Assembly: GCA_018672315.1 (NCBI GenBank)
Contig: CP076053.1
Coordinates: forward strand, 3,087,827-3,151,826
Direction of reading: 5' to 3'
Source of the DNA: Nocardioidaceae bacterium
Lineage (GTDB): Bacteria; Actinomycetota; Actinomycetes; Propionibacteriales; Nocardioidaceae
Length of the DNA stretch: 64,000 nt
Shown in pieces: positions 1 through 64,000 of the stretch. Numbering within the stretch: position 1 is the first letter of the stretch; the number at the start of each line of letters is the position of its first letter. A program made the position numbers and the translations under genes. A model generated the notes under the pieces. That model had not been told where the DNA came from, did no database searches, and worked only from the letters and a program-made list of their open reading frames with translations.

Positions 1-226
1 TGGCGACGCCGCGCAGGAGGCCTTCCTTGCGCATGCCCGACCACGTGACGACCCGGTGGGCGTGGGCGTCGGCTGGATCGATGTGGACCTCGACGCGGTG
101 GTGGTCGGTCAGCGCCCTCTCGATCTCGGCGTCGAGCGCGGTGACGGCGGGGGAGAAGCCGGAGGGGAGGTCGTCCCACGCGATCCTGGCGACGCCGGGG
201 GAGACGGTGACGTGGCGTACGGGCAC
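1..226 (-). CDS. GNAT family N-acetyltransferase, 5' part (runs off left edge)
   Basis: Leftward gene cut by the window edge; about 75 N-terminal codons are visible. The start is GTG at 226, the only start downstream of an in-frame TGA. Translation begins VPVRHVTVSPGVARIAWDDL and contains RVVTWSGMRKEGLLRG around residues 60-75. The GMRxEGxLRG pattern is typical of RimJ/RimL-type GNAT acetyltransferases, which transfer acetyl from acetyl-CoA to N-termini or small substrates. A TACCGT box lies 6 bases before the start, suggesting a leaderless transcript. The substrate cannot be inferred because the acetyl-CoA loop lies outside the window. Confidence 0.6.
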   Translation of the reverse strand, partial: MPVRHVTVSPGVARIAWDDLPSGFSPAVTALDAEIERALTDHHRVEVHIDPADAHAHRVVTWSGMRKEGLLRGVA

Positions 227-232
227 CTCGAC

Positions 233-238
233 ACGGTA
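233..238 (-). promoter_or_regulatory. -10 box of leaderless GNAT gene
   Basis: TACCGT on the minus strand, 6 bases from the GTG at 226. This fits an actinobacterial -10 placing the transcript start at the start codon. The rest of 227-412 shows no gene or clear structure. Confidence 0.4.
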
Positions 239-412
239 GCCGGGGACGGGTCAGGCCCCGGAGGTCGTGGGCGGGTGACCGTCCAGCCAGCCATGTGCGC
301 GGTGTGCCGGGTCCTGGCGGAGTCGACGAAGCTCAACTCGGCGATCGGGTGTCACGTCCCACATCGTGAAATCTGGGGGCGTTGGCGGGGCGGAAGTGTC
401 GGTGGTCGTCCC

Positions 413-418
413 TAGCGT
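413..418 (+). promoter_or_regulatory. -10 box of DUF222/HNH gene
   Basis: TAGCGT followed by 7 bases and the GTG at 426, the same arrangement as before glgP. No good -35 hexamer is seen. The site favours the GTG at 426 over the upstream in-frame GTGs at 366 and 420. Confidence 0.45.
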
Positions 419-425
419 TGTGCTC

Positions 426-1943
426 GTGATCGATTCCCTGCCCGTTCCTGAGACGCCGCGCCTGCTGGTCGCGGCGCTGCAGGCCGTGCAGGTCCAGCAG
501 GCCGGTGTCGAGCTGCGCCGCGCGCAGCTGGTGCTGGCCTGGGCGGATGCGCACCCCGGGGACCACCTCGTGCCCGACGGCACCGCGCCGATCGCGTGGC
601 ACGGTGAGCCCGACAACGAGGCCGGCGCGGGTGCGGGTCCGGTGCTGGGCGGTGAACGAGCGGTGCAGCCGGGCGGGGCAGGTACCCCTCTGGTCGCTGA
701 GTTCGCGCTCGCTGAACTGGGCGCGACGTTGGGGCTGTCGGTCGCGAGCACCCGCCGGCTGGTCGGTGACCTCCTCGAGCTCCGTCACCGGCTCCGCGGC
801 TGCTGGGCACGTGTCGAGGACCTCCAGGTCCCGCTGTGGCGGGTCCGCCGCGTCGCCCAAGCCACCCTGGACCTGCACCCCGAGGTCGCCGCCGCGGTCG
901 ACGCCCAGATCGCCGACCGGGTCCACACCCTCGGGCCCGCAGCCCTCGACCAGGTCGTGACACGCACCCGCCACCGACTCCACCCCGAGCAGGCCCAGGC
1001 GCTGCTGGACCGTTCAGCCCAGACCCGCGGGGTGCGGGTCTTCCTCGGCGACGGCACCCACACCCTCACCGCAGACGTCGCAGCGACCCTGGACCACCTC
1101 GACGCCCTCGACCTCGAACGCGCCGTGGCCGCCGGCGCCGCCGCACTCGCCGCGGGCGGGTGCACCGAGTCCCTCGACGTCCGCCGCGCCCAAGCCCTCG
1201 GTGCACTGGCCCGCGGCGACCAGATGCGCCTGGACGAGTCCGCCGTCCAGGAGACCGACACTGCACGCGTGGTGGAGTTGCCGCGCGCGTCGCGTGAGGT
1301 CGTGCTCCACGTCCACCTCTCCCACGCAGCACTCAGCCCAGCCCGAGCAGCCAGGACCTCAGATGGCACGCGCGGGGAGTCGGCGTGGCTCGAGCAAGGC
1401 CCCCTGCGGCAGGCCCCGGTCGAGCTGGTGCGGCAGTGGTGCGGTGCTGCGTCCACCACACGCATCACCCTGCGGCCGGTGCTCGACCCGGATGCTGAGC
1501 TCACCAGCGACGGGTACGAGCCGTCGACCCGGTTGGCCGAGCAGATCATCATCCGTGACGCCGGGTGCGTGTTCCCCGACTGCACCCGCCCGGCCCGGTC
1601 CTGCGACCTGGACCACCTGCACCCCTATGCGGCCGGCGGGCAGACGAGCTCAGCGAACCTCGCGCCGCTGTGCCGGTTCCACCACCGCCTCAAGACCCAC
1701 GGCGGGTGGGCCTACGCCCGCACCGGGCCCGGTGCCTATGAGTGGACCTCACCGCACCGCCAACGATTCCTCGTCACCACCCGCCCCGGAGGACCACCGC
1801 AGACCAGACGCCTCGCCGGGCTCCCCGGCGGCCGCGACGGACCCGCCACCATCCGCATCGACCCACCACCCCCACCAGCCCTGCCAGCCGAGCACGTCCC
1901 CGTACATGCACCGGCACGAGAGCTGGAACCTGCATCCTTCTGA
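426..1943 (+). CDS. DUF222 / HNH endonuclease domain protein (13E12 repeat family-like)
   Basis: A 505-residue protein. The N-terminal two thirds is an alpha-helical DUF222-type region, starting IDSLPVPETPRLLVAALQ. Near residues 380-440 comes an HNH nuclease motif: CVFPDC, then the DLDHLHPYAAGG His, SSANLAPLC, and FHHRLKTHGGW. The tail (about 460-505) is Pro-rich. The family is very common, often multicopy, in Nocardioidaceae and mycobacteria (REP13E12). HNH chemistry implies metal-dependent DNA cleavage, but the biological role is unsettled. Start GTG 426 is chosen from the -10 spacing; GTG 420 and 366 are alternatives. It ends 4 bases from the convergent GrpB gene. No inverted repeats or transposase flank it. 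Confidence 0.85.
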   Translation: MIDSLPVPETPRLLVAALQAVQVQQAGVELRRAQLVLAWADAHPGDHLVPDGTAPIAWHGEPDNEAGAGAGPVLGGERAVQPGGAGTPLVAEFALAELGATLGLSVASTRRLVGDLLELRHRLRGCWARVEDLQVPLWRVRRVAQATLDLHPEVAAAVDAQIADRVHTLGPAALDQVVTRTRHRLHPEQAQALLDRSAQTRGVRVFLGDGTHTLTADVAATLDHLDALDLERAVAAGAAALAAGGCTESLDVRRAQALGALARGDQMRLDESAVQETDTARVVELPRASREVVLHVHLSHAALSPARAARTSDGTRGESAWLEQGPLRQAPVELVRQWCGAASTTRITLRPVLDPDAELTSDGYEPSTRLAEQIIIRDAGCVFPDCTRPARSCDLDHLHPYAAGGQTSSANLAPLCRFHHRLKTHGGWAYARTGPGAYEWTSPHRQRFLVTTRPGGPPQTRRLAGLPGGRDGPATIRIDPPPPPALPAEHVPVHAPARELEPASF

Positions 1944-1947
1944 GGAC

Positions 1948-2556
1948 TCAACCGTCCTGCTCGGCGTCACGCCACGCCCGCACGAGCGGCTCGACACGAT
2001 CGAAGTACGTCGTCTTCGCGCGCGTGTAGTCGTCGTAGTCGGGGCGCCCCGCATTCGCTGCCATGAGCTCCTGCTTGACGGCGGCGTACGCGTCGCGTTC
2101 TGCAGGATGTGCCCGGAGCCAGTCCCGGAACGCGACGGCCCAGCAGGCCCACGGGGAGTCGGCGCGGCGTACGTGCAGGATGACCGCGCCCGCGACCATC
2201 GGGTCCCCGCGCGTCCACAGCGACTTGCGCCAGACCTCGGCGGGCGCTGCGACGTCCCATCGCGGCACGTCACTGCTCACGCCGGGGGAGTCCGGTCGAG
2301 CACCCGGCTCGCGGACGAAGCCCAGCGGAGCGAGCACGTCCGCCAGGGCAGCATCGGAGGGCAACGGGAGCACGGCGACCTGCAGGTCGATGAACGGCTT
2401 GGCGGGCAGGCCCGGCACCGACGTCGACCCGATGTGGTCGACGGCCGCCACGTCGCAGGAGTCCGGCAGCCCAGCCATCGCGGCCCGCACGTCGGTGACG
2501 AGCTCGGCCCCGCGATCAGCCCAGTGCGGGTCGTACGCCTCGACGCCGGCGACCAC
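1948..2556 (-). CDS. GrpB/UPF0157 family protein (nucleotidyltransferase-like)
   Basis: A 202-residue protein with the family signature VDHIGSTSVPGLPAKPFIDL near residues 35-55, where the GST and D resemble a nucleotidyltransferase fold. A typical C-terminal half follows (YTRAKTTYFDRV). Start GTG at 2556 is preceded by GGAGG with a 6-base spacer. A longer in-frame reading to 2667 would overlap the glgB coding end and lacks family similarity. It lies 13 bp downstream of the GlgB stop on the same strand, so it is probably co-transcribed with the glucan genes. Function within the family is not established; it may be a nucleotidyl- or adenylyl-transferring enzyme. Confidence 0.8.
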   Translation of the reverse strand: MVAGVEAYDPHWADRGAELVTDVRAAMAGLPDSCDVAAVDHIGSTSVPGLPAKPFIDLQVAVLPLPSDAALADVLAPLGFVREPGARPDSPGVSSDVPRWDVAAPAEVWRKSLWTRGDPMVAGAVILHVRRADSPWACWAVAFRDWLRAHPAERDAYAAVKQELMAANAGRPDYDDYTRAKTTYFDRVEPLVRAWRDAEQDG

Positions 2557-2569
2557 GGGGTCCTCCCGC

Positions 2570-4786
2570 TCAGCTCTCGCGGACGAACCAGAGCGCTCCC
2601 AGGGGAGGGAGCGACACGGACGCGTGCGCCGGCTGGCCCGCGTACGGGCTGTCGCTCGCCACGACACGGCCCAGGTTGCCGACCCCGGAGCCGCCGTACA
2701 CCTGGGCGTCGCTGTTGAGCAGCTCGGTCCACGTGCCCGCCGCAGGCAGCGGCAGCCGGAAGTCGTGGTGCGGAACCGCCGAGAAGTTCACGACGCACAC
2801 GAGCTCCTCACCGTCCCGGCCGCGGCGGGCGTACGCCAGCACGTTGTGCTCCGCGTCATCGGCCAGCAGCCAGCTGAAGCCCTCGTGGGAGTCGTCGCGC
2901 GACCACAGGGCGGGACGCGCGGCATAGACACGGTTCAGGTCCCGCACCAGCGACTGCACGCCGGCGTGCTGCGGGTCCTCCAGCAGACCCCAGTCGAGCT
3001 CGCGGTGCTCGGCCCACTCCGAGTCCTGCGCGAACTCCGAGCCCATGAAGACCAGCTGCTTGCCCGGGTGGGTCCACATGTAGGCCAGGAACGACCTGAC
3101 GCCGGCCAGCTGCTTCCACCGGTCACCCGGCATCTTGCGCAGCAGCGACCCCTTGCCGTGCACGACCTCGTCGTGGCTGATCGGCAGCACGTAGTGCTCG
3201 CTCCAGGCGTACACCAGGGAGAACGTCAGCCCCCCGTGGTGGTGGGAGCGGTACAGCGGGTCCTTCGCGACGTACTCCAGGGAGTCGTGCATCCACCCCA
3301 TGTTCCACTTGAAGTCGAAGCCGAGCCCACCCTCGGTCGTCGGCTTCGTGACGCCGGGCCAGGAGGTCGACTCCTCGGCGACCGTGACGACACCCGGCAC
3401 CCGCTTCGCGACCGTCGCGGTCATCTCCTGCAGCAGCTGCACGGCCTCGAGGTTCTCCCGCCCGCCGTGCTGGTTGGGCTGCCACTGGCCGGGCTCGCGG
3501 GAGTAGTCGAGGTAGAGCATCGAGGCGACGGCGTCCACCCGCAGCCCGTCGACGTGGAACTCCTCGGCCCAGTAGAGCGCGTTGGCGACGAGGAAGTTGC
3601 GCACCTCGCGGCGCCCGAAGTCGAAGACGTACGTGCCCCAGTCCGGGTGCTCGCCGCGCAGCGGGTTGGGGTCCTCGTAGAGGGGTCCGCCGTCGAAGCG
3701 GGCGAGCGCGAACTCGTCCTTCGGGAAGTGCGCCGGCACCCAGTCGACGAGCACACCGACACCCGCCCGGTGCAGGGCGTCGACGAGCGTACGGAAGCCG
3801 TCGGGGTCGCCGAGTCGGGACGTCGGTGCGTAGTAGCCCGTCACCTGGTAGCCCCACGACCCGCCGAACGGGTGCTCCATGACCGGCATGAACTCCACGT
3901 GCGTGAACCCCATGTCGGTGACGTAGGCCGTGAGCTCCTCGGCGAGCTCGACGTAGGACCTGCCGCGCCGCCACGACGGCAGGTGCACCTCGTAGACGCT
4001 CATCGGCCTCTCCTGCACCCGACCCTCGGCGCGGGCGGACATCCACGCCTCGTCGCCCCAGGTGAAGGAGGAGTCGAACACGACCGACGCCGTCGCCGGG
4101 GGCACCTCCGCGTAGGCGGCCATCGGGTCGGCCTTCTCCCGCCAGTCACCGTCGCGACCGAGCACGGAGTACTTGTACGCCGTGCCCGATCCCACGCCCG
4201 GCACGAAGATCTCCCACACGCCGGAGGTGCCCAGCTGTCGCATCGGGTGCTCGCGACCGTCCCAGGAGTTGAAGTCGCCGCGCACGCGGACGCCCCGGGC
4301 GCCCGGCGCCCACACCGCGAAGGAGGTGCCGGTGACGGCCGGCCCGCCCATGCCGTCGTAGGTGCGCACCCGCGCGCCGAGGACTGTCCACAGCTGCTCG
4401 TGGCGGCCCTCGTTGAACAGGTGCAGGTCGGTCTCGCTGACCGTGGGCAGGAAGCGGTAGGCGTCGTCGTACGCGCTCGGTGCGGAGCCGGGCCAGGTCA
4501 CCTCGAGGCGGTAGTCCGGCACCTCGGGCGTCGGCAGGACCCCCGCCCACACGCCTTCGTGCTCGTGCGCCAGCTCGACGCGCGTCGCGTCGTCGCCCCC
4601 GCCGAGCACGGCCACCACCGACTCGGCGAGCGGCTTCAGCACCCGCAGCGTGGTGCCGGTGCCGTCGGGGTGCGGATGGGGCCCCAGCACGGCGTGCGGA
4701 TCGCCGTGCTCACCGGCGACGAGCTGCTCGAGCACCCCGTGGTCGACCGGCAGGGGAGTGGTGGGGGTCTGGTCGGAGCTGGTCAC
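2570..4786 (-). CDS. glgB: Nested in-frame start: stand-alone 1,4-alpha-glucan branching enzyme GlgB
   Basis: An internal GTG at 4786 is preceded by a perfect AGGAGG (4800-4795) with an 8-base spacer. Starting there gives 738 residues, the usual length of free actinobacterial GlgB, and the first residues [20 protein letters not shown] look like a normal variable GlgB N-terminus. The site lies exactly at the maltokinase/GlgB junction, just after the maltokinase's last motif (LHRLFG). Seen: the RBS, the start and the open frame through it. Inferred: that both a long fusion and a short GlgB are made, or that this is an ancestral two-gene junction that lost the maltokinase stop. Confidence 0.55.
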
Positions 4787-6102
4787 GGCGGTCGCCTCCT
4801 GGGTGTCGCCGAAGAGCCGGTGCAGGGCACCGAGCGGGATGCCGACCCAGTCGGGTCGGTTGCGGGTCTCGTACACGACCTCGTAGACGGCCTTGTCGGC
4901 CTCGTACGCGCGCAGCTGGACACGCTGCGCCGGGCTGAGGGCGGCGAGGGGGTCGCGACCGTCGTCCACGCCGAGGTAGCCGGCGAGGAACGCCTGCTGC
5001 TGCCCCCGTCGCCATGTCGCCGCGTCGTCGGTCAGACCGGCCACCTGCGCGGCGTAGTCGAAGGAGCGCATCATGCCCGCGACGTCACGCCAGACCGAGT
5101 CAGGCGCCTGCCGCTCCGCGAGCGTCTTGGCGGGTTCGCCCTCGAAGTCCACGACCTTCCAGCCGGCGTCGGTCACGAGCGTCTGACCCAGGTGCAGGTC
5201 ACCGTGGATGCGCTGCCGGTCGAAGTCGGCGGGGGTCAACGCGCCGAGCGCCGCGTACGCCTCCCGGAGTCGCGGCCCGAGCGCCGCGAGCGTCGGGGCC
5301 ATGTCGACGGCTGCGTCGAGCCGTCGTGCCATCTGTGCGGCGACCGACGCGGCGGTCACCGACGCGTCCTGCACCGGCAGCGTCGCGGCAAGATGCGTGT
5401 GGATGTCCCGGATGGCGCTGCCGAGGTCGCGCGTACGCCTCACCTCGTCGCGTCCCTGCTCAGCGTCGGCAACGGTGGTCTCCCACCCGTCGCGGGCCTC
5501 GACGATGAGCTCCTGGAGCATCGCCAGCTCGGTGCCGTCGGCACGCATGACGCCGTAGAGGGCGCCGACGTGCGGCTCCCCGGCCGCGGTCAGCGCGGCG
5601 TGGATCTCGATGTCGGGGTTGGAGCCCTGCGTCACCTTGCGGAAGATCTTCAGCAGCGCCTGCTCGCCGTATCGCAGCGAGGAGTTCGACTGCTCGCCGG
5701 AGAACAGCTCGGCCCTCGTCTCGCTGAGGCCGACCGCCTGCTCGTCCGCGGTGATCTGAAGACCCGCGGACGAGAGCCGTTCGCGGAACGCCCGCACCCA
5801 CGCGGCGTGGGCGAGCGGGTCGTGCACGGCGTCGTACATCCAGGAGCCGGCGGGGTGGTCGACGAGCGCGTGCTCGAGGTGCGGCTGCTCCGTGCCGTAC
5901 ACGGTGAGCGGCAGGTGGTAGGTCTCCTGGTCGCCGCCGACGTAGTGGACCTCCACGAGGTCGTGCACCAGCCGGCAGCCCGCGACACCGGTCGGCACCT
6001 CGCCCCTCCGATCGACCGACGTGTGGCCGACATGGCGGCCCTTGCCGCCGAACCAGCGGGCGGCGAGCACGTAGTCCTCGAGGTGTGCGTCGAAGCGCTG
6101 CC

Positions 6103-6106
<4 letters not shown>
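2570..6106 (-). CDS. Maltokinase-GlgB fusion: N-terminal maltokinase (Pep2/Mak), C-terminal 1,4-alpha-glucan branching enzyme
   Basis: One uninterrupted ORF of 1178 codons. Residues 1-440 match maltokinase (ATP + maltose to maltose 1-phosphate): the N-terminal cap ([15 protein letters not shown]), the kinase HGDLHLGQ catalytic loop and VDFEGEP metal site. Residues 441-1178 are a complete GlgB: CBM48 ([14 protein letters not shown]), GH13 regions ([53 protein letters not shown]) and a C-terminal beta domain. The start GTG 6106 overlaps the glgE stop as GTGA. There is no stop between the halves, so a fusion is encoded. A strong internal RBS and GTG at 4786 (separate entry) could also release free GlgB. 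In mycobacteria the maltokinase partner is TreS (complex or fusion); no treS is in this window. Product would couple maltose 1-phosphate supply to glucan branching. Confidence 0.85.
4795..4800 (-). promoter_or_regulatory. Internal ribosome binding site for GlgB
   Basis: AGGAGG on the minus strand, 8 bases from the in-frame GTG at 4786. It is among the best Shine-Dalgarno matches in the window and lies inside the fused maltokinase-GlgB ORF. Confidence 0.6.
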
Positions 6107-8145
<2,039 letters not shown>

Positions 8146-8197
8146 GCAATCCACCTTCCCGGTCCCCGGGGCCGCATGCAACTCATGGCGCGCATGT

Positions 8198-8215
8198 TCT
8201 TTGATCGATCAAAGA
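8198..8215. promoter_or_regulatory. 18-bp perfect palindrome, probable operator between glgE and glgP
   Basis: TCTTTGATCGATCAAAGA is an exact inverted repeat with a central CG, the form typical of LacI-family operators. It is strikingly AT-rich for this DNA. It covers about -33 to -16 of the glgP promoter, directly upstream of its -10 box, and lies 53 bp upstream of the glgE start. Repressor binding would block glgP transcription and possibly glgE. The regulator is not in the window. Confidence 0.7.
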
Positions 8216-8218
8216 CGG

Positions 8219-8224
8219 TAGCGT
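8219..8224 (+). promoter_or_regulatory. -10 box of glgP
   Basis: TAGCGT, then 6 bases, then GTG at 8231; predicted leaderless transcript. The -35 region coincides with the left arm of the palindrome at 8198-8215. Confidence 0.55.
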
Positions 8225-8230
8225 CGCTGC

Positions 8231-10804
8231 GTGCGCGCCATCCGTCGACTGACCGTCCGCCCCGTCCTGCCCGCGGCCCTCGCCGGGCTCGAGGAACTGG
8301 TGTCCAACCTCCGCTGGAGCTGGCACCCGCCGACGCAGGACCTCTTCGCCGCCATCGACCCCGAGCTCTGGGAGTCCGTCGGGCACGACCCCGTCGGACT
8401 GCTGGGAGCGGTCGACCCGTCACGGCTCGAGGAGCTCGCCGGCGACGACGCGTACGTGGCCCGCGTGGCCGAGACCCACGCCGGGCTGCAGGACTACCTG
8501 ACCTCCGACCGCTGGTACCAGACCCAGGTCGAGGACGGGCCCGCCTCCATCGCCTACTTCAGCCCCGAGTTCGGCATCACCGCCGTGCTGCCGCAGTACT
8601 CCGGCGGCCTCGGCATCCTGGCCGGGGACCACCTCAAGACGGCTTCGGACATGGGCATCCCGATCATCGGCGTCGGTCTGCTGTACCGCCACGGCTACTT
8701 CAGCCAGTCGCTCTCCGCCGAGGGGTGGCAGCAGGAGCGCTACCCCGTGCTCGACCCCGACGGCCTGCCCATCAAGATCCTCCGTGAGGACGACGGCCGC
8801 CCCGCGCGCATCACGATCGGGCTGCCGGGCGACCAGCAGATGGTCGCCCAGATCTGGTACGCCGAGGTCGGCCGCGTGCCCCTGTTGATGCTCGACACGA
8901 TGGTGGAGGAGAACATCGACGCGTCCATCCGGGAGGTCACCGACCGCCTCTACGGCGGCTCCACCGAGCACCGGCTGCGCCAGGAGGTGCTGCTCGGCGT
9001 GGGTGGCGTACGCGCCCTGCGCACCTGGTCGCGACTGACCGGGGCGCCTGCCCCCGAGGTGTTCCACACCAACGAGGGCCACGCGGGCTTCCTCGGTCTC
9101 GAGCGCATCCGCGAGCTCACCGCCGGCGAGGGTGGACCCGGGCTGGACTTCGACACCGCGCTCGAGGTGAACCGGGCAGGCACGGTCTTCACCACGCACA
9201 CCCCGGTGCCGGCCGGCATCGACCGGTTCCCGCGAGACCTCGTCGCGCAGTACTTCTCCCACGGTGCCGTGCTCGACGGCGTGCCCACCGACCGGATCCT
9301 CGCGCTCGGCAGCGAGGACTACGACGGAGGCGATCCCGGGGTGCACAACATGGCCGTCATGGGCTTCCGCCTCGCCCAGCGTGCCAACGGCGTCTCGCAG
9401 CTGCACGGCGAGGTCTCCCGCGGCATGTTCCACGGGCTGTGGCCCGCCTTCGACGAGGCCGAGGTGCCGATCAGCTCGATCACCAACGGCGTGCACGGAC
9501 CGACCTGGATCGCCCGCGAGGTCATCGAGATGGCCGCCGGGCTCGGGGGCGACGTGGAGACCGACCCGCAGGTCTTCGACATGGTCGACGACGTGCCCCC
9601 GGCCGAGATCTGGGCGCTGAAGCGCACGCTGCGCCAGCGGTTCGTCGAGGACGCGCGCAAGCGGCTGGCCGCCTCGCAGGTGCAGCGCGGCGCCACCCCG
9701 GCCCAGCTCGGGTGGGTCGAGGAGGCGCTCGACCCCGACGTGCTGACGATCGGGTTCGCGCGACGGGTGCCGTCGTACAAGCGGCTCACCCTGATGCTGC
9801 GCGACCCCGAGCGGCTCAAGAGGCTGCTGCTGCACCCCGAGCGGCCGATCCAGCTGGTCATCGCGGGCAAGTCCCACCCGGCCGACGAGGGCGGCAAGCG
9901 GCTGATCCAGCAGATCGTGCGGTTCGCCGACGACCCCGAGGTGCGGCACCGCATCGTGTTCCTGCCGGACTACGACATCGCCATGGCGCAGCCGATGTAC
10001 CCGGGCTGCGACGTGTGGCTCAACAACCCGCTCCGCCCGTACGAGGCCTGTGGCACCTCGGGGATGAAGGCCGCCCTCAACGGCGGCCTGAACCTCTCGA
10101 TCCTCGACGGCTGGTGGGACGAGTGGTACGACGGCGGCAACGGTTGGGCGATCCCCTCGGCCGACGGCCTGCCCGACCCCGACCAGCGCGACGACCTCGA
10201 GGCCACGGCGCTGTACGACCTGCTCGAGCACGAGGTCGCGGCCCGCTTCTACGACGTCGACGCCGACGGGGTGCCCCCGCGCTGGATCGAGATGGTGCGG
10301 CACACCCTGACCTCCCTGGGCCCCAAGGTGCTCTCGACGCGCATGCTGCGCGACTACACCCGCGAGCTGTACGGCCCCGCCGCCGCTGCTGCGCACCGCG
10401 TGAACTCCGACTACGAGGGCGCGCGCGAGCTCGCCGCCTGGAAGGGGCGCGTCCGCGAGGGCTGGGACGGTGTCCGCGTCGAGCACATCGAGGCCGACGG
10501 GGCCACCGACGCGCAGATGGGCGGCCGCATCGGGCTCACGGCCTTCGTCGCCCTCGGTGCACTCTCACCGGAGGACGTGCGCGTGGAGGTCGTCTCCGGC
10601 CGCACGACCAGCGACGACACCCTCTCCGAGACCGAGACCCAGCTGCTCGAGGTCGAGGAGAGCTACGAGGGCGGACGGCACCGCTTCGCCGGCACCCTCG
10701 TCCTGCAGCGGGCGGGCTCCCTCGGCTACACCGTGCGCGTCGTGCCCCGGCACGCCGGGCTGGCGAGCCACGCCGAGCTCGGCAAGGTGGCGTACGCCGG
10801 CTGA
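8231..10804 (+). CDS. glgP: Alpha-glucan (maltodextrin) phosphorylase GlgP, DUF3417-containing type
   Basis: An 857-residue GT35 enzyme that phosphorolyses alpha-1,4-glucans to glucose 1-phosphate. The N-terminal about 110 residues are the DUF3417 extension (SNLRWSWHPPTQDLFAAIDP) found in the actinobacterial/archaeal phosphorylase branch. The core follows: AYFSPEFGITAVLPQYSGGLG, HTNEGHAGFL, FTTHTPVPAGIDRF and the PLP site EACGTSGMKAALNGGLN with Lys613. The GTG start fits the -10 box 6 bases upstream. It is divergent from glgE and overlaps the next gene as TGATG. It would supply or recycle linear glucan ends in step with GlgE/GlgB; the intergenic palindrome suggests sugar-responsive repression. 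Confidence 0.93.
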   Translation: MRAIRRLTVRPVLPAALAGLEELVSNLRWSWHPPTQDLFAAIDPELWESVGHDPVGLLGAVDPSRLEELAGDDAYVARVAETHAGLQDYLTSDRWYQTQVEDGPASIAYFSPEFGITAVLPQYSGGLGILAGDHLKTASDMGIPIIGVGLLYRHGYFSQSLSAEGWQQERYPVLDPDGLPIKILREDDGRPARITIGLPGDQQMVAQIWYAEVGRVPLLMLDTMVEENIDASIREVTDRLYGGSTEHRLRQEVLLGVGGVRALRTWSRLTGAPAPEVFHTNEGHAGFLGLERIRELTAGEGGPGLDFDTALEVNRAGTVFTTHTPVPAGIDRFPRDLVAQYFSHGAVLDGVPTDRILALGSEDYDGGDPGVHNMAVMGFRLAQRANGVSQLHGEVSRGMFHGLWPAFDEAEVPISSITNGVHGPTWIAREVIEMAAGLGGDVETDPQVFDMVDDVPPAEIWALKRTLRQRFVEDARKRLAASQVQRGATPAQLGWVEEALDPDVLTIGFARRVPSYKRLTLMLRDPERLKRLLLHPERPIQLVIAGKSHPADEGGKRLIQQIVRFADDPEVRHRIVFLPDYDIAMAQPMYPGCDVWLNNPLRPYEACGTSGMKAALNGGLNLSILDGWWDEWYDGGNGWAIPSADGLPDPDQRDDLEATALYDLLEHEVAARFYDVDADGVPPRWIEMVRHTLTSLGPKVLSTRMLRDYTRELYGPAAAAAHRVNSDYEGARELAAWKGRVREGWDGVRVEHIEADGATDAQMGGRIGLTAFVALGALSPEDVRVEVVSGRTTSDDTLSETETQLLEVEESYEGGRHRFAGTLVLQRAGSLGYTVRVVPRHAGLASHAELGKVAYAG

Positions 10805-11211
10805 TGTCCGAGGTCGACCTGGCCGTCCGGCTCAAGCGAGCCGGGCTCCGCTGGACACCGGCGAACGGCGACCGGTTCCACGTCCCGGACCGTGACCTCG
10901 ACGACGAGGTGTTCGTGATCAGCGACCTCGTGGTGGAGGTGCGGGACCTCCCGACCGGTCGGCTGCTGGCCTTCAACGGCACGACGGAGTGGGCGCTGGA
11001 CTCGATCGAGGCGGACGAGGTCGTGTGGCTGCCTCGTGAGGACCAGCTGCGGCGACTGCTGAGCGGGGCGTTCGTGAGCCTCGAGGCGGTGCCGCACGGG
11101 TTCGTCGTGACCGTGCGCGGACCCGACGGTACGCCGGTGCGGCACGTCGACCTCGCGGCGGAGACCGCGTTGGCCCGGGCCGTGCTTGCGACGCTGCCCC
11201 AGGGACGCTGA
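10804..11211 (+). CDS. Conserved protein of unknown function, cotranscribed with glgP
   Basis: A 135-residue protein whose ATG overlaps the glgP stop (TGATG). It begins MSEVDLAVRLKRAGLRWTPA and carries GDRFHVPDRDLDDEVFVISD and FNGTTEWALDSIEADEVVWL. Similar short actinobacterial proteins are often labelled 'pilus assembly protein CpaE', a label with no mechanistic support: there is no P-loop or receiver domain and no membrane segment. It looks like a small soluble alpha/beta protein. The tight coupling to glgP suggests an accessory role in glucan metabolism, but that is inference only. Confidence 0.75.
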   Translation: MSEVDLAVRLKRAGLRWTPANGDRFHVPDRDLDDEVFVISDLVVEVRDLPTGRLLAFNGTTEWALDSIEADEVVWLPREDQLRRLLSGAFVSLEAVPHGFVVTVRGPDGTPVRHVDLAAETALARAVLATLPQGR

Positions 11212-11232
11212 GCGGCGTCCCGGACTAGTCGG

Positions 11233-13449
<2,217 letters not shown>

Positions 13450-13519
13450 CGGCCCATCATCCCGGTCGGCTGGTTAGCGTGAGCACCCGCACCGATCCCG
13501 ACCGCACAGGAGCAGCCGC

Positions 13520-14299
13520 ATGGGTGAGTTCGTCAGCCTCGAGGTGACCGACGGGGTCGGCACGATCCGTCTCGACCGTCCCAAGATGAACGCGATCAGC
13601 GTCGCCGTGCAGGACGAGCTCGCCGCCGTCGCGGCCGAGGCGACCGCACGCGACGACGTACGCGCCGTCGTGCTCACCGGCGGCGACCGCGTCTTCGCCG
13701 CCGGCAACGACGTGGTCGAGATGAAGGACATGAGCCACGCCGACATGGTCAAGCGCTCGGCGCCCCTCCAGCAGGCGGTCACCGCGATCGCGCAGATCCC
13801 CAAGCCCGTCGTCGCCGCCGTGGCCGGGTACGCCCTCGGCGGCGGGTGCGAGCTCGCGCTGGCGGCGGACGTGCGCTTCGGGACGCCGAAGACCGTGATG
13901 GGGCAGCCCGAGGTGCTGCTCGGCATCATCCCCGGGGCCGGAGGCACCCAGCGGCTCGCACGCTTGGTCGGCCCGGCCAAGGCCAAGGACATCATCTTCA
14001 CCGGACGCTTCGTCGACGCCGAGGAGGCACTCGCGATCGGTCTGCTCGACCGTGTCGTGCAGCCCGAGCAGCTGGCGGAGGAGGCCCGCGCGTGGGCCGC
14101 GCAGTTCTCCGACGCAGCGGCCCTGGCCCTGCGCGCGGCCAAGGAGAGCGTCGACCGCGGCCTGGAGACCGACCTCGGCACCGGCCTGGAGATCGAGCGC
14201 CAGCAGTTCGCCGCGCTGTTCGCCACCGACGACCGGCGCGCGGGCATGACATCCTTCGTCGAGAACGGTCCCGGCAAGGCGACGTTCAGCGGACGCTGA
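13520..14299 (+). CDS. Enoyl-CoA hydratase/isomerase family protein
   Basis: A 259-residue crotonase-fold enzyme. Both catalytic glutamates of classical enoyl-CoA hydratase are present with the correct 20-residue spacing: Glu111 in ALGGGCELAL and Glu131 in GQPEVLLGIIPGAGG. The C-terminal FATDDRRAGM segment also matches mitochondrial-type hydratases. It should hydrate 2-trans-enoyl-CoA in beta-oxidation. RBS AGGAG lies 9 bases before ATG 13520; a TAGCGT box at 13475-13480 may be its -10. The downstream etfB-etfA genes encode the electron acceptor for acyl-CoA dehydrogenases, a consistent neighbourhood. Confidence 0.9.
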   Translation: MGEFVSLEVTDGVGTIRLDRPKMNAISVAVQDELAAVAAEATARDDVRAVVLTGGDRVFAAGNDVVEMKDMSHADMVKRSAPLQQAVTAIAQIPKPVVAAVAGYALGGGCELALAADVRFGTPKTVMGQPEVLLGIIPGAGGTQRLARLVGPAKAKDIIFTGRFVDAEEALAIGLLDRVVQPEQLAEEARAWAAQFSDAAALALRAAKESVDRGLETDLGTGLEIERQQFAALFATDDRRAGMTSFVENGPGKATFSGR

Positions 14300-14339
14300 G
14301 CCGGGAAGAAGACCGGTCTGACCGCCCTTCTTCCCCGGC
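14300..14339 (+). terminator. Hairpin after enoyl-CoA hydratase
   Basis: Arms GCCGGGAAGAAG (14300-14311) and CTTCTTCCCCGGC (14327-14339) form a 12-bp stem with one bulged C and a 15-base loop. There is no T-tract, so it is a terminator or processing structure of the GC-rich type. Confidence 0.5.
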
Positions 14340-14364
14340 GGCACGTGAGCAGAGGAGCGAGACC

Positions 14365-14745
14365 ATGGCGGACGGCAAGCGCGCCGGCAAGACGAGGTCG
14401 GAGAAGTTCGGCGCCGGACTCGGCAAGGCCGCCGAGGGCATGAACGAGGCGCGGCGCCGGGTGGCGCCGCTCGTGTGGATCGTCTTCGCCGTGCTGGCGC
14501 TCGTGCTGATCGCCGGGGCGCTGCTGATCGCGCTCGGCGACAACGTGAACCGCCAGAACGGCGGGGTCCAGTTCATCATCGACACCGCCGCCAACCTCGA
14601 CCTCGGCATCTTCAGCCGCGACGACGGCATCTTCACCTTCAACGGCGAGAACGCCGAGGCCAAGTCGGCCCTGGTGAACTGGGGCATCGCAGCGATCGTC
14701 TACCTCGTCGTCGGCAAGCTGCTGCAGCGCATCGTGCAGCCCTGA
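14365..14745 (+). CDS. Small membrane protein of unknown function
   Basis: A 126-residue protein beginning MADGKRAGKTRSEKFGAGLG. A basic N-terminus of about 30 residues precedes one hydrophobic helix (about 35-57, PLVWIVFAVLALVLIAGALL). A polar middle (about 58-103) is followed by a second helix (about 104-121, WGIAAIVYLVVGKLLQRIV). RBS GAGGAG lies about 10 bases before ATG. The topology suggests both ends in the cytoplasm with the middle outside. No family is recognised with confidence. It sits between enoyl-CoA hydratase and etfB. Confidence 0.7.
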   Translation: MADGKRAGKTRSEKFGAGLGKAAEGMNEARRRVAPLVWIVFAVLALVLIAGALLIALGDNVNRQNGGVQFIIDTAANLDLGIFSRDDGIFTFNGENAEAKSALVNWGIAAIVYLVVGKLLQRIVQP

Positions 14746-14758
14746 GTCCGACAGGCGT

Positions 14759-14781
14759 GTGACGCTTCGCACCGGCGTCAC
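14759..14781 (+). terminator. Weak hairpin upstream of etfB
   Basis: GTGACGC (14759-14765) pairs with GCGTCAC (14775-14781) over a 9-base loop. It lies between the membrane-protein stop and the etfB promoter. No T-tract is present. Confidence 0.3.
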
Positions 14782-14808
14782 CCCTCACCGGGGGTCGGTG
14801 CGCCGGGG

Positions 14809-14814
14809 TAGCCT
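14809..14814 (+). promoter_or_regulatory. Candidate -10 box for etfB-etfA
   Basis: TAGCCT about 58 bases before the etfB ATG gives a leader of about 50 bases. The leader contains AGGAGG (14853-14858) and a closer GAGAGG (14862-14867). Confidence 0.3.
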
Positions 14815-14872
14815 CGGAAACGATCTCAACGCGCTGGATCTCCCAACTCAGTAGGAGGGCCGAGAGGCTGTC

Positions 14873-15661
14873 ATGAACATTGTCGTGTGTGTGAAGTACG
14901 TCCCGGACGCCACCGCGGACCGCAAGTTCGACTCCGACGGCACCGTCGACCGCGAGGGTGTCGACGGCCTGCTGTCCGAGCTCGACGAGTACGGCGTCGA
15001 GCAGGCGCTGCAGCTGAAGGAGAAGCTCGGCGACGACTCCGAGGTGACCGCGCTCTGCATCGGTCCCGAGCAGGCCGTGGACGCCGTCCGCAAGGCCCTG
15101 CAGATGGGGTGCGACAAGGGCATCCACGTCTCCGACGAGGCCATCGCCGGCTCCGACTACCTCGGCACCAGCCTGGTGCTCGCCGAGGCCGTCAAGAAGA
15201 TCGGCGACGCCGACGTCGTCATGTGCGGCATGGCCTCCACCGACGGTGGCGGCTCGGTTGTGCCCGCGATGCTCGCCGAGCGGCTCGACCTGCCGCAGAT
15301 CACCTGGGCGGCCGTCGTCGAGCAGCAGGACGGCACGTTCCGCGCCAAGCGCGACGGTGACACCGCCACCGAGGTCATCGAGGGTGCCGCACCGCTCGTC
15401 GTGTCCGTGACCGACCAGTCCGGCGAGGCGCGCTACCCGTCCTTCAAGGGCATCATGGCGGCGAAGAAGAAGCCGATCGAGACCTGGAGCCTCTCCGACC
15501 TCGGCGTCGACGCCGAGATGGTCGGCCTGTCCGCCGCCTGGTCCGCCGTCGAGGACACCGAGGCCCGGCCGCCGCGTACCGCCGGCGAGATCGTGACCGA
15601 CGAGGAGGGCTCGGGGGCCACCAAGCTCACCGAGTTCCTCGCCTCGAAGAAGTTCATCTGA
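14873..15661 (+). CDS. etfB: Electron transfer flavoprotein beta subunit
   Basis: A 262-residue protein starting MNIVVCVKYVPDATADRKFD, the normal EtfB N-terminus, with the C-terminal recognition and AMP-binding features (GGSVVPAMLAERLDLPQITW; MAAKKKPIETWSLSDLGVD). With EtfA it forms the FAD/AMP heterodimer that accepts electrons from acyl-CoA dehydrogenases in the cytoplasm. Start ATG 14873 has GAGAGG upstream. The etfA start follows 11 bases after its stop. The pair corresponds to M. tuberculosis fixA/fixB, which also lie near the cysteine desulfurase-mnmA genes. Confidence 0.95.
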   Translation: MNIVVCVKYVPDATADRKFDSDGTVDREGVDGLLSELDEYGVEQALQLKEKLGDDSEVTALCIGPEQAVDAVRKALQMGCDKGIHVSDEAIAGSDYLGTSLVLAEAVKKIGDADVVMCGMASTDGGGSVVPAMLAERLDLPQITWAAVVEQQDGTFRAKRDGDTATEVIEGAAPLVVSVTDQSGEARYPSFKGIMAAKKKPIETWSLSDLGVDAEMVGLSAAWSAVEDTEARPPRTAGEIVTDEEGSGATKLTEFLASKKFI

Positions 15662-15672
15662 GGAGCACTGAC

Positions 15673-16626
15673 ATGAGTGAAGTTCTCGTCCTCGTCGACC
15701 ACATCGAGGGTGCTGTCCGCAAGCCCACCAACGAGCTGCTGACCATCGCGCGTCGGCTCGGCTCCCCGTCCGCGGTCTACGTCGGTCCTGCCGACAAGCT
15801 CGATGCTGCCGCCGAGACCCTGAAGAAGTTCGGCGCCGAGAAGATCTACGTCGTCGACGACTCCGCCACCAAGGGGTTCCTCGTGGCCCCCAAGGCCGAG
15901 GTGCTCAAGCAGATCGCCGGCGACGCCGACCCGGCGGCGATCCTGCTCGTGTCCACCGCCGAGGGCAAAGAGATCGCCGGACGTCTCGCCGTGAAGCTGG
16001 AGTCCGGTCTCATCACCGACGCCGTCGACGTGCAGGAGGGACCGGTCACCACCCAGTCGGTCTTCGCCGGCAACTACACGGTGCAGGCCAAGGTCACCAA
16101 GGGCACGCCGATCATCACGGTGAAGCCGAACTCCGCCGCCCCGGAGGAGTCCGCCGGGGCCGGTGAGCAGGTGACCGTCGACTTCGCACCGTCCGACGCC
16201 GCGAAGAAGACGAAGATCGTCGCCTCCGAGCCGCGCAAGTCCTCCGGTCGCCCCGAGCTGACCGAGGCCGCGATCGTCGTCTCCGGCGGCCGTGGCACCG
16301 GCGGAGACTTCTCGCCCGTCGAAGGCTTCGCGGACTCCCTCGGGGCGGCCGTGGGCGCCTCGCGCGCCGCGGTCGACTCCGGCTGGATGCCCCACGCGTT
16401 CCAGGTCGGGCAGACCGGCAAGGTCGTCTCCCCGCAGCTGTACGTCGCGAACGGCATCTCCGGCGCGATCCAGCACCGGGCGGGCATGCAGACCTCGAAG
16501 ACGATCATCGCCGTCAACAAGGACGAGGAGGCGCCGATCTTCGAGCTCGTCGACTTCGGCGTCGTCGGCGACCTCTTCGACGTGCTGCCCGCGGCCACCG
16601 AGAAGATCAACGCCAACAAGGGCTGA
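15673..16626 (+). CDS. etfA: Electron transfer flavoprotein alpha subunit
   Basis: A 317-residue protein. The C-terminal FAD domain is clear: [59 protein letters not shown] and [20 protein letters not shown]. It is the partner of EtfB and carries the catalytic FAD. RBS GAGGAG lies just before ATG 15673. The stop codon lies in a 16-bp palindrome and is followed by a terminator-like hairpin, so the transcript probably ends here. Confidence 0.95.
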
Positions 16627-16639
16627 CGCGTACGCGTCA
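16624..16639. repeat. 16-bp perfect palindrome spanning the etfA stop
   Basis: TGACGCGTACGCGTCA is an exact inverted repeat whose first three bases are the etfA TGA. It may add to termination together with the hairpin at 16654-16680, or be a protein site. CGTACG-rich words are common in this genome. Confidence 0.4.
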
Positions 16640-16653
16640 CCGCTCCGCGCGAC

Positions 16654-16680
16654 GGGGTCCTGCCGAGGAGGCAGGGCCCC
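16654..16680 (+). terminator. Terminator hairpin after etfBA
   Basis: GGGGTCCTGCC (16654-16664) pairs with GGCAGGGCCCC (16670-16680), with one U-G pair and a 5-base loop. The following sequence is only modestly T-rich. Confidence 0.6.
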
Positions 16681-16723
16681 GTCGTCGTCTCGTCAGCGCC
16701 GTCCCCGGTGGTGTCGTCCCGGC

Positions 16724-16729
16724 TAGGGT
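16724..16729 (+). promoter_or_regulatory. -10 box of the EEP-family gene
   Basis: TAGGGT, 6 bases, GTG at 16736. Leaderless arrangement immediately downstream of the etfBA terminator. Confidence 0.5.
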
Positions 16730-16735
16730 CGCCGG

Positions 16736-17728
16736 GTGAGGAGGGCACAGCTGGTCGCGCTCGTCCTGCTCGCCGGCGTCGGGGTCGCCGCCGCGACCAC
16801 CACGCTCGCGCGTCTCACAGGAGCCACGGCGTACGTGCCGACCCTCCTGGTCAGCTTCACCCCGTACGCCGTGCTCGCGTACGCGGCCCTGGCGCTCGTC
16901 GCGACGTACGCGCTGTCGCGACCGTCCGCCCGGCTGCCAGGGCTCGCCCTGGGAGCGGTCGCGCTGCTCGGTCTCGCACTGCACGTGACCTGGGTGCTGC
17001 CGTCGTTCGTGTCCACCGTGGCCACCGACCAGCAGGCGCGTGACGGCACGGCCGTGCGGGTCCTGACCGCCAACCTCCGCAAGGGGCAGGCGGACCCGGA
17101 GGCCCTGCGCCGTCTGGTGCGCGAGGTGGACCCGGACATCCTCGTGCTGCAGGAGGTCTGGGAGCCGGTGCGGTCCTCCCTGGAGGACATCGTCCCGACG
17201 TACCTGCCGCGGGTGGCCGGCTCCGGATACCGCGTGGACACGCAGATCTTCTCCCGGTACGCCTCTCCGGGGGCCGAGGAGCTGGGTCTCACGCTCGCCG
17301 GGTGGCGCACGGAGCTCGACGTCGGCGGACAGGTCGTCGAGACGTTCGGCGTCCACCCCTTCAGCCCCGCCCTCGACGCGGAGGCCTGGCGTGCCGACCA
17401 CGCGGCGCTCGCCGAGGCGGCCGCCGCGACCGAGGGTCCCGCCCTGGTCATCGGCGACCTCAACGCCACCCTGGACCACCCACCGCTGCGCACCCTGGGC
17501 GCCGCCGGCTTCCGCGACGCCGCGGAGGCATCGGGGTCGGGCTGGCAGCCGACCTTCCCGGCGGTCTCGTGGCTGCCCCCGCTCATCACCATCGACCACG
17601 TGCTGGTGCGGGGCGACTGGCTGGTGCAGGGCACCGCCACCCATCGCGTCGCGGGCACCGACCACCTCGCCCTGAGCGTGGACCTGGTGCTGAGGGATGA
17701 CTCACGCGCGGGCGGATCGCGGGACTGA
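16736..17728 (+). CDS. Membrane-anchored endonuclease/exonuclease/phosphatase (EEP) family protein
   Basis: A 330-residue protein. Three hydrophobic helices (about 5-25, 35-60 and 65-90) anchor a C-terminal EEP domain facing outward. EEP motifs: [10 protein letters not shown] (Asn), ILVLQEVWE (metal Glu), [16 protein letters not shown] (Asp/Asn), ITIDHVLV and the terminal [10 protein letters not shown] catalytic His. Members are Mg-dependent phosphodiesterases acting on nucleic acids, phospholipids or inositol phosphates. The membrane anchor and lack of DNA-repair features favour an extracytoplasmic phosphodiesterase. Start GTG 16736 fits the leaderless -10 box. Confidence 0.8.
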
Positions 17729-17760
17729 TTGGCTGCAGGGGGTCCGGGAATGAGTCGTGC

Positions 17761-18219
17761 ATGGCTGAATCACAGATCTCCGCATCCCGCCTCATCGACA
17801 AGAACGTGGCAGACGTCTTCGAGGTGCTCACGCTCCCCGCGAACCACGTCGCGCTCGACGGGTCCGGCTACGTCCGCAGCGTGGACCAGGGCGACCGCAT
17901 CACCGAGCGCGGCCAGACCTTCCGCATGAACATGGAGGGCCCGCACGTGGGCGGGGAGTACCAGACCGACAACCACGTCACCGGCTACGACAAGGACAAG
18001 CTCCTCGCCTGGCAGACCGCCCCGGCCGACACGGACCCGCCCGGCTGGGAGTGGATCTGGACGCTCGAGGAGGACGGCCCCGACCGCACCCAGGTGACCG
18101 TGACCTACGACTGGAGCAAGGTCACCGACCAGGACCTGCTCGACAAGGTCTCCTTCCCGCTGGTGCCGCAGGAGGGTCTCGAGGAGAGCCTCAACCGTCT
18201 CGCGTCCCAGGCCGCCTGA
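17761..18219 (+). CDS. SRPBCC family protein
   Basis: A 152-residue START-like (Bet v1) fold protein: MAESQISASRLIDKNVADVF opens the N-terminal strand, and WEWIWTLEEDGPDRTQVTVTYDW is the family's central sheet. These proteins bind small hydrophobic ligands in a cytoplasmic cavity. No catalytic residues can be assigned. It lies 32 bp downstream of the EEP gene and converges on the GntR gene, with 27 bp between stops. Confidence 0.8.
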   Translation: MAESQISASRLIDKNVADVFEVLTLPANHVALDGSGYVRSVDQGDRITERGQTFRMNMEGPHVGGEYQTDNHVTGYDKDKLLAWQTAPADTDPPGWEWIWTLEEDGPDRTQVTVTYDWSKVTDQDLLDKVSFPLVPQEGLEESLNRLASQAA

Positions 18220-18246
18220 GCGACCGGCAGACAACCACCCGCCCGG

Positions 18247-18588
18247 TCATCCGCGCAGCGCCCGCCAGGCCTGCTGCAGCAACCGCACCGCCTCGGCCTC
18301 CTCCAGGCCGAGGCGGTGCTGCGTCCGGGCGTACGCCACCGCCGCCGCGCGAGCGGCCTGCTCGGTCCCCTCGCCCCGGACGAACGTGCCGGCCCGGCCG
18401 CGGGTCTCGACCACCCCGCGGGCCTCGAGCTCCTTGACGGCGCGGGCCACGGTGCCGGCTGCGAGCCCCTCACGCTCGGCCCAGGTGCGCACCGGCGGCA
18501 ACCTGTCGCCGGCGCTCAGCTCACCGGAGGCGACCTGCGCCTGCACGGCGGCGACGAGGCGGGCGTACGGGGGAGTCTCGCTGCTCAC
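18247..18588 (-). CDS. GntR family (YtrA-like) transcriptional regulator
   Basis: A 113-residue regulator: a winged-helix GntR domain (YARLVAAVQAQVASGELSAG, LPPVRTWAEREGLAAGTVAR, VVETRGRAGTFV) and a short helical tail of about 40 residues, too small for a FadR- or UTRA-type effector domain. Such short GntR proteins resemble the YtrA group. Start GTG 18588 (VSSETPPYARLV) fits the usual length; an upstream in-frame ATG at 18648 would overlap the divergent cysteine desulfurase start. It is divergent from the cysteine desulfurase gene across 58 bp and may regulate it or itself. Confidence 0.82.
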   Translation of the reverse strand: MSSETPPYARLVAAVQAQVASGELSAGDRLPPVRTWAEREGLAAGTVARAVKELEARGVVETRGRAGTFVRGEGTEQAARAAAVAYARTQHRLGLEEAEAVRLLQQAWRALRG

Positions 18589-18630
18589 CGCCCCGAGCCT
18601 GCCACGGCGTGGACCTGCCGGGGTGCTGCG

Positions 18631-18636
18631 TAGGGT
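18631..18636 (+). promoter_or_regulatory. Candidate -10 box for cysteine desulfurase operon
   Basis: TAGGGT 10 bases before ATG 18647, within the divergent intergenic region shared with the GntR gene. Confidence 0.35.
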
Positions 18637-18646
18637 GGAGGCCGTC

Positions 18647-19819
18647 ATGTCGGCCTATCTCGATCACGCCGCCACCTCGCCGGTACGCCCCGAGGTGGCC
18701 GATGTCGTCGCGCGTCACCTCGGCGACGTCGGCAACGCCGCCTCGCTGCACGGCTCCGGCAGGCGGGCGCGCCGGATCGTGGAGGAGTCCCGGGAGCTGA
18801 TCGCGCACCACGTCGGTGCCCGACCCGGGGAGGTCGTCTTCACCTCCGGCGGCACCGAGGCCGACAACCTCGCCCTGAAGGGCGCCTGGTGGGCCACGCG
18901 TCACGCCGCCCCGGCGCCGCGCCGGGTGCTGGTCTCCGCGGTCGAGCACCACGCCGTGCTGGATCCTGCGTCCTGGCTCGAGCGCTGCGAGGGAGCTCTC
19001 GTCGAGCCGCTTCCGGTCGACCGCGACGGTGTCGTCGACGAGGCGGCGTTCGCCGAGGCGGTCGCGGGGGGCGGCGTCGCCGCGGCGAGCGTCATGTGGG
19101 CCAACAACGAGGTCGGCGCCGTGCAGCCCGTCGCCCGGTTGGCCTCCCTCGCGCGCCGGCACGGGGTCGGTCTGCACAGTGACGCCGTGCAGGCGCTGGC
19201 CCACCTGCCCGTCGACTTCACCGCCTCCGGGCTGGACGCCATGACGCTCAGCGCCCACAAGGTGGGTGGGCCGCACGGGGTGGGTGCGCTCGTCGTACGC
19301 CGCGAGGCCCACCTGTCCCCGCTGCTGCACGGCGGCGGCCAGGAGCGCGACCTGCGGTCGGGCACCGTGCCCGTGCCGCTCGTCGCCGGCTTCGCCGCGG
19401 CGGTCGAGGCTGCCGTGACCACGCGCGAGCTGGAGTCCGCACGACTCGCAACGCTCCGCGACGACCTCGTGTCCGGCGTACGCGCCCAGGTGCCCGACGT
19501 CGTCCTCAACGCCGAGGGTGCACCGCGGCTGCCGGGCGTCGCCCACCTGTCGTTCCCCGGCTGCGAGGGCGACAGCCTGCTGATGCTGCTGGACGCCGCC
19601 GGGGTCGAGTGCTCCACGGGTTCCGCCTGCTCGGCCGGTGTGCCCGAGGCGTCCCACGTGCTCCTGGCCATGGGGCGTACGGAGGCGGAGGCGCGGTCGG
19701 GGCTGCGGTTCTCCCTCGGTCACACGAGCACCGCCGCCGACGTGGCAGCCCTGGCCGGCGCCATCGGTGCAGCCGTCGAGCGCGGGCGCGCCGCCGGGTC
19801 GCTGCGGCAGGTCGGCTGA
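18647..19819 (+). CDS. Cysteine desulfurase (IscS/NifS family)
   Basis: A 390-residue PLP enzyme converting cysteine to alanine and a protein-bound persulfide. Seen: [14 protein letters not shown] start, [32 protein letters not shown]-Lys205 in [11 protein letters not shown] and active-site Cys328 in [19 protein letters not shown], the same numbering as E. coli IscS Cys328. Its stop overlaps the mnmA start (TGATG), indicating its sulfur is used for tRNA 2-thiolation, as in the M. tuberculosis Rv3025c-mnmA arrangement. No iscU/sufU is adjacent. Confidence 0.93.
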
Positions 19820-20937
19820 TGCGCGTCGTCGCCGCGATGTCCGGCGGGGTCGACTCCGCCGTGGCTGCCGCCCGCCTGGTCGACGCGGGCCACGACGTCA
19901 CCGGGGTGCACCTGGCGCTGAACCGCAACCCGGCCTCGTACCGGTCGGGGGCGCGCGGCTGCTGCACCATCGAGGACTCGAACGACGCGCGCCGCGCTGC
20001 GGACGTGCTGGGCATCCCGTTCTACGTCTGGGACCTCTCGGAGAGGTTCCACACCGACGTGGTCGAGGACTTCCTCGACGAGTACGCAGCCGGACGTACG
20101 CCCAACCCGTGCCTGCGCTGCAACGAGAAGATCAAGTTCGCAGCCCTGCTCGACAAGGCGCTCGCGCTCGGCTTCGACGCCGTGGCGACGGGTCATTACG
20201 CACGGGTCGACACCGTCGACGACGGGACCGGCGGCACGGTGCCCGAGCTGCACCGCTCCCCGGACCCCCGCAAGGACCAGTCGTACGTGCTCGGCGTGCT
20301 CGACGCCGCCCAACTGCGCCACGCGGTCTTCCCCCTCGGCACCGCAGCCGACAAGCCGGCTGTCCGTGCCGAGGCCCACGCACGCGGCCTGCTCGTCGCC
20401 GACAAGCCGGACTCCCACGACGTCTGCTTCATCGGGGACGGCGACACCTCGGGGTGGCTGGCGGCCCGCCTCGCGGAACGCGACCTGCCCCACGGCGGCG
20501 ACGTCGTCGACCACGCCACCGGTGAGACGCTGGGCACCCACGAGGGCAGCTACGGCTTCACGGTCGGTCAACGGCGTGGACTGCGCATCGGTCGTCCGGC
20601 GCCCGACGGGAAGCCCCGCTACGTGCTCGACATCGAGCCGGTCTCGGGGACGGTGACCGTGGGACCGCGCGAGGCGCTGGCGGTGGACCGCATCGCGGCA
20701 TCGCGGCCCGTCTGGTGCGGGCGCCCCGCGGGGGAGGCCCTCGAGGGCAGCGTGCAGCTGCGGGCTCACGGCTCCGAGCACCGCGCCCGCGTCGAGATCG
20801 ACGGCGACGCCGTCACCGTGACGCTGCACGACCCGGCCGAGGGCGTCGCGCCCGGCCAGGCCGTCGTGTTCTACGACGGCACCCGGGTCGTCGGGTCCGC
20901 GACGATCGAGTCCACGACGCGGGTCGGTGCGGCATGA
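19819..20937 (+). CDS. mnmA: tRNA-specific 2-thiouridylase MnmA
   Basis: A 372-residue enzyme that adenylates and thiolates U34 of tRNA-Lys/Glu/Gln. Seen: the PP-loop SGGVDS at residues 8-13, catalytic Cys98 in [12 protein letters not shown], second Cys203 in [10 protein letters not shown] and [12 protein letters not shown] in the C-terminal region. It overlaps the cysteine desulfurase upstream by 1 bp and the MetE-like gene downstream by 4 bp (ATGA). The length is typical. Confidence 0.95.
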
Positions 20938-21974
20938 CGCGCGCGACCGGGGTGGGCTCGGTGCCCGGGCCCGGCACGGCCGACCCGGCGGAGGCCTTCC
21001 GTGAGGCGGTGCGCCGCACCTCCGAGGCGTACGCGCCGCTCGCGCACCTGCCCGAGATGCCCGGACGTGGCGTCGGCGCGGAGATGGTCGGCCGCACGCT
21101 CGGGCTCATCGACGAGCTCGGCGCGGACGTGCAGCCGGCGGGCTGGCGCCTGACGGAGGCCAGCGGGCAGAGCGGCCGGGACCAGCGGCGTGCCCGGTCC
21201 CTGCTCGACCACGACCTCGACATCCTCGAGGAGGAGGCCGGGGGCTCCGGTGGCTACGGCTCGACCGGCGACGACCTGAAGATCCAGGTGGCCGGCCCGT
21301 GGACCCTCGCCGCGAGCGTCGAGAAGCCGCGTGGCGACCGGGTGCTCGGGGACCACGGCGCCCGGCGCGAGCTGGCCGAGGCCCTGGCGGAAGCGGTCAC
21401 GAGGCACGTGGCGGACGTGCAGCGACGGGTCCCCGGGGCGCGCGTGGTGCTGCAGGTGGACGAGCCGGCGCTGCCCGCGGTCATGGCGGCGCGCATCCCG
21501 ACCGCGTCGGGCTTCGGCAAGCACCGCCGCGTCGACCCGCCCGTCGCCTCGGCGCTCCTGGAGACCGTGCTCGGCGCGGCCCGGGGCGCCGGTGCCGTCC
21601 CGGTGGTGCACTGCTGTGCGGCCTCGCCGCCCACGGGACTGCTCGCCGGAGCCGGCGCCGCCGGGATCTCCGTCGACCTCGGGGTGCTGACGACGGCCGC
21701 GTACGACCCGCTCGCCGAGCGTTTCGACGCCGGCGATCTCGTGCTGCTCGGGGTCGCCCCCTCGACGGGACCCGCGACGGGCGAGCCCGCGGGGGACAGC
21801 GCCGTGCTCAACCGCGTACGCCGGCTGCTCGACATGCTCGGCCTCGACCCGGCCGAGGTCGGCGAGCAATTGGTGCTCACGCCCGCGTGCGGCCTGGCGG
21901 GTGCGCACCCGGCGTACGCGCGGCACGTCATGGCGCAGCTGCCGCGCGTGGCAAGGCAGCTCGACGAGGCCTGA
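20934..21974 (+). CDS. MetE-like (cobalamin-independent methionine synthase C-terminal domain) protein
   Basis: A 346-residue protein equivalent to the C-terminal half of Met[13 protein letters not shown] start, [24 protein letters not shown]. The zinc-type ligands His226 and Cys227/Cys228 (VVHCC) and Cys319 ([11 protein letters not shown]) are present. It lacks the N-terminal MetE half that positions folate, so it is probably not a full methionine synthase. It is the counterpart of M. tuberculosis Rv3015c, which sits beside ligA. Here it is overlapped by mnmA and followed by the FAS-I block. The methyl donor and acceptor are unknown. Confidence 0.82.
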
Positions 21975-22040
21975 GGGGTCGGGTCGCCAGCCGAGCGAGG
22001 GTGCCCGGGAGCCTCGGGTCGAATCCGTTCGTCTGGACCG

Positions 22041-22064
22041 TTCTGAGCGTGCGACCCGCCAGAA
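22041..22064. promoter_or_regulatory. Inverted repeat upstream of FAS-I promoter
   Basis: TTCTG (22041-22045) and CAGAA (22060-22064) are separated by 14 bases, about -45 to -22 relative to the predicted start site. The size suits a TetR-family operator. A second imperfect inverted repeat, GTCG-CGTA-CGAC, lies at 22078-22089 over the start site. Confidence 0.3.
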
Positions 22065-22073
22065 ACGTGAGGT

Positions 22074-22079
22074 TACTGT
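22074..22079 (+). promoter_or_regulatory. Candidate -10 box for FAS-I operon
   Basis: TACTGT, giving a predicted start near 22086 and a 26-base leader to ATG 22112. The remainder of 21975-22073 has no gene. Confidence 0.4.
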
Positions 22080-22111
22080 CGCGTACGACGAAAACCTGAT
22101 GGTGTTGTCAT

Positions 22112-25100
22112 ATGAGCGATCCCTCGACAACCGTCCGTGGCACCTCCTCCTCCGCCTCCGCGACCCCGTTCGCCGACCGTCTGACCGACGGTGAACCCTT
22201 CGCCCTGACCTTCGGTGGACAGGGCTCGGACTGGCTCGGCACGCTCAGCGAGGTGCTCGACGAGGGAGACCGGGGCGAGAGGCTGTCGCGCGTCGTGGAG
22301 CGGTCCACCCGCATCCTCGGTCCCGTGACGGGTCAGGTCGCCCCGGCCCTGTCCCGGCCGTTCACGCCGATCCAGTGGGCGCGTACGTCCGCGCCGGCCG
22401 ACTCCGACGCCGCCGCGCTGTCGGTGCCGGGAGTGCTGCTGAGCCAGATCGCGACGCTTGACCTGCTCGCGGACGAGGGCCTGGACCTCGGTCGCACCTC
22501 GCCGCACGCCGTGGCCGGCCACTCCCAGGGCATCCTCGGCCAGGTGGCCTACGCCGGCCGCCGTCGCGCCAAGGGCGAGGACCTGCCCGGTGACGACGCC
22601 GACAGCATCCTGCTCGCCATGGCCCGTCTCATCGGTGCCGCCGCGACCATCACCGCCCGCCGGGTCGGGCTCGCGGGTGGTCGTCGCCCCGAGGACTCGC
22701 CCATGCTCGCCATCAGCGGCGAGGACGTCGCCGTGGTCCGCGAGCTCGTCGCCGGGGTCGCGACCACCGAGGGCGACCCGGCGGAGCCGATCACCGCGGA
22801 CACCCCCGTCGTCTCCGTGGTCAACGGTCCCCGCCAGGTCGTCGTGAGCGGCTCGGCCACGGCGCTGGCCCGCGTACGCCGTGCCGTCGAGGCCCGGGCC
22901 GCGGTCGAGGCCGCCGACATCGAGGCCAAGAGGCGCGGAGGTCGCGCGTTCGCGCCCACCCTGGACGCCGTCGCCACGACCGTCGGCTTCCACCACCCCG
23001 CGATGACCGACGCGGTCGACCTGGCCGTCACCTGGGCGAACGCCTGCGAGCTCGACGGCGACTTCATCGCCCAGCTCGCCCGGGCGATCCTCGTCGACCC
23101 CGTCGACTGGCCCGCCGACCTCGCCGACGTCGTCGGTGAGGACGGCCACCCCGAGTCCGGGCTGCGCACCGTCGTGGACCTCGGTCCCGGCACCCTGACC
23201 GCCGACCTGACCAGCCGCGTACTGCGCGGCCGCGGTGCCCGCGTGCTGCCCGCCGCGACCCGCCGCGGTCGCGAGCAGCTCTTCACCCCCGGCGCCACGC
23301 TGCCGAGCGTGCAGGACTGGTCCGACCACGCCCCGCGCCTGATCGACCGCGGCGACGGCACCCCCGTCGTCGACACCGCCTTCACCCGGCTCACCGGCAC
23401 CTCGCCGGTGCTGCTGGCCGGCATGACCCCCACGACCGTCGACCCGGAGATCGTCGCCGCGGCCGCGAACGCCGGCCACTGGGCCGAGCTCGCCGGTGGT
23501 GGCCAGGTCACGGAGGAGATCTTCGCGGCGAACGTCGCCCGTCTCGGCGAGCTGCTCGAGCCGGGGCGCACGGCCCAGTTCAACGCGCTCTACCTCGACC
23601 CCTACCTGTGGCGCATGCAGGTCGGCGGTCAGCGCCTCGTGCAGAAGGCGCGTGCGGCCGGTGCCCCGCTGGACGGCGTCGTCGTCTCCGCCGGTGTCCC
23701 CGAGCTCGACGACGCGGTCGCGCTCGTGCGGGAGCTCCGCGAGGCAGGGCTCAGCCACGTCGCCTTCAAGCCCGGCACCGTCGCCCAGATCCGCCAGGTC
23801 GTGGCCATCGCGAAGGCCCTGCGGGACGACGACGTGCCCGTCATCGCCCACGTCGAGGGCGGCGTCGCCGGCGGTCACCACTCGTGGGAGGACCTCGAGG
23901 AACTGCTCCTCGCCACGTACGCCGACCTCCGCGCCGTGGCGAACCTCGTCGTCTGCGTCGGCGGCGGCATCGGCACCCCCGAGGCCGCGGCCACCTACCT
24001 CACCGGCGAGTGGGCCACCGCCCACGGCGAGACCCCCATGCCCGTCGACGGCGTGCTCGTCGGCACCGCCGCGATGGCCGTCGCCGAGGCCACCACCTCA
24101 CCGGCCGTGAAGCAGCTGCTCGTCGACACCCCGGGTCTGACCCGGACCGAGAACGGCGGCTGGGTCGGTGCCGGTCGCGCCGCCGGCGGTGTCGTCTCCG
24201 GGCGCAGCCAGCTCGGCGCCGACATCCACGAGATCGACAACGCCGCGGCTCGTTGCGGCGTGCTGCTGGACGAGGTCGCCGGTGACGCCGAGGCCGTCGC
24301 CGCGCGTCGCGACGAGATCGTCGCCGCGATGGCTGCCACCGCCAAGCCGTACTTCGGTGACCTCGCCGCCATGACGTACGAGCAGCTCCTGCGCCGCTAC
24401 GTCGAGCTCTGCTTCCGTCCCGGCACCCCGGCCGCGGGGTCCGCCAGCGACGCCGGCGCCGTCGAGGACAGCGTCTGGCTCGACGACTCGCTCGCCGCCC
24501 GCTTCACCGACCTGCTCGACCGCGCCGTCGCCCGCGTGCACCCGGCGGACTCCGGCGAGATCGACCGCCCCGTCGAGCAGACCGCCGCGTACGCCGACCC
24601 CGCGGCTGCGATCGACGCCCTCGTCGCGACGCACCCCGAGGCCGCCGCCTGCGTGCTGCACCCGGCCGACGTGTCCCACGTGCTCCAGGTCTTCCGGCGC
24701 CCCGGCAAGCCGGTGCCGTTCGTGCCGGTCGTCGACGCGGACGTGCGTCGCTGGTGGCGCTCGGACTCCCTGTGGCAGGCCCACGACCCCGCGTACGCCG
24801 CGGACGCCGTCTGCGTCATCCCCGGCCCCGTGGCCGTGGCCGGCATCGAGCGCGCGGACGAGCCCGTCGCCGACCTGCTCGACCGGTTCGAGGCCGGCAT
24901 CGCCGACCGTCTCCGTGAGACCGGTGCGGTCGTCACCCCCGCCGTCGGCCGGACCGCCGTCGGTGACGCCGCCGACCTGCTCGACGCGCTCCGAGCCAGC
25001 CACGACGTCGTCTGGGCCGGCCGCACGGTGACCAACCCCCTGCACCGCCTCGCCGGTGCCGGGCGGGTGGAGCTCGTCGCCGGTGAGGAGCGCGAGACGG

Positions 25101-28100
25101 CCGAGATCACCGTGCCGCTGTCCCGTGGCCGGCTGAGGCTGCGTGTCGACCTCACCGACGTCCGCACCGGCGGACTGCCCGTCATCAGCGACGACGCCGC
25201 CACCGCCGCCATGGGCGAGCTGCTCAGCGTGACCGCGGGCGGCAGCCTGCCCGAGCTCGTCGACTCCCCGGAGGGCCCGACCGCCACGTGGACCACCACC
25301 TGGCGTCCGGGCCTCGTGGCCGACCACGTGGGCGTGACCGACCCGGTGCGCCGTCGTCCCACCGACGGTGAGGGCACCGAGGTCGTCGACCCGGCCGCCG
25401 GGGCCGTGCCGGACGCGCTGCTGGGTCTCGCCTGGCCCGCCACCTTCGCGGCCATCGGCCCCGTCGAGGGACTCCTCGACCTCGTCCACGCCGACCACAC
25501 CCTCGAGCTCGCGCCGGGCGTCGACCTCACCCGGATCCCCGACGGGACCGAGATCCGCGTACGCGCCACACGCACCGCCACCGAGACCACGACCGCGGGT
25601 CGGCTGATCTGCGTCGAGGTGACCTTCGGTCACGAGGACGCGCTGCTCGCCACGGCCCACGAGCGCTTCCTCGTGCGCGGCCGCAGCGGACTTCAGGGCG
25701 CCGCCGAGGTCACCGCCCCGCCGTCGGTCACCGACGGCGCCGTCGAGCGACCCCGCACCAAGCTGGACCGCTTCACCGTCGACGCCCCCGTCGACATGGC
25801 CGGTTTCGCCTCCGTCACCGGTGACCACAACCCGCTGCACACCGAGACGGCTGCGGCACGCCTCGCCGGGTTCGACGCACCGATCGCCCACGGCATGTGG
25901 CTCTCGGCCGTCGGCCAGCACGCCGCCGCCGGCGTCGACGCGACCCGCGCCCCGCGACCGGTCCGCGCCTGGTCGGTGCGGTGGACCGCGCCCCTGGCGC
26001 TGGGCGCAGCCGTCGAGGTCACCGTCGAGCGCACCGGCGTACGCGACGGCGACACCGTGCTCGAGGTCTCCGCCCGCGTCGACGGCGAGCTCGTCATGCT
26101 CGCGGACGCCGTGGTGGCGGCGCCGCGCACGGCGTACGCGTTCCCCGGGCAGGGCATCCAGAGCCAGGGGATGGGCCTGGAGGCCCGGTCCCGTTCGGCC
26201 GCGGCCCGTGAGGTCTGGGACCGTGCCGACGCCCACACCCGGGCCCGGCTCGGCTTCTCGATCCTCGCGGTCGTGCGGGACAACCCCGTCGAGATGCTCG
26301 CCGACGGCGCGACGCACCGCCACCCCGACGGCGTGCTGTTCCTGACCCAGTTCACCCAGGTCGCCATGGCGACCCTGGCGGTCGCCCAGGTCGCCGAGCT
26401 GCGCGAGGCCGGCGTCTTCGTCGAGGACGCCGTCACCTGCGGTCACTCGGTGGGGGAGTACAACGCCCTCGCCGCCGTCACCGGCACCCTGCCGCTGGAG
26501 TCGCTGCTCGAGATCGTCTTCCGTCGCGGCATGTCGATGCACGCCCTGGTGCCGCGCGACGCCCAGGGCCGCAGCAACTACCGCCTCGCGGCGATCCGTC
26601 CCGCGCAGGCCGGCCTGTCCGACGAGGAGGTCACCGACTTCGTCGCGGGTGTGGCCGCCGGGTGCGACGAGTTCCTGCAGATCGTGAACTACAACCTGCG
26701 GGGCTCGCAGTACGCGGTCGCCGGCACGATCGCCGGCCTCGAGGTGCTCGAGGCCGCCATCGAGAAGCGGCGCGCCGAGCACGGCGGCAAGGCCGCGTAC
26801 GTGCTGGTGCCCGGCATCGACGTGCCGTTCCACTCCTCCGAGCTGCACGACGGCGTCGCCGACTTCCGACGTCATCTCGAGGACCTGCTGCCCGAGGACA
26901 TGGACGTCACGCCGCTGGTCGGCCGCTACGTGCCGAACCTGGTGCCGAAGCCCTTCGCGCTGGACAAGGCGTACGTCGCCGAGGTCGCCGCCACGGTCGA
27001 CTCCGAGGTGCTCGCCGGCGTGCTGAAGCGCTGGAAGACCTGGTCCAGGACCCCGCTGAAGCTCGGCCGGGCGCTGCTGGTGGAGCTGCTCGCGTGGCAG
27101 TTCGCCAGCCCGGTGCGCTGGATCGAGACCCAGGACCTGCTCTTCGCTGACGCAGACGGAGTCGGGGGCGGGCTCGGCGTGGAGCGGTTCATCGAGGTCG
27201 GCGTCGCCGACGCCCCGACGCTGGCGAACCTGGCGACCAAGACGGTCGCGCTCGACAGCTTCACCGGCACCACGAGGCCGGCCGTGCTCAACTCCTCCCG
27301 GGACGCGGCCGTCGTGCTCGCCACCGACGAGCGCACGTTGCCCGAGGAGCCGAGCGAGACCGCCGAGGAGACGCTCGAAGCGGTCGGGACCACCACCGAG
27401 GCGGCACCCGCACCCTCGCCGTCGGCCGTCGCACCGGCAGCTCCCGCAGCCGAGGCGGGAGCCCCGCGCCCGGCCGACCTGTCCTTCGACGCCGCTGATG
27501 CCACCGCCGCCCTGGTGGCCCTGCGGACGAAGGTGCGTCCGGACCAGATCGGGTCCGCCGACACGATCGAGGCGCTGTGCGACGGCGTCTCCTCGCGACG
27601 CAACCAGCTGCTCGTGGACCTCGGGGCGGAGCTGAACCTCGGCGCCATCGACGGCGCGGCCGAGGCCGACTGGAAGGCGCTCGCGGGCACCGTGAACAAG
27701 CTGGCGCGCACCTACACGGCGTTCGGCCCGGTGCTCACCGAGGCCAGTGCCGACGCCCTGCGTTCCTTCGCCGGCTCCAAGGGTGCCAAGCCCCAGGCCA
27801 TCGCCGACCACGTCACCGGCACCTGGCAGCTCGGCGCCGGCTGGGTCTCCCACGTCGTCGCCGAGCTGACGCTCGGCCTGCGCGACGGCACGTCGGCGCG
27901 CGGCGGAGACCTCGGCTACGACGCGTCCGTGCTCGGCGGCGACCTCGCCGCCGTCGTCGACCACGCCGTCGGCGTCGTCGCCTCGGCACAGGGCGTCGCG
28001 GTGGCCAAGCCCGCCGCCTCCACCGGTGGCGGAGCCACCGTCGACTCCGCCGCGCTGGCGGAGATCACCGACGCCATCACCGGCGCCGACGGCGTGCTCG

Positions 28101-31100
28101 CCGGCACCGCCCGCGACCTGCTGGGCCGCCTCGGGCTGGCCGACCACGGCCACGGTCCCGACGTGTTGGACGAGACCCCCGACAGCGCCGACCTGGACGC
28201 CGAGCTCGCCCGTCTCGTGGAGACCGAGCTCGGGTCGGACTGGGCCCGCGCGGTGACCGGCACGTTCGACGAGCGCCGCGCGGTGCTCCTCGACGACCGG
28301 TGGGCCTCGGTCCGCGAGGACCTGGCCCGTGCCTGGCACCACGACGACACCGACGGCGAGGTGACGGCGCGGTGCTTCACCGCACTTGACGAGGCCGCAG
28401 CGACCCAGGCCCGCTGGTGGCTCGACCGGGCGCGTGCCGCGCAGCGCACCGACCTCGTCAGCTTCTACGGCCGCGTGCTCGCCGAGGCCGACACCAGCGG
28501 TGAGTGGGCGGGGGAGACAGCCGTCGTGACCGGCGCGGCCCCCGGCTCCATCGCCGCCGCCGTCGTCGCCGACCTGCTCCGCGGCGGGGCGTGTGTCGTC
28601 GCGACCACCTCGCGGCTCGACGCGAGGCGGCTCGCGTTCTTCAAGCAGCTCTACCGCGACCACGCCGCGGTCGGCGCGGCCCTGTGGGTGCTGCCGGCCA
28701 ACCTGGCGTCCTTCGCCGACGTCGACGCCCTGACGCGGTGGATCACCTCCCCGGTCACCGAGACCGCCGGCGGGGCGCGTACCGAGGTGCGTCCGGCGCT
28801 CGCCCCGACGCTGGTCTTCCCGTTCGCGGCCCCCGGCGTGCAGGGCAGCGCGGCCGACGCCGGACCGACCTCCGAGGTCGCCTTCCGTGTGCTCGTGTGG
28901 GGTGTCGAGCGGCTCGTCACCGGGCTCGGCGCCGCCGGCGCCGACCACCGGGTCGGGTCCCGCATCCACGTCGTGCTCCCCGGCTCGCCCAACCGTGGCC
29001 GTTTCGGCGGCGACGGCGCGTACGGCGAGGCCAAGGCTGCCTTCGACGCCTTCTGCCAGCGCTGGAACGCCGAGACCGCCTGGGCCGCCCGCACCTCCCT
29101 GGTGCACGCCCACATCGGCTGGGTCCGCGGCACCGGCCTCATGGGCCACAACGACCCGCTGGTCGACGCGGTGACCGAGGCCGGCGTACGCACCTGGTCG
29201 CCGGCCGAGATGGCCGCCGAGCTGCTCACGCTGTGCGACCCGCGGACGCGCGACCGGGCCGCCGGAGCCCCCGTCACCGTGGACCTCACCGGTGGGCTGG
29301 GCGAGGTCGACCTGGACCTCGCCGCTCTCGCCCGTGACGCCCACACCGCCGAGAGGACACACAGTCACGCCGAGGGGGCACAGAGTTCGGTCGAGCCGCT
29401 GCTCGCCCTGACCCACCCGGCCGGGTGGGGCGTGTCCCAGCCGACGATGCCGGACTCCGACCCGTGGCCCGAGACGACCGCGCGCCCCGAGGACCTCGTG
29501 GTCGTCGTCGGCGCGGGCGAGCTCGGCCCGATCGGCTCCTCGCGCACCCGCTTCGAGCTGGAGGTCGAGGACGCCCTCAGCCCGGCCGGGGTGCTGGAGC
29601 TGGCATGGACGACCGGGCTCATCACCTGGGAGAACGACCCCGAGCCCGGCTGGAGCGACTCCGCCACCGGCGAGCTGCTCACCGAGGCCGAGGTCGTCGA
29701 GCGGTTCGCCGAGCAGGTGACCGACGCGGTCGGCATCCGCCCGTTCCGCGACGACAACGCGCTGCAGGACGGCACCGCGCCGCTGGTGGTGCCCGTCTAC
29801 CTCGACGAGGACACCTCCTTCACGGTGCGCACCGAGGACGAGGCCCGCGCCCTGCTGGCCTCCGACCCCGACCACACGCGCATCGCTCCCGACCCGGGCT
29901 CCTCGGACTGGCGGGTCACCCGCCTGGCCGGCTCCGAGATCCGGGTGCCGCGCCGGTTCAAGCTCTCGCGCCACGTGGGTGCGCAGGTGCCGGACGGCTT
30001 CGACCCCGCGGTCTGGGGCCTCGGCCACATGGTCGGCACCACCGACCGCCTCGCCGCGTGGAACCTCGTGGCGACCGTGGACGCCTTCGTCTCCTCGGGT
30101 GTGACCCCGGCGGAGATGCTGCGCTGGATCCACCCGACCCGGTTCGCCAACACCCAGGGGACCGGCATCGGCGGCATGGAGTCGACCCGCAAGATGTACG
30201 TCGACGCCATGCTCGGCGAGAAGCCCCCGAACGACGTGCTCCAGGAGGCCTTGCCGAACGTCATCGCGGCGCACACGGTGCAGGCGTACCTCGGCGGCTA
30301 CGGCTCGATGGTGCACCCGGTCGCCGCCTGCGCCACGGCCGCGGTCAGCGTCGAGGAGGGGGTCGACAAGATCCGCCTCGACAAGGCCGACGTGGTCGTC
30401 ACCGGCGGCTTCGACGACCTGGGGCTCGAGGGGATCCTCGGCTTCGGCTCGATGTCGGCCACGGCCGACACCGACCAGATGCTCGGCAAGGGCATCGAGC
30501 CCGCACACGTCAGCCGCCCCAACGACCGTCGTCGCGGCGGCTTCGTCGAGGGCCAGGGCGGCGGCACCGTCGTGCTCGCCCGCGGTGACGTCGCGCTGCG
30601 GATGGGGCTGCCCGTGCTCGGCGTGGTCGCGTACGCGGGCTCCTTCGCCGACGGCATCCACACCTCGATCCCGGCCCCCGGCCTGGGCGCGATGGGTGCG
30701 GGCATCGGCGGTACCGACTCACCGCTGGCCCGTGGGCTGGCAAGCGTCGGCCTGGGTGCCGACGACGTCGCGGTGGTCTCCAAGCACGACACGTCCACCG
30801 CGGCCAACGACCCGAACGAGTCCCGTCTGCACGAGGCGCTCGCCGGGGCGCTCGGCCGCTCGGCCGGCGCACCGATGTACGTCGTGAGCCAGAAGTCGCT
30901 CACCGGTCACGCCAAGGGCGGCGCGGCCGCCTTCCAGCTGATCGGGCTCAGCCAGCTGCTGACGACCGGCACCATCCCGCCGAACCGGTCGTTGGACTGC
31001 GTCGACGCCCAGCTCGCGGAGAACCCGCACCTGGTGTGGCTGCGCGAGACGCTGCGTACCGGACCGCTCCGGGCCGGCCTGGTCACCAGTCTCGGGTTCG

Positions 31101-31387
31101 GGCACGTCTCCGCGCTGATCGCGCTCGCCCACCCGGCGGCGTTCGCGGCGACGCTCACCGACGCCGAGCGCGAGACGTGGCTGGTCGCCGCGAGCGAGCG
31201 GCTCGCCGCGGGGGAACGGCGTCGTCAGGAGGCCATGTGCGGCGGCGAGGCGCTGTTCACCCGCGTCGACGGACGCCGCTTCGACGACGCCGACCAGCTC
31301 GCCACCCGCCGCGACGAGCAGGCCCTGCTGCTGGATCCGGCCGCACGGCTCGGGGAGGACGGGACCTACCCGGTGAGCGGCGCGTGA
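22112..31387 (+). CDS. fas: Type I fatty acid synthase (multidomain FAS-I)
   Basis: A 3091-residue cytoplasmic megasynthase making acyl-CoAs de novo from acetyl- and malonyl-CoA. Domain order matches mycobacterial FAS-I. AT: Ser138 in AGHSQGILG. ER (about 425-780): LLAGMTPTTVDPE, HVEGGVAGGHHSWEDL. DH: His1239 in GDHNPLHTE. Malonyl/palmitoyl transferase: AYAFPGQGIQSQGMG and Ser1446 in CGHSVGEY. ACP: Ser1827/1828 in CDGVSSRRNQLLVDLG. KR: VVTGAAPGSIAAAVV, Tyr2304/Lys2308. KS: Cys2740 in ACATAAVS, His2892 in SKHDTST, His2933 in LTGHAKGG. A Pro/Ala linker (about 1765-1795) precedes the ACP region. No frame break is seen and all catalytic residues are present. The stop overlaps acpS by 4 bp. The RBS is weak. 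Bacterial FAS-I is best known from mycobacteria and relatives. Confidence 0.95.
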   Translation: MSDPSTTVRGTSSSASATPFADRLTDGEPFALTFGGQGSDWLGTLSEVLDEGDRGERLSRVVERSTRILGPVTGQVAPALSRPFTPIQWARTSAPADSDAAALSVPGVLLSQIATLDLLADEGLDLGRTSPHAVAGHSQGILGQVAYAGRRRAKGEDLPGDDADSILLAMARLIGAAATITARRVGLAGGRRPEDSPMLAISGEDVAVVRELVAGVATTEGDPAEPITADTPVVSVVNGPRQVVVSGSATALARVRRAVEARAAVEAADIEAKRRGGRAFAPTLDAVATTVGFHHPAMTDAVDLAVTWANACELDGDFIAQLARAILVDPVDWPADLADVVGEDGHPESGLRTVVDLGPGTLTADLTSRVLRGRGARVLPAATRRGREQLFTPGATLPSVQDWSDHAPRLIDRGDGTPVVDTAFTRLTGTSPVLLAGMTPTTVDPEIVAAAANAGHWAELAGGGQVTEEIFAANVARLGELLEPGRTAQFNALYLDPYLWRMQVGGQRLVQKARAAGAPLDGVVVSAGVPELDDAVALVRELREAGLSHVAFKPGTVAQIRQVVAIAKALRDDDVPVIAHVEGGVAGGHHSWEDLEELLLATYADLRAVANLVVCVGGGIGTPEAAATYLTGEWATAHGETPMPVDGVLVGTAAMAVAEATTSPAVKQLLVDTPGLTRTENGGWVGAGRAAGGVVSGRSQLGADIHEIDNAAARCGVLLDEVAGDAEAVAARRDEIVAAMAATAKPYFGDLAAMTYEQLLRRYVELCFRPGTPAAGSASDAGAVEDSVWLDDSLAARFTDLLDRAVARVHPADSGEIDRPVEQTAAYADPAAAIDALVATHPEAAACVLHPADVSHVLQVFRRPGKPVPFVPVVDADVRRWWRSDSLWQAHDPAYAADAVCVIPGPVAVAGIERADEPVADLLDRFEAGIADRLRETGAVVTPAVGRTAVGDAADLLDALRASHDVVWAGRTVTNPLHRLAGAGRVELVAGEERETAEITVPLSRGRLRLRVDLTDVRTGGLPVISDDAATAAMGELLSVTAGGSLPELVDSPEGPTATWTTTWRPGLVADHVGVTDPVRRRPTDGEGTEVVDPAAGAVPDALLGLAWPATFAAIGPVEGLLDLVHADHTLELAPGVDLTRIPDGTEIRVRATRTATETTTAGRLICVEVTFGHEDALLATAHERFLVRGRSGLQGAAEVTAPPSVTDGAVERPRTKLDRFTVDAPVDMAGFASVTGDHNPLHTETAAARLAGFDAPIAHGMWLSAVGQHAAAGVDATRAPRPVRAWSVRWTAPLALGAAVEVTVERTGVRDGDTVLEVSARVDGELVMLADAVVAAPRTAYAFPGQGIQSQGMGLEARSRSAAAREVWDRADAHTRARLGFSILAVVRDNPVEMLADGATHRHPDGVLFLTQFTQVAMATLAVAQVAELREAGVFVEDAVTCGHSVGEYNALAAVTGTLPLESLLEIVFRRGMSMHALVPRDAQGRSNYRLAAIRPAQAGLSDEEVTDFVAGVAAGCDEFLQIVNYNLRGSQYAVAGTIAGLEVLEAAIEKRRAEHGGKAAYVLVPGIDVPFHSSELHDGVADFRRHLEDLLPEDMDVTPLVGRYVPNLVPKPFALDKAYVAEVAATVDSEVLAGVLKRWKTWSRTPLKLGRALLVELLAWQFASPVRWIETQDLLFADADGVGGGLGVERFIEVGVADAPTLANLATKTVALDSFTGTTRPAVLNSSRDAAVVLATDERTLPEEPSETAEETLEAVGTTTEAAPAPSPSAVAPAAPAAEAGAPRPADLSFDAADATAALVALRTKVRPDQIGSADTIEALCDGVSSRRNQLLVDLGAELNLGAIDGAAEADWKALAGTVNKLARTYTAFGPVLTEASADALRSFAGSKGAKPQAIADHVTGTWQLGAGWVSHVVAELTLGLRDGTSARGGDLGYDASVLGGDLAAVVDHAVGVVASAQGVAVAKPAASTGGGATVDSAALAEITDAITGADGVLAGTARDLLGRLGLADHGHGPDVLDETPDSADLDAELARLVETELGSDWARAVTGTFDERRAVLLDDRWASVREDLARAWHHDDTDGEVTARCFTALDEAAATQARWWLDRARAAQRTDLVSFYGRVLAEADTSGEWAGETAVVTGAAPGSIAAAVVADLLRGGACVVATTSRLDARRLAFFKQLYRDHAAVGAALWVLPANLASFADVDALTRWITSPVTETAGGARTEVRPALAPTLVFPFAAPGVQGSAADAGPTSEVAFRVLVWGVERLVTGLGAAGADHRVGSRIHVVLPGSPNRGRFGGDGAYGEAKAAFDAFCQRWNAETAWAARTSLVHAHIGWVRGTGLMGHNDPLVDAVTEAGVRTWSPAEMAAELLTLCDPRTRDRAAGAPVTVDLTGGLGEVDLDLAALARDAHTAERTHSHAEGAQSSVEPLLALTHPAGWGVSQPTMPDSDPWPETTARPEDLVVVVGAGELGPIGSSRTRFELEVEDALSPAGVLELAWTTGLITWENDPEPGWSDSATGELLTEAEVVERFAEQVTDAVGIRPFRDDNALQDGTAPLVVPVYLDEDTSFTVRTEDEARALLASDPDHTRIAPDPGSSDWRVTRLAGSEIRVPRRFKLSRHVGAQVPDGFDPAVWGLGHMVGTTDRLAAWNLVATVDAFVSSGVTPAEMLRWIHPTRFANTQGTGIGGMESTRKMYVDAMLGEKPPNDVLQEALPNVIAAHTVQAYLGGYGSMVHPVAACATAAVSVEEGVDKIRLDKADVVVTGGFDDLGLEGILGFGSMSATADTDQMLGKGIEPAHVSRPNDRRRGGFVEGQGGGTVVLARGDVALRMGLPVLGVVAYAGSFADGIHTSIPAPGLGAMGAGIGGTDSPLARGLASVGLGADDVAVVSKHDTSTAANDPNESRLHEALAGALGRSAGAPMYVVSQKSLTGHAKGGAAAFQLIGLSQLLTTGTIPPNRSLDCVDAQLAENPHLVWLRETLRTGPLRAGLVTSLGFGHVSALIALAHPAAFAATLTDAERETWLVAASERLAAGERRRQEAMCGGEALFTRVDGRRFDDADQLATRRDEQALLLDPAARLGEDGTYPVSGA

Positions 31388-31863
31388 GCGTGCCGCTGCA
31401 GCGAGGGGCTCACGACCTCGACCTGCCCGACCTGAGCCCGGCCACGGGAGTCGGCGTGGACGTCGTCGGCATCAGCGCCTTCGCCGCCCAGCTGGGCGCG
31501 CCGGGCACCCGGTTCGCCGCGGTGTTCACGCCCGGGGAGCGGCGTACGGCTACCTCCCGCCCCCACCCCGACGCCAGCCTGGCGGCGCGGTGGGCGGCCA
31601 AGGAGGCCGTGGTCAAGGCGTGGTCGGCAAGCCGCTTCGGTCGCGCCGACGTCATCGGCCGCGACCACCTCGACTGGCGTGAGATCGAGGTGCGCTCCGA
31701 CGCCCTGGGCCGGGTCGCGATCCGCCTGCACGGCGCGGTCGCCGACGCCCTCACCGGACACGAGGTCCTCGTGTCCCTCAGCCACGACGCCGAGGCCGAC
31801 GTCGCCTGCGCGTACGCCGTGCTGATCCCGCGCAGACCCACCACCGAGGAGACCACCGCATGA
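31384..31863 (+). CDS. acpS: Holo-[acyl-carrier-protein] synthase AcpS
   Basis: A 159-residue 4'-phosphopantetheinyl transferase that arms the ACP serine of FAS-I using CoA. Seen: TGVGVDVVGISAFAAQL (Mg-binding Asp), FTPGERRTA, and AARWAAKEAVVKAWS (catalytic Glu/Lys), then SLSHDAEADVACAYAVL. Its GTG overlaps the fas stop (GTGA) and its stop overlaps the next ATG (ATGA), so it is translationally coupled to its substrate, as with mycobacterial fas-acpS. It has an N-terminal extension of about 20 residues compared with minimal AcpS. Confidence 0.92.
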   Translation: MSVPLQRGAHDLDLPDLSPATGVGVDVVGISAFAAQLGAPGTRFAAVFTPGERRTATSRPHPDASLAARWAAKEAVVKAWSASRFGRADVIGRDHLDWREIEVRSDALGRVAIRLHGAVADALTGHEVLVSLSHDAEADVACAYAVLIPRRPTTEETTA

Positions 31864-33872
31864 GCACCCGCGACAGCATCGAATCCACCGACGTCTCCGT
31901 GCAGCTGCCCGGGCTCGTCGTACGCCACGTCGTCGCCGTCGGCGACGCGGTCGCGGCCGGCGACGCACTGGTGGTCACCGAGACCATGAAGTGCGAGAGC
32001 ACCGTGGTCGCCCCCTCCGCGGGTGTCGTACGCAGCCTCGCGCCCGTTGGCGACGTGCTCGAGCCCGGTGAGGCCGTCGTGTCCCTCGACGCCCCGGCCG
32101 GTGAGGAGGCCGTGGCGCCGGGCCGCGTGCGCAAGCCGCGACCCCTCCCGCCCCATCAGGTCGTCGCCACCGTCTGCGGACCCGAGGCGGACCCGCGCCT
32201 GGGTGCAGCCGCGCGCTCGGGCAGCTTCGTCGAGCTCGACCTCGCCGAGGACAGCGAGCCCTTGCGGCTCGACGGCGGCACCCTGCGTCCCTCGCCGCGC
32301 ACCGGCGACCGGCTCACCGAGGTGGGTCCGGGCCACGTGCGTACGAGCGGCGTCATGGTCGGTGTGATGACCCACGTCGTCGACGGCCACCCCGACGGCG
32401 TCTCCCGCGTCTGGATCGGTGGGGACTCCTCGAGGGCGATGGGCGCGGTCAGCGAGGCCGAGTGCCGCCGCATCCTCGCCGCGATCGACCTCGCCGAGCA
32501 GCGCGGACTGCCGCTGGAGTGGGTCGCGGTCTCCGCGGGCGCCCGCATCGCGTGGGACACCGGCACCGAGACGATGGACTGGTGCGCGGCCGTCGTCGCC
32601 CGGCTGGTGCAGTTCACGCAGACCGGCGGCTCGGTCGTCGTGATCGTCAACGGCGTCAACGTCGGGGCACAGTCCTACTGGAACGCCGAGGCCACCATGC
32701 TCGGCCACCACTCCGGCATGCTCGTCATGGTCGGTGACCAGGCGATGGTGCTCACCGGCAAGAACGCGCTCGCGCTGTCGGGCGGCGGCAAGCACCGCGA
32801 CGACGCGGCGATCGGCGGCTACGACCAGGTCATGGGCCCCAACGGCGAGGCGCACCACAGGGTCGCAGACGTCGTGGAGGCGTACCGCCTCGTCTTCACC
32901 CACCACTCGCTGTGCACCCGGCGCACCGACGGCTCGCCGGCCCGGGTCGGCAGCCCCGACCCGGTGGTGCGCGACGTGACCCGTGACGCCTACACCGAGC
33001 CGGAGCCCTTCGACTCCATCGGCGAGATCCTCGAGGAGCTCACCCACCCCGACCGGAAGCAGGCGTTCGCCATGCGGCCGGTCATGGCCGCGCTCGCCGA
33101 CCGCGACGCGCCGGTGCTGGAGCGGTGGAGCGACATGGCGGACGCCGGCGGGACGATCGTGTGGGACACCCGTCTCGGCGGCGCCCCGGCGAGCGTCATC
33201 GGTATCGAGTCGCGCCCTGTGCCGCGGGACACCGGCGACGGCTGGCTCAGCGGCCAGACGCTGCACCCGGAGGGGTCGCGCAAGGTCGCGCACGCCATCA
33301 ACGCAGCCTCCGGCAACCGGCCCGTGGTCGTGCTGGCGAACCTCGCCGGCTTCGACGGCTCGGCGCGCAGCATGCGCGGTCGGCAGCTCGAGTTCGGCGC
33401 CGAGATCGCCCGCGCCGTGACGAACTTCGAGGGCCCGCTGGTGGTGGCCGTGCTGGGTCGCTTCCACGGTGGGGCGTACGTGGTGTTCTCCAAGGCGCTC
33501 AACCCCGAGGTGAGGATCGTGGCGCTGGACGGCACGTACGTCTCGGTCATCGGTGGCGACTCCGCCGCGGGCGTCGTGATGGTGCGCGAGGTCGACCGCC
33601 GGGTGAAGGAGAAGCTGGCCTCCGCCCCGGGGGCGGACCCGGAGAGGCTGCGCCGCATCGAGCAGGCTGCCGTCGCTCGGGAGTTCGACCGGGTGCACGA
33701 CGTACGACGCGCCGCCGAGGTCGGCTCGGTCGACGAGGTCGTGCGGCCCTCGCACCTGCGGGAGACCGTCGTACGCATGGCGGGCCTGCTCGAGCCCGAC
33801 CCCGTCGCTGGCGCCGCGGTGCCGGATCAGGCCCGTCGGGCTGCGGCGTCGGCCTCGGCGCGCACGAGGTAG
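31860..33872 (+). CDS. Biotin-carrier/carboxyltransferase fusion (acyl-CoA carboxylase component)
   Basis: A 670-residue protein. Residues about 10-80 are a biotinyl-lipoyl domain with Lys44 in the motif TETMKCES, where Cys replaces the usual second Met. Residues about 100-650 are an acetyl-CoA-carboxylase-type carboxyltransferase domain: GVMTHVVDG, AVSAGARIAWDTG, NGVNVGAQSYWNAEATM, LTGKNALALSGGGKHRDDAA, LHPEGSRKVAHAINAASGNR, VLANLAGFDGS and RFHGGAYVVFSKAL. The architecture resembles the C-terminal half of eukaryote-like ACC, without a biotin carboxylase domain. It should make malonyl-CoA for FAS-I with a BC subunit encoded elsewhere. The start overlaps the acpS stop; the 3' end overlaps the convergent TetR gene by 46 bp. 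Substrate (acetyl versus longer acyl) is unproven. Confidence 0.85.
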   Translation: MSTRDSIESTDVSVQLPGLVVRHVVAVGDAVAAGDALVVTETMKCESTVVAPSAGVVRSLAPVGDVLEPGEAVVSLDAPAGEEAVAPGRVRKPRPLPPHQVVATVCGPEADPRLGAAARSGSFVELDLAEDSEPLRLDGGTLRPSPRTGDRLTEVGPGHVRTSGVMVGVMTHVVDGHPDGVSRVWIGGDSSRAMGAVSEAECRRILAAIDLAEQRGLPLEWVAVSAGARIAWDTGTETMDWCAAVVARLVQFTQTGGSVVVIVNGVNVGAQSYWNAEATMLGHHSGMLVMVGDQAMVLTGKNALALSGGGKHRDDAAIGGYDQVMGPNGEAHHRVADVVEAYRLVFTHHSLCTRRTDGSPARVGSPDPVVRDVTRDAYTEPEPFDSIGEILEELTHPDRKQAFAMRPVMAALADRDAPVLERWSDMADAGGTIVWDTRLGGAPASVIGIESRPVPRDTGDGWLSGQTLHPEGSRKVAHAINAASGNRPVVVLANLAGFDGSARSMRGRQLEFGAEIARAVTNFEGPLVVAVLGRFHGGAYVVFSKALNPEVRIVALDGTYVSVIGGDSAAGVVMVREVDRRVKEKLASAPGADPERLRRIEQAAVAREFDRVHDVRRAAEVGSVDEVVRPSHLRETVVRMAGLLEPDPVAGAAVPDQARRAAASASARTR

Positions 33873-34483
33873 CCGGTCAGCATCATCTTCAGCTGCACGA
33901 CGGCATCGGGGTGCGACTGGCCGTCGCGGATCGAGAAGTTGAGCATCGAGTAGGTGACGTGCACGAGCACCTCGGCGATGCTCTGCCGGTGCGCGATGGC
34001 CGACCCCGGTGTCAGCGGCGCGAGCAGACGGGTGACCTCGGCGGCGAGCTCTCGCTCGTGCTGGGCGGCGAGGCTGCGCGTCGCGGGCACGGACTGCATC
34101 GCCAGCCATACCGCCCGGCGCGAGGGGTCGGTGCGCCAGAGCCCCGCGAGGTGGTCGAGGAGCTTCTCCAGCAGCTCGGCCCAGTCGAGGCTGGGGATCT
34201 CGGCGGCGAAGTCGGCGAGCGCGTCCATGACGTGCCGGGTGTCGAGCCGGTCGAGCTCGCAGACGATGGCGTGCTTGTTGCCGAAGAACTGGTACACTGA
34301 CCCGATCGGCACCCCCGCCCGGGAGGCGACCTGGTCGGCGGTGAAGGACTCGATGCCGACCTCGGTGAGCAGGGTCCGGGCCGCGGTGAGGATCGCGTCG
34401 AAGCGCCGGTGACCCCGTTCCTGCGTCGGACGACGGCGCGGCAGGAACTCCTCGACGTCGGTGCTCGTGCCGGCAGGGTCCAC
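33827..34483 (-). CDS. TetR family transcriptional regulator (possible regulator of FAS-I operon)
   Basis: A 218-residue regulator. TetR_N HTH at about 15-65: RRFDAILTAARTLLTEVG, FTADQVASRAGVPIGSVYQF, FGNKHAIVCELDRLD; then an all-helical ligand domain. Start GTG 34483 has TACCCT 6 bases upstream, indicating a leaderless transcript. Its 3' end lies inside the end of the BCCP/CT gene (46-bp convergent overlap), and it is divergent from the DUF6629-like gene by 21 bp. TetR proteins beside lipid genes often sense acyl-CoA, and a FasR-like role is attractive but inferred. The nearest target by position is its own divergent region. Confidence 0.85.
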   Translation of the reverse strand: MDPAGTSTDVEEFLPRRRPTQERGHRRFDAILTAARTLLTEVGIESFTADQVASRAGVPIGSVYQFFGNKHAIVCELDRLDTRHVMDALADFAAEIPSLDWAELLEKLLDHLAGLWRTDPSRRAVWLAMQSVPATRSLAAQHERELAAEVTRLLAPLTPGSAIAHRQSIAEVLVHVTYSMLNFSIRDGQSHPDAVVQLKMMLTGYLVRAEADAAARRA

Positions 34484-34489
34484 GGGTGC

Positions 34490-34495
34490 AGGGTA
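34490..34495 (-). promoter_or_regulatory. -10 box of the TetR gene
   Basis: TACCCT on the minus strand, 6 bases from GTG 34483. It lies within the 21-bp gap to the divergent membrane-protein start, so the two promoters must overlap. Confidence 0.5.
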
Positions 34496-34504
34496 GGTGA
34501 CGGC

Positions 34505-37430
<2,926 letters not shown>

Positions 37431-37447
37431 CCGGTGCGTACGACACC

Positions 37448-37472
37448 CTCGGCACCCGTCGAACGTGCCGGG
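37448..37472 (+). terminator. Possible hairpin after ligA
   Basis: CTCGGCAC (37448-37455) pairs with GTGCCGGG (37465-37472), with one wobble and a 9-base loop, between the ligA stop and the gatC promoter. There is no T-tract. Confidence 0.3.
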
Positions 37473-37514
37473 TGCACCGGTGAAGGCGGGGGAGGCGCCG
37501 CGCGCGCCGGTCCC

Positions 37515-37520
37515 TAGACT
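37515..37520 (+). promoter_or_regulatory. -10 box of gatCAB operon
   Basis: TAGACT, 6 bases, ATG at 37527. This leaderless arrangement separates gatCAB transcription from ligA. Confidence 0.55.
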
Positions 37521-37526
37521 CACCCC

Positions 37527-37829
37527 ATGCCCGACATCACCCGCGACGAGGTCGCCCACCTGGCCGAGCTGGCCAGGATCGACCTCACCGACTCCGAGCT
37601 CGACCACCTCGCTCCGCAACTGAGCCTGATCCTGGAGTCGGTCGCCCAGATCAGCGAGGCGGTGGCCGACGACTCGATCCCCCCGACGAGCCACGCCCTG
37701 CCGCTGACGAACGTCTTCCGCGACGACGTGGTCACCCCGGGCCTGAGCGCCGAGGAGGCGCTCGCGGCCGCCCCGGAGAGCGAGCAGCAGCGCTTCGCGG
37801 TGCCGCGGATTCTGGGGGAGGAGGCATGA
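37527..37829 (+). CDS. gatC: Asp-tRNA(Asn)/Glu-tRNA(Gln) amidotransferase subunit C
   Basis: A 100-residue Gat[21 protein letters not shown] start, [17 protein letters not shown] and the C-terminal [17 protein letters not shown]. It wraps around GatA and stabilises the GatCAB amidotransferase. The stop overlaps gatA by 4 bp (ATGA). Confidence 0.95.
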
Positions 37830-39337
37830 GTGCGCCCAGCACCGACCTGACCACGGCACCCGACGGGCCGATCGGGGCCACCGCCGAGCAGATGGCCCGC
37901 GCGCTCGCCGAGGGCGAGGTGACCTCCGAGCAGCTGGTGCAGGCGCACCTCGACCGCATCGCCGAGGTCGACGGCGAGGTGGCGGCCTACCTCCACGTCG
38001 ACGCCGACGGAGCGCTGGCCGCCGCCCGCGAGTCCGACGCCCGGCGCGCCGCCGGCACCAGCGCCTCCGCGCTCGACGGGGTGCCCGTCGCGGTGAAGGA
38101 CGTGCTCGCCACGAAGGGGGTGCCCACGACCTGCGGCTCGAGGATCCTCGAGGGGTGGGTCCCGCCGTACGACGCCACCCTCGTCACCCGGCTCCGCAGC
38201 GCCGGACTGCCGATGCTGGGCAAGACCAACATGGACGAGTTCGCGATGGGTTCGACCACCGAGCGGTCGGCGTACGGGCCCACGCGCAACCCCTGGGACA
38301 CCACACGGATCCCCGGTGGGTCCGGCGGCGGCTCCGCGGCCGCGGTCGCCAGCTTCACGGCGCCGCTGGCCATCGGCACCGATACCGGCGGGTCGATCCG
38401 CCAGCCCGCGTCGATGACCGGCACCGTCGGGGTCAAGCCGACCTTCGGCGGCATCTCCCGCTACGGCCTCGTGGCGATGGCGAACTCCCTCGACCAGGCC
38501 GGGCCGTGCTCGCGCACCGTCCTCGACGCGGCGCTGCTCCACGAGGTCGTCGGAGGTCACGACCCCAAGGACTCCACCTCCCTGCCCGACCCCGTCGGCG
38601 CGCTCGTGGAGGCCGCGCGGCAAGGAGCCGCCGGAGACCTGACCGGCGTACGCGTCGGCGTCATCTCCGAGCTGTCCGGCGAGGGCTACCAGGCCGGCGT
38701 CGAGTCCAGCTTCCGCGACGCGCTCGAGCTGCTCACGAAGGCCGGCGCCGAGGTCGTCGAGGTCTCCTGCCCGAGCTTCTCCTACGCCGTGGGCGCCTAC
38801 TACCTGATCATGCCGAGCGAGGCCTCGAGCAATCTCGCCAAGTTCGACGCGATGCGGTACGGCCTGCGCACGATGCCGCAGCTGCCCGAGGGCGCCGGTT
38901 CGCCGACGGCCGAGCAGGTCATGCGAGCCACGCGCGACGCCGGCTTCGGCGACGAGGTGAAGCGGCGCATCATCCTCGGCACGTACGCGCTGTCCTCGGG
39001 CTACTACGACGCCTACTACGGGTCGGCCCAGAAGGTGCGCACGCTGATCCAGCGCGACTTCGCCGCGGCGTACGAGCAGGTCGACGTGCTGGTCAGCCCA
39101 ACCAGCCCGGTCACCGCGTACCCGCTGGGGGAGAAGCTCGACGACCCCGTGGCGATGTACCTCGACGACATCACCACCATCCCGGCGAACCTCGCCGGCA
39201 TCCCCGGCATCTCGCTGCCCAGCGGCTTCGCCGACGGGCTCCCCGTGGGGCTGCAGGTGCTGGCACCCGCGCTCGCCGACGACCGCCTCTACCGCGTCGG
39301 GGCCGCCGCGGAGTCGCTGCTCGCGGGGCCGCGTTGA
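37826..39337 (+). CDS. gatA: Asp-tRNA(Asn)/Glu-tRNA(Gln) amidotransferase subunit A
   Basis: A 503-residue amidase-signature subunit that releases ammonia from glutamine. Ser-cisSer-Lys triad: Lys91 in [13 protein letters not shown] and the serine-rich [13 protein letters not shown] and [13 protein letters not shown] segments at about 165-195. It overlaps gatC upstream (ATGA) and the membrane-protein gene downstream (TGATG). Confidence 0.96.
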
Positions 39338-39771
39338 TGCAGTCCTCCCGCGGTCTGCGCCTCCTCTCACTCCTCGCGTGGGTGGGGTCGGGGCTGCTCA
39401 TCGTCCTCGCGGGGCTTCTGCTGGTGCTCGGTGGCGGTGACAGCGTCGACCCGGCCCGTATCGACCTCGACGTCGAGCGCGACATCCGCAACCGGTCGAT
39501 CGGGCTGGGCGTGGTCGGTCTCGTCGCCGTGGCGGGGGCCGTCGCCTTCGGGCTCGGTGCCTGGGCGCGCATCAAGGCCGAGGAGATCGACCGGCGCGAC
39601 ACCTCGGCAGGGTTCGGCGTACGCCCACCGCGGCCACCGCGGCCACCGCGGCCACCGCGAGAGGGCCCTCCCGCGGGAGGCGCCATCCACCCGCCGCCCC
39701 CACGGTCCGGGTCCGACCCCGGCCACCAGACCCCTGACGACTCCGACCCAGACGACCGGGAGCAGCCATGA
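39337..39771 (+). CDS. Small membrane protein encoded between gatA and gatB
   Basis: A 144-residue protein: two hydrophobic helices (about 8-33, [20 protein letters not shown]; and 55-77, [20 protein letters not shown]). A Pro/Arg-rich cytoplasmic tail follows, including a (PPR)n run coded by a 9-bp tandem repeat. It overlaps both neighbours (TGATG with gatA, ATGA with gatB), so it is fully embedded in the amidotransferase operon. No family is recognised. Its position suggests co-expression rather than a role in transamidation. Confidence 0.7.
39625..39660 (+). repeat. 9-bp tandem repeat (about 4 copies) within coding sequence
   Basis: The unit CCACCGCGG is repeated in register and encodes a Pro-Pro-Arg run in the tail of the gatA-gatB intervening membrane protein. 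Copy-number change would keep the frame. Confidence 0.75.
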
Positions 39772-41297
39772 CGGCCACCCGCCACGACACCGACCAGGTG
39801 CTGTCCTTCGACGAGGCCCTCGCGCGCTTCGACCCCGCGCTCGGTCTGGAGGTGCACGTCGAGCTCGGCACCGCCACGAAGATGTTCTGCGGCTGTCCGA
39901 CCGAGTTCGGCGCCGAGCCGAACACGCAGGTCTGTCCGACGTGCTTGGGACTCCCTGGCGCGATGCCCGTGGTCAACCACGCGGCGGTCGAGTCCGCGAT
40001 CCGCATCGGCCTGGCGCTCAACTGCGAGATCGCCGAGTGGTGCCGCTTCGCGCGCAAGAACTACTTCTACCCCGACATGCCGAAGAACTTCCAGACCTCC
40101 CAGTACGACGAGCCGATCGCGTTCGAGGGACACCTGGACGTCGAGGTGCCGGACGAGACCGCCGAGGGCGGGTCCCGGGTCGTCCGCGTGGGCATCGAGC
40201 GGGCCCACATGGAGGAGGACACCGGCAAGTCGCTGCACGTCGGCGAGTCCGGACGCATCCACGGCGCCGACTACTCCCTCGTCGACTACAACCGCGCCGG
40301 CATCCCGCTGATCGAGATCGTCACGAAGCCGATCACCGGCACCCGCGAGCTCGCGCCGGTCGTGGCGAGGGAGTACGTCGCGCAGCTGCGCGAGATCCTG
40401 CTCGGCCTGGGCGTCTCCGACGTCAAGATGGAGCAGGGGTCGCTGCGCTGCGACGTCAACCTGTCGCTGGCCCCGACGGGCTCCGAGCGTCTCGGCACCC
40501 GCACCGAGACCAAGAACGTCAACTCCCTGCGATCGGTCGAGCGCGCTGTGCGCTACGAGATGGGCCGCCACGCCGCGATCCTGGCCGGCGACGGCTCGAT
40601 CCTGCAGGAGACGCGGCACTGGCACGAGGACACCGGCATCACCACCTCCGGCCGCCCGAAGTCCGACGCCGAGGACTACCGCTACTTCCCCGAGCCGGAC
40701 CTGACCCCGGTCGCCCCGAGCCGGGAGTGGGTCGAGACGCTGCGCGGCACCCTGCCCGAGCCGCCGCGCGTACGCCGTGCTCGCCTGGCCGAGGCCTGGG
40801 GGTTCTCCGAGCTGGAGATGCGCGACACCGTCGGCGCCGGTGCACTGGACGCCATCGAGCAGACCGTGGCGGCGGGCGCCTCCCCGCAGGCCGCCCGCAA
40901 GTGGTGGCTCGGTGAGATCGCGCGTCGCGCGAACGAGTCGCAGACGCCGGTCACGGACCAGGGCGTCACGCCGGTGCAGGTCGCGCGCGTCCAGGCGCTC
41001 GTCGACGAGGGCACCATCAACGACAAGCTCGCCCGGCAGGTCCTCGAGGGAGTCATGGCCGGCGAGGGCGACCCCGACGAGGTCGTGGCCTCACGCGGAC
41101 TCGCCGTCGTCAGCGACGACGGTGCACTCGGCGCGGCCGTCGACGAGGCCATCGCCGCGAATCCGGACGTCGCACAGAAGATCCGTGACGGCAAGCACGC
41201 CGCCGCGGGTGCTCTCATCGGCGCGGTGATGAAGGCGATGCGAGGCCAGGCCGACGCGGGACGCGTACGCGAGCTGATCCTCGAGAAGCTCGCCTGA
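39768..41297 (+). CDS. gatB: Asp-tRNA(Asn)/Glu-tRNA(Gln) amidotransferase subunit B
   Basis: A 509-residue tRNA-binding and phosphorylating subunit. Seen: [68 protein letters not shown], the catalytic core ending YRYFPEPDL, and the C-terminal helical/YqeY-like tail ([10 protein letters not shown] variant, [18 protein letters not shown]). ATG overlaps the preceding stop. The 17-bp tandem array follows its stop. Confidence 0.96.
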
Positions 41298-41315
41298 CCG
41301 CCGAGGGGTCACTCC

Positions 41316-41523
41316 TCGCGAGACGTCGATTCTGGCGAGACGTCGATTCTGGCGAGACGTCGATTCTGGCGAGACGTCGATTCTGGCGAGACGTCGATTC
41401 TCGCGAGACCCGTACGTTCTCTCGCGGGAACTGACCCTTCGCGGGAAGTGACCCCTCGCGAGAAGTGACCTCTCGCGGGAAGTGACCTCTCGCGGGAAGT
41501 GACCTCTCGCGGGAAGTGACCTC
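41316..41523. repeat. 17-bp tandem array, two related unit types, between convergent gatB and carbonic anhydrase
   Basis: Twelve head-to-tail units fill the gap. Units 1-5 (41316-41400) are T(G/C)GCGAGACGTCGATTC, nearly identical. Unit 6 (41401-41421) is a 21-base divergent copy. Units 7-12 (41422-41523) are TCGCGGGAAGTGACCTC with minor changes; unit 9 (41456-41472) has TCGCGAGA. Both types share the frame T-x-GCG-x-GA-x-GT and the 17-base period. The bases just before unit 1 (41302-41321) are close to the reverse complement of units 8-9, so the array could fold on itself. There are no spacers, so it is not a CRISPR. The function is unknown; it may act as terminator, protein-binding array or mobile repeat family. 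Confidence 0.9.
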
Positions 41524-41529
41524 TGGGCG

Positions 41530-42027
41530 TCAGTCGACGGGGTTCAGCAGCCCCGTGTCGACGTCGTAGATGAAGCCGCCGACCTTGACGTCGGCCTTGA
41601 TCAACGGGTGCGCGATGACCTTGTGCATGTCGTCCTTCAGGGCGGCGACCTGGTCCTCGACCACGCCGAAGGTCATCCAGGACGCGTCCTGCTCGGCGGA
41701 GGCACCGACCTTCTCCCGCACCTGGTCCAGAGAGCTGGACGCCATGGCGCAGCGGGTGTGGGGCGCGATGAGGATGCGGTCCACGTTCAGCAGGTGCGTC
41801 GCGAGCACGAGGGCCTCGAGCGCCTGCGGCGTGACCCGCCCTCCGGGGTTGCGGAAGATCTTGGCGTCACCGTGGGTGAGCCCGAGCATCCGCAACGGGT
41901 CGATGCGCGAGTCCATGCAGGTCACAAGGGCGACACCGGCCTTGGCGACGCCGTCGAACCCGCCGAGGTCGAAGTCGTCCGCGAACGCGCGGTTGTTGGC
42001 CAGGAGGTCGTCGAACGGTCCACTCAT
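41530..42027 (-). CDS. Beta-carbonic anhydrase
   Basis: A 165-residue enzyme interconverting CO2 and bicarbonate. Zinc site: Cys in TCMDSR (with the Asp/Arg dyad), then His and Cys in IAPHTRCAM; NPGGRVTPQALEALVLATHLL is characteristic. It is shorter than plant-type beta-CAs, like the Rv1284-type. Start ATG 42027 with TAGATT 6 bases upstream (leaderless). Bicarbonate made here could serve the carboxylase encoded upstream, but no operon link exists. Confidence 0.9.
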   Translation of the reverse strand: MSGPFDDLLANNRAFADDFDLGGFDGVAKAGVALVTCMDSRIDPLRMLGLTHGDAKIFRNPGGRVTPQALEALVLATHLLNVDRILIAPHTRCAMASSSLDQVREKVGASAEQDASWMTFGVVEDQVAALKDDMHKVIAHPLIKADVKVGGFIYDVDTGLLNPVD

Positions 42028-42033
42028 ACCGCG

Positions 42034-42039
42034 AATCTA
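42034..42039 (-). promoter_or_regulatory. -10 box of carbonic anhydrase gene
   Basis: TAGATT on the minus strand, 6 bases before ATG 42027. Confidence 0.5.
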
Positions 42040-42056
42040 CTCACCCCGGAGGGTGG

Positions 42057-43865
42057 TCACACCTCGGCCGTCGACGATCGCGCCTCAACCGCGTGTCGCC
42101 CGGACGAACGCAGCAGTACGAGGCCGAGGACCCCGGCGAGGATCGCGGCGACCGCCGCACCGTGGAAGACGGTGTGCTGCACCACGAGGCTGGCCTCGCG
42201 CAGCAGGTCGGTGTACGCCGCGCAGGTGCCGCCACCCGCGCAGACCTCCGCGGCCGGCGGCAGGTCGGCAACGCTCCTGAAGTAGAAGCGCGAGCCGATG
42301 GTGGTCAGCACGGAGATACCGACGAGCATCCCGACCATGCGCGCCACCACGACGAACGCGCTCGCCACACCGTGCGAGGCCGCGTCCGTCGCGGCGAGCA
42401 GGGCGTCGTTGATGGGCGCGAGGGAGAGCCCGAAGCCGAACCCGGCGAGCACCAGCGCGATCGTCGGCAGCCAGAAGTCCTGGAGGGTCTCGAGACCCCA
42501 CTGGCCCATCATCAGGAAGCCGACCGCGCTCATGAGCATGCCCGTGAGCGTCAGCACGCCGGCGGAGACCCCGCGCAGGGCGAGGCCACCGACGACGGCT
42601 CCGATCGGCAGGGCGATCAGAAGACGCATCAGCACGAGGGCGGCGTCGAGCTGCGAGTCACCGGCCATGGTGACGCGGGCGAACAGCGGGACGTCGACGA
42701 GGGCGGCGATCAGCGCGACGCCCACGAGCAGGCTGACCAGCAGCGAACCCCAGGCCGCTCGCGCCCGGAAGGTGCCGGCCGGGAACAACGGGCGCTCGGC
42801 CCGGCCCAGGTGCACGAGCAGGCCGACGGCGCCCAGCGCGGCGAGCACCAGCCACGCCAGCCCGGCGAGGGAGAGCACAGCCTCCTCGGGGTCGGCCGAG
42901 GCGAAGGCCAGGACGACACCACCGAGCGCGGCAGCGAGCCACAGGGCACCGACCAGGTCGGCCTCGCGGGCCGTACGCCACCAGTCGGCCGCCGGCAGCA
43001 GCGGACGCGTGGCGAGAGCGCTGCGTACCAGCAGGAGCACGAGCGCCGCCAGACCACCGAGCGCGAGCGGCGCGGCCCACCGGGACTCGCCGACGAGCGG
43101 GACGAACGGCAGCCCGAGGCTGACGCTGCTCGTCAGCGACGGCGGTTGGAGGAGCACGAGCAACCACGCCGCGAGGACGGCGGCGAGCAGGAGCCACGAC
43201 AGCGGATCACGCCGCCATCGCGACCCGTCCGTGGGCGAGGAAGCCACCGGTGCCGTCGAGGGCACCGCCATGGCGCGGATCGCCGCAGCGAGCACCAGGC
43301 CGACGGCCAGGTTGATCCAGAAGATCGTCTGCCACCGCGAGAACGCCAGCACGACTGCGCCGAACAGCGGACCGACCACGGCGCCGAGCTCCTGCACCGC
43401 CGAGACCAGTCCGAGGGGAAGCCCGCGGCGACCAGGGGGATAGAGGTCCGCGACGAGCGCCAGCGTGGCGGGCACCAGACCGCCGCCGCCCACGCCCTGG
43501 AAGAACCTGCCGACCACCATGCTGGGCAGGTCGTACGCCAGTGCCGTCACCGCGGAGCCCACCGCGAAGACCACCAGCGAGCCGACCAGCACCGGCACCC
43601 GTCCCCGGAGGTCGGCGATGCGTCCCACCAGGGGGAGCACCGCCACGTAGCCGAGCAGGAAGCCCGACACGATCGGCGCCGCTCGCTGGAGCTCGTCGAT
43701 CGAGAGCCCGGCGGTGGTCATCATGTCGGGCAGCGCGAGCACCACGACGTAGGTGTCGGCGGCCGCGAAGCCGACGGCGACGGCCGCGACGACCAGCAGC
43801 ACGAGACTCGCCACGGGCACCCTTGCTTGCACCCGCTCGTCGCCGAGCCCCGATCCGGCGGTCAC
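42057..43865 (-). CDS. MFS transporter, P55/DHA2-like drug and lipid exporter
   Basis: A 602-residue protein with about 14 hydrophobic helices. MFS motif A is LVGRIADLRGRVPVLVGS (about 80-97) and a motif C-like segment is LGAVVGPLFGAVV. Insertions between helices make it longer than mycobacterial P55 (about 520). It starts GTG 43865, 10 bp after the stop of an LprG-like lipoprotein gene; lipoprotein then 14-TM MFS is exactly the lprG-p55 (Rv1411c-Rv1410c) order. In mycobacteria the pair moves triacylglycerol or lipoglycan across the envelope and influences drug resistance. That role is inferred here from synteny; the sequence alone shows a proton-driven exporter. Confidence 0.82.
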   Translation of the reverse strand: MTAGSGLGDERVQARVPVASLVLLVVAAVAVGFAAADTYVVVLALPDMMTTAGLSIDELQRAAPIVSGFLLGYVAVLPLVGRIADLRGRVPVLVGSLVVFAVGSAVTALAYDLPSMVVGRFFQGVGGGGLVPATLALVADLYPPGRRGLPLGLVSAVQELGAVVGPLFGAVVLAFSRWQTIFWINLAVGLVLAAAIRAMAVPSTAPVASSPTDGSRWRRDPLSWLLLAAVLAAWLLVLLQPPSLTSSVSLGLPFVPLVGESRWAAPLALGGLAALVLLLVRSALATRPLLPAADWWRTAREADLVGALWLAAALGGVVLAFASADPEEAVLSLAGLAWLVLAALGAVGLLVHLGRAERPLFPAGTFRARAAWGSLLVSLLVGVALIAALVDVPLFARVTMAGDSQLDAALVLMRLLIALPIGAVVGGLALRGVSAGVLTLTGMLMSAVGFLMMGQWGLETLQDFWLPTIALVLAGFGFGLSLAPINDALLAATDAASHGVASAFVVVARMVGMLVGISVLTTIGSRFYFRSVADLPPAAEVCAGGGTCAAYTDLLREASLVVQHTVFHGAAVAAILAGVLGLVLLRSSGRHAVEARSSTAEV

Positions 43866-43875
43866 CGCGACCTGC

Positions 43876-44604
43876 TCAGGGGGCCGTGATCTGCGGCGAG
43901 ATGCCGTACTCGGTGATCAGCACCGTGTAGGTGATCGAGTCGGTGTCGGCCCCGTAGAACGGCCCCGTCAGCGTCGCCTTCGTGAGCCGCTGGTCGGCGT
44001 CGAGGGTGAAGGTGGCGTCGAAGTCCACCTGGTCGGGGGCCACCGGCACGATCGACTGCAGGGCCGCGCCGGGGAGCGAGGCGGCGTACCTCGTGACGAC
44101 GTCGGATCCCTCCCGCACCTGCTCACCCGGAGAGGTCTCCTCCGCCTCGGTCAGCAGCGAGGAGAGCCCGTCGGTGGGTCCGAAGAGCTGCGCCGGGTCG
44201 GGTGCCCCGAACTCGGCCGGGTCGACCTCCACGAACTCGGTCGTGAAGGGCAGGGTCGCGTACGTCGTGCCCTCGAGGGAGACGACCGGCACCGTCGCGC
44301 CCACCCCGGCGACCGACACCCTGATCTCTCCGTCGAAAGCGGGGGCGGAGGTGCCGACCCCGGTCGCCGAGAGCAGTCCGGTCGCCGAGGCAGGCAGCTC
44401 GGGCGTCGAGAGCTCGAGGCTGATGCCCGAGGTCCGGTCGAGCTGCTGCTTGGCCTGGGAGAGCGCCTGCGCGGGGGTGAGGCTCGGCTCCTCCTCGCCG
44501 CTGCACGCGGTCGTGACCAGCAGCACGGCGGCCAGCAGGGTCGGGAGCAGGGCGCGACGCCGCGTCGCGGCGGACGCGGACGGAGCGTACGGGGACACGG
44601 TCAT
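43876..44604 (-). CDS. LppX/LprAFG-family lipoprotein (LprG-like)
   Basis: A 242-residue secreted lipoprotein: basic n-region (ATRRRALLPT), hydrophobic core, and lipobox-like VTTAC with the acylated cysteine at 34. The mature part, SGEEEPSLTPAQALSQAKQQ onward, is an all-beta/alpha LprG fold of about 200 residues (RTSGISLELSTPELP, FDGEIRVSVAGVGATVPVV, FDATFTLDADQRLTKATLTG) that in mycobacteria binds triacylated lipids in a hydrophobic pocket. The lipobox -3 residue is Thr rather than Leu. Start ATG 44604, 4 bp beyond the topoisomerase stop; CACACT 6 bases upstream may be a leaderless -10. It is followed by the MFS gene. Confidence 0.82.
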   Translation of the reverse strand: MTVSPYAPSASAATRRRALLPTLLAAVLLVTTACSGEEEPSLTPAQALSQAKQQLDRTSGISLELSTPELPASATGLLSATGVGTSAPAFDGEIRVSVAGVGATVPVVSLEGTTYATLPFTTEFVEVDPAEFGAPDPAQLFGPTDGLSSLLTEAEETSPGEQVREGSDVVTRYAASLPGAALQSIVPVAPDQVDFDATFTLDADQRLTKATLTGPFYGADTDSITYTVLITEYGISPQITAP

Positions 44605-44608
44605 GCGT

Positions 44609-47122
44609 TCAGTGTGACGGGTCGGTGGTGCGACCGGCGACGAGCGCGCCGACAGGGCCTCCGAGCGCGGTGATCGGCTGCTCCAACGGTGTGCCCGAGC
44701 CGTCCCGGCGCTCGTCCACGGCGGGCAGCTCCAGCGGCGCACCCCCGGCCGTGGCCGCGCGTGCCGGACCGACGCCGACCCAGGCCCGTTCCAGACGGGC
44801 CTCACCCTTGAGGAAGCGGTGCGCACGGACGCCGCCGGTGGCCCGGCCCTTGGTCGGGAAGACCTGCGTGGTCGTGACCTTCACCGTGCCCGCGTCGTCG
44901 TCGAGCGTTCCCTCGACGGCCTCGGCGACGGTCACGACGACGGACGCGGGCTGCTCGTCGCCCTCGGCCGGGGCGACGAAGAGCCCCAGCAGCTGCTGCT
45001 TCGGCGCGAGCTTGATGCCGGCCACGCCACCCCCGGCCCGACCCTGGGGCCGCACGAGCGAGGCGTTGAAGCGCAGCAGCTGCGCGTCGGTGGTGACCAG
45101 GAAGAGGTCCTCCTCGCCGGTGGCGAGCTCGACGGCCGAGACGACCTCGTCCTTGTCGTCGAGGCCGATGACCTCGAAGGCCTCCTTGGTCGGGTACTCG
45201 GGCCGCGTCCGCTTGACCACACCGGCCCGGGTGCCGAGCACGAGGCCGGGGGAGTCCTCCGACAGCGAGCACAGAGCGAGGACGCGCTCCTTCTTCTCCA
45301 GGTCGACGAACTCCGTGACCGGCGCCCCGCCCTGCAGGTGCGGGTGGGAGGCGGTGCCCGGCAGGGTCGGCAGGTCGAGCACCGGCAGCCGCAGCACGCG
45401 CCCGAGCGTGGTGACGACGCCGACCTCGCCGCGCGCCGTGGCGATGACCGCCGAGGCGACGACGTCGTGCCGGGAGCGGTCGGCGGTGCCCACGGCCGAG
45501 GAGCCCGAGCCCCCGGGCTCGGACCGGTCGAGGGTACGGGCCATCAGGCCCGAGGCCGAGAGGTAGACGAAGCACGGGTCGTCGGCGACCTCCAGCGGCA
45601 CCGCTGCGGTCGAGGTCGCGCCGGAGGACTCCAGCAGCACCGTGCGCCGGGGGGTGCCGTAGGTCTTGGCCACCTCGGCGAGCTCGGTGGAGACGACCTT
45701 GCGGAGCTTGGTGTCGTCGCCGAGGATCTCCTCGAGCGCGGCGATGGTCTGCTGCAGCTCGTCACGCTCGCTCTCGAGCTCGATCGTGGAGAACTTCGTG
45801 AGCCGACGCAGGGGCATGTCGAGGATGTACGTCGCCTGCGGCTCGCTCAGGTCGAAGACCTGCATCAGCCGGGTGCGGGCGGTCGCGGCGTCGTCGGACC
45901 CCCGGATCAGGGCGATCACCTCGTCGATGTCGAGGATCGCGACGAGCAGGCCCTCGACCAGGTGCAGCCGGTCGGCGGCTTTCGCCCGCCGGAACTCCGA
46001 GCGGCGGCGTACGACCTCGAAACGGTGGTCGAGGAAGACCTGCAGCAGCTCGACGAGTCCCAGGGTGCGGGGCTGACCCTCCACGAGGGCGACGTTGTTG
46101 ATGCCGAAGGTGTCCTCCAGCGGCGTCTGCTTGTAGAGCTGCTCGAGCAGCGCCTCGGGGTGGTAGCCGTTCTTCACCTCGATGACCAGCCGCAGCCCCT
46201 TCTCGCGGTCCGAGAGGTCTTTGACGTCGCTGATGCCGGTGAGCTTCTTGGCCTGCACCTGGGTCTTGATCTTCTCGATGACCTTCTCGGTGCCCACGGC
46301 GTACGGCAGCTCGGTCACCACGATGCCCTTGCGTCGCGGCGTCAACGACTCGATCTTGGCCGTGGCGCGCATGCGGAAGGTGCCGCGGCCGGTCTCGTAC
46401 GCGTCGCGGATGCCGTCGAGGCCCACGATCTTGCCGCCCGTGGGGAGGTCGGGTCCGGGGACGAAGCGCATCAGGTCGGCGACGTCGGCCCGGGGGTGCG
46501 TGATCAGGTGCCGCAGCGCGGCGACGACCTCGACGAGGTTGTGCGGTGCCATGTTCGTCGCCATGCCGACGGCGATGCCCGTCGAACCGTTGACGACCAG
46601 GTGCGGGATCGCGGCGGGGAGCACCGAGGGCTCCATCTCGCGGGAGTCGTAGTTAGGTCGGAAGTCGACCGTGTCCTCCTCGATGGAGGCGGTCATCGAC
46701 AGGGCGGCGGGCGCCATGCGGCACTCGGTGTAGCGCATCGCCGCGGGCGGGTCGTCGGGCGAGCCGAAGTTGCCGTGGCCGTCGATGGTCGGCAGACGCA
46801 TCGCCCAGGGCTGCACGCAGCGCACGAGGGCGTCGTAGATGGCCCCGTCGCCGTGCGGGTGCAGCCGGCCCATGACCTCGCCGACCACACGGGCGGACTT
46901 CACGTGCCCACGGTCGGGCCGCAGGCTCATGTCGTTCATCGTGTAGAGGATCCGGCGCTGCACGGGCTTCAGACCGTCGCGGGCGTCGGGCAGCGCCCGG
47001 GAGTAGATGACGGAGTAGGCGTACTCCAGGAACGAGGAGCGCATCTCCTCACCGACGTCGGTGTCGAGGATGTGCTCCTCGAAGTCGTCCTCGGGCGGGG
47101 GAGCCTGCGTACGCCGTGCCAT
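44609..47122 (-). CDS. Type IIA topoisomerase subunit A (ParC/GyrA family)
   Basis: An 837-residue breakage-reunion subunit: YSVIYSRALPDARDGLKPVQ, VVGEVMGRLHPHGDGAIYDA, catalytic Tyr131 in AAMRYTECRM, and STGIAVGMATNMAPHNL. The C-terminal beta-pinwheel (about 515-800) contains RPQGRAGGGVAGIKL, a degenerate form of the GyrA box, so supercoiling activity may be weak and topoisomerase IV-like. The ATPase partner (ParE/GyrB type) is not in the window. Start ATG 47122. The LprG-like gene begins 4 bp after its stop. Confidence 0.9.
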   Translation of the reverse strand: MARRTQAPPPEDDFEEHILDTDVGEEMRSSFLEYAYSVIYSRALPDARDGLKPVQRRILYTMNDMSLRPDRGHVKSARVVGEVMGRLHPHGDGAIYDALVRCVQPWAMRLPTIDGHGNFGSPDDPPAAMRYTECRMAPAALSMTASIEEDTVDFRPNYDSREMEPSVLPAAIPHLVVNGSTGIAVGMATNMAPHNLVEVVAALRHLITHPRADVADLMRFVPGPDLPTGGKIVGLDGIRDAYETGRGTFRMRATAKIESLTPRRKGIVVTELPYAVGTEKVIEKIKTQVQAKKLTGISDVKDLSDREKGLRLVIEVKNGYHPEALLEQLYKQTPLEDTFGINNVALVEGQPRTLGLVELLQVFLDHRFEVVRRRSEFRRAKAADRLHLVEGLLVAILDIDEVIALIRGSDDAATARTRLMQVFDLSEPQATYILDMPLRRLTKFSTIELESERDELQQTIAALEEILGDDTKLRKVVSTELAEVAKTYGTPRRTVLLESSGATSTAAVPLEVADDPCFVYLSASGLMARTLDRSEPGGSGSSAVGTADRSRHDVVASAVIATARGEVGVVTTLGRVLRLPVLDLPTLPGTASHPHLQGGAPVTEFVDLEKKERVLALCSLSEDSPGLVLGTRAGVVKRTRPEYPTKEAFEVIGLDDKDEVVSAVELATGEEDLFLVTTDAQLLRFNASLVRPQGRAGGGVAGIKLAPKQQLLGLFVAPAEGDEQPASVVVTVAEAVEGTLDDDAGTVKVTTTQVFPTKGRATGGVRAHRFLKGEARLERAWVGVGPARAATAGGAPLELPAVDERRDGSGTPLEQPITALGGPVGALVAGRTTDPSH

Positions 47123-47197
47123 GTGGGCGATTCTCGCCGAGCCCCCGGCACCCGGCCCCGGCAGGGCCGGTCACCGGCGCGTCGCGTCCGTCCCGGG

Positions 47198-47203
47198 TAG
47201 ATT
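47198..47203 (+). promoter_or_regulatory. -10 box of the GNAT/acyl-CoA synthetase-like gene
   Basis: TAGATT, 7 bases, GTG 47211. Confidence 0.5.
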
Positions 47204-47210
47204 GCGGGAC

Positions 47211-50057
47211 GTGGCAGGCAGCACGGATCGGGACAGGTTGCGCGACACCCTGCCCCAACGCCCGGGGCAGGGGGACTACCCCGAGCACTGGGAGGCCGAC
47301 GTCGTCCTCCGCGATGGCCGCACCGCCCACCTGCGCCCGATCGAGGGCGAGGACGAGGAGCGGTTCGTCGCGTTCTACGAGACGGTCTCCGAGCAGTCGA
47401 AGTACCTGCGCTTCTTCTCCTCGCGGCCGCGGCTCTCGGCGAAGGACGTGGAGCACTTCACCCACGTCGACCACGACAAGCGGGTCTGCTTCGTGATGAC
47501 GCTGGCAGACCGGATCATCGGCGTGGGTCGCTACGAGACGGTCAAGCCGGGCGATGCCGAGGTCGCGTTCCTCGTCTCCGACGAGCACCACGGCCGCGGC
47601 ATCGGGCAGCTGCTGCTCGAGCACCTGGCCCAGGCCGGCCGCGAGCGCGGCGTGCAGCGCTTCAGCGCCGAGGTGCTGCCGGAGAACGCGCGGATGCTGC
47701 GGGTGTTCCGTGAGGCGGGCTACAAGGTGGCCGGCGGCTACGACGACGGCCTCGTCACCGTCGAGTTCCCGATCGATCCGACCGAGACGGCGATCGGGGT
47801 GATGCTCGACCGGGAGCACCGCAGCGAGTCCTCCTCGATCCGGGCCTTCCTCAATGCCCGGTCCGTCGCGGTCGTCGGCGCCTCGCGACGTCAGCAGACG
47901 GTCGGGCAGGCGCTCGTACGCAACCTCGTGCAGAGCGACTTCCAGGGTCGCGTCTTCGTGGTCAACCCCGCCGCCGAGGCCGTCTCGGGCGTACCGGCCT
48001 ACCCGACGGTCACCGACATCCCGCACGACGTCGACGTGGCGGTCGTCGCGGTCCCGGCCGACGCGGTCGCCGACGTCGTGCTCGACTGTGCCGCCAAGGG
48101 TGTGCACGGCCTGGTCGTGGTCTCCGCGGGCTTCGCCGAGACCGGTGAGGAGGGACGCAAGCGGCAGCGCCGCCTGGTCGGTCTCGCGCGCTCGTACGGC
48201 CTGCGGCTGATCGGCCCGAACGCACTCGGGGTCATCAACACCGCGGCGGACTCGCGCATGAACGCCTCGCTCTCGCCGCTGCTCCCGGACCGCGGTCGGG
48301 TCGGCTTCTTCTGCCAGTCCGGTGCGCTCGGCACGGCCATCCTCGAGAAGGTCCAGCGCCGTGGTCTGGGTCTGTCGACCTTCGTCTCGGCGGGCAACCG
48401 CGCGGACGTCTCCGGCAACGACCTGCTGCAGTACTGGGACGAGGACGACCACACCGAGGTCGTCCTGCTCTACCTGGAGTCGATCGGCAACCCGCGCAAG
48501 TTCTCCCGCATCGCCCGCCGGGTGAGCCGGCGCAAGCCGATCGTCGCGGTGCGCTCGGGTCGCGCGACGCAGGGCGTCCCGATGGGGCACGCGGTGCGTA
48601 CGCTCTCGGCCCCCGGCGCCGCCGTGGACGCCATGTTCCGGCAGGCGGGGGTCATCCAGGTCGACACGCTCGACGAGATGTTCGACGTCGCCCAGCTGCT
48701 CGCCCACCAGCCGCTGCCGCGCGGTGAGCGGGTGGCGATCGTCGGCAACTCCGACGCCCTGGGCCTGCTCGCCGCCGACGCGGCGGTCTCGGTCGGCCTG
48801 CAGGTCACCCGCAACGGGCTGCTCGGCGCCGACGCCACGGCCGAGGACTTCGAGCTCGCGCTCGACGCGGCCATCGACGACGACGAGGTCGACGCGGTCG
48901 TGGCGGTGTACGTCTCCGCCCTCACCACCGTCGGCGACGAGGTCGCCGACGTGCTCGCCGCCGTGGGGGAGCAGTCCGACAAGCCGCTGGTCAGCACCTT
49001 CCTCGGCACCGAGGGCGTCCCCGAGCTGTTGCGCATCCCCGACGTGGGCCGTGGCCTCGCCGGTCGCGGGTCGGTGCCGTCCTACCCGGCGGTCGAGGCC
49101 GCCGTGCGGGCGCTCGCCGAGGTGGTGTCGTACGCCGCGTGGCTGCGCGAGACCGAGGACGACCCGGAGCCGGGCACGCAGGTCGCCGCCGAGGCCGCTG
49201 GGACCGACGAGACCGACGAGGAGGAGCGCGACGACGCGGTCGAGGTCGGGCGGCCGCCCGCGATGGAGGACGCACCGGACGTGCGCGGCGCCCAGCGTCT
49301 GGTCGCCCAGCTCCTCATCGACCATCCCGAGGGCCATGACCTCTCCGGCGACGAGCTGCGCGAGCTGCTGGAGTGCTACGAGGTCGAGCTCTGGCCCGCG
49401 CGCCCGGTCGGGTCGGTGCAGGAGGCGTGCGAGGCGGCCGACCAGCTCGGGTGGCCGGTGGTGCTCAAGGCCACCACGGAGCGGTTGCGGCAGACCCCTG
49501 ACGCGAGCCACGTACGCCGCGACATCGAGGACCGCGACGAGCTCGCCGCGGCCTGGAAGACCCTGCTGGAGGCGCTGGACTCACCCGACGACCCCGCGTT
49601 CGTGGTGCAGCGTGGTGCCCGGCACGGGGTACCGGTCTCCATGGCGGCGACCGAGGACCCGCTGTTCGGCCCGGTGCTGTCGTTCGGCATCTCCGGTCCG
49701 CTGACCGACCTGCTCGGTGACCGGGTCTACCGCATCCCCCCGATGACCGAGCGGGACGCGGCGGCGATGGTGCGCGAGATCAAGGCCGCCCCGCTCCTGC
49801 ACGGGTACCGCGGCTCGGAGACCGTCGACCTGTCCTCGGTCGAACGGCTGCTGCTGCGCATCGCCCAGCTGAAGAACGACGTGCCCGAGGTGCGCCACCT
49901 GGACCTGTCGCTGGTGCTGGTCTCCACGCTGGGCGCCGCGGTGCTGACGGCGCACGGACGGGTCGAGGAGGTGCCGGACCACCGCGCCGAGTGGTTCGCA
50001 CGTCGTCTCTCCTCCATGCCCGGCGACGCCCTCGACGGGGTCGAGCAGCGCGGCTGA
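47211..50057 (+). CDS. GNAT acetyltransferase fused to NDP-forming acyl-CoA synthetase-like protein (Pat-like)
   Basis: A 948-residue protein. The N-terminal GNAT domain (about 25-200) has LRPIEGEDEERFVAFYETVS and the acetyl-CoA loop SDEHHGRGIGQLLLEHL. Then come a CoA-binding Rossmann domain (from about 215, SVAVVGASRRQQTVGQALV), a succinyl-CoA-ligase-like domain (IGPNALGVIN, FCQSGALGTAIL, VSAGNRADVSGNDLLQY), an acidic linker (about 640-685), and an ATP-grasp region (about 693-940). In bacteria such fusions include protein lysine acetyltransferases (Pat) controlling acyl-CoA synthetases; Salmonella Pat has GNAT at the C-terminus, here it is N-terminal. A true NDP-forming acyl-CoA synthetase activity is less likely but not excluded. 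GTG 47211 is set by the -10 box. Confidence 0.85.
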   Translation: MAGSTDRDRLRDTLPQRPGQGDYPEHWEADVVLRDGRTAHLRPIEGEDEERFVAFYETVSEQSKYLRFFSSRPRLSAKDVEHFTHVDHDKRVCFVMTLADRIIGVGRYETVKPGDAEVAFLVSDEHHGRGIGQLLLEHLAQAGRERGVQRFSAEVLPENARMLRVFREAGYKVAGGYDDGLVTVEFPIDPTETAIGVMLDREHRSESSSIRAFLNARSVAVVGASRRQQTVGQALVRNLVQSDFQGRVFVVNPAAEAVSGVPAYPTVTDIPHDVDVAVVAVPADAVADVVLDCAAKGVHGLVVVSAGFAETGEEGRKRQRRLVGLARSYGLRLIGPNALGVINTAADSRMNASLSPLLPDRGRVGFFCQSGALGTAILEKVQRRGLGLSTFVSAGNRADVSGNDLLQYWDEDDHTEVVLLYLESIGNPRKFSRIARRVSRRKPIVAVRSGRATQGVPMGHAVRTLSAPGAAVDAMFRQAGVIQVDTLDEMFDVAQLLAHQPLPRGERVAIVGNSDALGLLAADAAVSVGLQVTRNGLLGADATAEDFELALDAAIDDDEVDAVVAVYVSALTTVGDEVADVLAAVGEQSDKPLVSTFLGTEGVPELLRIPDVGRGLAGRGSVPSYPAVEAAVRALAEVVSYAAWLRETEDDPEPGTQVAAEAAGTDETDEEERDDAVEVGRPPAMEDAPDVRGAQRLVAQLLIDHPEGHDLSGDELRELLECYEVELWPARPVGSVQEACEAADQLGWPVVLKATTERLRQTPDASHVRRDIEDRDELAAAWKTLLEALDSPDDPAFVVQRGARHGVPVSMAATEDPLFGPVLSFGISGPLTDLLGDRVYRIPPMTERDAAAMVREIKAAPLLHGYRGSETVDLSSVERLLLRIAQLKNDVPEVRHLDLSLVLVSTLGAAVLTAHGRVEEVPDHRAEWFARRLSSMPGDALDGVEQRG

Positions 50058-50091
50058 CGGTCCCCGAGGGGCCACGTGCGAGGATGCGCCC

Positions 50092-50691
50092 ATGGTGGAG
50101 TTCCGTGCCACGCGCAGCGACCGGTCCCGCGACCTGGTCCGCGCCATCGAGCAGACCGGCTTCTACCCCGAGATCGTGGCCGACGCGGTGGCCTCGGCGC
50201 TGGCGGGGGAGGAGGTCGTGGCCTTCCACGTGCACCACGAGCCGACCTTCGACCACGACGAGGTCCGCCGGCACCTCACCGTCGTGGTCCTGACCGGCGG
50301 ACGCCTGATCGTCGCGCACACCGACGACCACGCCCCCGACGACCTGCTCCCCGAGCCGTACACGACGACGTCGACGGAGACCGTGCCGCTGGCCGAGGTG
50401 AAGTCGGTCGTGGTGAACCGCTACGTCGCGCAGCCCGAGCGCGCCGGGCGCGGCGTACGCCCCGAGGTCCGCGAGGCGGTGCTGACCGTGGGGTGGGGCA
50501 TGGTCTCGCGCGTCGACCTGGAGCCCGCCGTGTGTGCGGACCCGGAGTGCACGGCCGACCACGGACTGTCGGGAACGCTCTCGGGTGACGACTTCTCGAT
50601 CCGTGCGTCCGTCGCCGCCGACGGCCCCGACGCGGTGCCCTCGCTCCTCGACTTCGCCGAGCACCTGCAGCGGCTCACCCGTCGCGGCTGA
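50092..50691 (+). CDS. DUF5998 family protein
   Basis: A 199-residue soluble protein with the family pattern QTGFYPEIVADAVASALAGE, FDHDEVRRHLTVVVLTGGRL, YTTTSTETVPLAEVKSVVVN and DLEPAVCADPECTADHGLSG. The paired Cys and His in the last segment are conserved in the family and could bind metal. Function unknown. The order DUF5998-phosphodiesterase-thymidine kinase recurs in actinobacteria. GAGGAT 6 bases before ATG may be the -10 of a leaderless transcript. Confidence 0.85.
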   Translation: MVEFRATRSDRSRDLVRAIEQTGFYPEIVADAVASALAGEEVVAFHVHHEPTFDHDEVRRHLTVVVLTGGRLIVAHTDDHAPDDLLPEPYTTTSTETVPLAEVKSVVVNRYVAQPERAGRGVRPEVREAVLTVGWGMVSRVDLEPAVCADPECTADHGLSGTLSGDDFSIRASVAADGPDAVPSLLDFAEHLQRLTRRG

Positions 50692-50703
50692 GGTGGGCTG
50701 AGG

Positions 50704-51882
50704 GTGACCGGTCTCGACGCGCACGGCTTCAGGCTGCCCGCGTACGGCGGGGGTGCGCTCGCCGACGTGCTGCCGGCCGTCGTCGCGGCCGCGGGCGTGA
50801 CCTCGCCCGACCTGCCCCGCACCTCCCTGGAGCTGCCGGACGGTGAGCACTGGGTGGTCGTGCTGGTCGACGGTCTCGGCATGCAGCTGCTGCAGGACCA
50901 CCCGCGCGACGCGCCGTTCCTCACCGACGTGCTGGCCGCTGCGGGCTCGGCGACCGGGGGTGGGAGCGGCGGGACGGTCGTCCGTACGCTCACCGCCGGG
51001 GTGCCGTCCACGACCGCGACGAGCCTGACGTCGCTCGGCACGGGCCTGGTGCCGGGTCGCCACGGGGTGGTGGGCTACACCTCGCGGGTCCCCGGCACCG
51101 ACACCCTGCTCAACGCCCTGAAGTGGGACGCCGACGTCGATCCTCACGACTGGCAGCCCCACCGCACCGCGCTCGGACTGGCTGCAGACGCGGGCATGCA
51201 CGTCACCGTCGCCGACAAGCGGGAGTTCGCCGGTTCCGGCCTCTCGGTCGCGGCCTTCCGGGGAGCCCGCCGTCTCGACGCCGACGACGTCGACGAGCAG
51301 GTCGACGGCGCCTTGGCGGCGCACCGCGAGGCGGGTACCTCCCCGAGCCTGACGTACCTCTACCTCAACGACGTGGACCACACCGGCCACGGCAAGGGCG
51401 TCGACTCACCTGCGTGGCGCACCGCCCTGTCGGGCGTCGACGACACCCTCGACCGCCTGCGCGAGGAGCTGCCCGACCACGTACGCCTGCTGGTCACCGC
51501 CGACCACGGCATGCTGGACGTGCCCGTGGACCGACGCATCGAGGTGGGCGACCTGCCGGAGCTCTCGGACGGCGTACGCCGCCTCGGCGGCGAGGCACGA
51601 CTGCGGCACCTCTACTGCGCCGAGGGGGCCGCCCACGACGTGGCCGAGACCTGGGCGGACACCCTGGGCGACCGCGCCGTGGTGCGGGTCCGCGAGGAGG
51701 TCGCGGACTGGTTCGGCGGCATCGACGAGGCGGTCACCGAGCGCATCGGCGACGTCGTCGTGGCGGCGCGGGACGACTGGGCCGTGCTCTCGGCGGAGCA
51801 GTTCCCGCTGGAGACGCGGATGGTCGGCTTCCACGGGTCGCTGACCCCGGTCGAGATGGACGTGCCCCTGGTGGTGTGCTGA
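50704..51882 (+). CDS. Alkaline phosphatase superfamily protein (nucleotide pyrophosphatase/phosphodiesterase)
   Basis: A 392-residue protein. Metal-site features: VVVLVDGLGMQLL (Asp), the Thr nucleophile region LTAGVPSTTATSLTSLGTG, YLYLNDVDHTGHGKG (Asp/His), and LLVTADHGMLDVP (Asp-His), ending with GFHGSLTPVEMDVPLVV (His). This two-metal set fits NPP-type phosphodiesterases. There is no signal peptide, so a cytoplasmic location is likely. Thymidine kinase starts immediately after its stop (TGA then GTG). Confidence 0.85.
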   Translation: MTGLDAHGFRLPAYGGGALADVLPAVVAAAGVTSPDLPRTSLELPDGEHWVVVLVDGLGMQLLQDHPRDAPFLTDVLAAAGSATGGGSGGTVVRTLTAGVPSTTATSLTSLGTGLVPGRHGVVGYTSRVPGTDTLLNALKWDADVDPHDWQPHRTALGLAADAGMHVTVADKREFAGSGLSVAAFRGARRLDADDVDEQVDGALAAHREAGTSPSLTYLYLNDVDHTGHGKGVDSPAWRTALSGVDDTLDRLREELPDHVRLLVTADHGMLDVPVDRRIEVGDLPELSDGVRRLGGEARLRHLYCAEGAAHDVAETWADTLGDRAVVRVREEVADWFGGIDEAVTERIGDVVVAARDDWAVLSAEQFPLETRMVGFHGSLTPVEMDVPLVVC

Positions 51883-52542
51883 GTGGCCGAGCTGCAGTTC
51901 TTCACCGGCACGATGGACTCCGGCAAGTCGACCCTGGCGCTGCAGACCAACCACAACCACGCCGTCCGCGGTCGGGTGGGGCGCATCTTCACGGCGAAGG
52001 ACCGGGCCGGCACCGGGTCGTTGTCCTCACGGCTGGGACTGCAGGTCGCGGCCACGGAGGTCGACGACGACTTCGACTTCCTGGCCCACGTCGTCGAGGC
52101 CCTCACCGGTGGCGCGCGCCTGGACTACCTGGTCTGCGACGAGGCCCAGTTCTACAGCCCGGCCCAGGTCGACCAGCTCGCGCGGGTCGTCGACGAGCTC
52201 GACGTCGACGTCTTCTGCTTCGGCATCCTCACCGACTTCCGCACCCGGTTGTTCCCGGGGGCGGCCCGCCTGGTCGAGCTGGCCGACCGTGTCCGGCGGT
52301 TGCAGGTGGAGACCCTGTGCTGGTGCGGCCGCACCGGCACCCACAACGCGCGGACGGTCGCCGGGGCGATGGTCACCGAGGGCGAGACGGTGGTGGTGGG
52401 CGACGTCGCCGGCGAGGCGGCGGGCGAGGCTCCGGCCGGGGAGGTGGCGTACGAGGTGCTGTGCCGGCGCCACCACCGCCGCGGTCTCACCGCCGCGCGG
52501 GCTCACGCCGCGGCCCAGGCCGAACCGCTGCCGTTCGGCTGA
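51883..52542 (+). CDS. tdk: Thymidine kinase
   Basis: A 219-residue type II thymidine kinase for dTMP salvage: P-loop GTMDSGKST at residues 9-17, DEAQFYSPAQVDQLARVVDE (Walker B and catalytic Glu), FGILTDFRTRLFPGA, and the zinc/lasso region CWCGRTGTHNARTV with CRRH. GTG 51883 directly abuts the preceding TGA, indicating coupling. Confidence 0.93.
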   Translation: MAELQFFTGTMDSGKSTLALQTNHNHAVRGRVGRIFTAKDRAGTGSLSSRLGLQVAATEVDDDFDFLAHVVEALTGGARLDYLVCDEAQFYSPAQVDQLARVVDELDVDVFCFGILTDFRTRLFPGAARLVELADRVRRLQVETLCWCGRTGTHNARTVAGAMVTEGETVVVGDVAGEAAGEAPAGEVAYEVLCRRHHRRGLTAARAHAAAQAEPLPFG

Positions 52543-52588
52543 GCGCGGCGAGGATTCAGCAGGCGTCACCGCGGGGCACGCTCCGGTC

Positions 52589-53407
52589 ATGGGACAGCAC
52601 CTGATCTCCGTCGACGAGTTCCTCTCAGCGATCCTCACCGGACCTCCGGGAGAGGTGACCGTGCTCGACGTGAGGTACGCGCTCGGTGTCGAGGACGGAC
52701 ACGCGGAGTACCTCGCCGGCCACGTGCCCGGAGCGGCGTACGTCGACCTGGAGACCGCCTTGGCGGCCGACCCCGCCCCTGGCGGGGAGGGCGGGCGTCA
52801 TCCGCTGCCCGACCCTGACCGGTTCCTTCCCGCGATGCGCGCGGCAGGTGTGCGCTCCGACGTGCCGGTCGTGGTCTACGACGACTGGAACAACGCCTCG
52901 GCTGCCCGTTGCTGGTGGCTGCTGCGGCACTACGGGCATGACAACGTCCGCGTGCTCGACGGGGGGTGGCAGGCCTGGAAGGACGCCGGCGCGGCGGTCG
53001 AGGAGGGGGAGCCCAGCATCGAGGAGGGCGACTTCGAGGTGGGAGAGCCCCGCTTGGCGGTGGTCGGCGCCGAGGAGGCCGAGGCGTACGCGGCGGAGGG
53101 CAAGCTCGTCGACGTGCGACCCGCCGAGCGGTTCCGGGGCGAGGGCACGAGCCCCGACCCGGTGGCGGGCCATGTGCCGGGCGCGGTGAACGTGCCGCTC
53201 GGCGAGCACCTGGACGCCGGACTCGTCGATCTCGACGTCGTCGAGGACTATCCCGAGGGTGACGTCGCGGTCATGTGCGGCTCCGGTGTCACCGCGACGC
53301 TCGGGATCCTCACCCTGATGGAGTCCGGGCGGGACGCCGCGTTGTACGCAGGCTCCTTCAGCGACTGGATCGCCGATACCGACCGTGAGGTCACGACCGG
53401 CGCGTGA
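52589..53407 (+). CDS. Sulfurtransferase with two rhodanese domains (TST/MST type)
   Basis: A 272-residue tandem rhodanese. The N-terminal inactive domain has VTVLDVRYALGV and GHVPGAAYVDLETALA. The C-terminal active domain has LVDVRPAERFRGEG, DPVAGHVPGAVNVP and catalytic Cys230 in VMCGSGVTA. The CGSGVTA loop resembles mercaptopyruvate-type sulfurtransferases. Its TGA abuts the stop of the convergent acyl-CoA reductase gene with no spacer (TGATCA). Confidence 0.88.
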   Translation: MGQHLISVDEFLSAILTGPPGEVTVLDVRYALGVEDGHAEYLAGHVPGAAYVDLETALAADPAPGGEGGRHPLPDPDRFLPAMRAAGVRSDVPVVVYDDWNNASAARCWWLLRHYGHDNVRVLDGGWQAWKDAGAAVEEGEPSIEEGDFEVGEPRLAVVGAEEAEAYAAEGKLVDVRPAERFRGEGTSPDPVAGHVPGAVNVPLGEHLDAGLVDLDVVEDYPEGDVAVMCGSGVTATLGILTLMESGRDAALYAGSFSDWIADTDREVTTGA

Positions 53408-55405
53408 TCACCAGTGCACGCCCTTCATCAGGCGTGCCAGCAGCATCTGCTCGTTGGTCGGGTCGGTCTTGTCGCCCCGGGCGGCGGCCGAGTCGGGGAA
53501 CACCTGGTACGCCAGGTGCAGGATGCGGAAGGTCAGCTTCGGGCTGACCGTGCCGGCCACGGCGCCGAGGTTGCCCAGGGCCGTGTTGATCTGGTGTGGC
53601 TTGTCGACCATCGCCTTCACGACCATCTCGGCCGCCTGCGAGGGGCTGATGGTGGGGAAGCGGTCGTAGATCTTCGTCGGCGCGATCATGGGCGTCCGCA
53701 CCAGGGGCATGTGGATGGTGGTGAAGCTGATGCCGTCGCCGACCAGCTCGGAGCTCACGACGTTGCTCCAGGAGTCCAGCGCCGACTTCGAGGCGACGTA
53801 CGCGCTGAACCGCGGCGGGTTGGTCTGGACGCCGATCGAGGAGACGTTCACGACGTGGCCGCCGGACTCGGTCATCGCCGGCATCAGCCCCATCACGAGG
53901 CGGATCGCGCCGAAGTAGTTGAGCTGCATCGTGCGCTCGAAGTCGTGGAAGCGGTCGACGCTCAGCTTCAGCGACCGTCTGATCGAGCGTCCGGCGTTGT
54001 TGATGACGAAGTCGACGCGCTTCTGCTCACGGCACACCTGCTCGCACATCGAGTCGATGGCGTCCATGTCGGAGAGGTCGCAGGGATAGATGAAGGCGGC
54101 GCCCCCGTCGGCCTCGATCTCGGCCTGGAGGTCCTCGAGCTTGTCCTTGCCGCGCGCCACGAGCAACGGGATCGCTCCCGCCTTCGCGACCTTCACGGCC
54201 GTGACGAGGCCGATGCCCGAGGAGGCGCCGGTGATGAGCACGGTCTTGCCCTGCAGGGCGCCCACGACCTTCTTGTCGCGTCGGATGGAGTCGTCGAGGA
54301 ACTCCTCCCAGTACTGGAACAGCGCGTCGGCGGAGGCCTCGAGATCGGGGACGCTGATGCCCGAGCCGTTGAGCGCCTTCTGGGTCCGTGAGGAGACCAT
54401 CAGGGCCGAGAACGAGGAATGGGCGACGACCTCGGGCGGGATGCCGAGCCGCCCGACCGTCTCGCGCAGGGCGAGCTGGGCCGGAGCCGAGGCGACCGCC
54501 CTGCGCAGCAGGCGGCTGGGCTGCACGGCCCTGGGCAGCAGGCCGTCGGGCAGCAGACCGGTGACCTTGCGGTCGATGGGGGTCGCGAACCGGGGCGCGT
54601 GAGCGGCGTCGGCGAAGGTGTTGACCACCTCGACGACCGGCTGCGGGTCGGGGTTGACCAGGTGGAACGCGCGCCCGTCCAGGCCGGGTTGGTGCGCCAG
54701 CCACGCCATGGCGGAGGCGACGTAGTCGACCGTGACGACGTTGGTGTCGCCGAGGTCGACGCCGACGAGCGGCGTCCAGCTGGGCAGGGTGTCGCGCATC
54801 CGCTTGAGGAACGGGAAGAAGTAGTACGGCCCGTCGACCTTGTCCATCTGTCCGGTCTCGGAGTGCCCGACGATCACCGAAGGGCGGTAGACGCGCCAGG
54901 TGAGGTCCGAGCGGCGTACGAGCTGCTCGGCGTCGAACTTGGTGCGGTGGTAGGGCGAGGAGAAGCCCTGCCCCTCGTCGAACATCGACTCGTCGAACAT
55001 GCCGCGGTAGTCGCCGGCCACGGCCACGGAGGAGACGTGGTGGAAGCACCGCACGTCCAGCTTGGCCGCCAGGTCCAGCGCGTGACGGGTGCCCTCGACG
55101 TTCATCGCCTGGTTGACGGCGTCGTCGGCGGTCATGTCGTAGACGGCGGCGACGTGGAAGAAGTGGGTCACGTCGTCACGGTGGGCTGTGGCCCACTGGT
55201 GCGAGACACCCAGGTCGTCCTGGGTCAGATCACCCTCGACCGGTACGACGCGCGCGTCATCACCCCAGGTGCGCCGCACCTGGTCGAGCTTGTGCCGGGA
55301 GGACGGGCGGACGAGGACGAACACCTCGCCGTCGTGGTGGTCCAGCAGCTCCTGCACGAGGAAGCGGCCCAGGAATCCGGTGGCACCCGTCACGAAGTAC
55401 GACAT
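53408..55405 (-). CDS. Bifunctional SDR fatty acyl-CoA reductase (AcrA1/FcrA-like)
   Basis: A 665-residue protein with two Rossmann domains. The N-terminal extended SDR/fatty acyl reductase domain (about 1-370): FVTGATGFLGRFLVQ, YHRTKFDAEQLV (Tyr/Lys). The C-terminal classical SDR (about 385-600): VLITGASSGIGLVTA, NNAGRSIRRSL, VNVSSIGVQ, YVASKSALDSW. This matches mycobacterial acyl-CoA reductases (Rv3391, Rv1543 type) that reduce long acyl-CoA to aldehyde or alcohol for wax esters. TAGCCT 6 bases before ATG 55405 suggests a leaderless start. A FAS-I-based lipid economy is consistent, but the physiological product is inferred. Confidence 0.85.
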   Translation of the reverse strand: MSYFVTGATGFLGRFLVQELLDHHDGEVFVLVRPSSRHKLDQVRRTWGDDARVVPVEGDLTQDDLGVSHQWATAHRDDVTHFFHVAAVYDMTADDAVNQAMNVEGTRHALDLAAKLDVRCFHHVSSVAVAGDYRGMFDESMFDEGQGFSSPYHRTKFDAEQLVRRSDLTWRVYRPSVIVGHSETGQMDKVDGPYYFFPFLKRMRDTLPSWTPLVGVDLGDTNVVTVDYVASAMAWLAHQPGLDGRAFHLVNPDPQPVVEVVNTFADAAHAPRFATPIDRKVTGLLPDGLLPRAVQPSRLLRRAVASAPAQLALRETVGRLGIPPEVVAHSSFSALMVSSRTQKALNGSGISVPDLEASADALFQYWEEFLDDSIRRDKKVVGALQGKTVLITGASSGIGLVTAVKVAKAGAIPLLVARGKDKLEDLQAEIEADGGAAFIYPCDLSDMDAIDSMCEQVCREQKRVDFVINNAGRSIRRSLKLSVDRFHDFERTMQLNYFGAIRLVMGLMPAMTESGGHVVNVSSIGVQTNPPRFSAYVASKSALDSWSNVVSSELVGDGISFTTIHMPLVRTPMIAPTKIYDRFPTISPSQAAEMVVKAMVDKPHQINTALGNLGAVAGTVSPKLTFRILHLAYQVFPDSAAARGDKTDPTNEQMLLARLMKGVHW

Positions 55406-55411
55406 GGACGA

Positions 55412-55417
55412 AGGCTA
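55412..55417 (-). promoter_or_regulatory. -10 box of the acyl-CoA reductase gene
   Basis: TAGCCT on the minus strand, 6 bases from ATG 55405. An ACTTG-AGGC-CAAGT inverted repeat at about 55453-55466 lies upstream and could be a regulator site. Confidence 0.5.
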
Positions 55418-55486
55418 GAGGGACGCCGGGGCCCTGGCGACCGCTCGGCTCAACTTGAGGCCAAGTGGTCCGGCCCGACGCCGGCG

Positions 55487-56575
55487 TCAGTCCCGGCGCT
55501 CGTCCTCGCGGTCGTCGACCTGCTCGTCGACCTGCGCGTCGGGGGTTCCCTCGGCGAGCGGCGCCCCCTCGGTGGGACCGCCGAACATGATCTCGTCCCA
55601 GCTCGGGATGGCCGCCCGTCCGCGGCGGCGGCCAGGCTTCGCTGCCGGGGCGTCCTGCGAGGCGTCGGCGGGCTCACCGAACAGCACGTCCTGCGTCGGC
55701 TCCGGTGCGGGATCCGGCGTGGGCGCGGGCGCCGGTGCGGGTGTCGGCTCGGGACCCGGCTGCTCGAGCCAGGACGGGGCGTCGACGTCGTCGCGCCAGC
55801 CGGTGGCGGAGCCTGTCGCGGGACTCGTCGAGGCCCGTGGTGTCGCAGGTGCGGCCTGTCCTCCGGTGACCATGGCGATCGCGTCGTCACCGAGGGCGAG
55901 CTGATCGTCGTCCGACGCCTCGGGTGCCTCGGGTGTCTCGGCGGGGTCGGGGATCTGTGCGGGCGCGTCGACGCCGGAGGCGGGCGCGACCTCGGCCGGG
56001 GGACCGGACAGGTCGCCGTCGCGCACGGCGCGCAGCGTCTGCTCCGCCGGGGCGGGCGGCAGCGGGATCTCACCGTCGGCCGAGGACTGCGGTGCCGGGC
56101 TGTCACCGTCGCCGGGGGCGGCGTCATCCGCGGTGGTGCGGGCGAGGCCGGGCCGGTGGTCGAGCTCACCGGTGAGCCAACGGGCGAGGTCGTCCTCGGC
56201 GACGACGTAGCGGCCGGCGATGTCGTGGGTGAACGTGGCCGTGCGCGCGACGCCGTCGAGGGGCAGCTCGGCCACGACGGCCCACGTACGGTCGGGGCGA
56301 CGCCAGGCGTCCCAGTTCACGGCGGAGGCGTCGAGCGCGGAGGCGCGCAGCCGGGTCTCGACGAGGTCGGAGAGCACGCCGGCGCTGGTGCCCCCGGGCG
56401 TACGGACCGACGCCGCCTGGGCGAGCCCGGCGAGGTGGGCTCGTTCGGCGAGCACCGGGCCGGCGTACACGAGCACCTTCTCCAGCGTCGTCTGGGCGGC
56501 GGTCGCGACGTCCTCCGGTGTCTCCCCGGCCCGGATCCTCGACTGGATCTCGCGGGGCGGCAGCTGACTGGTCAT
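55487..56575 (-). CDS. sepH: Septation protein SepH homologue lacking the usual N-terminal segment
   Basis: A 362-residue protein. It opens with the SepH helix-turn-helix (PPREIQSRIRAGETPEDVAT, LVYAGPVLAERAHLAGLAQ) and WDAWRRPDRTWAVVAEL. A long acidic, Pro/Ala-rich disordered region (about 140-320) follows, and the conserved C-terminal RRRGRAAIPSWDEIMFGG FtsZ-contact motif. SepH normally carries about 60 residues before PPREIQ-type sequence (DUF3071 N-terminus). Here ATG 56575, with GGAGG 9 bases upstream, is preceded by an in-frame TAG and an intact MFS gene, so that part is absent. SepH stimulates FtsZ assembly via its HTH and C-terminus, both retained. Confidence 0.85.
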   Translation of the reverse strand: MTSQLPPREIQSRIRAGETPEDVATAAQTTLEKVLVYAGPVLAERAHLAGLAQAASVRTPGGTSAGVLSDLVETRLRASALDASAVNWDAWRRPDRTWAVVAELPLDGVARTATFTHDIAGRYVVAEDDLARWLTGELDHRPGLARTTADDAAPGDGDSPAPQSSADGEIPLPPAPAEQTLRAVRDGDLSGPPAEVAPASGVDAPAQIPDPAETPEAPEASDDDQLALGDDAIAMVTGGQAAPATPRASTSPATGSATGWRDDVDAPSWLEQPGPEPTPAPAPAPTPDPAPEPTQDVLFGEPADASQDAPAAKPGRRRGRAAIPSWDEIMFGGPTEGAPLAEGTPDAQVDEQVDDREDERRD

Positions 56576-56626
56576 CAGGTCGATCCTCCGGATCGCGACG
56601 GGGCCTCGGCGTGGGCTCCGGTGAGC

Positions 56627-57883
56627 CTACTGGTCAGCCGGGGGCGCGAAGGTGGCACCGACACGCGGGGAGATGGGCGTGTCGGGCAGCGATCCTGCGA
56701 CCCGGCCGGGGCTTCCCGCCTGCCGTGACACCTGGGCCGCCAGGGCCCCGAGCGCCATGGCGACGACGGGCACCGCGTACGCCGCGCTCACCCCGAGCTC
56801 CTCGACCACCAGGCCCGCGAGGGCCGCCCCGGACGCGACGCCCACGGCCAACCCGGTGTGGGCGACCGCGAGCGACTCGGTCAGACGGTCCCGCGGGGCG
56901 CCTGCCTCGACGGCGGACACCATCGCGATCAGCGTGGGTGCGACGGCCAGCCCGACGAGCAGGAGGAGCCCGGCCATGAGGGTCAGGGTGGGCACGAAGG
57001 GCAGGGGCAGCACCACCAGCGCGAAGGCGGCGGTGAAGCGGCGCATGCGGGTGGCTGCGTCCACGGTCCACGACACCAGCCCGGTGGCGACGCCGGCGAC
57101 CAGGCTGGCCCCGGCCCACAGGGCGAGCAGCAGCCCGGCGGCGGACTGGTTCGCGCGCTCGTCGGCGAAGGCCACCGTGGCGACCTCCATGCCACCGAAG
57201 AGGACGCCCAGGCCGATCGCGACGCCGGTGGCGGGCAGCAGGCTCCGCCACGCCAGCGGTGCGACCGGGCCCACGCTGTCGTCCGTGAGCCGCACCGGCG
57301 GCTGGGTCGCGCGCAGCCGCGAGAAGCCGAGGGTCCCGACGAGCGCCACCACGGCTGCGGTGAGAAGGCCCGCGGTCGGGTGCACCGTCGTGGCCAGCAC
57401 GGTCACCAGCACCGGACCGACGACGAACGCCGACTCGTCGGCGACGCCCTCCAGGGCGTACGCCGTGTCCTTCTCGGCGGTCCGGTCGGCGAGCAGGAAG
57501 CTCCAGCGGGCGCGGACGGCCGACCCGACCTGCGGGAACGTCGCACCGCCGAGCGCCGCGAGCACCAGCAGCAGCGCCAGCGGTGCCCCCGACGTGGTGG
57601 CGACGACCAGGCCGACCAGGCTCAGGTTCGAGACCACTGTGGCAGGCACCAGCACGGCCGCCTGGCCGAAGCGGTCCAGCAGCCGGCCCTGCACCAACGC
57701 CAGGGCCCCCTCGCTCAGCACGAACGCGGCCGTCACCAGGCCGGCCAGGGCGTAGGAGCCGCGGACGCCTTCGACCAGCAGCACGATGCCGAGCCCGATC
57801 ATCGCCATCGGGGCCCGGGCCAGGAGTCCGGTGAGGAAGAACGAGCGCGCCCCGGCATGGGCGAGCACCCGTCGGTAGGGCAT
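56627..57883 (-). CDS. MFS transporter
   Basis: A 418-residue protein with about 12 hydrophobic helices and loop [18 protein letters not shown] after helix 2 (motif A-like). A central cytoplasmic loop (about 185-215) splits the two halves. ATG 57883 is preferred over GTG 57889 because GGAGG lies 5 bases upstream. The substrate is unknown; sequence features fit small-molecule efflux. SepH starts 51 bp downstream, so the two may be co-transcribed. Confidence 0.8.
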
Positions 57884-57982
57884 CAGCACCTCCGCAGGCT
57901 AGCGCCGGCTCGGGCACGGTCCGGGCACGACTCGGGCACGGTGCGGGTGCCCTCGGACGGTGTCACCTCGGGCGGCGGCAAC

Positions 57983-57988
57983 TACGAT
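57983..57988 (+). promoter_or_regulatory. -10 box of ferrochelatase operon
   Basis: TACGAT, 6 bases, ATG 57995. Leaderless arrangement. Confidence 0.5.
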
Positions 57989-57994
57989 CGGGAC

Positions 57995-59191
57995 ATGCCC
58001 GCTCCCGAGGACACGAGCCCGTACGACGCCCTCCTGCTGGTCTCCTTCGGCGGGCCGGAGAAGCAGGAGGACGTGCTCCCGTTCCTGCAGAACGTCACCC
58101 GCGGCCGGGGAATCCCCGACGCCCGGCTGGAGGAGGTCGGGGAGCACTACCGGCTCTTCGGCGGTCGTTCCCCGATCAACGACCAGAACCGCGCGCTGCT
58201 CGCCGCGATCCGCGAGGACCTCGCCGCCCACGACATCGACCTGCCGGTCTACTGGGGCAACCGCAACTGGGATCCCTACCTGGACGACGTGCTGGCCCAG
58301 ATGCACGCCGACGGGGTGCGCCGGGCCGCCTGCTTCGTCACGAGCGCCTACTCCTCCTACTCGGGCTGCCGGCAGTACCGCGAGAACCTCGCCGATGCCC
58401 AGCTCGTGCTCGCGGGTCACGAGAAGGGGGACGCCGAGGCGTACGAGCAGGTGCTGGCACGGGTCGCCGCGGGGGAGCTGCCGCGCCTGGACAAGCTGCG
58501 GCACTACTACAACCACCCCGGCTACGTCGCAGCCGTCGGCGACGCGGTGCTCGCCGCGCTGGCCGACCTGGCGGAGGCCGAGAGGCAGGGTGCGCACCTG
58601 GTCTTCGTGACGCACTCGATCCCCGAGTCGATGGACGCGGCCGCCGGGCCGCCGGAGCAGGGCGGCCACGCGTACACGGCGCAGCACGCCGAGCTCGCCC
58701 GCCTGGTCACCGACCGCGTCGCCCAGGAGACCGGCACGACGCACCCGCATCAGCTGGTGTTCTGCTCGCGCTCGGGCCCGCCGCACGTGCCGTGGCTCGA
58801 GCCCGACGTCAACGACCACCTCGAGGCACTGCACGCCGAGGGCGCGACAGCGGCCGTCGTGGTGCCGTTCGGCTTCGTCTCCGACCACATGGAGGTCATC
58901 TACGACCTCGACACCGAGGCGGCGGAGACCGCGGAGCGTCTGGGCCTGCCGTTCCGGCGCGCGGCGACCGCTGGGGTGGACCCGCGCTTCGTCGCCCTCG
59001 TCCGCGACCTGCTGCTGGAGCGCGCGGCCGCGGAGCGGTCCCACCACGTGGAGCGGGCGGTCTCCGGCCCGGGCTCGGCCTGCTGGGACGTCTGTCCCGC
59101 GGGCTGCTGTCTCAACGCGCGGGCGCCGGAGCGGCCCGCGGCCTCGGGCAGCGACCTCCCGGCGCAGCGGGAGCTGCGGTCGGCGACGTGA
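57995..59191 (+). CDS. hemH: Ferrochelatase (coproporphyrin III ferrochelatase type)
   Basis: A 398-residue enzyme inserting Fe2+ into coproporphyrin III in the actinobacterial heme route. Seen: [54 protein letters not shown], catalytic His207 in [26 protein letters not shown]. The extreme C-terminus has [12 protein letters not shown] (Cys363, 367, 371, 372); with Cys125 in SGCRQYRE this fits the [2Fe-2S] cluster of actinobacterial ferrochelatases, though exact ligands are unproven. Its stop overlaps the next gene by 4 bp (GTGA). Confidence 0.95.
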
Positions 59192-60039
59192 CCGCGCACC
59201 ACCCCGAGGCCGACCTGCTGCGGGCCGTCGCCGTCGACGTGGCGCGCGAGGCCGCGGCGTACGTCGCCCGCTCGCGTGCCTCGAGCGGTCCGGAGGTGAC
59301 CGCGACCAAGTCCTCGGCCACCGACGTCGTCACCCGGGTCGACACCGACACCGAGCGGCTGGTGCGGCGACTGCTCTCGGTGCGCCGCGCCGGCGACACG
59401 CTGCTCGGCGAGGAGGGCGGTGAGGAGCCCCTCGTGGAGGGGAGCCCAGCGGCGACGCGGACGTCGGTGCGGTGGATCGTCGACCCCATCGACGGCACGG
59501 TGAACTTCCTCTACGGCATCCCCCAGTATGCGGTCTCGGTCGCCGCCGAGGTCGACGGCGTCGTGGTCGCAGGAGCCGTGCACGACGTCACACGCGACGA
59601 GAGCTGGTCGGCGGCGAAGGACCGGGGGGCGAGCCTCGACGGGGCGCCGCTGGCGGTGCGGGCGGTGCCGCCGCTGGCCGAGAGCCTGGTGCTCACCGGC
59701 TTCTCCTACGACCCCCGTACGCGGGCCCTGCAGGGCAGCGCGGTCGCGCAGCTGCTGCCGCGCGTGCGCGACATCCGCCGGATGGGGTCGGCCGCGCTCG
59801 ACATCTGCGCGGTGGCCGCCGGTCGTGCGGACGCGTACGTCGAGGAGGGTCCGCAGCTGTGGGACCACGCCGCGGCCGGCCTCATCGCCACCGAGGCGGG
59901 TGCCCGGCTGTCGCTGCTCGAGGGCGCCGGGGGAGCGACCCTGGTGCTGGTCGTCCCCGAGGACGGCCACGACGCCGTGCTCGAGGTCGTCTCGACCTGC
60001 GGATTCCTGGCTGGCCCGGTGCGGCCGACCACTCGCTGA
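59188..60039 (+). CDS. Inositol monophosphatase family protein
   Basis: A 283-residue Mg-dependent sugar phosphatase: [10 protein letters not shown] (metal Glu), [17 protein letters not shown] (DPIDGT signature), and [16 protein letters not shown] (catalytic Asp). In actinobacteria this fold supplies inositol for phosphatidylinositol and mycothiol, or dephosphorylates histidinol phosphate or PAP; the exact substrate cannot be read from sequence. GTG overlaps the hemH stop, indicating coupling. Confidence 0.9.
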
Positions 60040-60055
60040 CCTGCGACGACGTCGC

Positions 60056-60077
60056 CGGGTGTCCGCTCTCACACCCG
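60056..60077 (+). terminator. Hairpin after inositol monophosphatase
   Basis: CGGGTGT (60056-60062) pairs with ACACCCG (60071-60077), 8-base loop, 16 bp after the stop. No T-tract. A TAGGGT box at 60118-60123 may be the DUF4193 promoter. Confidence 0.45.
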
Positions 60078-60209
60078 TGCGGGGGGCGCGGTGGAGTAGG
60101 TGGCTTGCAGGGCGGAATAGGGTGCGGGGCGTCGGTCGTTGGACCGGCTGCCCGAGGGCACGCGTCAGGGCTGTGCCGGGCCCGACGCCCACGCACGAGA
60201 AGGACGAGG

Positions 60210-60497
60210 ATGGCTACCGACTACGACGCTCCGCGCAAGAACGACGACGAGAACGAGGAGAGCATCGAGGAGCTGAAGGCTCGTCGTCACGACAAGAACT
60301 CCGGCAAGGTCGACGAGGACGAGGTCGAGGCCGCAGAGTCCTTCGAGCTGCCCGGTGCCGACCTCTCCCACGAGGAGCTGGCCGTCGAGGTCAAGCCCCG
60401 ACAGGTCGACGAGTTCACCTGCATGAGCTGCTTCCTGGTGCACCACCGGTCACAGCTGGCCGACGAGGCCAAGATGATCTGCTACGACTGCGCCTGA
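60210..60497 (+). CDS. DUF4193 family protein (small zinc-ribbon-like)
   Basis: A 95-residue acidic protein. The N-terminal half is charged (DDENEESIEELKARRHDKNS), and the C-terminus carries paired cysteines CMSC and CYDC about 20 residues apart, a likely zinc site. It is highly conserved across actinobacteria and usually lies near dut and DUF3093, as here. Function unknown. ATG 60210 has GGACGAGG upstream. A strong hairpin follows its stop. Confidence 0.88.
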   Translation: MATDYDAPRKNDDENEESIEELKARRHDKNSGKVDEDEVEAAESFELPGADLSHEELAVEVKPRQVDEFTCMSCFLVHHRSQLADEAKMICYDCA

Positions 60498-60515
60498 GAA
60501 CGACCCCCGACGACG

Positions 60516-60546
60516 GAGGCCGCCCACCGAGCCGGTGGGCGGCCTC
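60516..60546. terminator. Strong bidirectional terminator hairpin
   Basis: GAGGCCGCCCACCG (60516-60529) and CGGTGGGCGGCCTC (60533-60546) form a perfect 14-bp stem with a 3-base loop between the convergent DUF4193 and DUF4235 genes. Confidence 0.75.
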
Positions 60547-60606
60547 TGCTGCGTCGTACGCCGGGCCTACGCCACGAGCGCGGGCGGGTGACGGTGTGCG
60601 GGTGGC

Positions 60607-60888
60607 TCAGTCCTTCTCGAGCCCGGGGGGCAGGTGACCGGTCGAGCGGGTGTAGTAGACCGCGGCCCGACGAGCGGCGAGCATGCGCGCGACCTGCACC
60701 AGGGCGCCGGAGAAGACGGCCCAGGCCACGGCCTCGTTCATGGAGACGTCCGGGTCGGCCGGGTTCGCCGGCGGCTCCTTGCTGGTGGCGGCGGACCAGG
60801 TCGACGCGATGGCCTTGCGGGCGACGATGCCGGCGAGGATCGTCGAGACCGTCGACATCAGGCTCCACGACTTCGAGCTCTTGGCCAT
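60607..60888 (-). CDS. DUF4235 family membrane protein
   Basis: A 93-residue protein with two amphipathic-to-hydrophobic helices (about 8-30 and 50-70). Family pattern: GIVARKAIASTWSAATSKEP, PPANPADPDVSMNEAVAWAV, VARMLAARRAA. Function unknown; often found near cell-envelope or stress genes in actinobacteria. Start ATG 60888. The 84 bp to the DUF3093 stop (60889-60972) hold nothing obvious. Confidence 0.85.
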   Translation of the reverse strand: MAKSSKSWSLMSTVSTILAGIVARKAIASTWSAATSKEPPANPADPDVSMNEAVAWAVFSGALVQVARMLAARRAAVYYTRSTGHLPPGLEKD

Positions 60889-60972
60889 GGGTTCCTCTCG
60901 TGCGTGACCGGACGGCCTCGCGGGGGTGAAGGGGGGTGGACGGGTGTCCGACCGGGTGGACGTGGGCGGCCC

Positions 60973-61506
60973 CTACCCGGCGGGGGGCGCACCATGCGAT
61001 CCGGCGACCGGTCCAGTCTGTCGGGCCTCGCGCAGGGCCGCGACCAGCTGCTCGGGATGGCGTGTCGAGACCAGCCAGTACGGCGTCGGGTCGCGCGGGT
61101 CGGCGAGGTGCACGCGGACCGCCTGCTTCAGCCAACCCCGCAGCACCAGGAAGGCGCGCGCATCGGCCTCGCGCCCCGCGACCGCCCGGGTGCGCTCGCG
61201 GTCGAGCTGCTCGACCGAGGTGATGACGTGCACGGGCAGCCGACCGCGTCCGGCGAGGAGGTCGCCTTCCCCGGGGCCGTGCGTACGCACCTCGACGATG
61301 GCGCTGCCGAACCACACCATGCCGCCGTACACGATCGCGGAGGCCACGACCGTCACGACCAGGGCGCCGGCGAAGGGCAGCGCGACGACGACGGCGAGGA
61401 AGACGCTCGCGACGAACATCGTGCCCTGCACCCACCAGCGCAGCGGCACGGCGAGCCGTTCGCGGTACAGCGTGGTGGGGCCCTCGGGGGCCGACGGTGC
61501 GGACAC
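60973..61506 (-). CDS. DUF3093 family membrane protein
   Basis: A 177-residue protein: short N-terminus with [15 protein letters not shown], two closely spaced hydrophobic helices (about 30-75), then a soluble domain with [20 protein letters not shown] and [20 protein letters not shown], ending [23 protein letters not shown] 61506 is chosen from family length and a GATCCT box 6 bases upstream; an ATG at 61569 would add 21 residues. It is divergent from dut, the order seen in M. tuberculosis (Rv2698/dut). Function unknown. Confidence 0.82.
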
Positions 61507-61582
61507 GACCCCAGGATCCCACCCGCGGCCAGGCACGGGAGTCGGAGGGGTCGGGGCGACCGAGGTCACGACCGGCTGGCTC

Positions 61583-61588
61583 TAGGGT
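61583..61588 (+). promoter_or_regulatory. -10 box of dut
   Basis: TAGGGT, 7 bases, GTG 61596. Confidence 0.5.
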
Positions 61589-61595
61589 CAGGAGC

Positions 61596-62060
61596 GTGAA
61601 CGGACCCGAGGCCCGCCCCGTCGTCGAGGTGCAGCGCCTGGATCCCGTCGCGCCGTTGCCCACGTACGCCCACCACGGTGACGCCGGAGCCGACCTGGTC
61701 ACCACGGAGGACGTGGTGCTGGAGCCGGGGGAGAGGGCGCTGGTGCCGACCGGGTTGGCGATCGCGCTGCCGGAGGGGTACGTCGGGCTGGTGCACCCGC
61801 GCTCGGGCCTGGCGCTGCGCCTCGGGCTGAGCATCGTGAACACGCCGGGCACGGTCGACGCGGGGTACCGCGGCGAGGTCAAGGTGCTGCTGGTCAACAC
61901 CGACGCCCGGGAGGCGGTCCGGCTCGCCCGGGGCGACCGCATCGCCCAGCTGGTCGTGCAGGAGGTGGCGTACGCCAGGTTCGTCGAGGTCGAGACCCTT
62001 CCGGCGGCCGATCGCGGCGCCGGGGGTTACGGTTCTACCGGGGGCCACGCAGGTCTGTGA
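61596..62060 (+). CDS. dut: Deoxyuridine 5'-triphosphate nucleotidohydrolase (dUTPase)
   Basis: A 154-residue homotrimeric dUTPase with all five motifs: GDAGADL (I), [13 protein letters not shown] (II), [20 protein letters not shown] (III, catalytic Asp), [10 protein letters not shown] (IV), and [10 protein letters not shown] (V). It hydrolyses dUTP to dUMP, keeping uracil out of DNA. The start codon GTG matches a leaderless -10 box. Confidence 0.95.
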
Positions 62061-62090
62061 GGCCCGCCCCGCCGAGGCCAGGAGAGACGA

Positions 62091-62846
62091 GTGAGATTCC
62101 GCCGCAAGGCAGACGAGACAGCCGACGTGCCCGCGTCCGAGACCGGTGTCGCCGAGGACACGAGCGACTCTGCGGACGCCGTGACGGTGCCGGCGGACAC
62201 CCCCTCCGCCACGGCCTCTGCGGCCGGTGCTGCACGCACGGGCCCGTGGGACGTCGACGAGGACCACTCCGTGGACATCGCGCGCACCGTCGACCTCGGG
62301 TCGCTGATGATCGCGCCCCTCGACGGTCTCGACATCCGCCTGCAGGTCGACGAGGAGAACCAGCAGATCGCCTCGGTGCTGCTGGCGAACGAGGAGGGCG
62401 CCGTCGAGCTGCGCCCCTTCGCGGCGCCGCGCAGCGGCGGCCTCTGGGAGGAGATCCGGCCCGGGGTGGTCGAGGAGGTCACCCGGTTGGGCGGCAAGAG
62501 CGAGGAGACCGAGGGCCCGCACGGGACCGAGCTGCGGGTCGTCATCCCGCTGAAGGCGCCCGACGGTCAGCAGGTCGTGCAGCCCTCCCGGGTCTTCGGC
62601 ATCGAGGGTCCGCGGTGGATGGTGCGGGCCACGATGCTGGGCCGGCCCGCCGTGGAGGTCGCCGAGGACGCCGCGTGGTGGGACGCGCTCTCCCACGTGG
62701 TCGTGGTGCGAGGCAACGACGCGATGGCCCCCGGTGACCCGCTGCCGCTGACGATGCCGCCCGGCGCTTTCAGCGACGACCCCGAGGGTCTGGCCGAGGC
62801 GCAGGCGGAGATGCAACAGCGCTCCGGCGGGACACAGGGGTCCTGA
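62091..62846 (+). CDS. DUF3710 family protein
   Basis: A 251-residue soluble protein: basic start MRFRRKADE, an acidic low-complexity region to about residue 50, then the conserved domain (GPWDVDEDHSVDIARTVDLG, DGLDIRLQVDEENQQI, LRPFAAPRSGGLWEEIRP, GTELRVVIPL, RWMVRATMLGRPAVE). Its M. tuberculosis counterpart (Rv2696c) also follows dut. Function unknown. GTG 62091 has AGGAGAG upstream; the next gene begins 1 bp after the stop. Confidence 0.88.
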   Translation: MRFRRKADETADVPASETGVAEDTSDSADAVTVPADTPSATASAAGAARTGPWDVDEDHSVDIARTVDLGSLMIAPLDGLDIRLQVDEENQQIASVLLANEEGAVELRPFAAPRSGGLWEEIRPGVVEEVTRLGGKSEETEGPHGTELRVVIPLKAPDGQQVVQPSRVFGIEGPRWMVRATMLGRPAVEVAEDAAWWDALSHVVVVRGNDAMAPGDPLPLTMPPGAFSDDPEGLAEAQAEMQQRSGGTQGS

Positions 62847-62847
62847 C

Positions 62848-63231
62848 ATGGGGCGGGACACGACGGAGCGCAGCGGCCGCGGTCGGTTGCGGCGCTCGCT
62901 GAACCGCTGGGCCAGCAGCGAGCAGGCCCACGACCGCGACCTGCTCCGCGAGACGCGTGCGTCGGGCTGCTGCCCGATCGAGGAGGCGGACGAGCGCTCC
63001 CGGCTGGAGCTGCACGGCACGCTCCGCACCGTCACCCTGCGGCCGCGCGGCGGCACCCCGGCGCTCGAGGCCGAGCTGTACGACGGCACGGGCTCGATCA
63101 CCCTGGTCTTCCTCGGGCGTCGCCGCATCGGCGGCATCGAGCCGGGCCGCGCCCTGACGGTGTGCGGACGCGTCGGTCACGCCGCGGAGGGCCCGGTCAT
63201 GTACAACCCTCGCTACGAGTTCACCGCGTGA
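62848..63231 (+). CDS. OB-fold nucleic acid-binding protein
   Basis: A 127-residue protein: a helical N-terminus (LRRSLNRWASSEQAHDRDLL) and an OB-fold (LELHGTLRTVTLRPRGGTPA, LEAELYDGTGSITLVFLGRR, IEPGRALTVCGRVG, MYNPRYEF). It resembles Rv2694c and the OB part of RecG/ssDNA-binding proteins. The ligand is unknown. The stop overlaps the DUF3159 start (GTGA). Confidence 0.85.
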   Translation: MGRDTTERSGRGRLRRSLNRWASSEQAHDRDLLRETRASGCCPIEEADERSRLELHGTLRTVTLRPRGGTPALEAELYDGTGSITLVFLGRRRIGGIEPGRALTVCGRVGHAAEGPVMYNPRYEFTA

Positions 63232-63953
63232 CGGAGCCCTCGTCCGAGCGCGAGCTGCCCGAGAAGCCAGGGCAGCCGACCCCGCTCACGGTCGAGGAGG
63301 TCGTGCGCTCGCAGCTGAGCGACGCCCTCGGCGGTCGGCGCGGCATGGTCGAGGCGGCGGTGCCGACGGCGACCTTCACGGTGCTGTTCCTGCTGCTCGA
63401 CGAGATCCGTACGCCCCTGCTGGTCAGCGTCGGCATCGCCGTGGTGCTGCTCGTGATCAGGGTGGTGCAGCGCAGCCCGGTGCAGTTCGTGGTCAACGCG
63501 CTCGTGGGCATCGGCATCGGGGCGTTCTTCGCCTACCGCGCGTTGGCCGGTGGCGGGGACGCCGACGACGCGGCGCTCGCGTACTTCCTGCCGGGCATCC
63601 TCTACAACGCCGCGTACGCGGGCGTCTTCGCGCTGTCGGTGGTCGTCGGGTGGCCCGCCCTCGGCTTCGTCGTGGGGTCGGTCACCGGGGACGCCACCGC
63701 GTGGCGCTCGGACCCGGCCGTCGTCCGCCTGTGCGCACGGCTGACGTGGTTGCTGGCGCTGCCGTGCGTCGTCCGCGTCGTGGTGCAGGCGCCGCTGTGG
63801 CTCGCGGGCAGCAACGAGTGGGCCGACCCGCAGACGATGATCGCGCTGCTGGGTGCCAGCAAGATCGTGATGGGGTGGCCGCTGCAGATCGCCGCCCTGG
63901 CCGGGATGGCCTGGCTGCTGAGCCGCAACCGCACCGCGTACACCCCGGCGTGA
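63228..63953 (+). CDS. DUF3159 family membrane protein
   Basis: A 241-residue protein with six or so hydrophobic helices (from about 45 to 235) after a Pro-rich cytoplasmic N-terminus. Family features: TVEEVVRSQLSDALGGRRGM, VEAAVPTATFTVLFLLLDEI, ALGFVVGSVTGDATAWRSDP and LLGASKIVMGWPLQIAALAG. The family (Rv2693c) is predicted to have a transporter-like fold of unknown substrate. Overlaps the OB-fold gene by 4 bp. Confidence 0.87.
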   Translation: MTEPSSERELPEKPGQPTPLTVEEVVRSQLSDALGGRRGMVEAAVPTATFTVLFLLLDEIRTPLLVSVGIAVVLLVIRVVQRSPVQFVVNALVGIGIGAFFAYRALAGGGDADDAALAYFLPGILYNAAYAGVFALSVVVGWPALGFVVGSVTGDATAWRSDPAVVRLCARLTWLLALPCVVRVVVQAPLWLAGSNEWADPQTMIALLGASKIVMGWPLQIAALAGMAWLLSRNRTAYTPA

Positions 63954-63965
63954 CCGGGGCGCGGA

Positions 63966-64000
63966 CTAGTTGGGGCTCAGGAGCTCCTTGAGCTCCGCCT
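63966..64000 (-). CDS. 3' end of a leftward gene (cut by right edge)
   Basis: The minus strand reads AELKELLSPN then TAG at 63968. Conserved actinobacterial synteny places TrkA/TrkB potassium-uptake genes here facing DUF3159, so this may be a TrkA-type C-terminus. Ten residues cannot prove it. Confidence 0.35.
   Translation of the reverse strand, partial: AELKELLSPN

Follow-up and report, generated by a model that had tools for sequence, protein, structure and literature searches.

A conserved palindrome at the glgP promoter as the predicted operator of a proposed Cra-like LacI-family regulator in Nocardioidaceae

The 18-bp palindrome found upstream of glgP in the window (the whole stretch of 64,000 nucleotides analyzed here) is very probably the operator of a LacI-family protein that is encoded elsewhere in the genome and is predicted to repress glgP and to act as a Cra-like dual switch. 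The palindrome itself is exact, unique in its own genome and not a product of chance. The position of the site, its co-occurrence with the regulator gene and the recurrence of the site before that gene were established from the sequence and by comparative genomics. From these, we infer that a dimer of the regulator would bind across the -35 and spacer region of the leaderless glgP promoter and block RNA polymerase. A sugar or sugar-phosphate effector would release the regulator, and glycogen phosphorylase would be made only then.

Results

A sequence-only reading of the window had described an exact 18-bp palindrome between the divergent genes glgE and glgP, and such a palindrome, TCTTTGATCGATCAAAGA, is indeed present (Table 1). 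It has a central CG, and its symmetry ends at the next outward pair (T at 8197 and C at 8216). With up to three mismatches allowed, it is the sole match in the window (shuffle expectation 0.00); in the 3.60-Mb genome it is the sole exact match, and the second-best place is mismatched at 3 of the 18 positions. The start of glgE lies 52 bp from the palindrome. A sigma-70 consensus scanner made no promoter call in 8100-8300. Since the -10-like TAGCGT ends 6 nt upstream of the GTG of glgP, the palindrome occupies the place of the spacer and the -35 element, in agreement with the earlier placement over this part of the promoter. In the genome of the window, the spacing from the first hexamer to the -10-like element is 13 bp, and thus the palindrome there covers mostly the spacer. 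On the far side of glgE, maltokinase and GlgB domains are found in one open frame (window 2570-6109, minus strand), a fusion adjoining glgE.

Table 1. Features of the glgP upstream region and the gene of the predicted regulator (window positions unless another coordinate is given)
Feature	Position	Strand	Basis and remarks
Predicted operator, perfect 18-bp palindrome	8198..8215	.	Sequence; conserved in relatives; binding predicted
Conserved operator core TTTGATCGATCAAA	8200-8213		Sequence and conservation in relatives
-10-like TAGCGT of the glgP promoter	8219..8224	+	Ends 6 nt upstream of the GTG; leaderless transcript inferred
glgP, alpha-glucan phosphorylase, conserved target	8231..10804	+	GTG start at 8231; TIGR02094, 744 bits; DUF3417 and phosphorylase domains
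glgE, divergent neighbour, not a conserved operator target	6103..8145	-	ATG at 8145; PF11896, PF21702
Ribosome-binding-like GGAAGG of glgE	8154..8159	-	Sequence
LacI-family regulator gene, 358 aa	G000:C1 ~1100519-1101595 = L203:7520-8596	-	Divergent from radA; far from the window

Conservation of the palindrome upstream of glgP in related species, by which the sequence-only reading was to be judged, was found in most of the glgP regions compared. Of 149 family genomes, 94 contained a relative of GlgP, and the set that we compared comprised 90 upstream regions from 89 genomes, including the genome of the window (G000) and two copies from G100; G021 and G064, where the locus lies at a contig edge, G055 and G087, which matched only very weakly, and G056 were omitted. 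In 70 of the 90 regions, TTKGAWCGWTCMAA occurred with zero (31 regions) or one (39 regions) mismatch, and the other 20 regions had four to six, so that the mismatch counts were bimodal. The position was nearly fixed: in 52 of the 70 regions, the site ended 22 or 23 bp upstream of the start of glgP as aligned. Two of the position outliers, L114 and L122, have, by our reading of the alignment, another such word where the site is normally found. TT, GA, CG and TC were invariant across the 70 sites, which is partly owed to the selecting pattern; the central CG, present in 70 of 70, is likewise contained in that pattern, which was allowed one mismatch. The consensus operator over these sites is TTGGAWCGWTCMAA. 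We scored 68 of the site-bearing regions (L114 and L122, with their best site further upstream, were left out). Each of the 68 has a TAnnnT that ends 6-8 nt upstream of the start codon of glgP, and the spacing from the first hexamer to TAnnnT was 17-19 bp in 62 of them. In relatives, the operator thus appears to double as the -35 element of leaderless glgP promoters.

In a control with 100 palindromes permuted from the same letters, none matched any of 62 glgP regions, whereas the real word matched 50; this test used 62 of the 90 regions, the other 28 having failed a stricter alignment or length filter. The permuted maxima were 0 for the regulator gene (real word, 26 of 30), 1 for the phosphoenolpyruvate carboxykinase (PEPCK) gene pck (23 of 29) and 0 for glgE (1 of 30). 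A reversed-pattern control was not used as evidence, because of the CTAG within it, a word that is probably rare.

An exact scan of the GTDB contig collection for the 16-bp core CTTTGATCGATCAAAG returned 74 stretches. It was uninformative on conservation, since TTGGA half-sites prevail among the relatives and records close to the window's own genome may have been excluded. Among these stretches, glgE matched none, glgP matched a single one (L014, with a distant GlgP about 1.3 kb off), and no match to the regulator or to any other target was obtained at E <= 1e-8; the genus-level search covered the window's own genome only. The same scan placed exact CTTTGATCGATCAAAG ahead of the gene for pyruvate phosphate dikinase at three orthologous Streptomyces loci (L025, L030 and L059; the identity was assigned by domain for L025 only), which hints at a related control reaching further, at another PEP-pyruvate gene. 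A second orthologous Streptomyces set (L027, L056 and L057) carries the same palindrome, which in L027 lies between the genes for an HTH protein and an ABC transporter and adjoins a TTAGGT...ACCTAA-like word.

Three LacI HTH matches were found in the genome of the window. One of them is the regulator gene listed in Table 1, which carries the operator-like word TTGGATCGTTCAAG 24 nt upstream of its GTG start. The protein matched the LacI HTH model PF00356 with 50.1 bits (cut-off 27) and PF13377, a sugar-binding domain of the periplasmic-binding-protein-like type, with 102.8 bits (cut-off 26.5); on these domain matches, its LacI/GalR-family fold is plain. By model it is not an ortholog of Cra/FruR (NF008452, 71.7 bits against a cut-off of 385) or of CcpA (TIGR01481, 84.6 bits against 442.35). 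Relatives were present in 80 of the 149 family genomes at E <= 1e-40, and the 78 genomes with an E of 1e-96 or better were counted as carrying orthologs. All of the 70 site-bearing glgP regions belong to ortholog-carrying genomes, and 17 of the 20 site-less regions to genomes without an ortholog (Fisher test, 1.2e-15, shared descent ignored); the exceptions, site-less in spite of the regulator, are G010, G107 and the second glgP copy of G100. Within genera, the site and the regulator are absent together from G098 in g7 and from G040 in g24, which argues that the link between them is not only a matter of descent.

The site also precedes the regulator's own gene, with zero or one mismatch in 32 of 39 loci, two mismatches in three and at least three in four (L219, L231, L232 and L292). 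The gene is divergent from radA (TIGR00416) in 36 of these loci; radA was not detected in the available flanks of the remaining three. The recognition helix VSRQTVSNAxN is present in 39 of 39 orthologs. Of ten distant homologs compared, only a paralog in G005 (L107) has SRQTVSN, and TTTGATCGATCAAA and TTGGATCGATCGAA are found between its gene and a glycogen-debranching gene. Nine loci (L293-L301) represent the homologs of about 45% identity that occur within the order in genomes of 8-9 Mb. Among them, a word with up to two mismatches is present only at L299 and L301, as TTTTAACGTTCAAA; these two have another helix, SVQTVSN, and the similar one-mismatch word upstream of them counts against our assignment. 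The suggestion in the sequence-only reading of a LacI-type operator is supported, the palindrome having a central CG and a LacI regulator being linked to it, as a predicted binder, by co-occurrence and by the site at its own gene.

With at most one mismatch, the operator occurs at five places in the genome of the window: glgP, a GH13 alpha-glucosidase gene (21 nt before the start), the regulator gene, the PEPCK gene (between it and an epimerase gene) and a place upstream of a DUF4032 gene. The one-mismatch word of the last place, TCTGAACGTTCCAA, is at L276:2001-2014 (G000:C1:2046838), about 190 bp upstream of the DUF4032 gene. Even with two mismatches allowed, no site in this genome falls at pyk, glgX, gap or pfk, and therefore its own regulon looks small. 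The two-mismatch word at L205 is, by reading, inside a coding frame, and those at L277-L281 gave no match to any query protein.

We surveyed exact sites in 25 genomes chosen for completeness, 24 with the regulator and one (G098) without. There were 39 such sites in 18 of the genomes, and 37 of them were assigned to glgP (11), pyk (10), glgX (8), alpha-glucosidase (5), gap (2) and pfk (1), leaving L244 and L260; the targets were identified by Pfam and NCBIfam models for representatives, blastp clustering and tblastn, and two glgP by coordinates. Of the seven genomes without an exact site, all but G098 carry the regulator, and these six have one-mismatch sites at their glgP. In all ten pyk cases, TAnnnT follows 4-8 nt past the operator and is itself followed, after another 4-7 nt, by a GTG; the position is predicted to be of the repressor type, blocking the promoter. 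By reading, the alpha-glucosidase operator lies apparently within the first codons in L246, L249, L254, L264 and L269. In the relatives, the sites are thus spread over several glycolytic genes and pck, at a distance from the gene of the regulator, a pattern that G000 shows only in part. This wider regulon, which the sequence-only reading had not foreseen, directs attention to central metabolism (pyk, gap, pfk and pck).

Each of the 30 genomes queried contained a PEPCK relative, and 29 of the 30 loci were scorable by the script filters; 23 of these have the site with zero or one mismatch (permuted control, at most 1). In regulator-bearing genomes with a close PEPCK, a one-mismatch site was present in 21 of 21, 103-263 bp before the start (the distance is approximate for G077, where PEPCK is broken), and where a genome with the regulator has a distant PEPCK gene (four cases), the mismatches number 1, 1, 2 and 2. 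The regulator-less G012, G020, G019 and G098 have four or five mismatches, and in G040 a contig edge truncates the pck locus. From the end of the operator to TAnnnT, the distance is 23 nt in 16 of the 23 and 24 nt in four (20 of 23 together). In G000, the pck site has one mismatch, and the distance to a -10-like TATCGT is, by reading, 25 and not 23-24. If TAnnnT is the -10 element, the operator is centered near -42 at pck and at about -28 at glgP. From near -42, a DNA-binding protein can activate transcription, and by this promoter geometry the regulator may activate pck. A GTGA-N6-CAC word was also seen in 9 of the 23 pck regions (L332-L351 and L360), in eight of them at one place just upstream, centered near -61; it is possibly a CRP-type site.

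Discussion

The sequence-only reading had proposed that one regulator coordinates glucan synthesis and degradation, the site controlling glgE and glgP together. The site does lie between the divergent genes, close to the glgE start, and glgE is divergent in the fetched upstream DNA of 37 of the 70 site-bearing glgP genes (it is absent there from the other 33). However, the position of the site is fixed relative to the -10 of glgP and not to glgE. Furthermore, among 29 genomes in which glgE was not seen beside a site-bearing glgP (29 of 33 cases; G119, where glgE adjoins glgP and shares its site, was not counted), no site with zero or one mismatch was present in the 450 bp upstream of glgE; a two-mismatch word at L314 is inside the glgE gene. 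Joint control is thus unlikely: the comparison assigns the operator to glgP, and glgE is not supported as a conserved target. An effect on glgE in the window's own genome, where its start is 52 bp away, is possible. Less probable still is a local maltose/alpha-glucan repressor, similar to AmlR or MalR, acting on glgP and alpha-glucosidase only, with the pck and regulator sites of G000 being incidental. The two best sites of G000, at glgP and the GH13 alpha-glucosidase gene, and the G005 paralog, which has the same helix and adjoins a glycogen-debranching gene, would fit such a repressor, but the one-mismatch sites at every close pck locus of the regulator-bearing genomes (21 of 21) and the exact sites at pyk, seen in 10 of the 25 genomes surveyed, would not.

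Central-CG operators are common to LacI-type proteins and the binding of L203 is a prediction, so that the binder could be another LacI-type protein of the same genome (the RbsR-like L110, or L111, which adjoins a frame for a GH1-like glucosidase) or a protein from a different regulator family. We regard this as very improbable: among the three LacI HTH places, only L112/L203 has a site with up to two mismatches at its gene, the nearest word elsewhere being a two-mismatch one about 4 kb from L110, and the presence of the L203 ortholog tracks the site. Finally, TTGAT...ATCAA resembles an FNR half-site pair, but the half-sites are spaced by two bases and not four; this spacing, the failure of the control palindromes at glgP and the conservation of the site in relatives make a CRP/FNR-type site or a chance palindrome a negligible explanation.

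The LacI-family operator thus remains the preferred reading, and one of its nearest described counterparts in function is AraQ/MalR1 of Bifidobacterium, a global LacI-family regulator with targets including pyk, gap and glgP, for which a glgP site overlapping the -35/-10 elements is read as repression and sites upstream of -35 are read as activation (PMC6882875, PMC4746261). The regulator described here is similar in its family, its occurrence in Actinobacteria, its pyk, gap and glgP targets and its glgP site on the promoter. However, the AraQ/MalR1 operator is TGTGAGCGCTCACA, whereas the consensus here is TTGGAWCGWTCMAA; the pyk and gap sites of AraQ/MalR1 are upstream of -35 (activation), whereas the pyk site here is on the promoter; and pck, which has a site here, is not among the AraQ/MalR1 targets described in the available parts of those papers. 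PckR of Rhizobiales represses glycolytic genes and activates gluconeogenic genes such as pck (PMC4052901). Cra/FruR of enterobacteria and PckR resemble the present regulator in having a gene mostly unlinked to the targets, and their logic is the one predicted for it (PMC4052901), but they belong to other lineages, and glycogen degradation is a main target here.

AmlR of Actinoplanes sp. SE50/110, a LacI-type repressor of a GH13 alpha-glucosidase, is by description similar in having a short central-CG palindrome over -35 and such a target, but it is described as local, adjoining its own target (PMC6828939). Streptomyces MalR and Actinoplanes AcrC are also LacI-family regulators of alpha-glucan metabolism; their sites, however, are CTTGCAG-type repeats, unlike the glgP sites here, and their genes are beside malEFG (PMC5526262). 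Our literature search, mostly outside subscription journals and covering the accessible parts of the sources, found neither this motif nor an equivalent regulon for the family, and in the accessible part of a 2024 review on prokaryotic alpha-glucan enzymes neither the word LacI nor the word regulon appears (PMC11046441). Global LacI-type carbon control is, as far as the available parts of the literature describe it, known from CcpA in Firmicutes, FruR in enterobacteria, PckR, GapR and GluR in Alphaproteobacteria and AraQ/MalR1 in bifidobacteria.

The wider proposal, which we hold with less confidence than the assignment of the operator itself but still think probable, is that the protein is an undescribed actinobacterial, Cra-like global regulator with the operator TTGGAWCGWTCMAA. 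It would repress glgP (with the operator as the -35 element of the leaderless promoters), glgX, pyk and pfk and, in relatives, alpha-glucosidase and its own gene, and it would act on pck, as an activator, from a site centered near -42, accompanied in some genomes by the CRP-like site near -61. The regulator would thus be a Cra-like switch that chooses between glycogen breakdown and glycolysis, that is, the burning of glycogen and sugar, and gluconeogenesis. In the genome of the window, its detectable targets would be glgP, the alpha-glucosidase gene, pck and the regulator gene.

Conclusions

These results give another actinobacterial family a specific candidate protein, an operator, a target list and a promoter geometry, all of which are testable. 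If the proposed regulation holds, the degradation of storage glucan would be tied to the PEP-pyruvate node in bacteria with the GlgE pathway.
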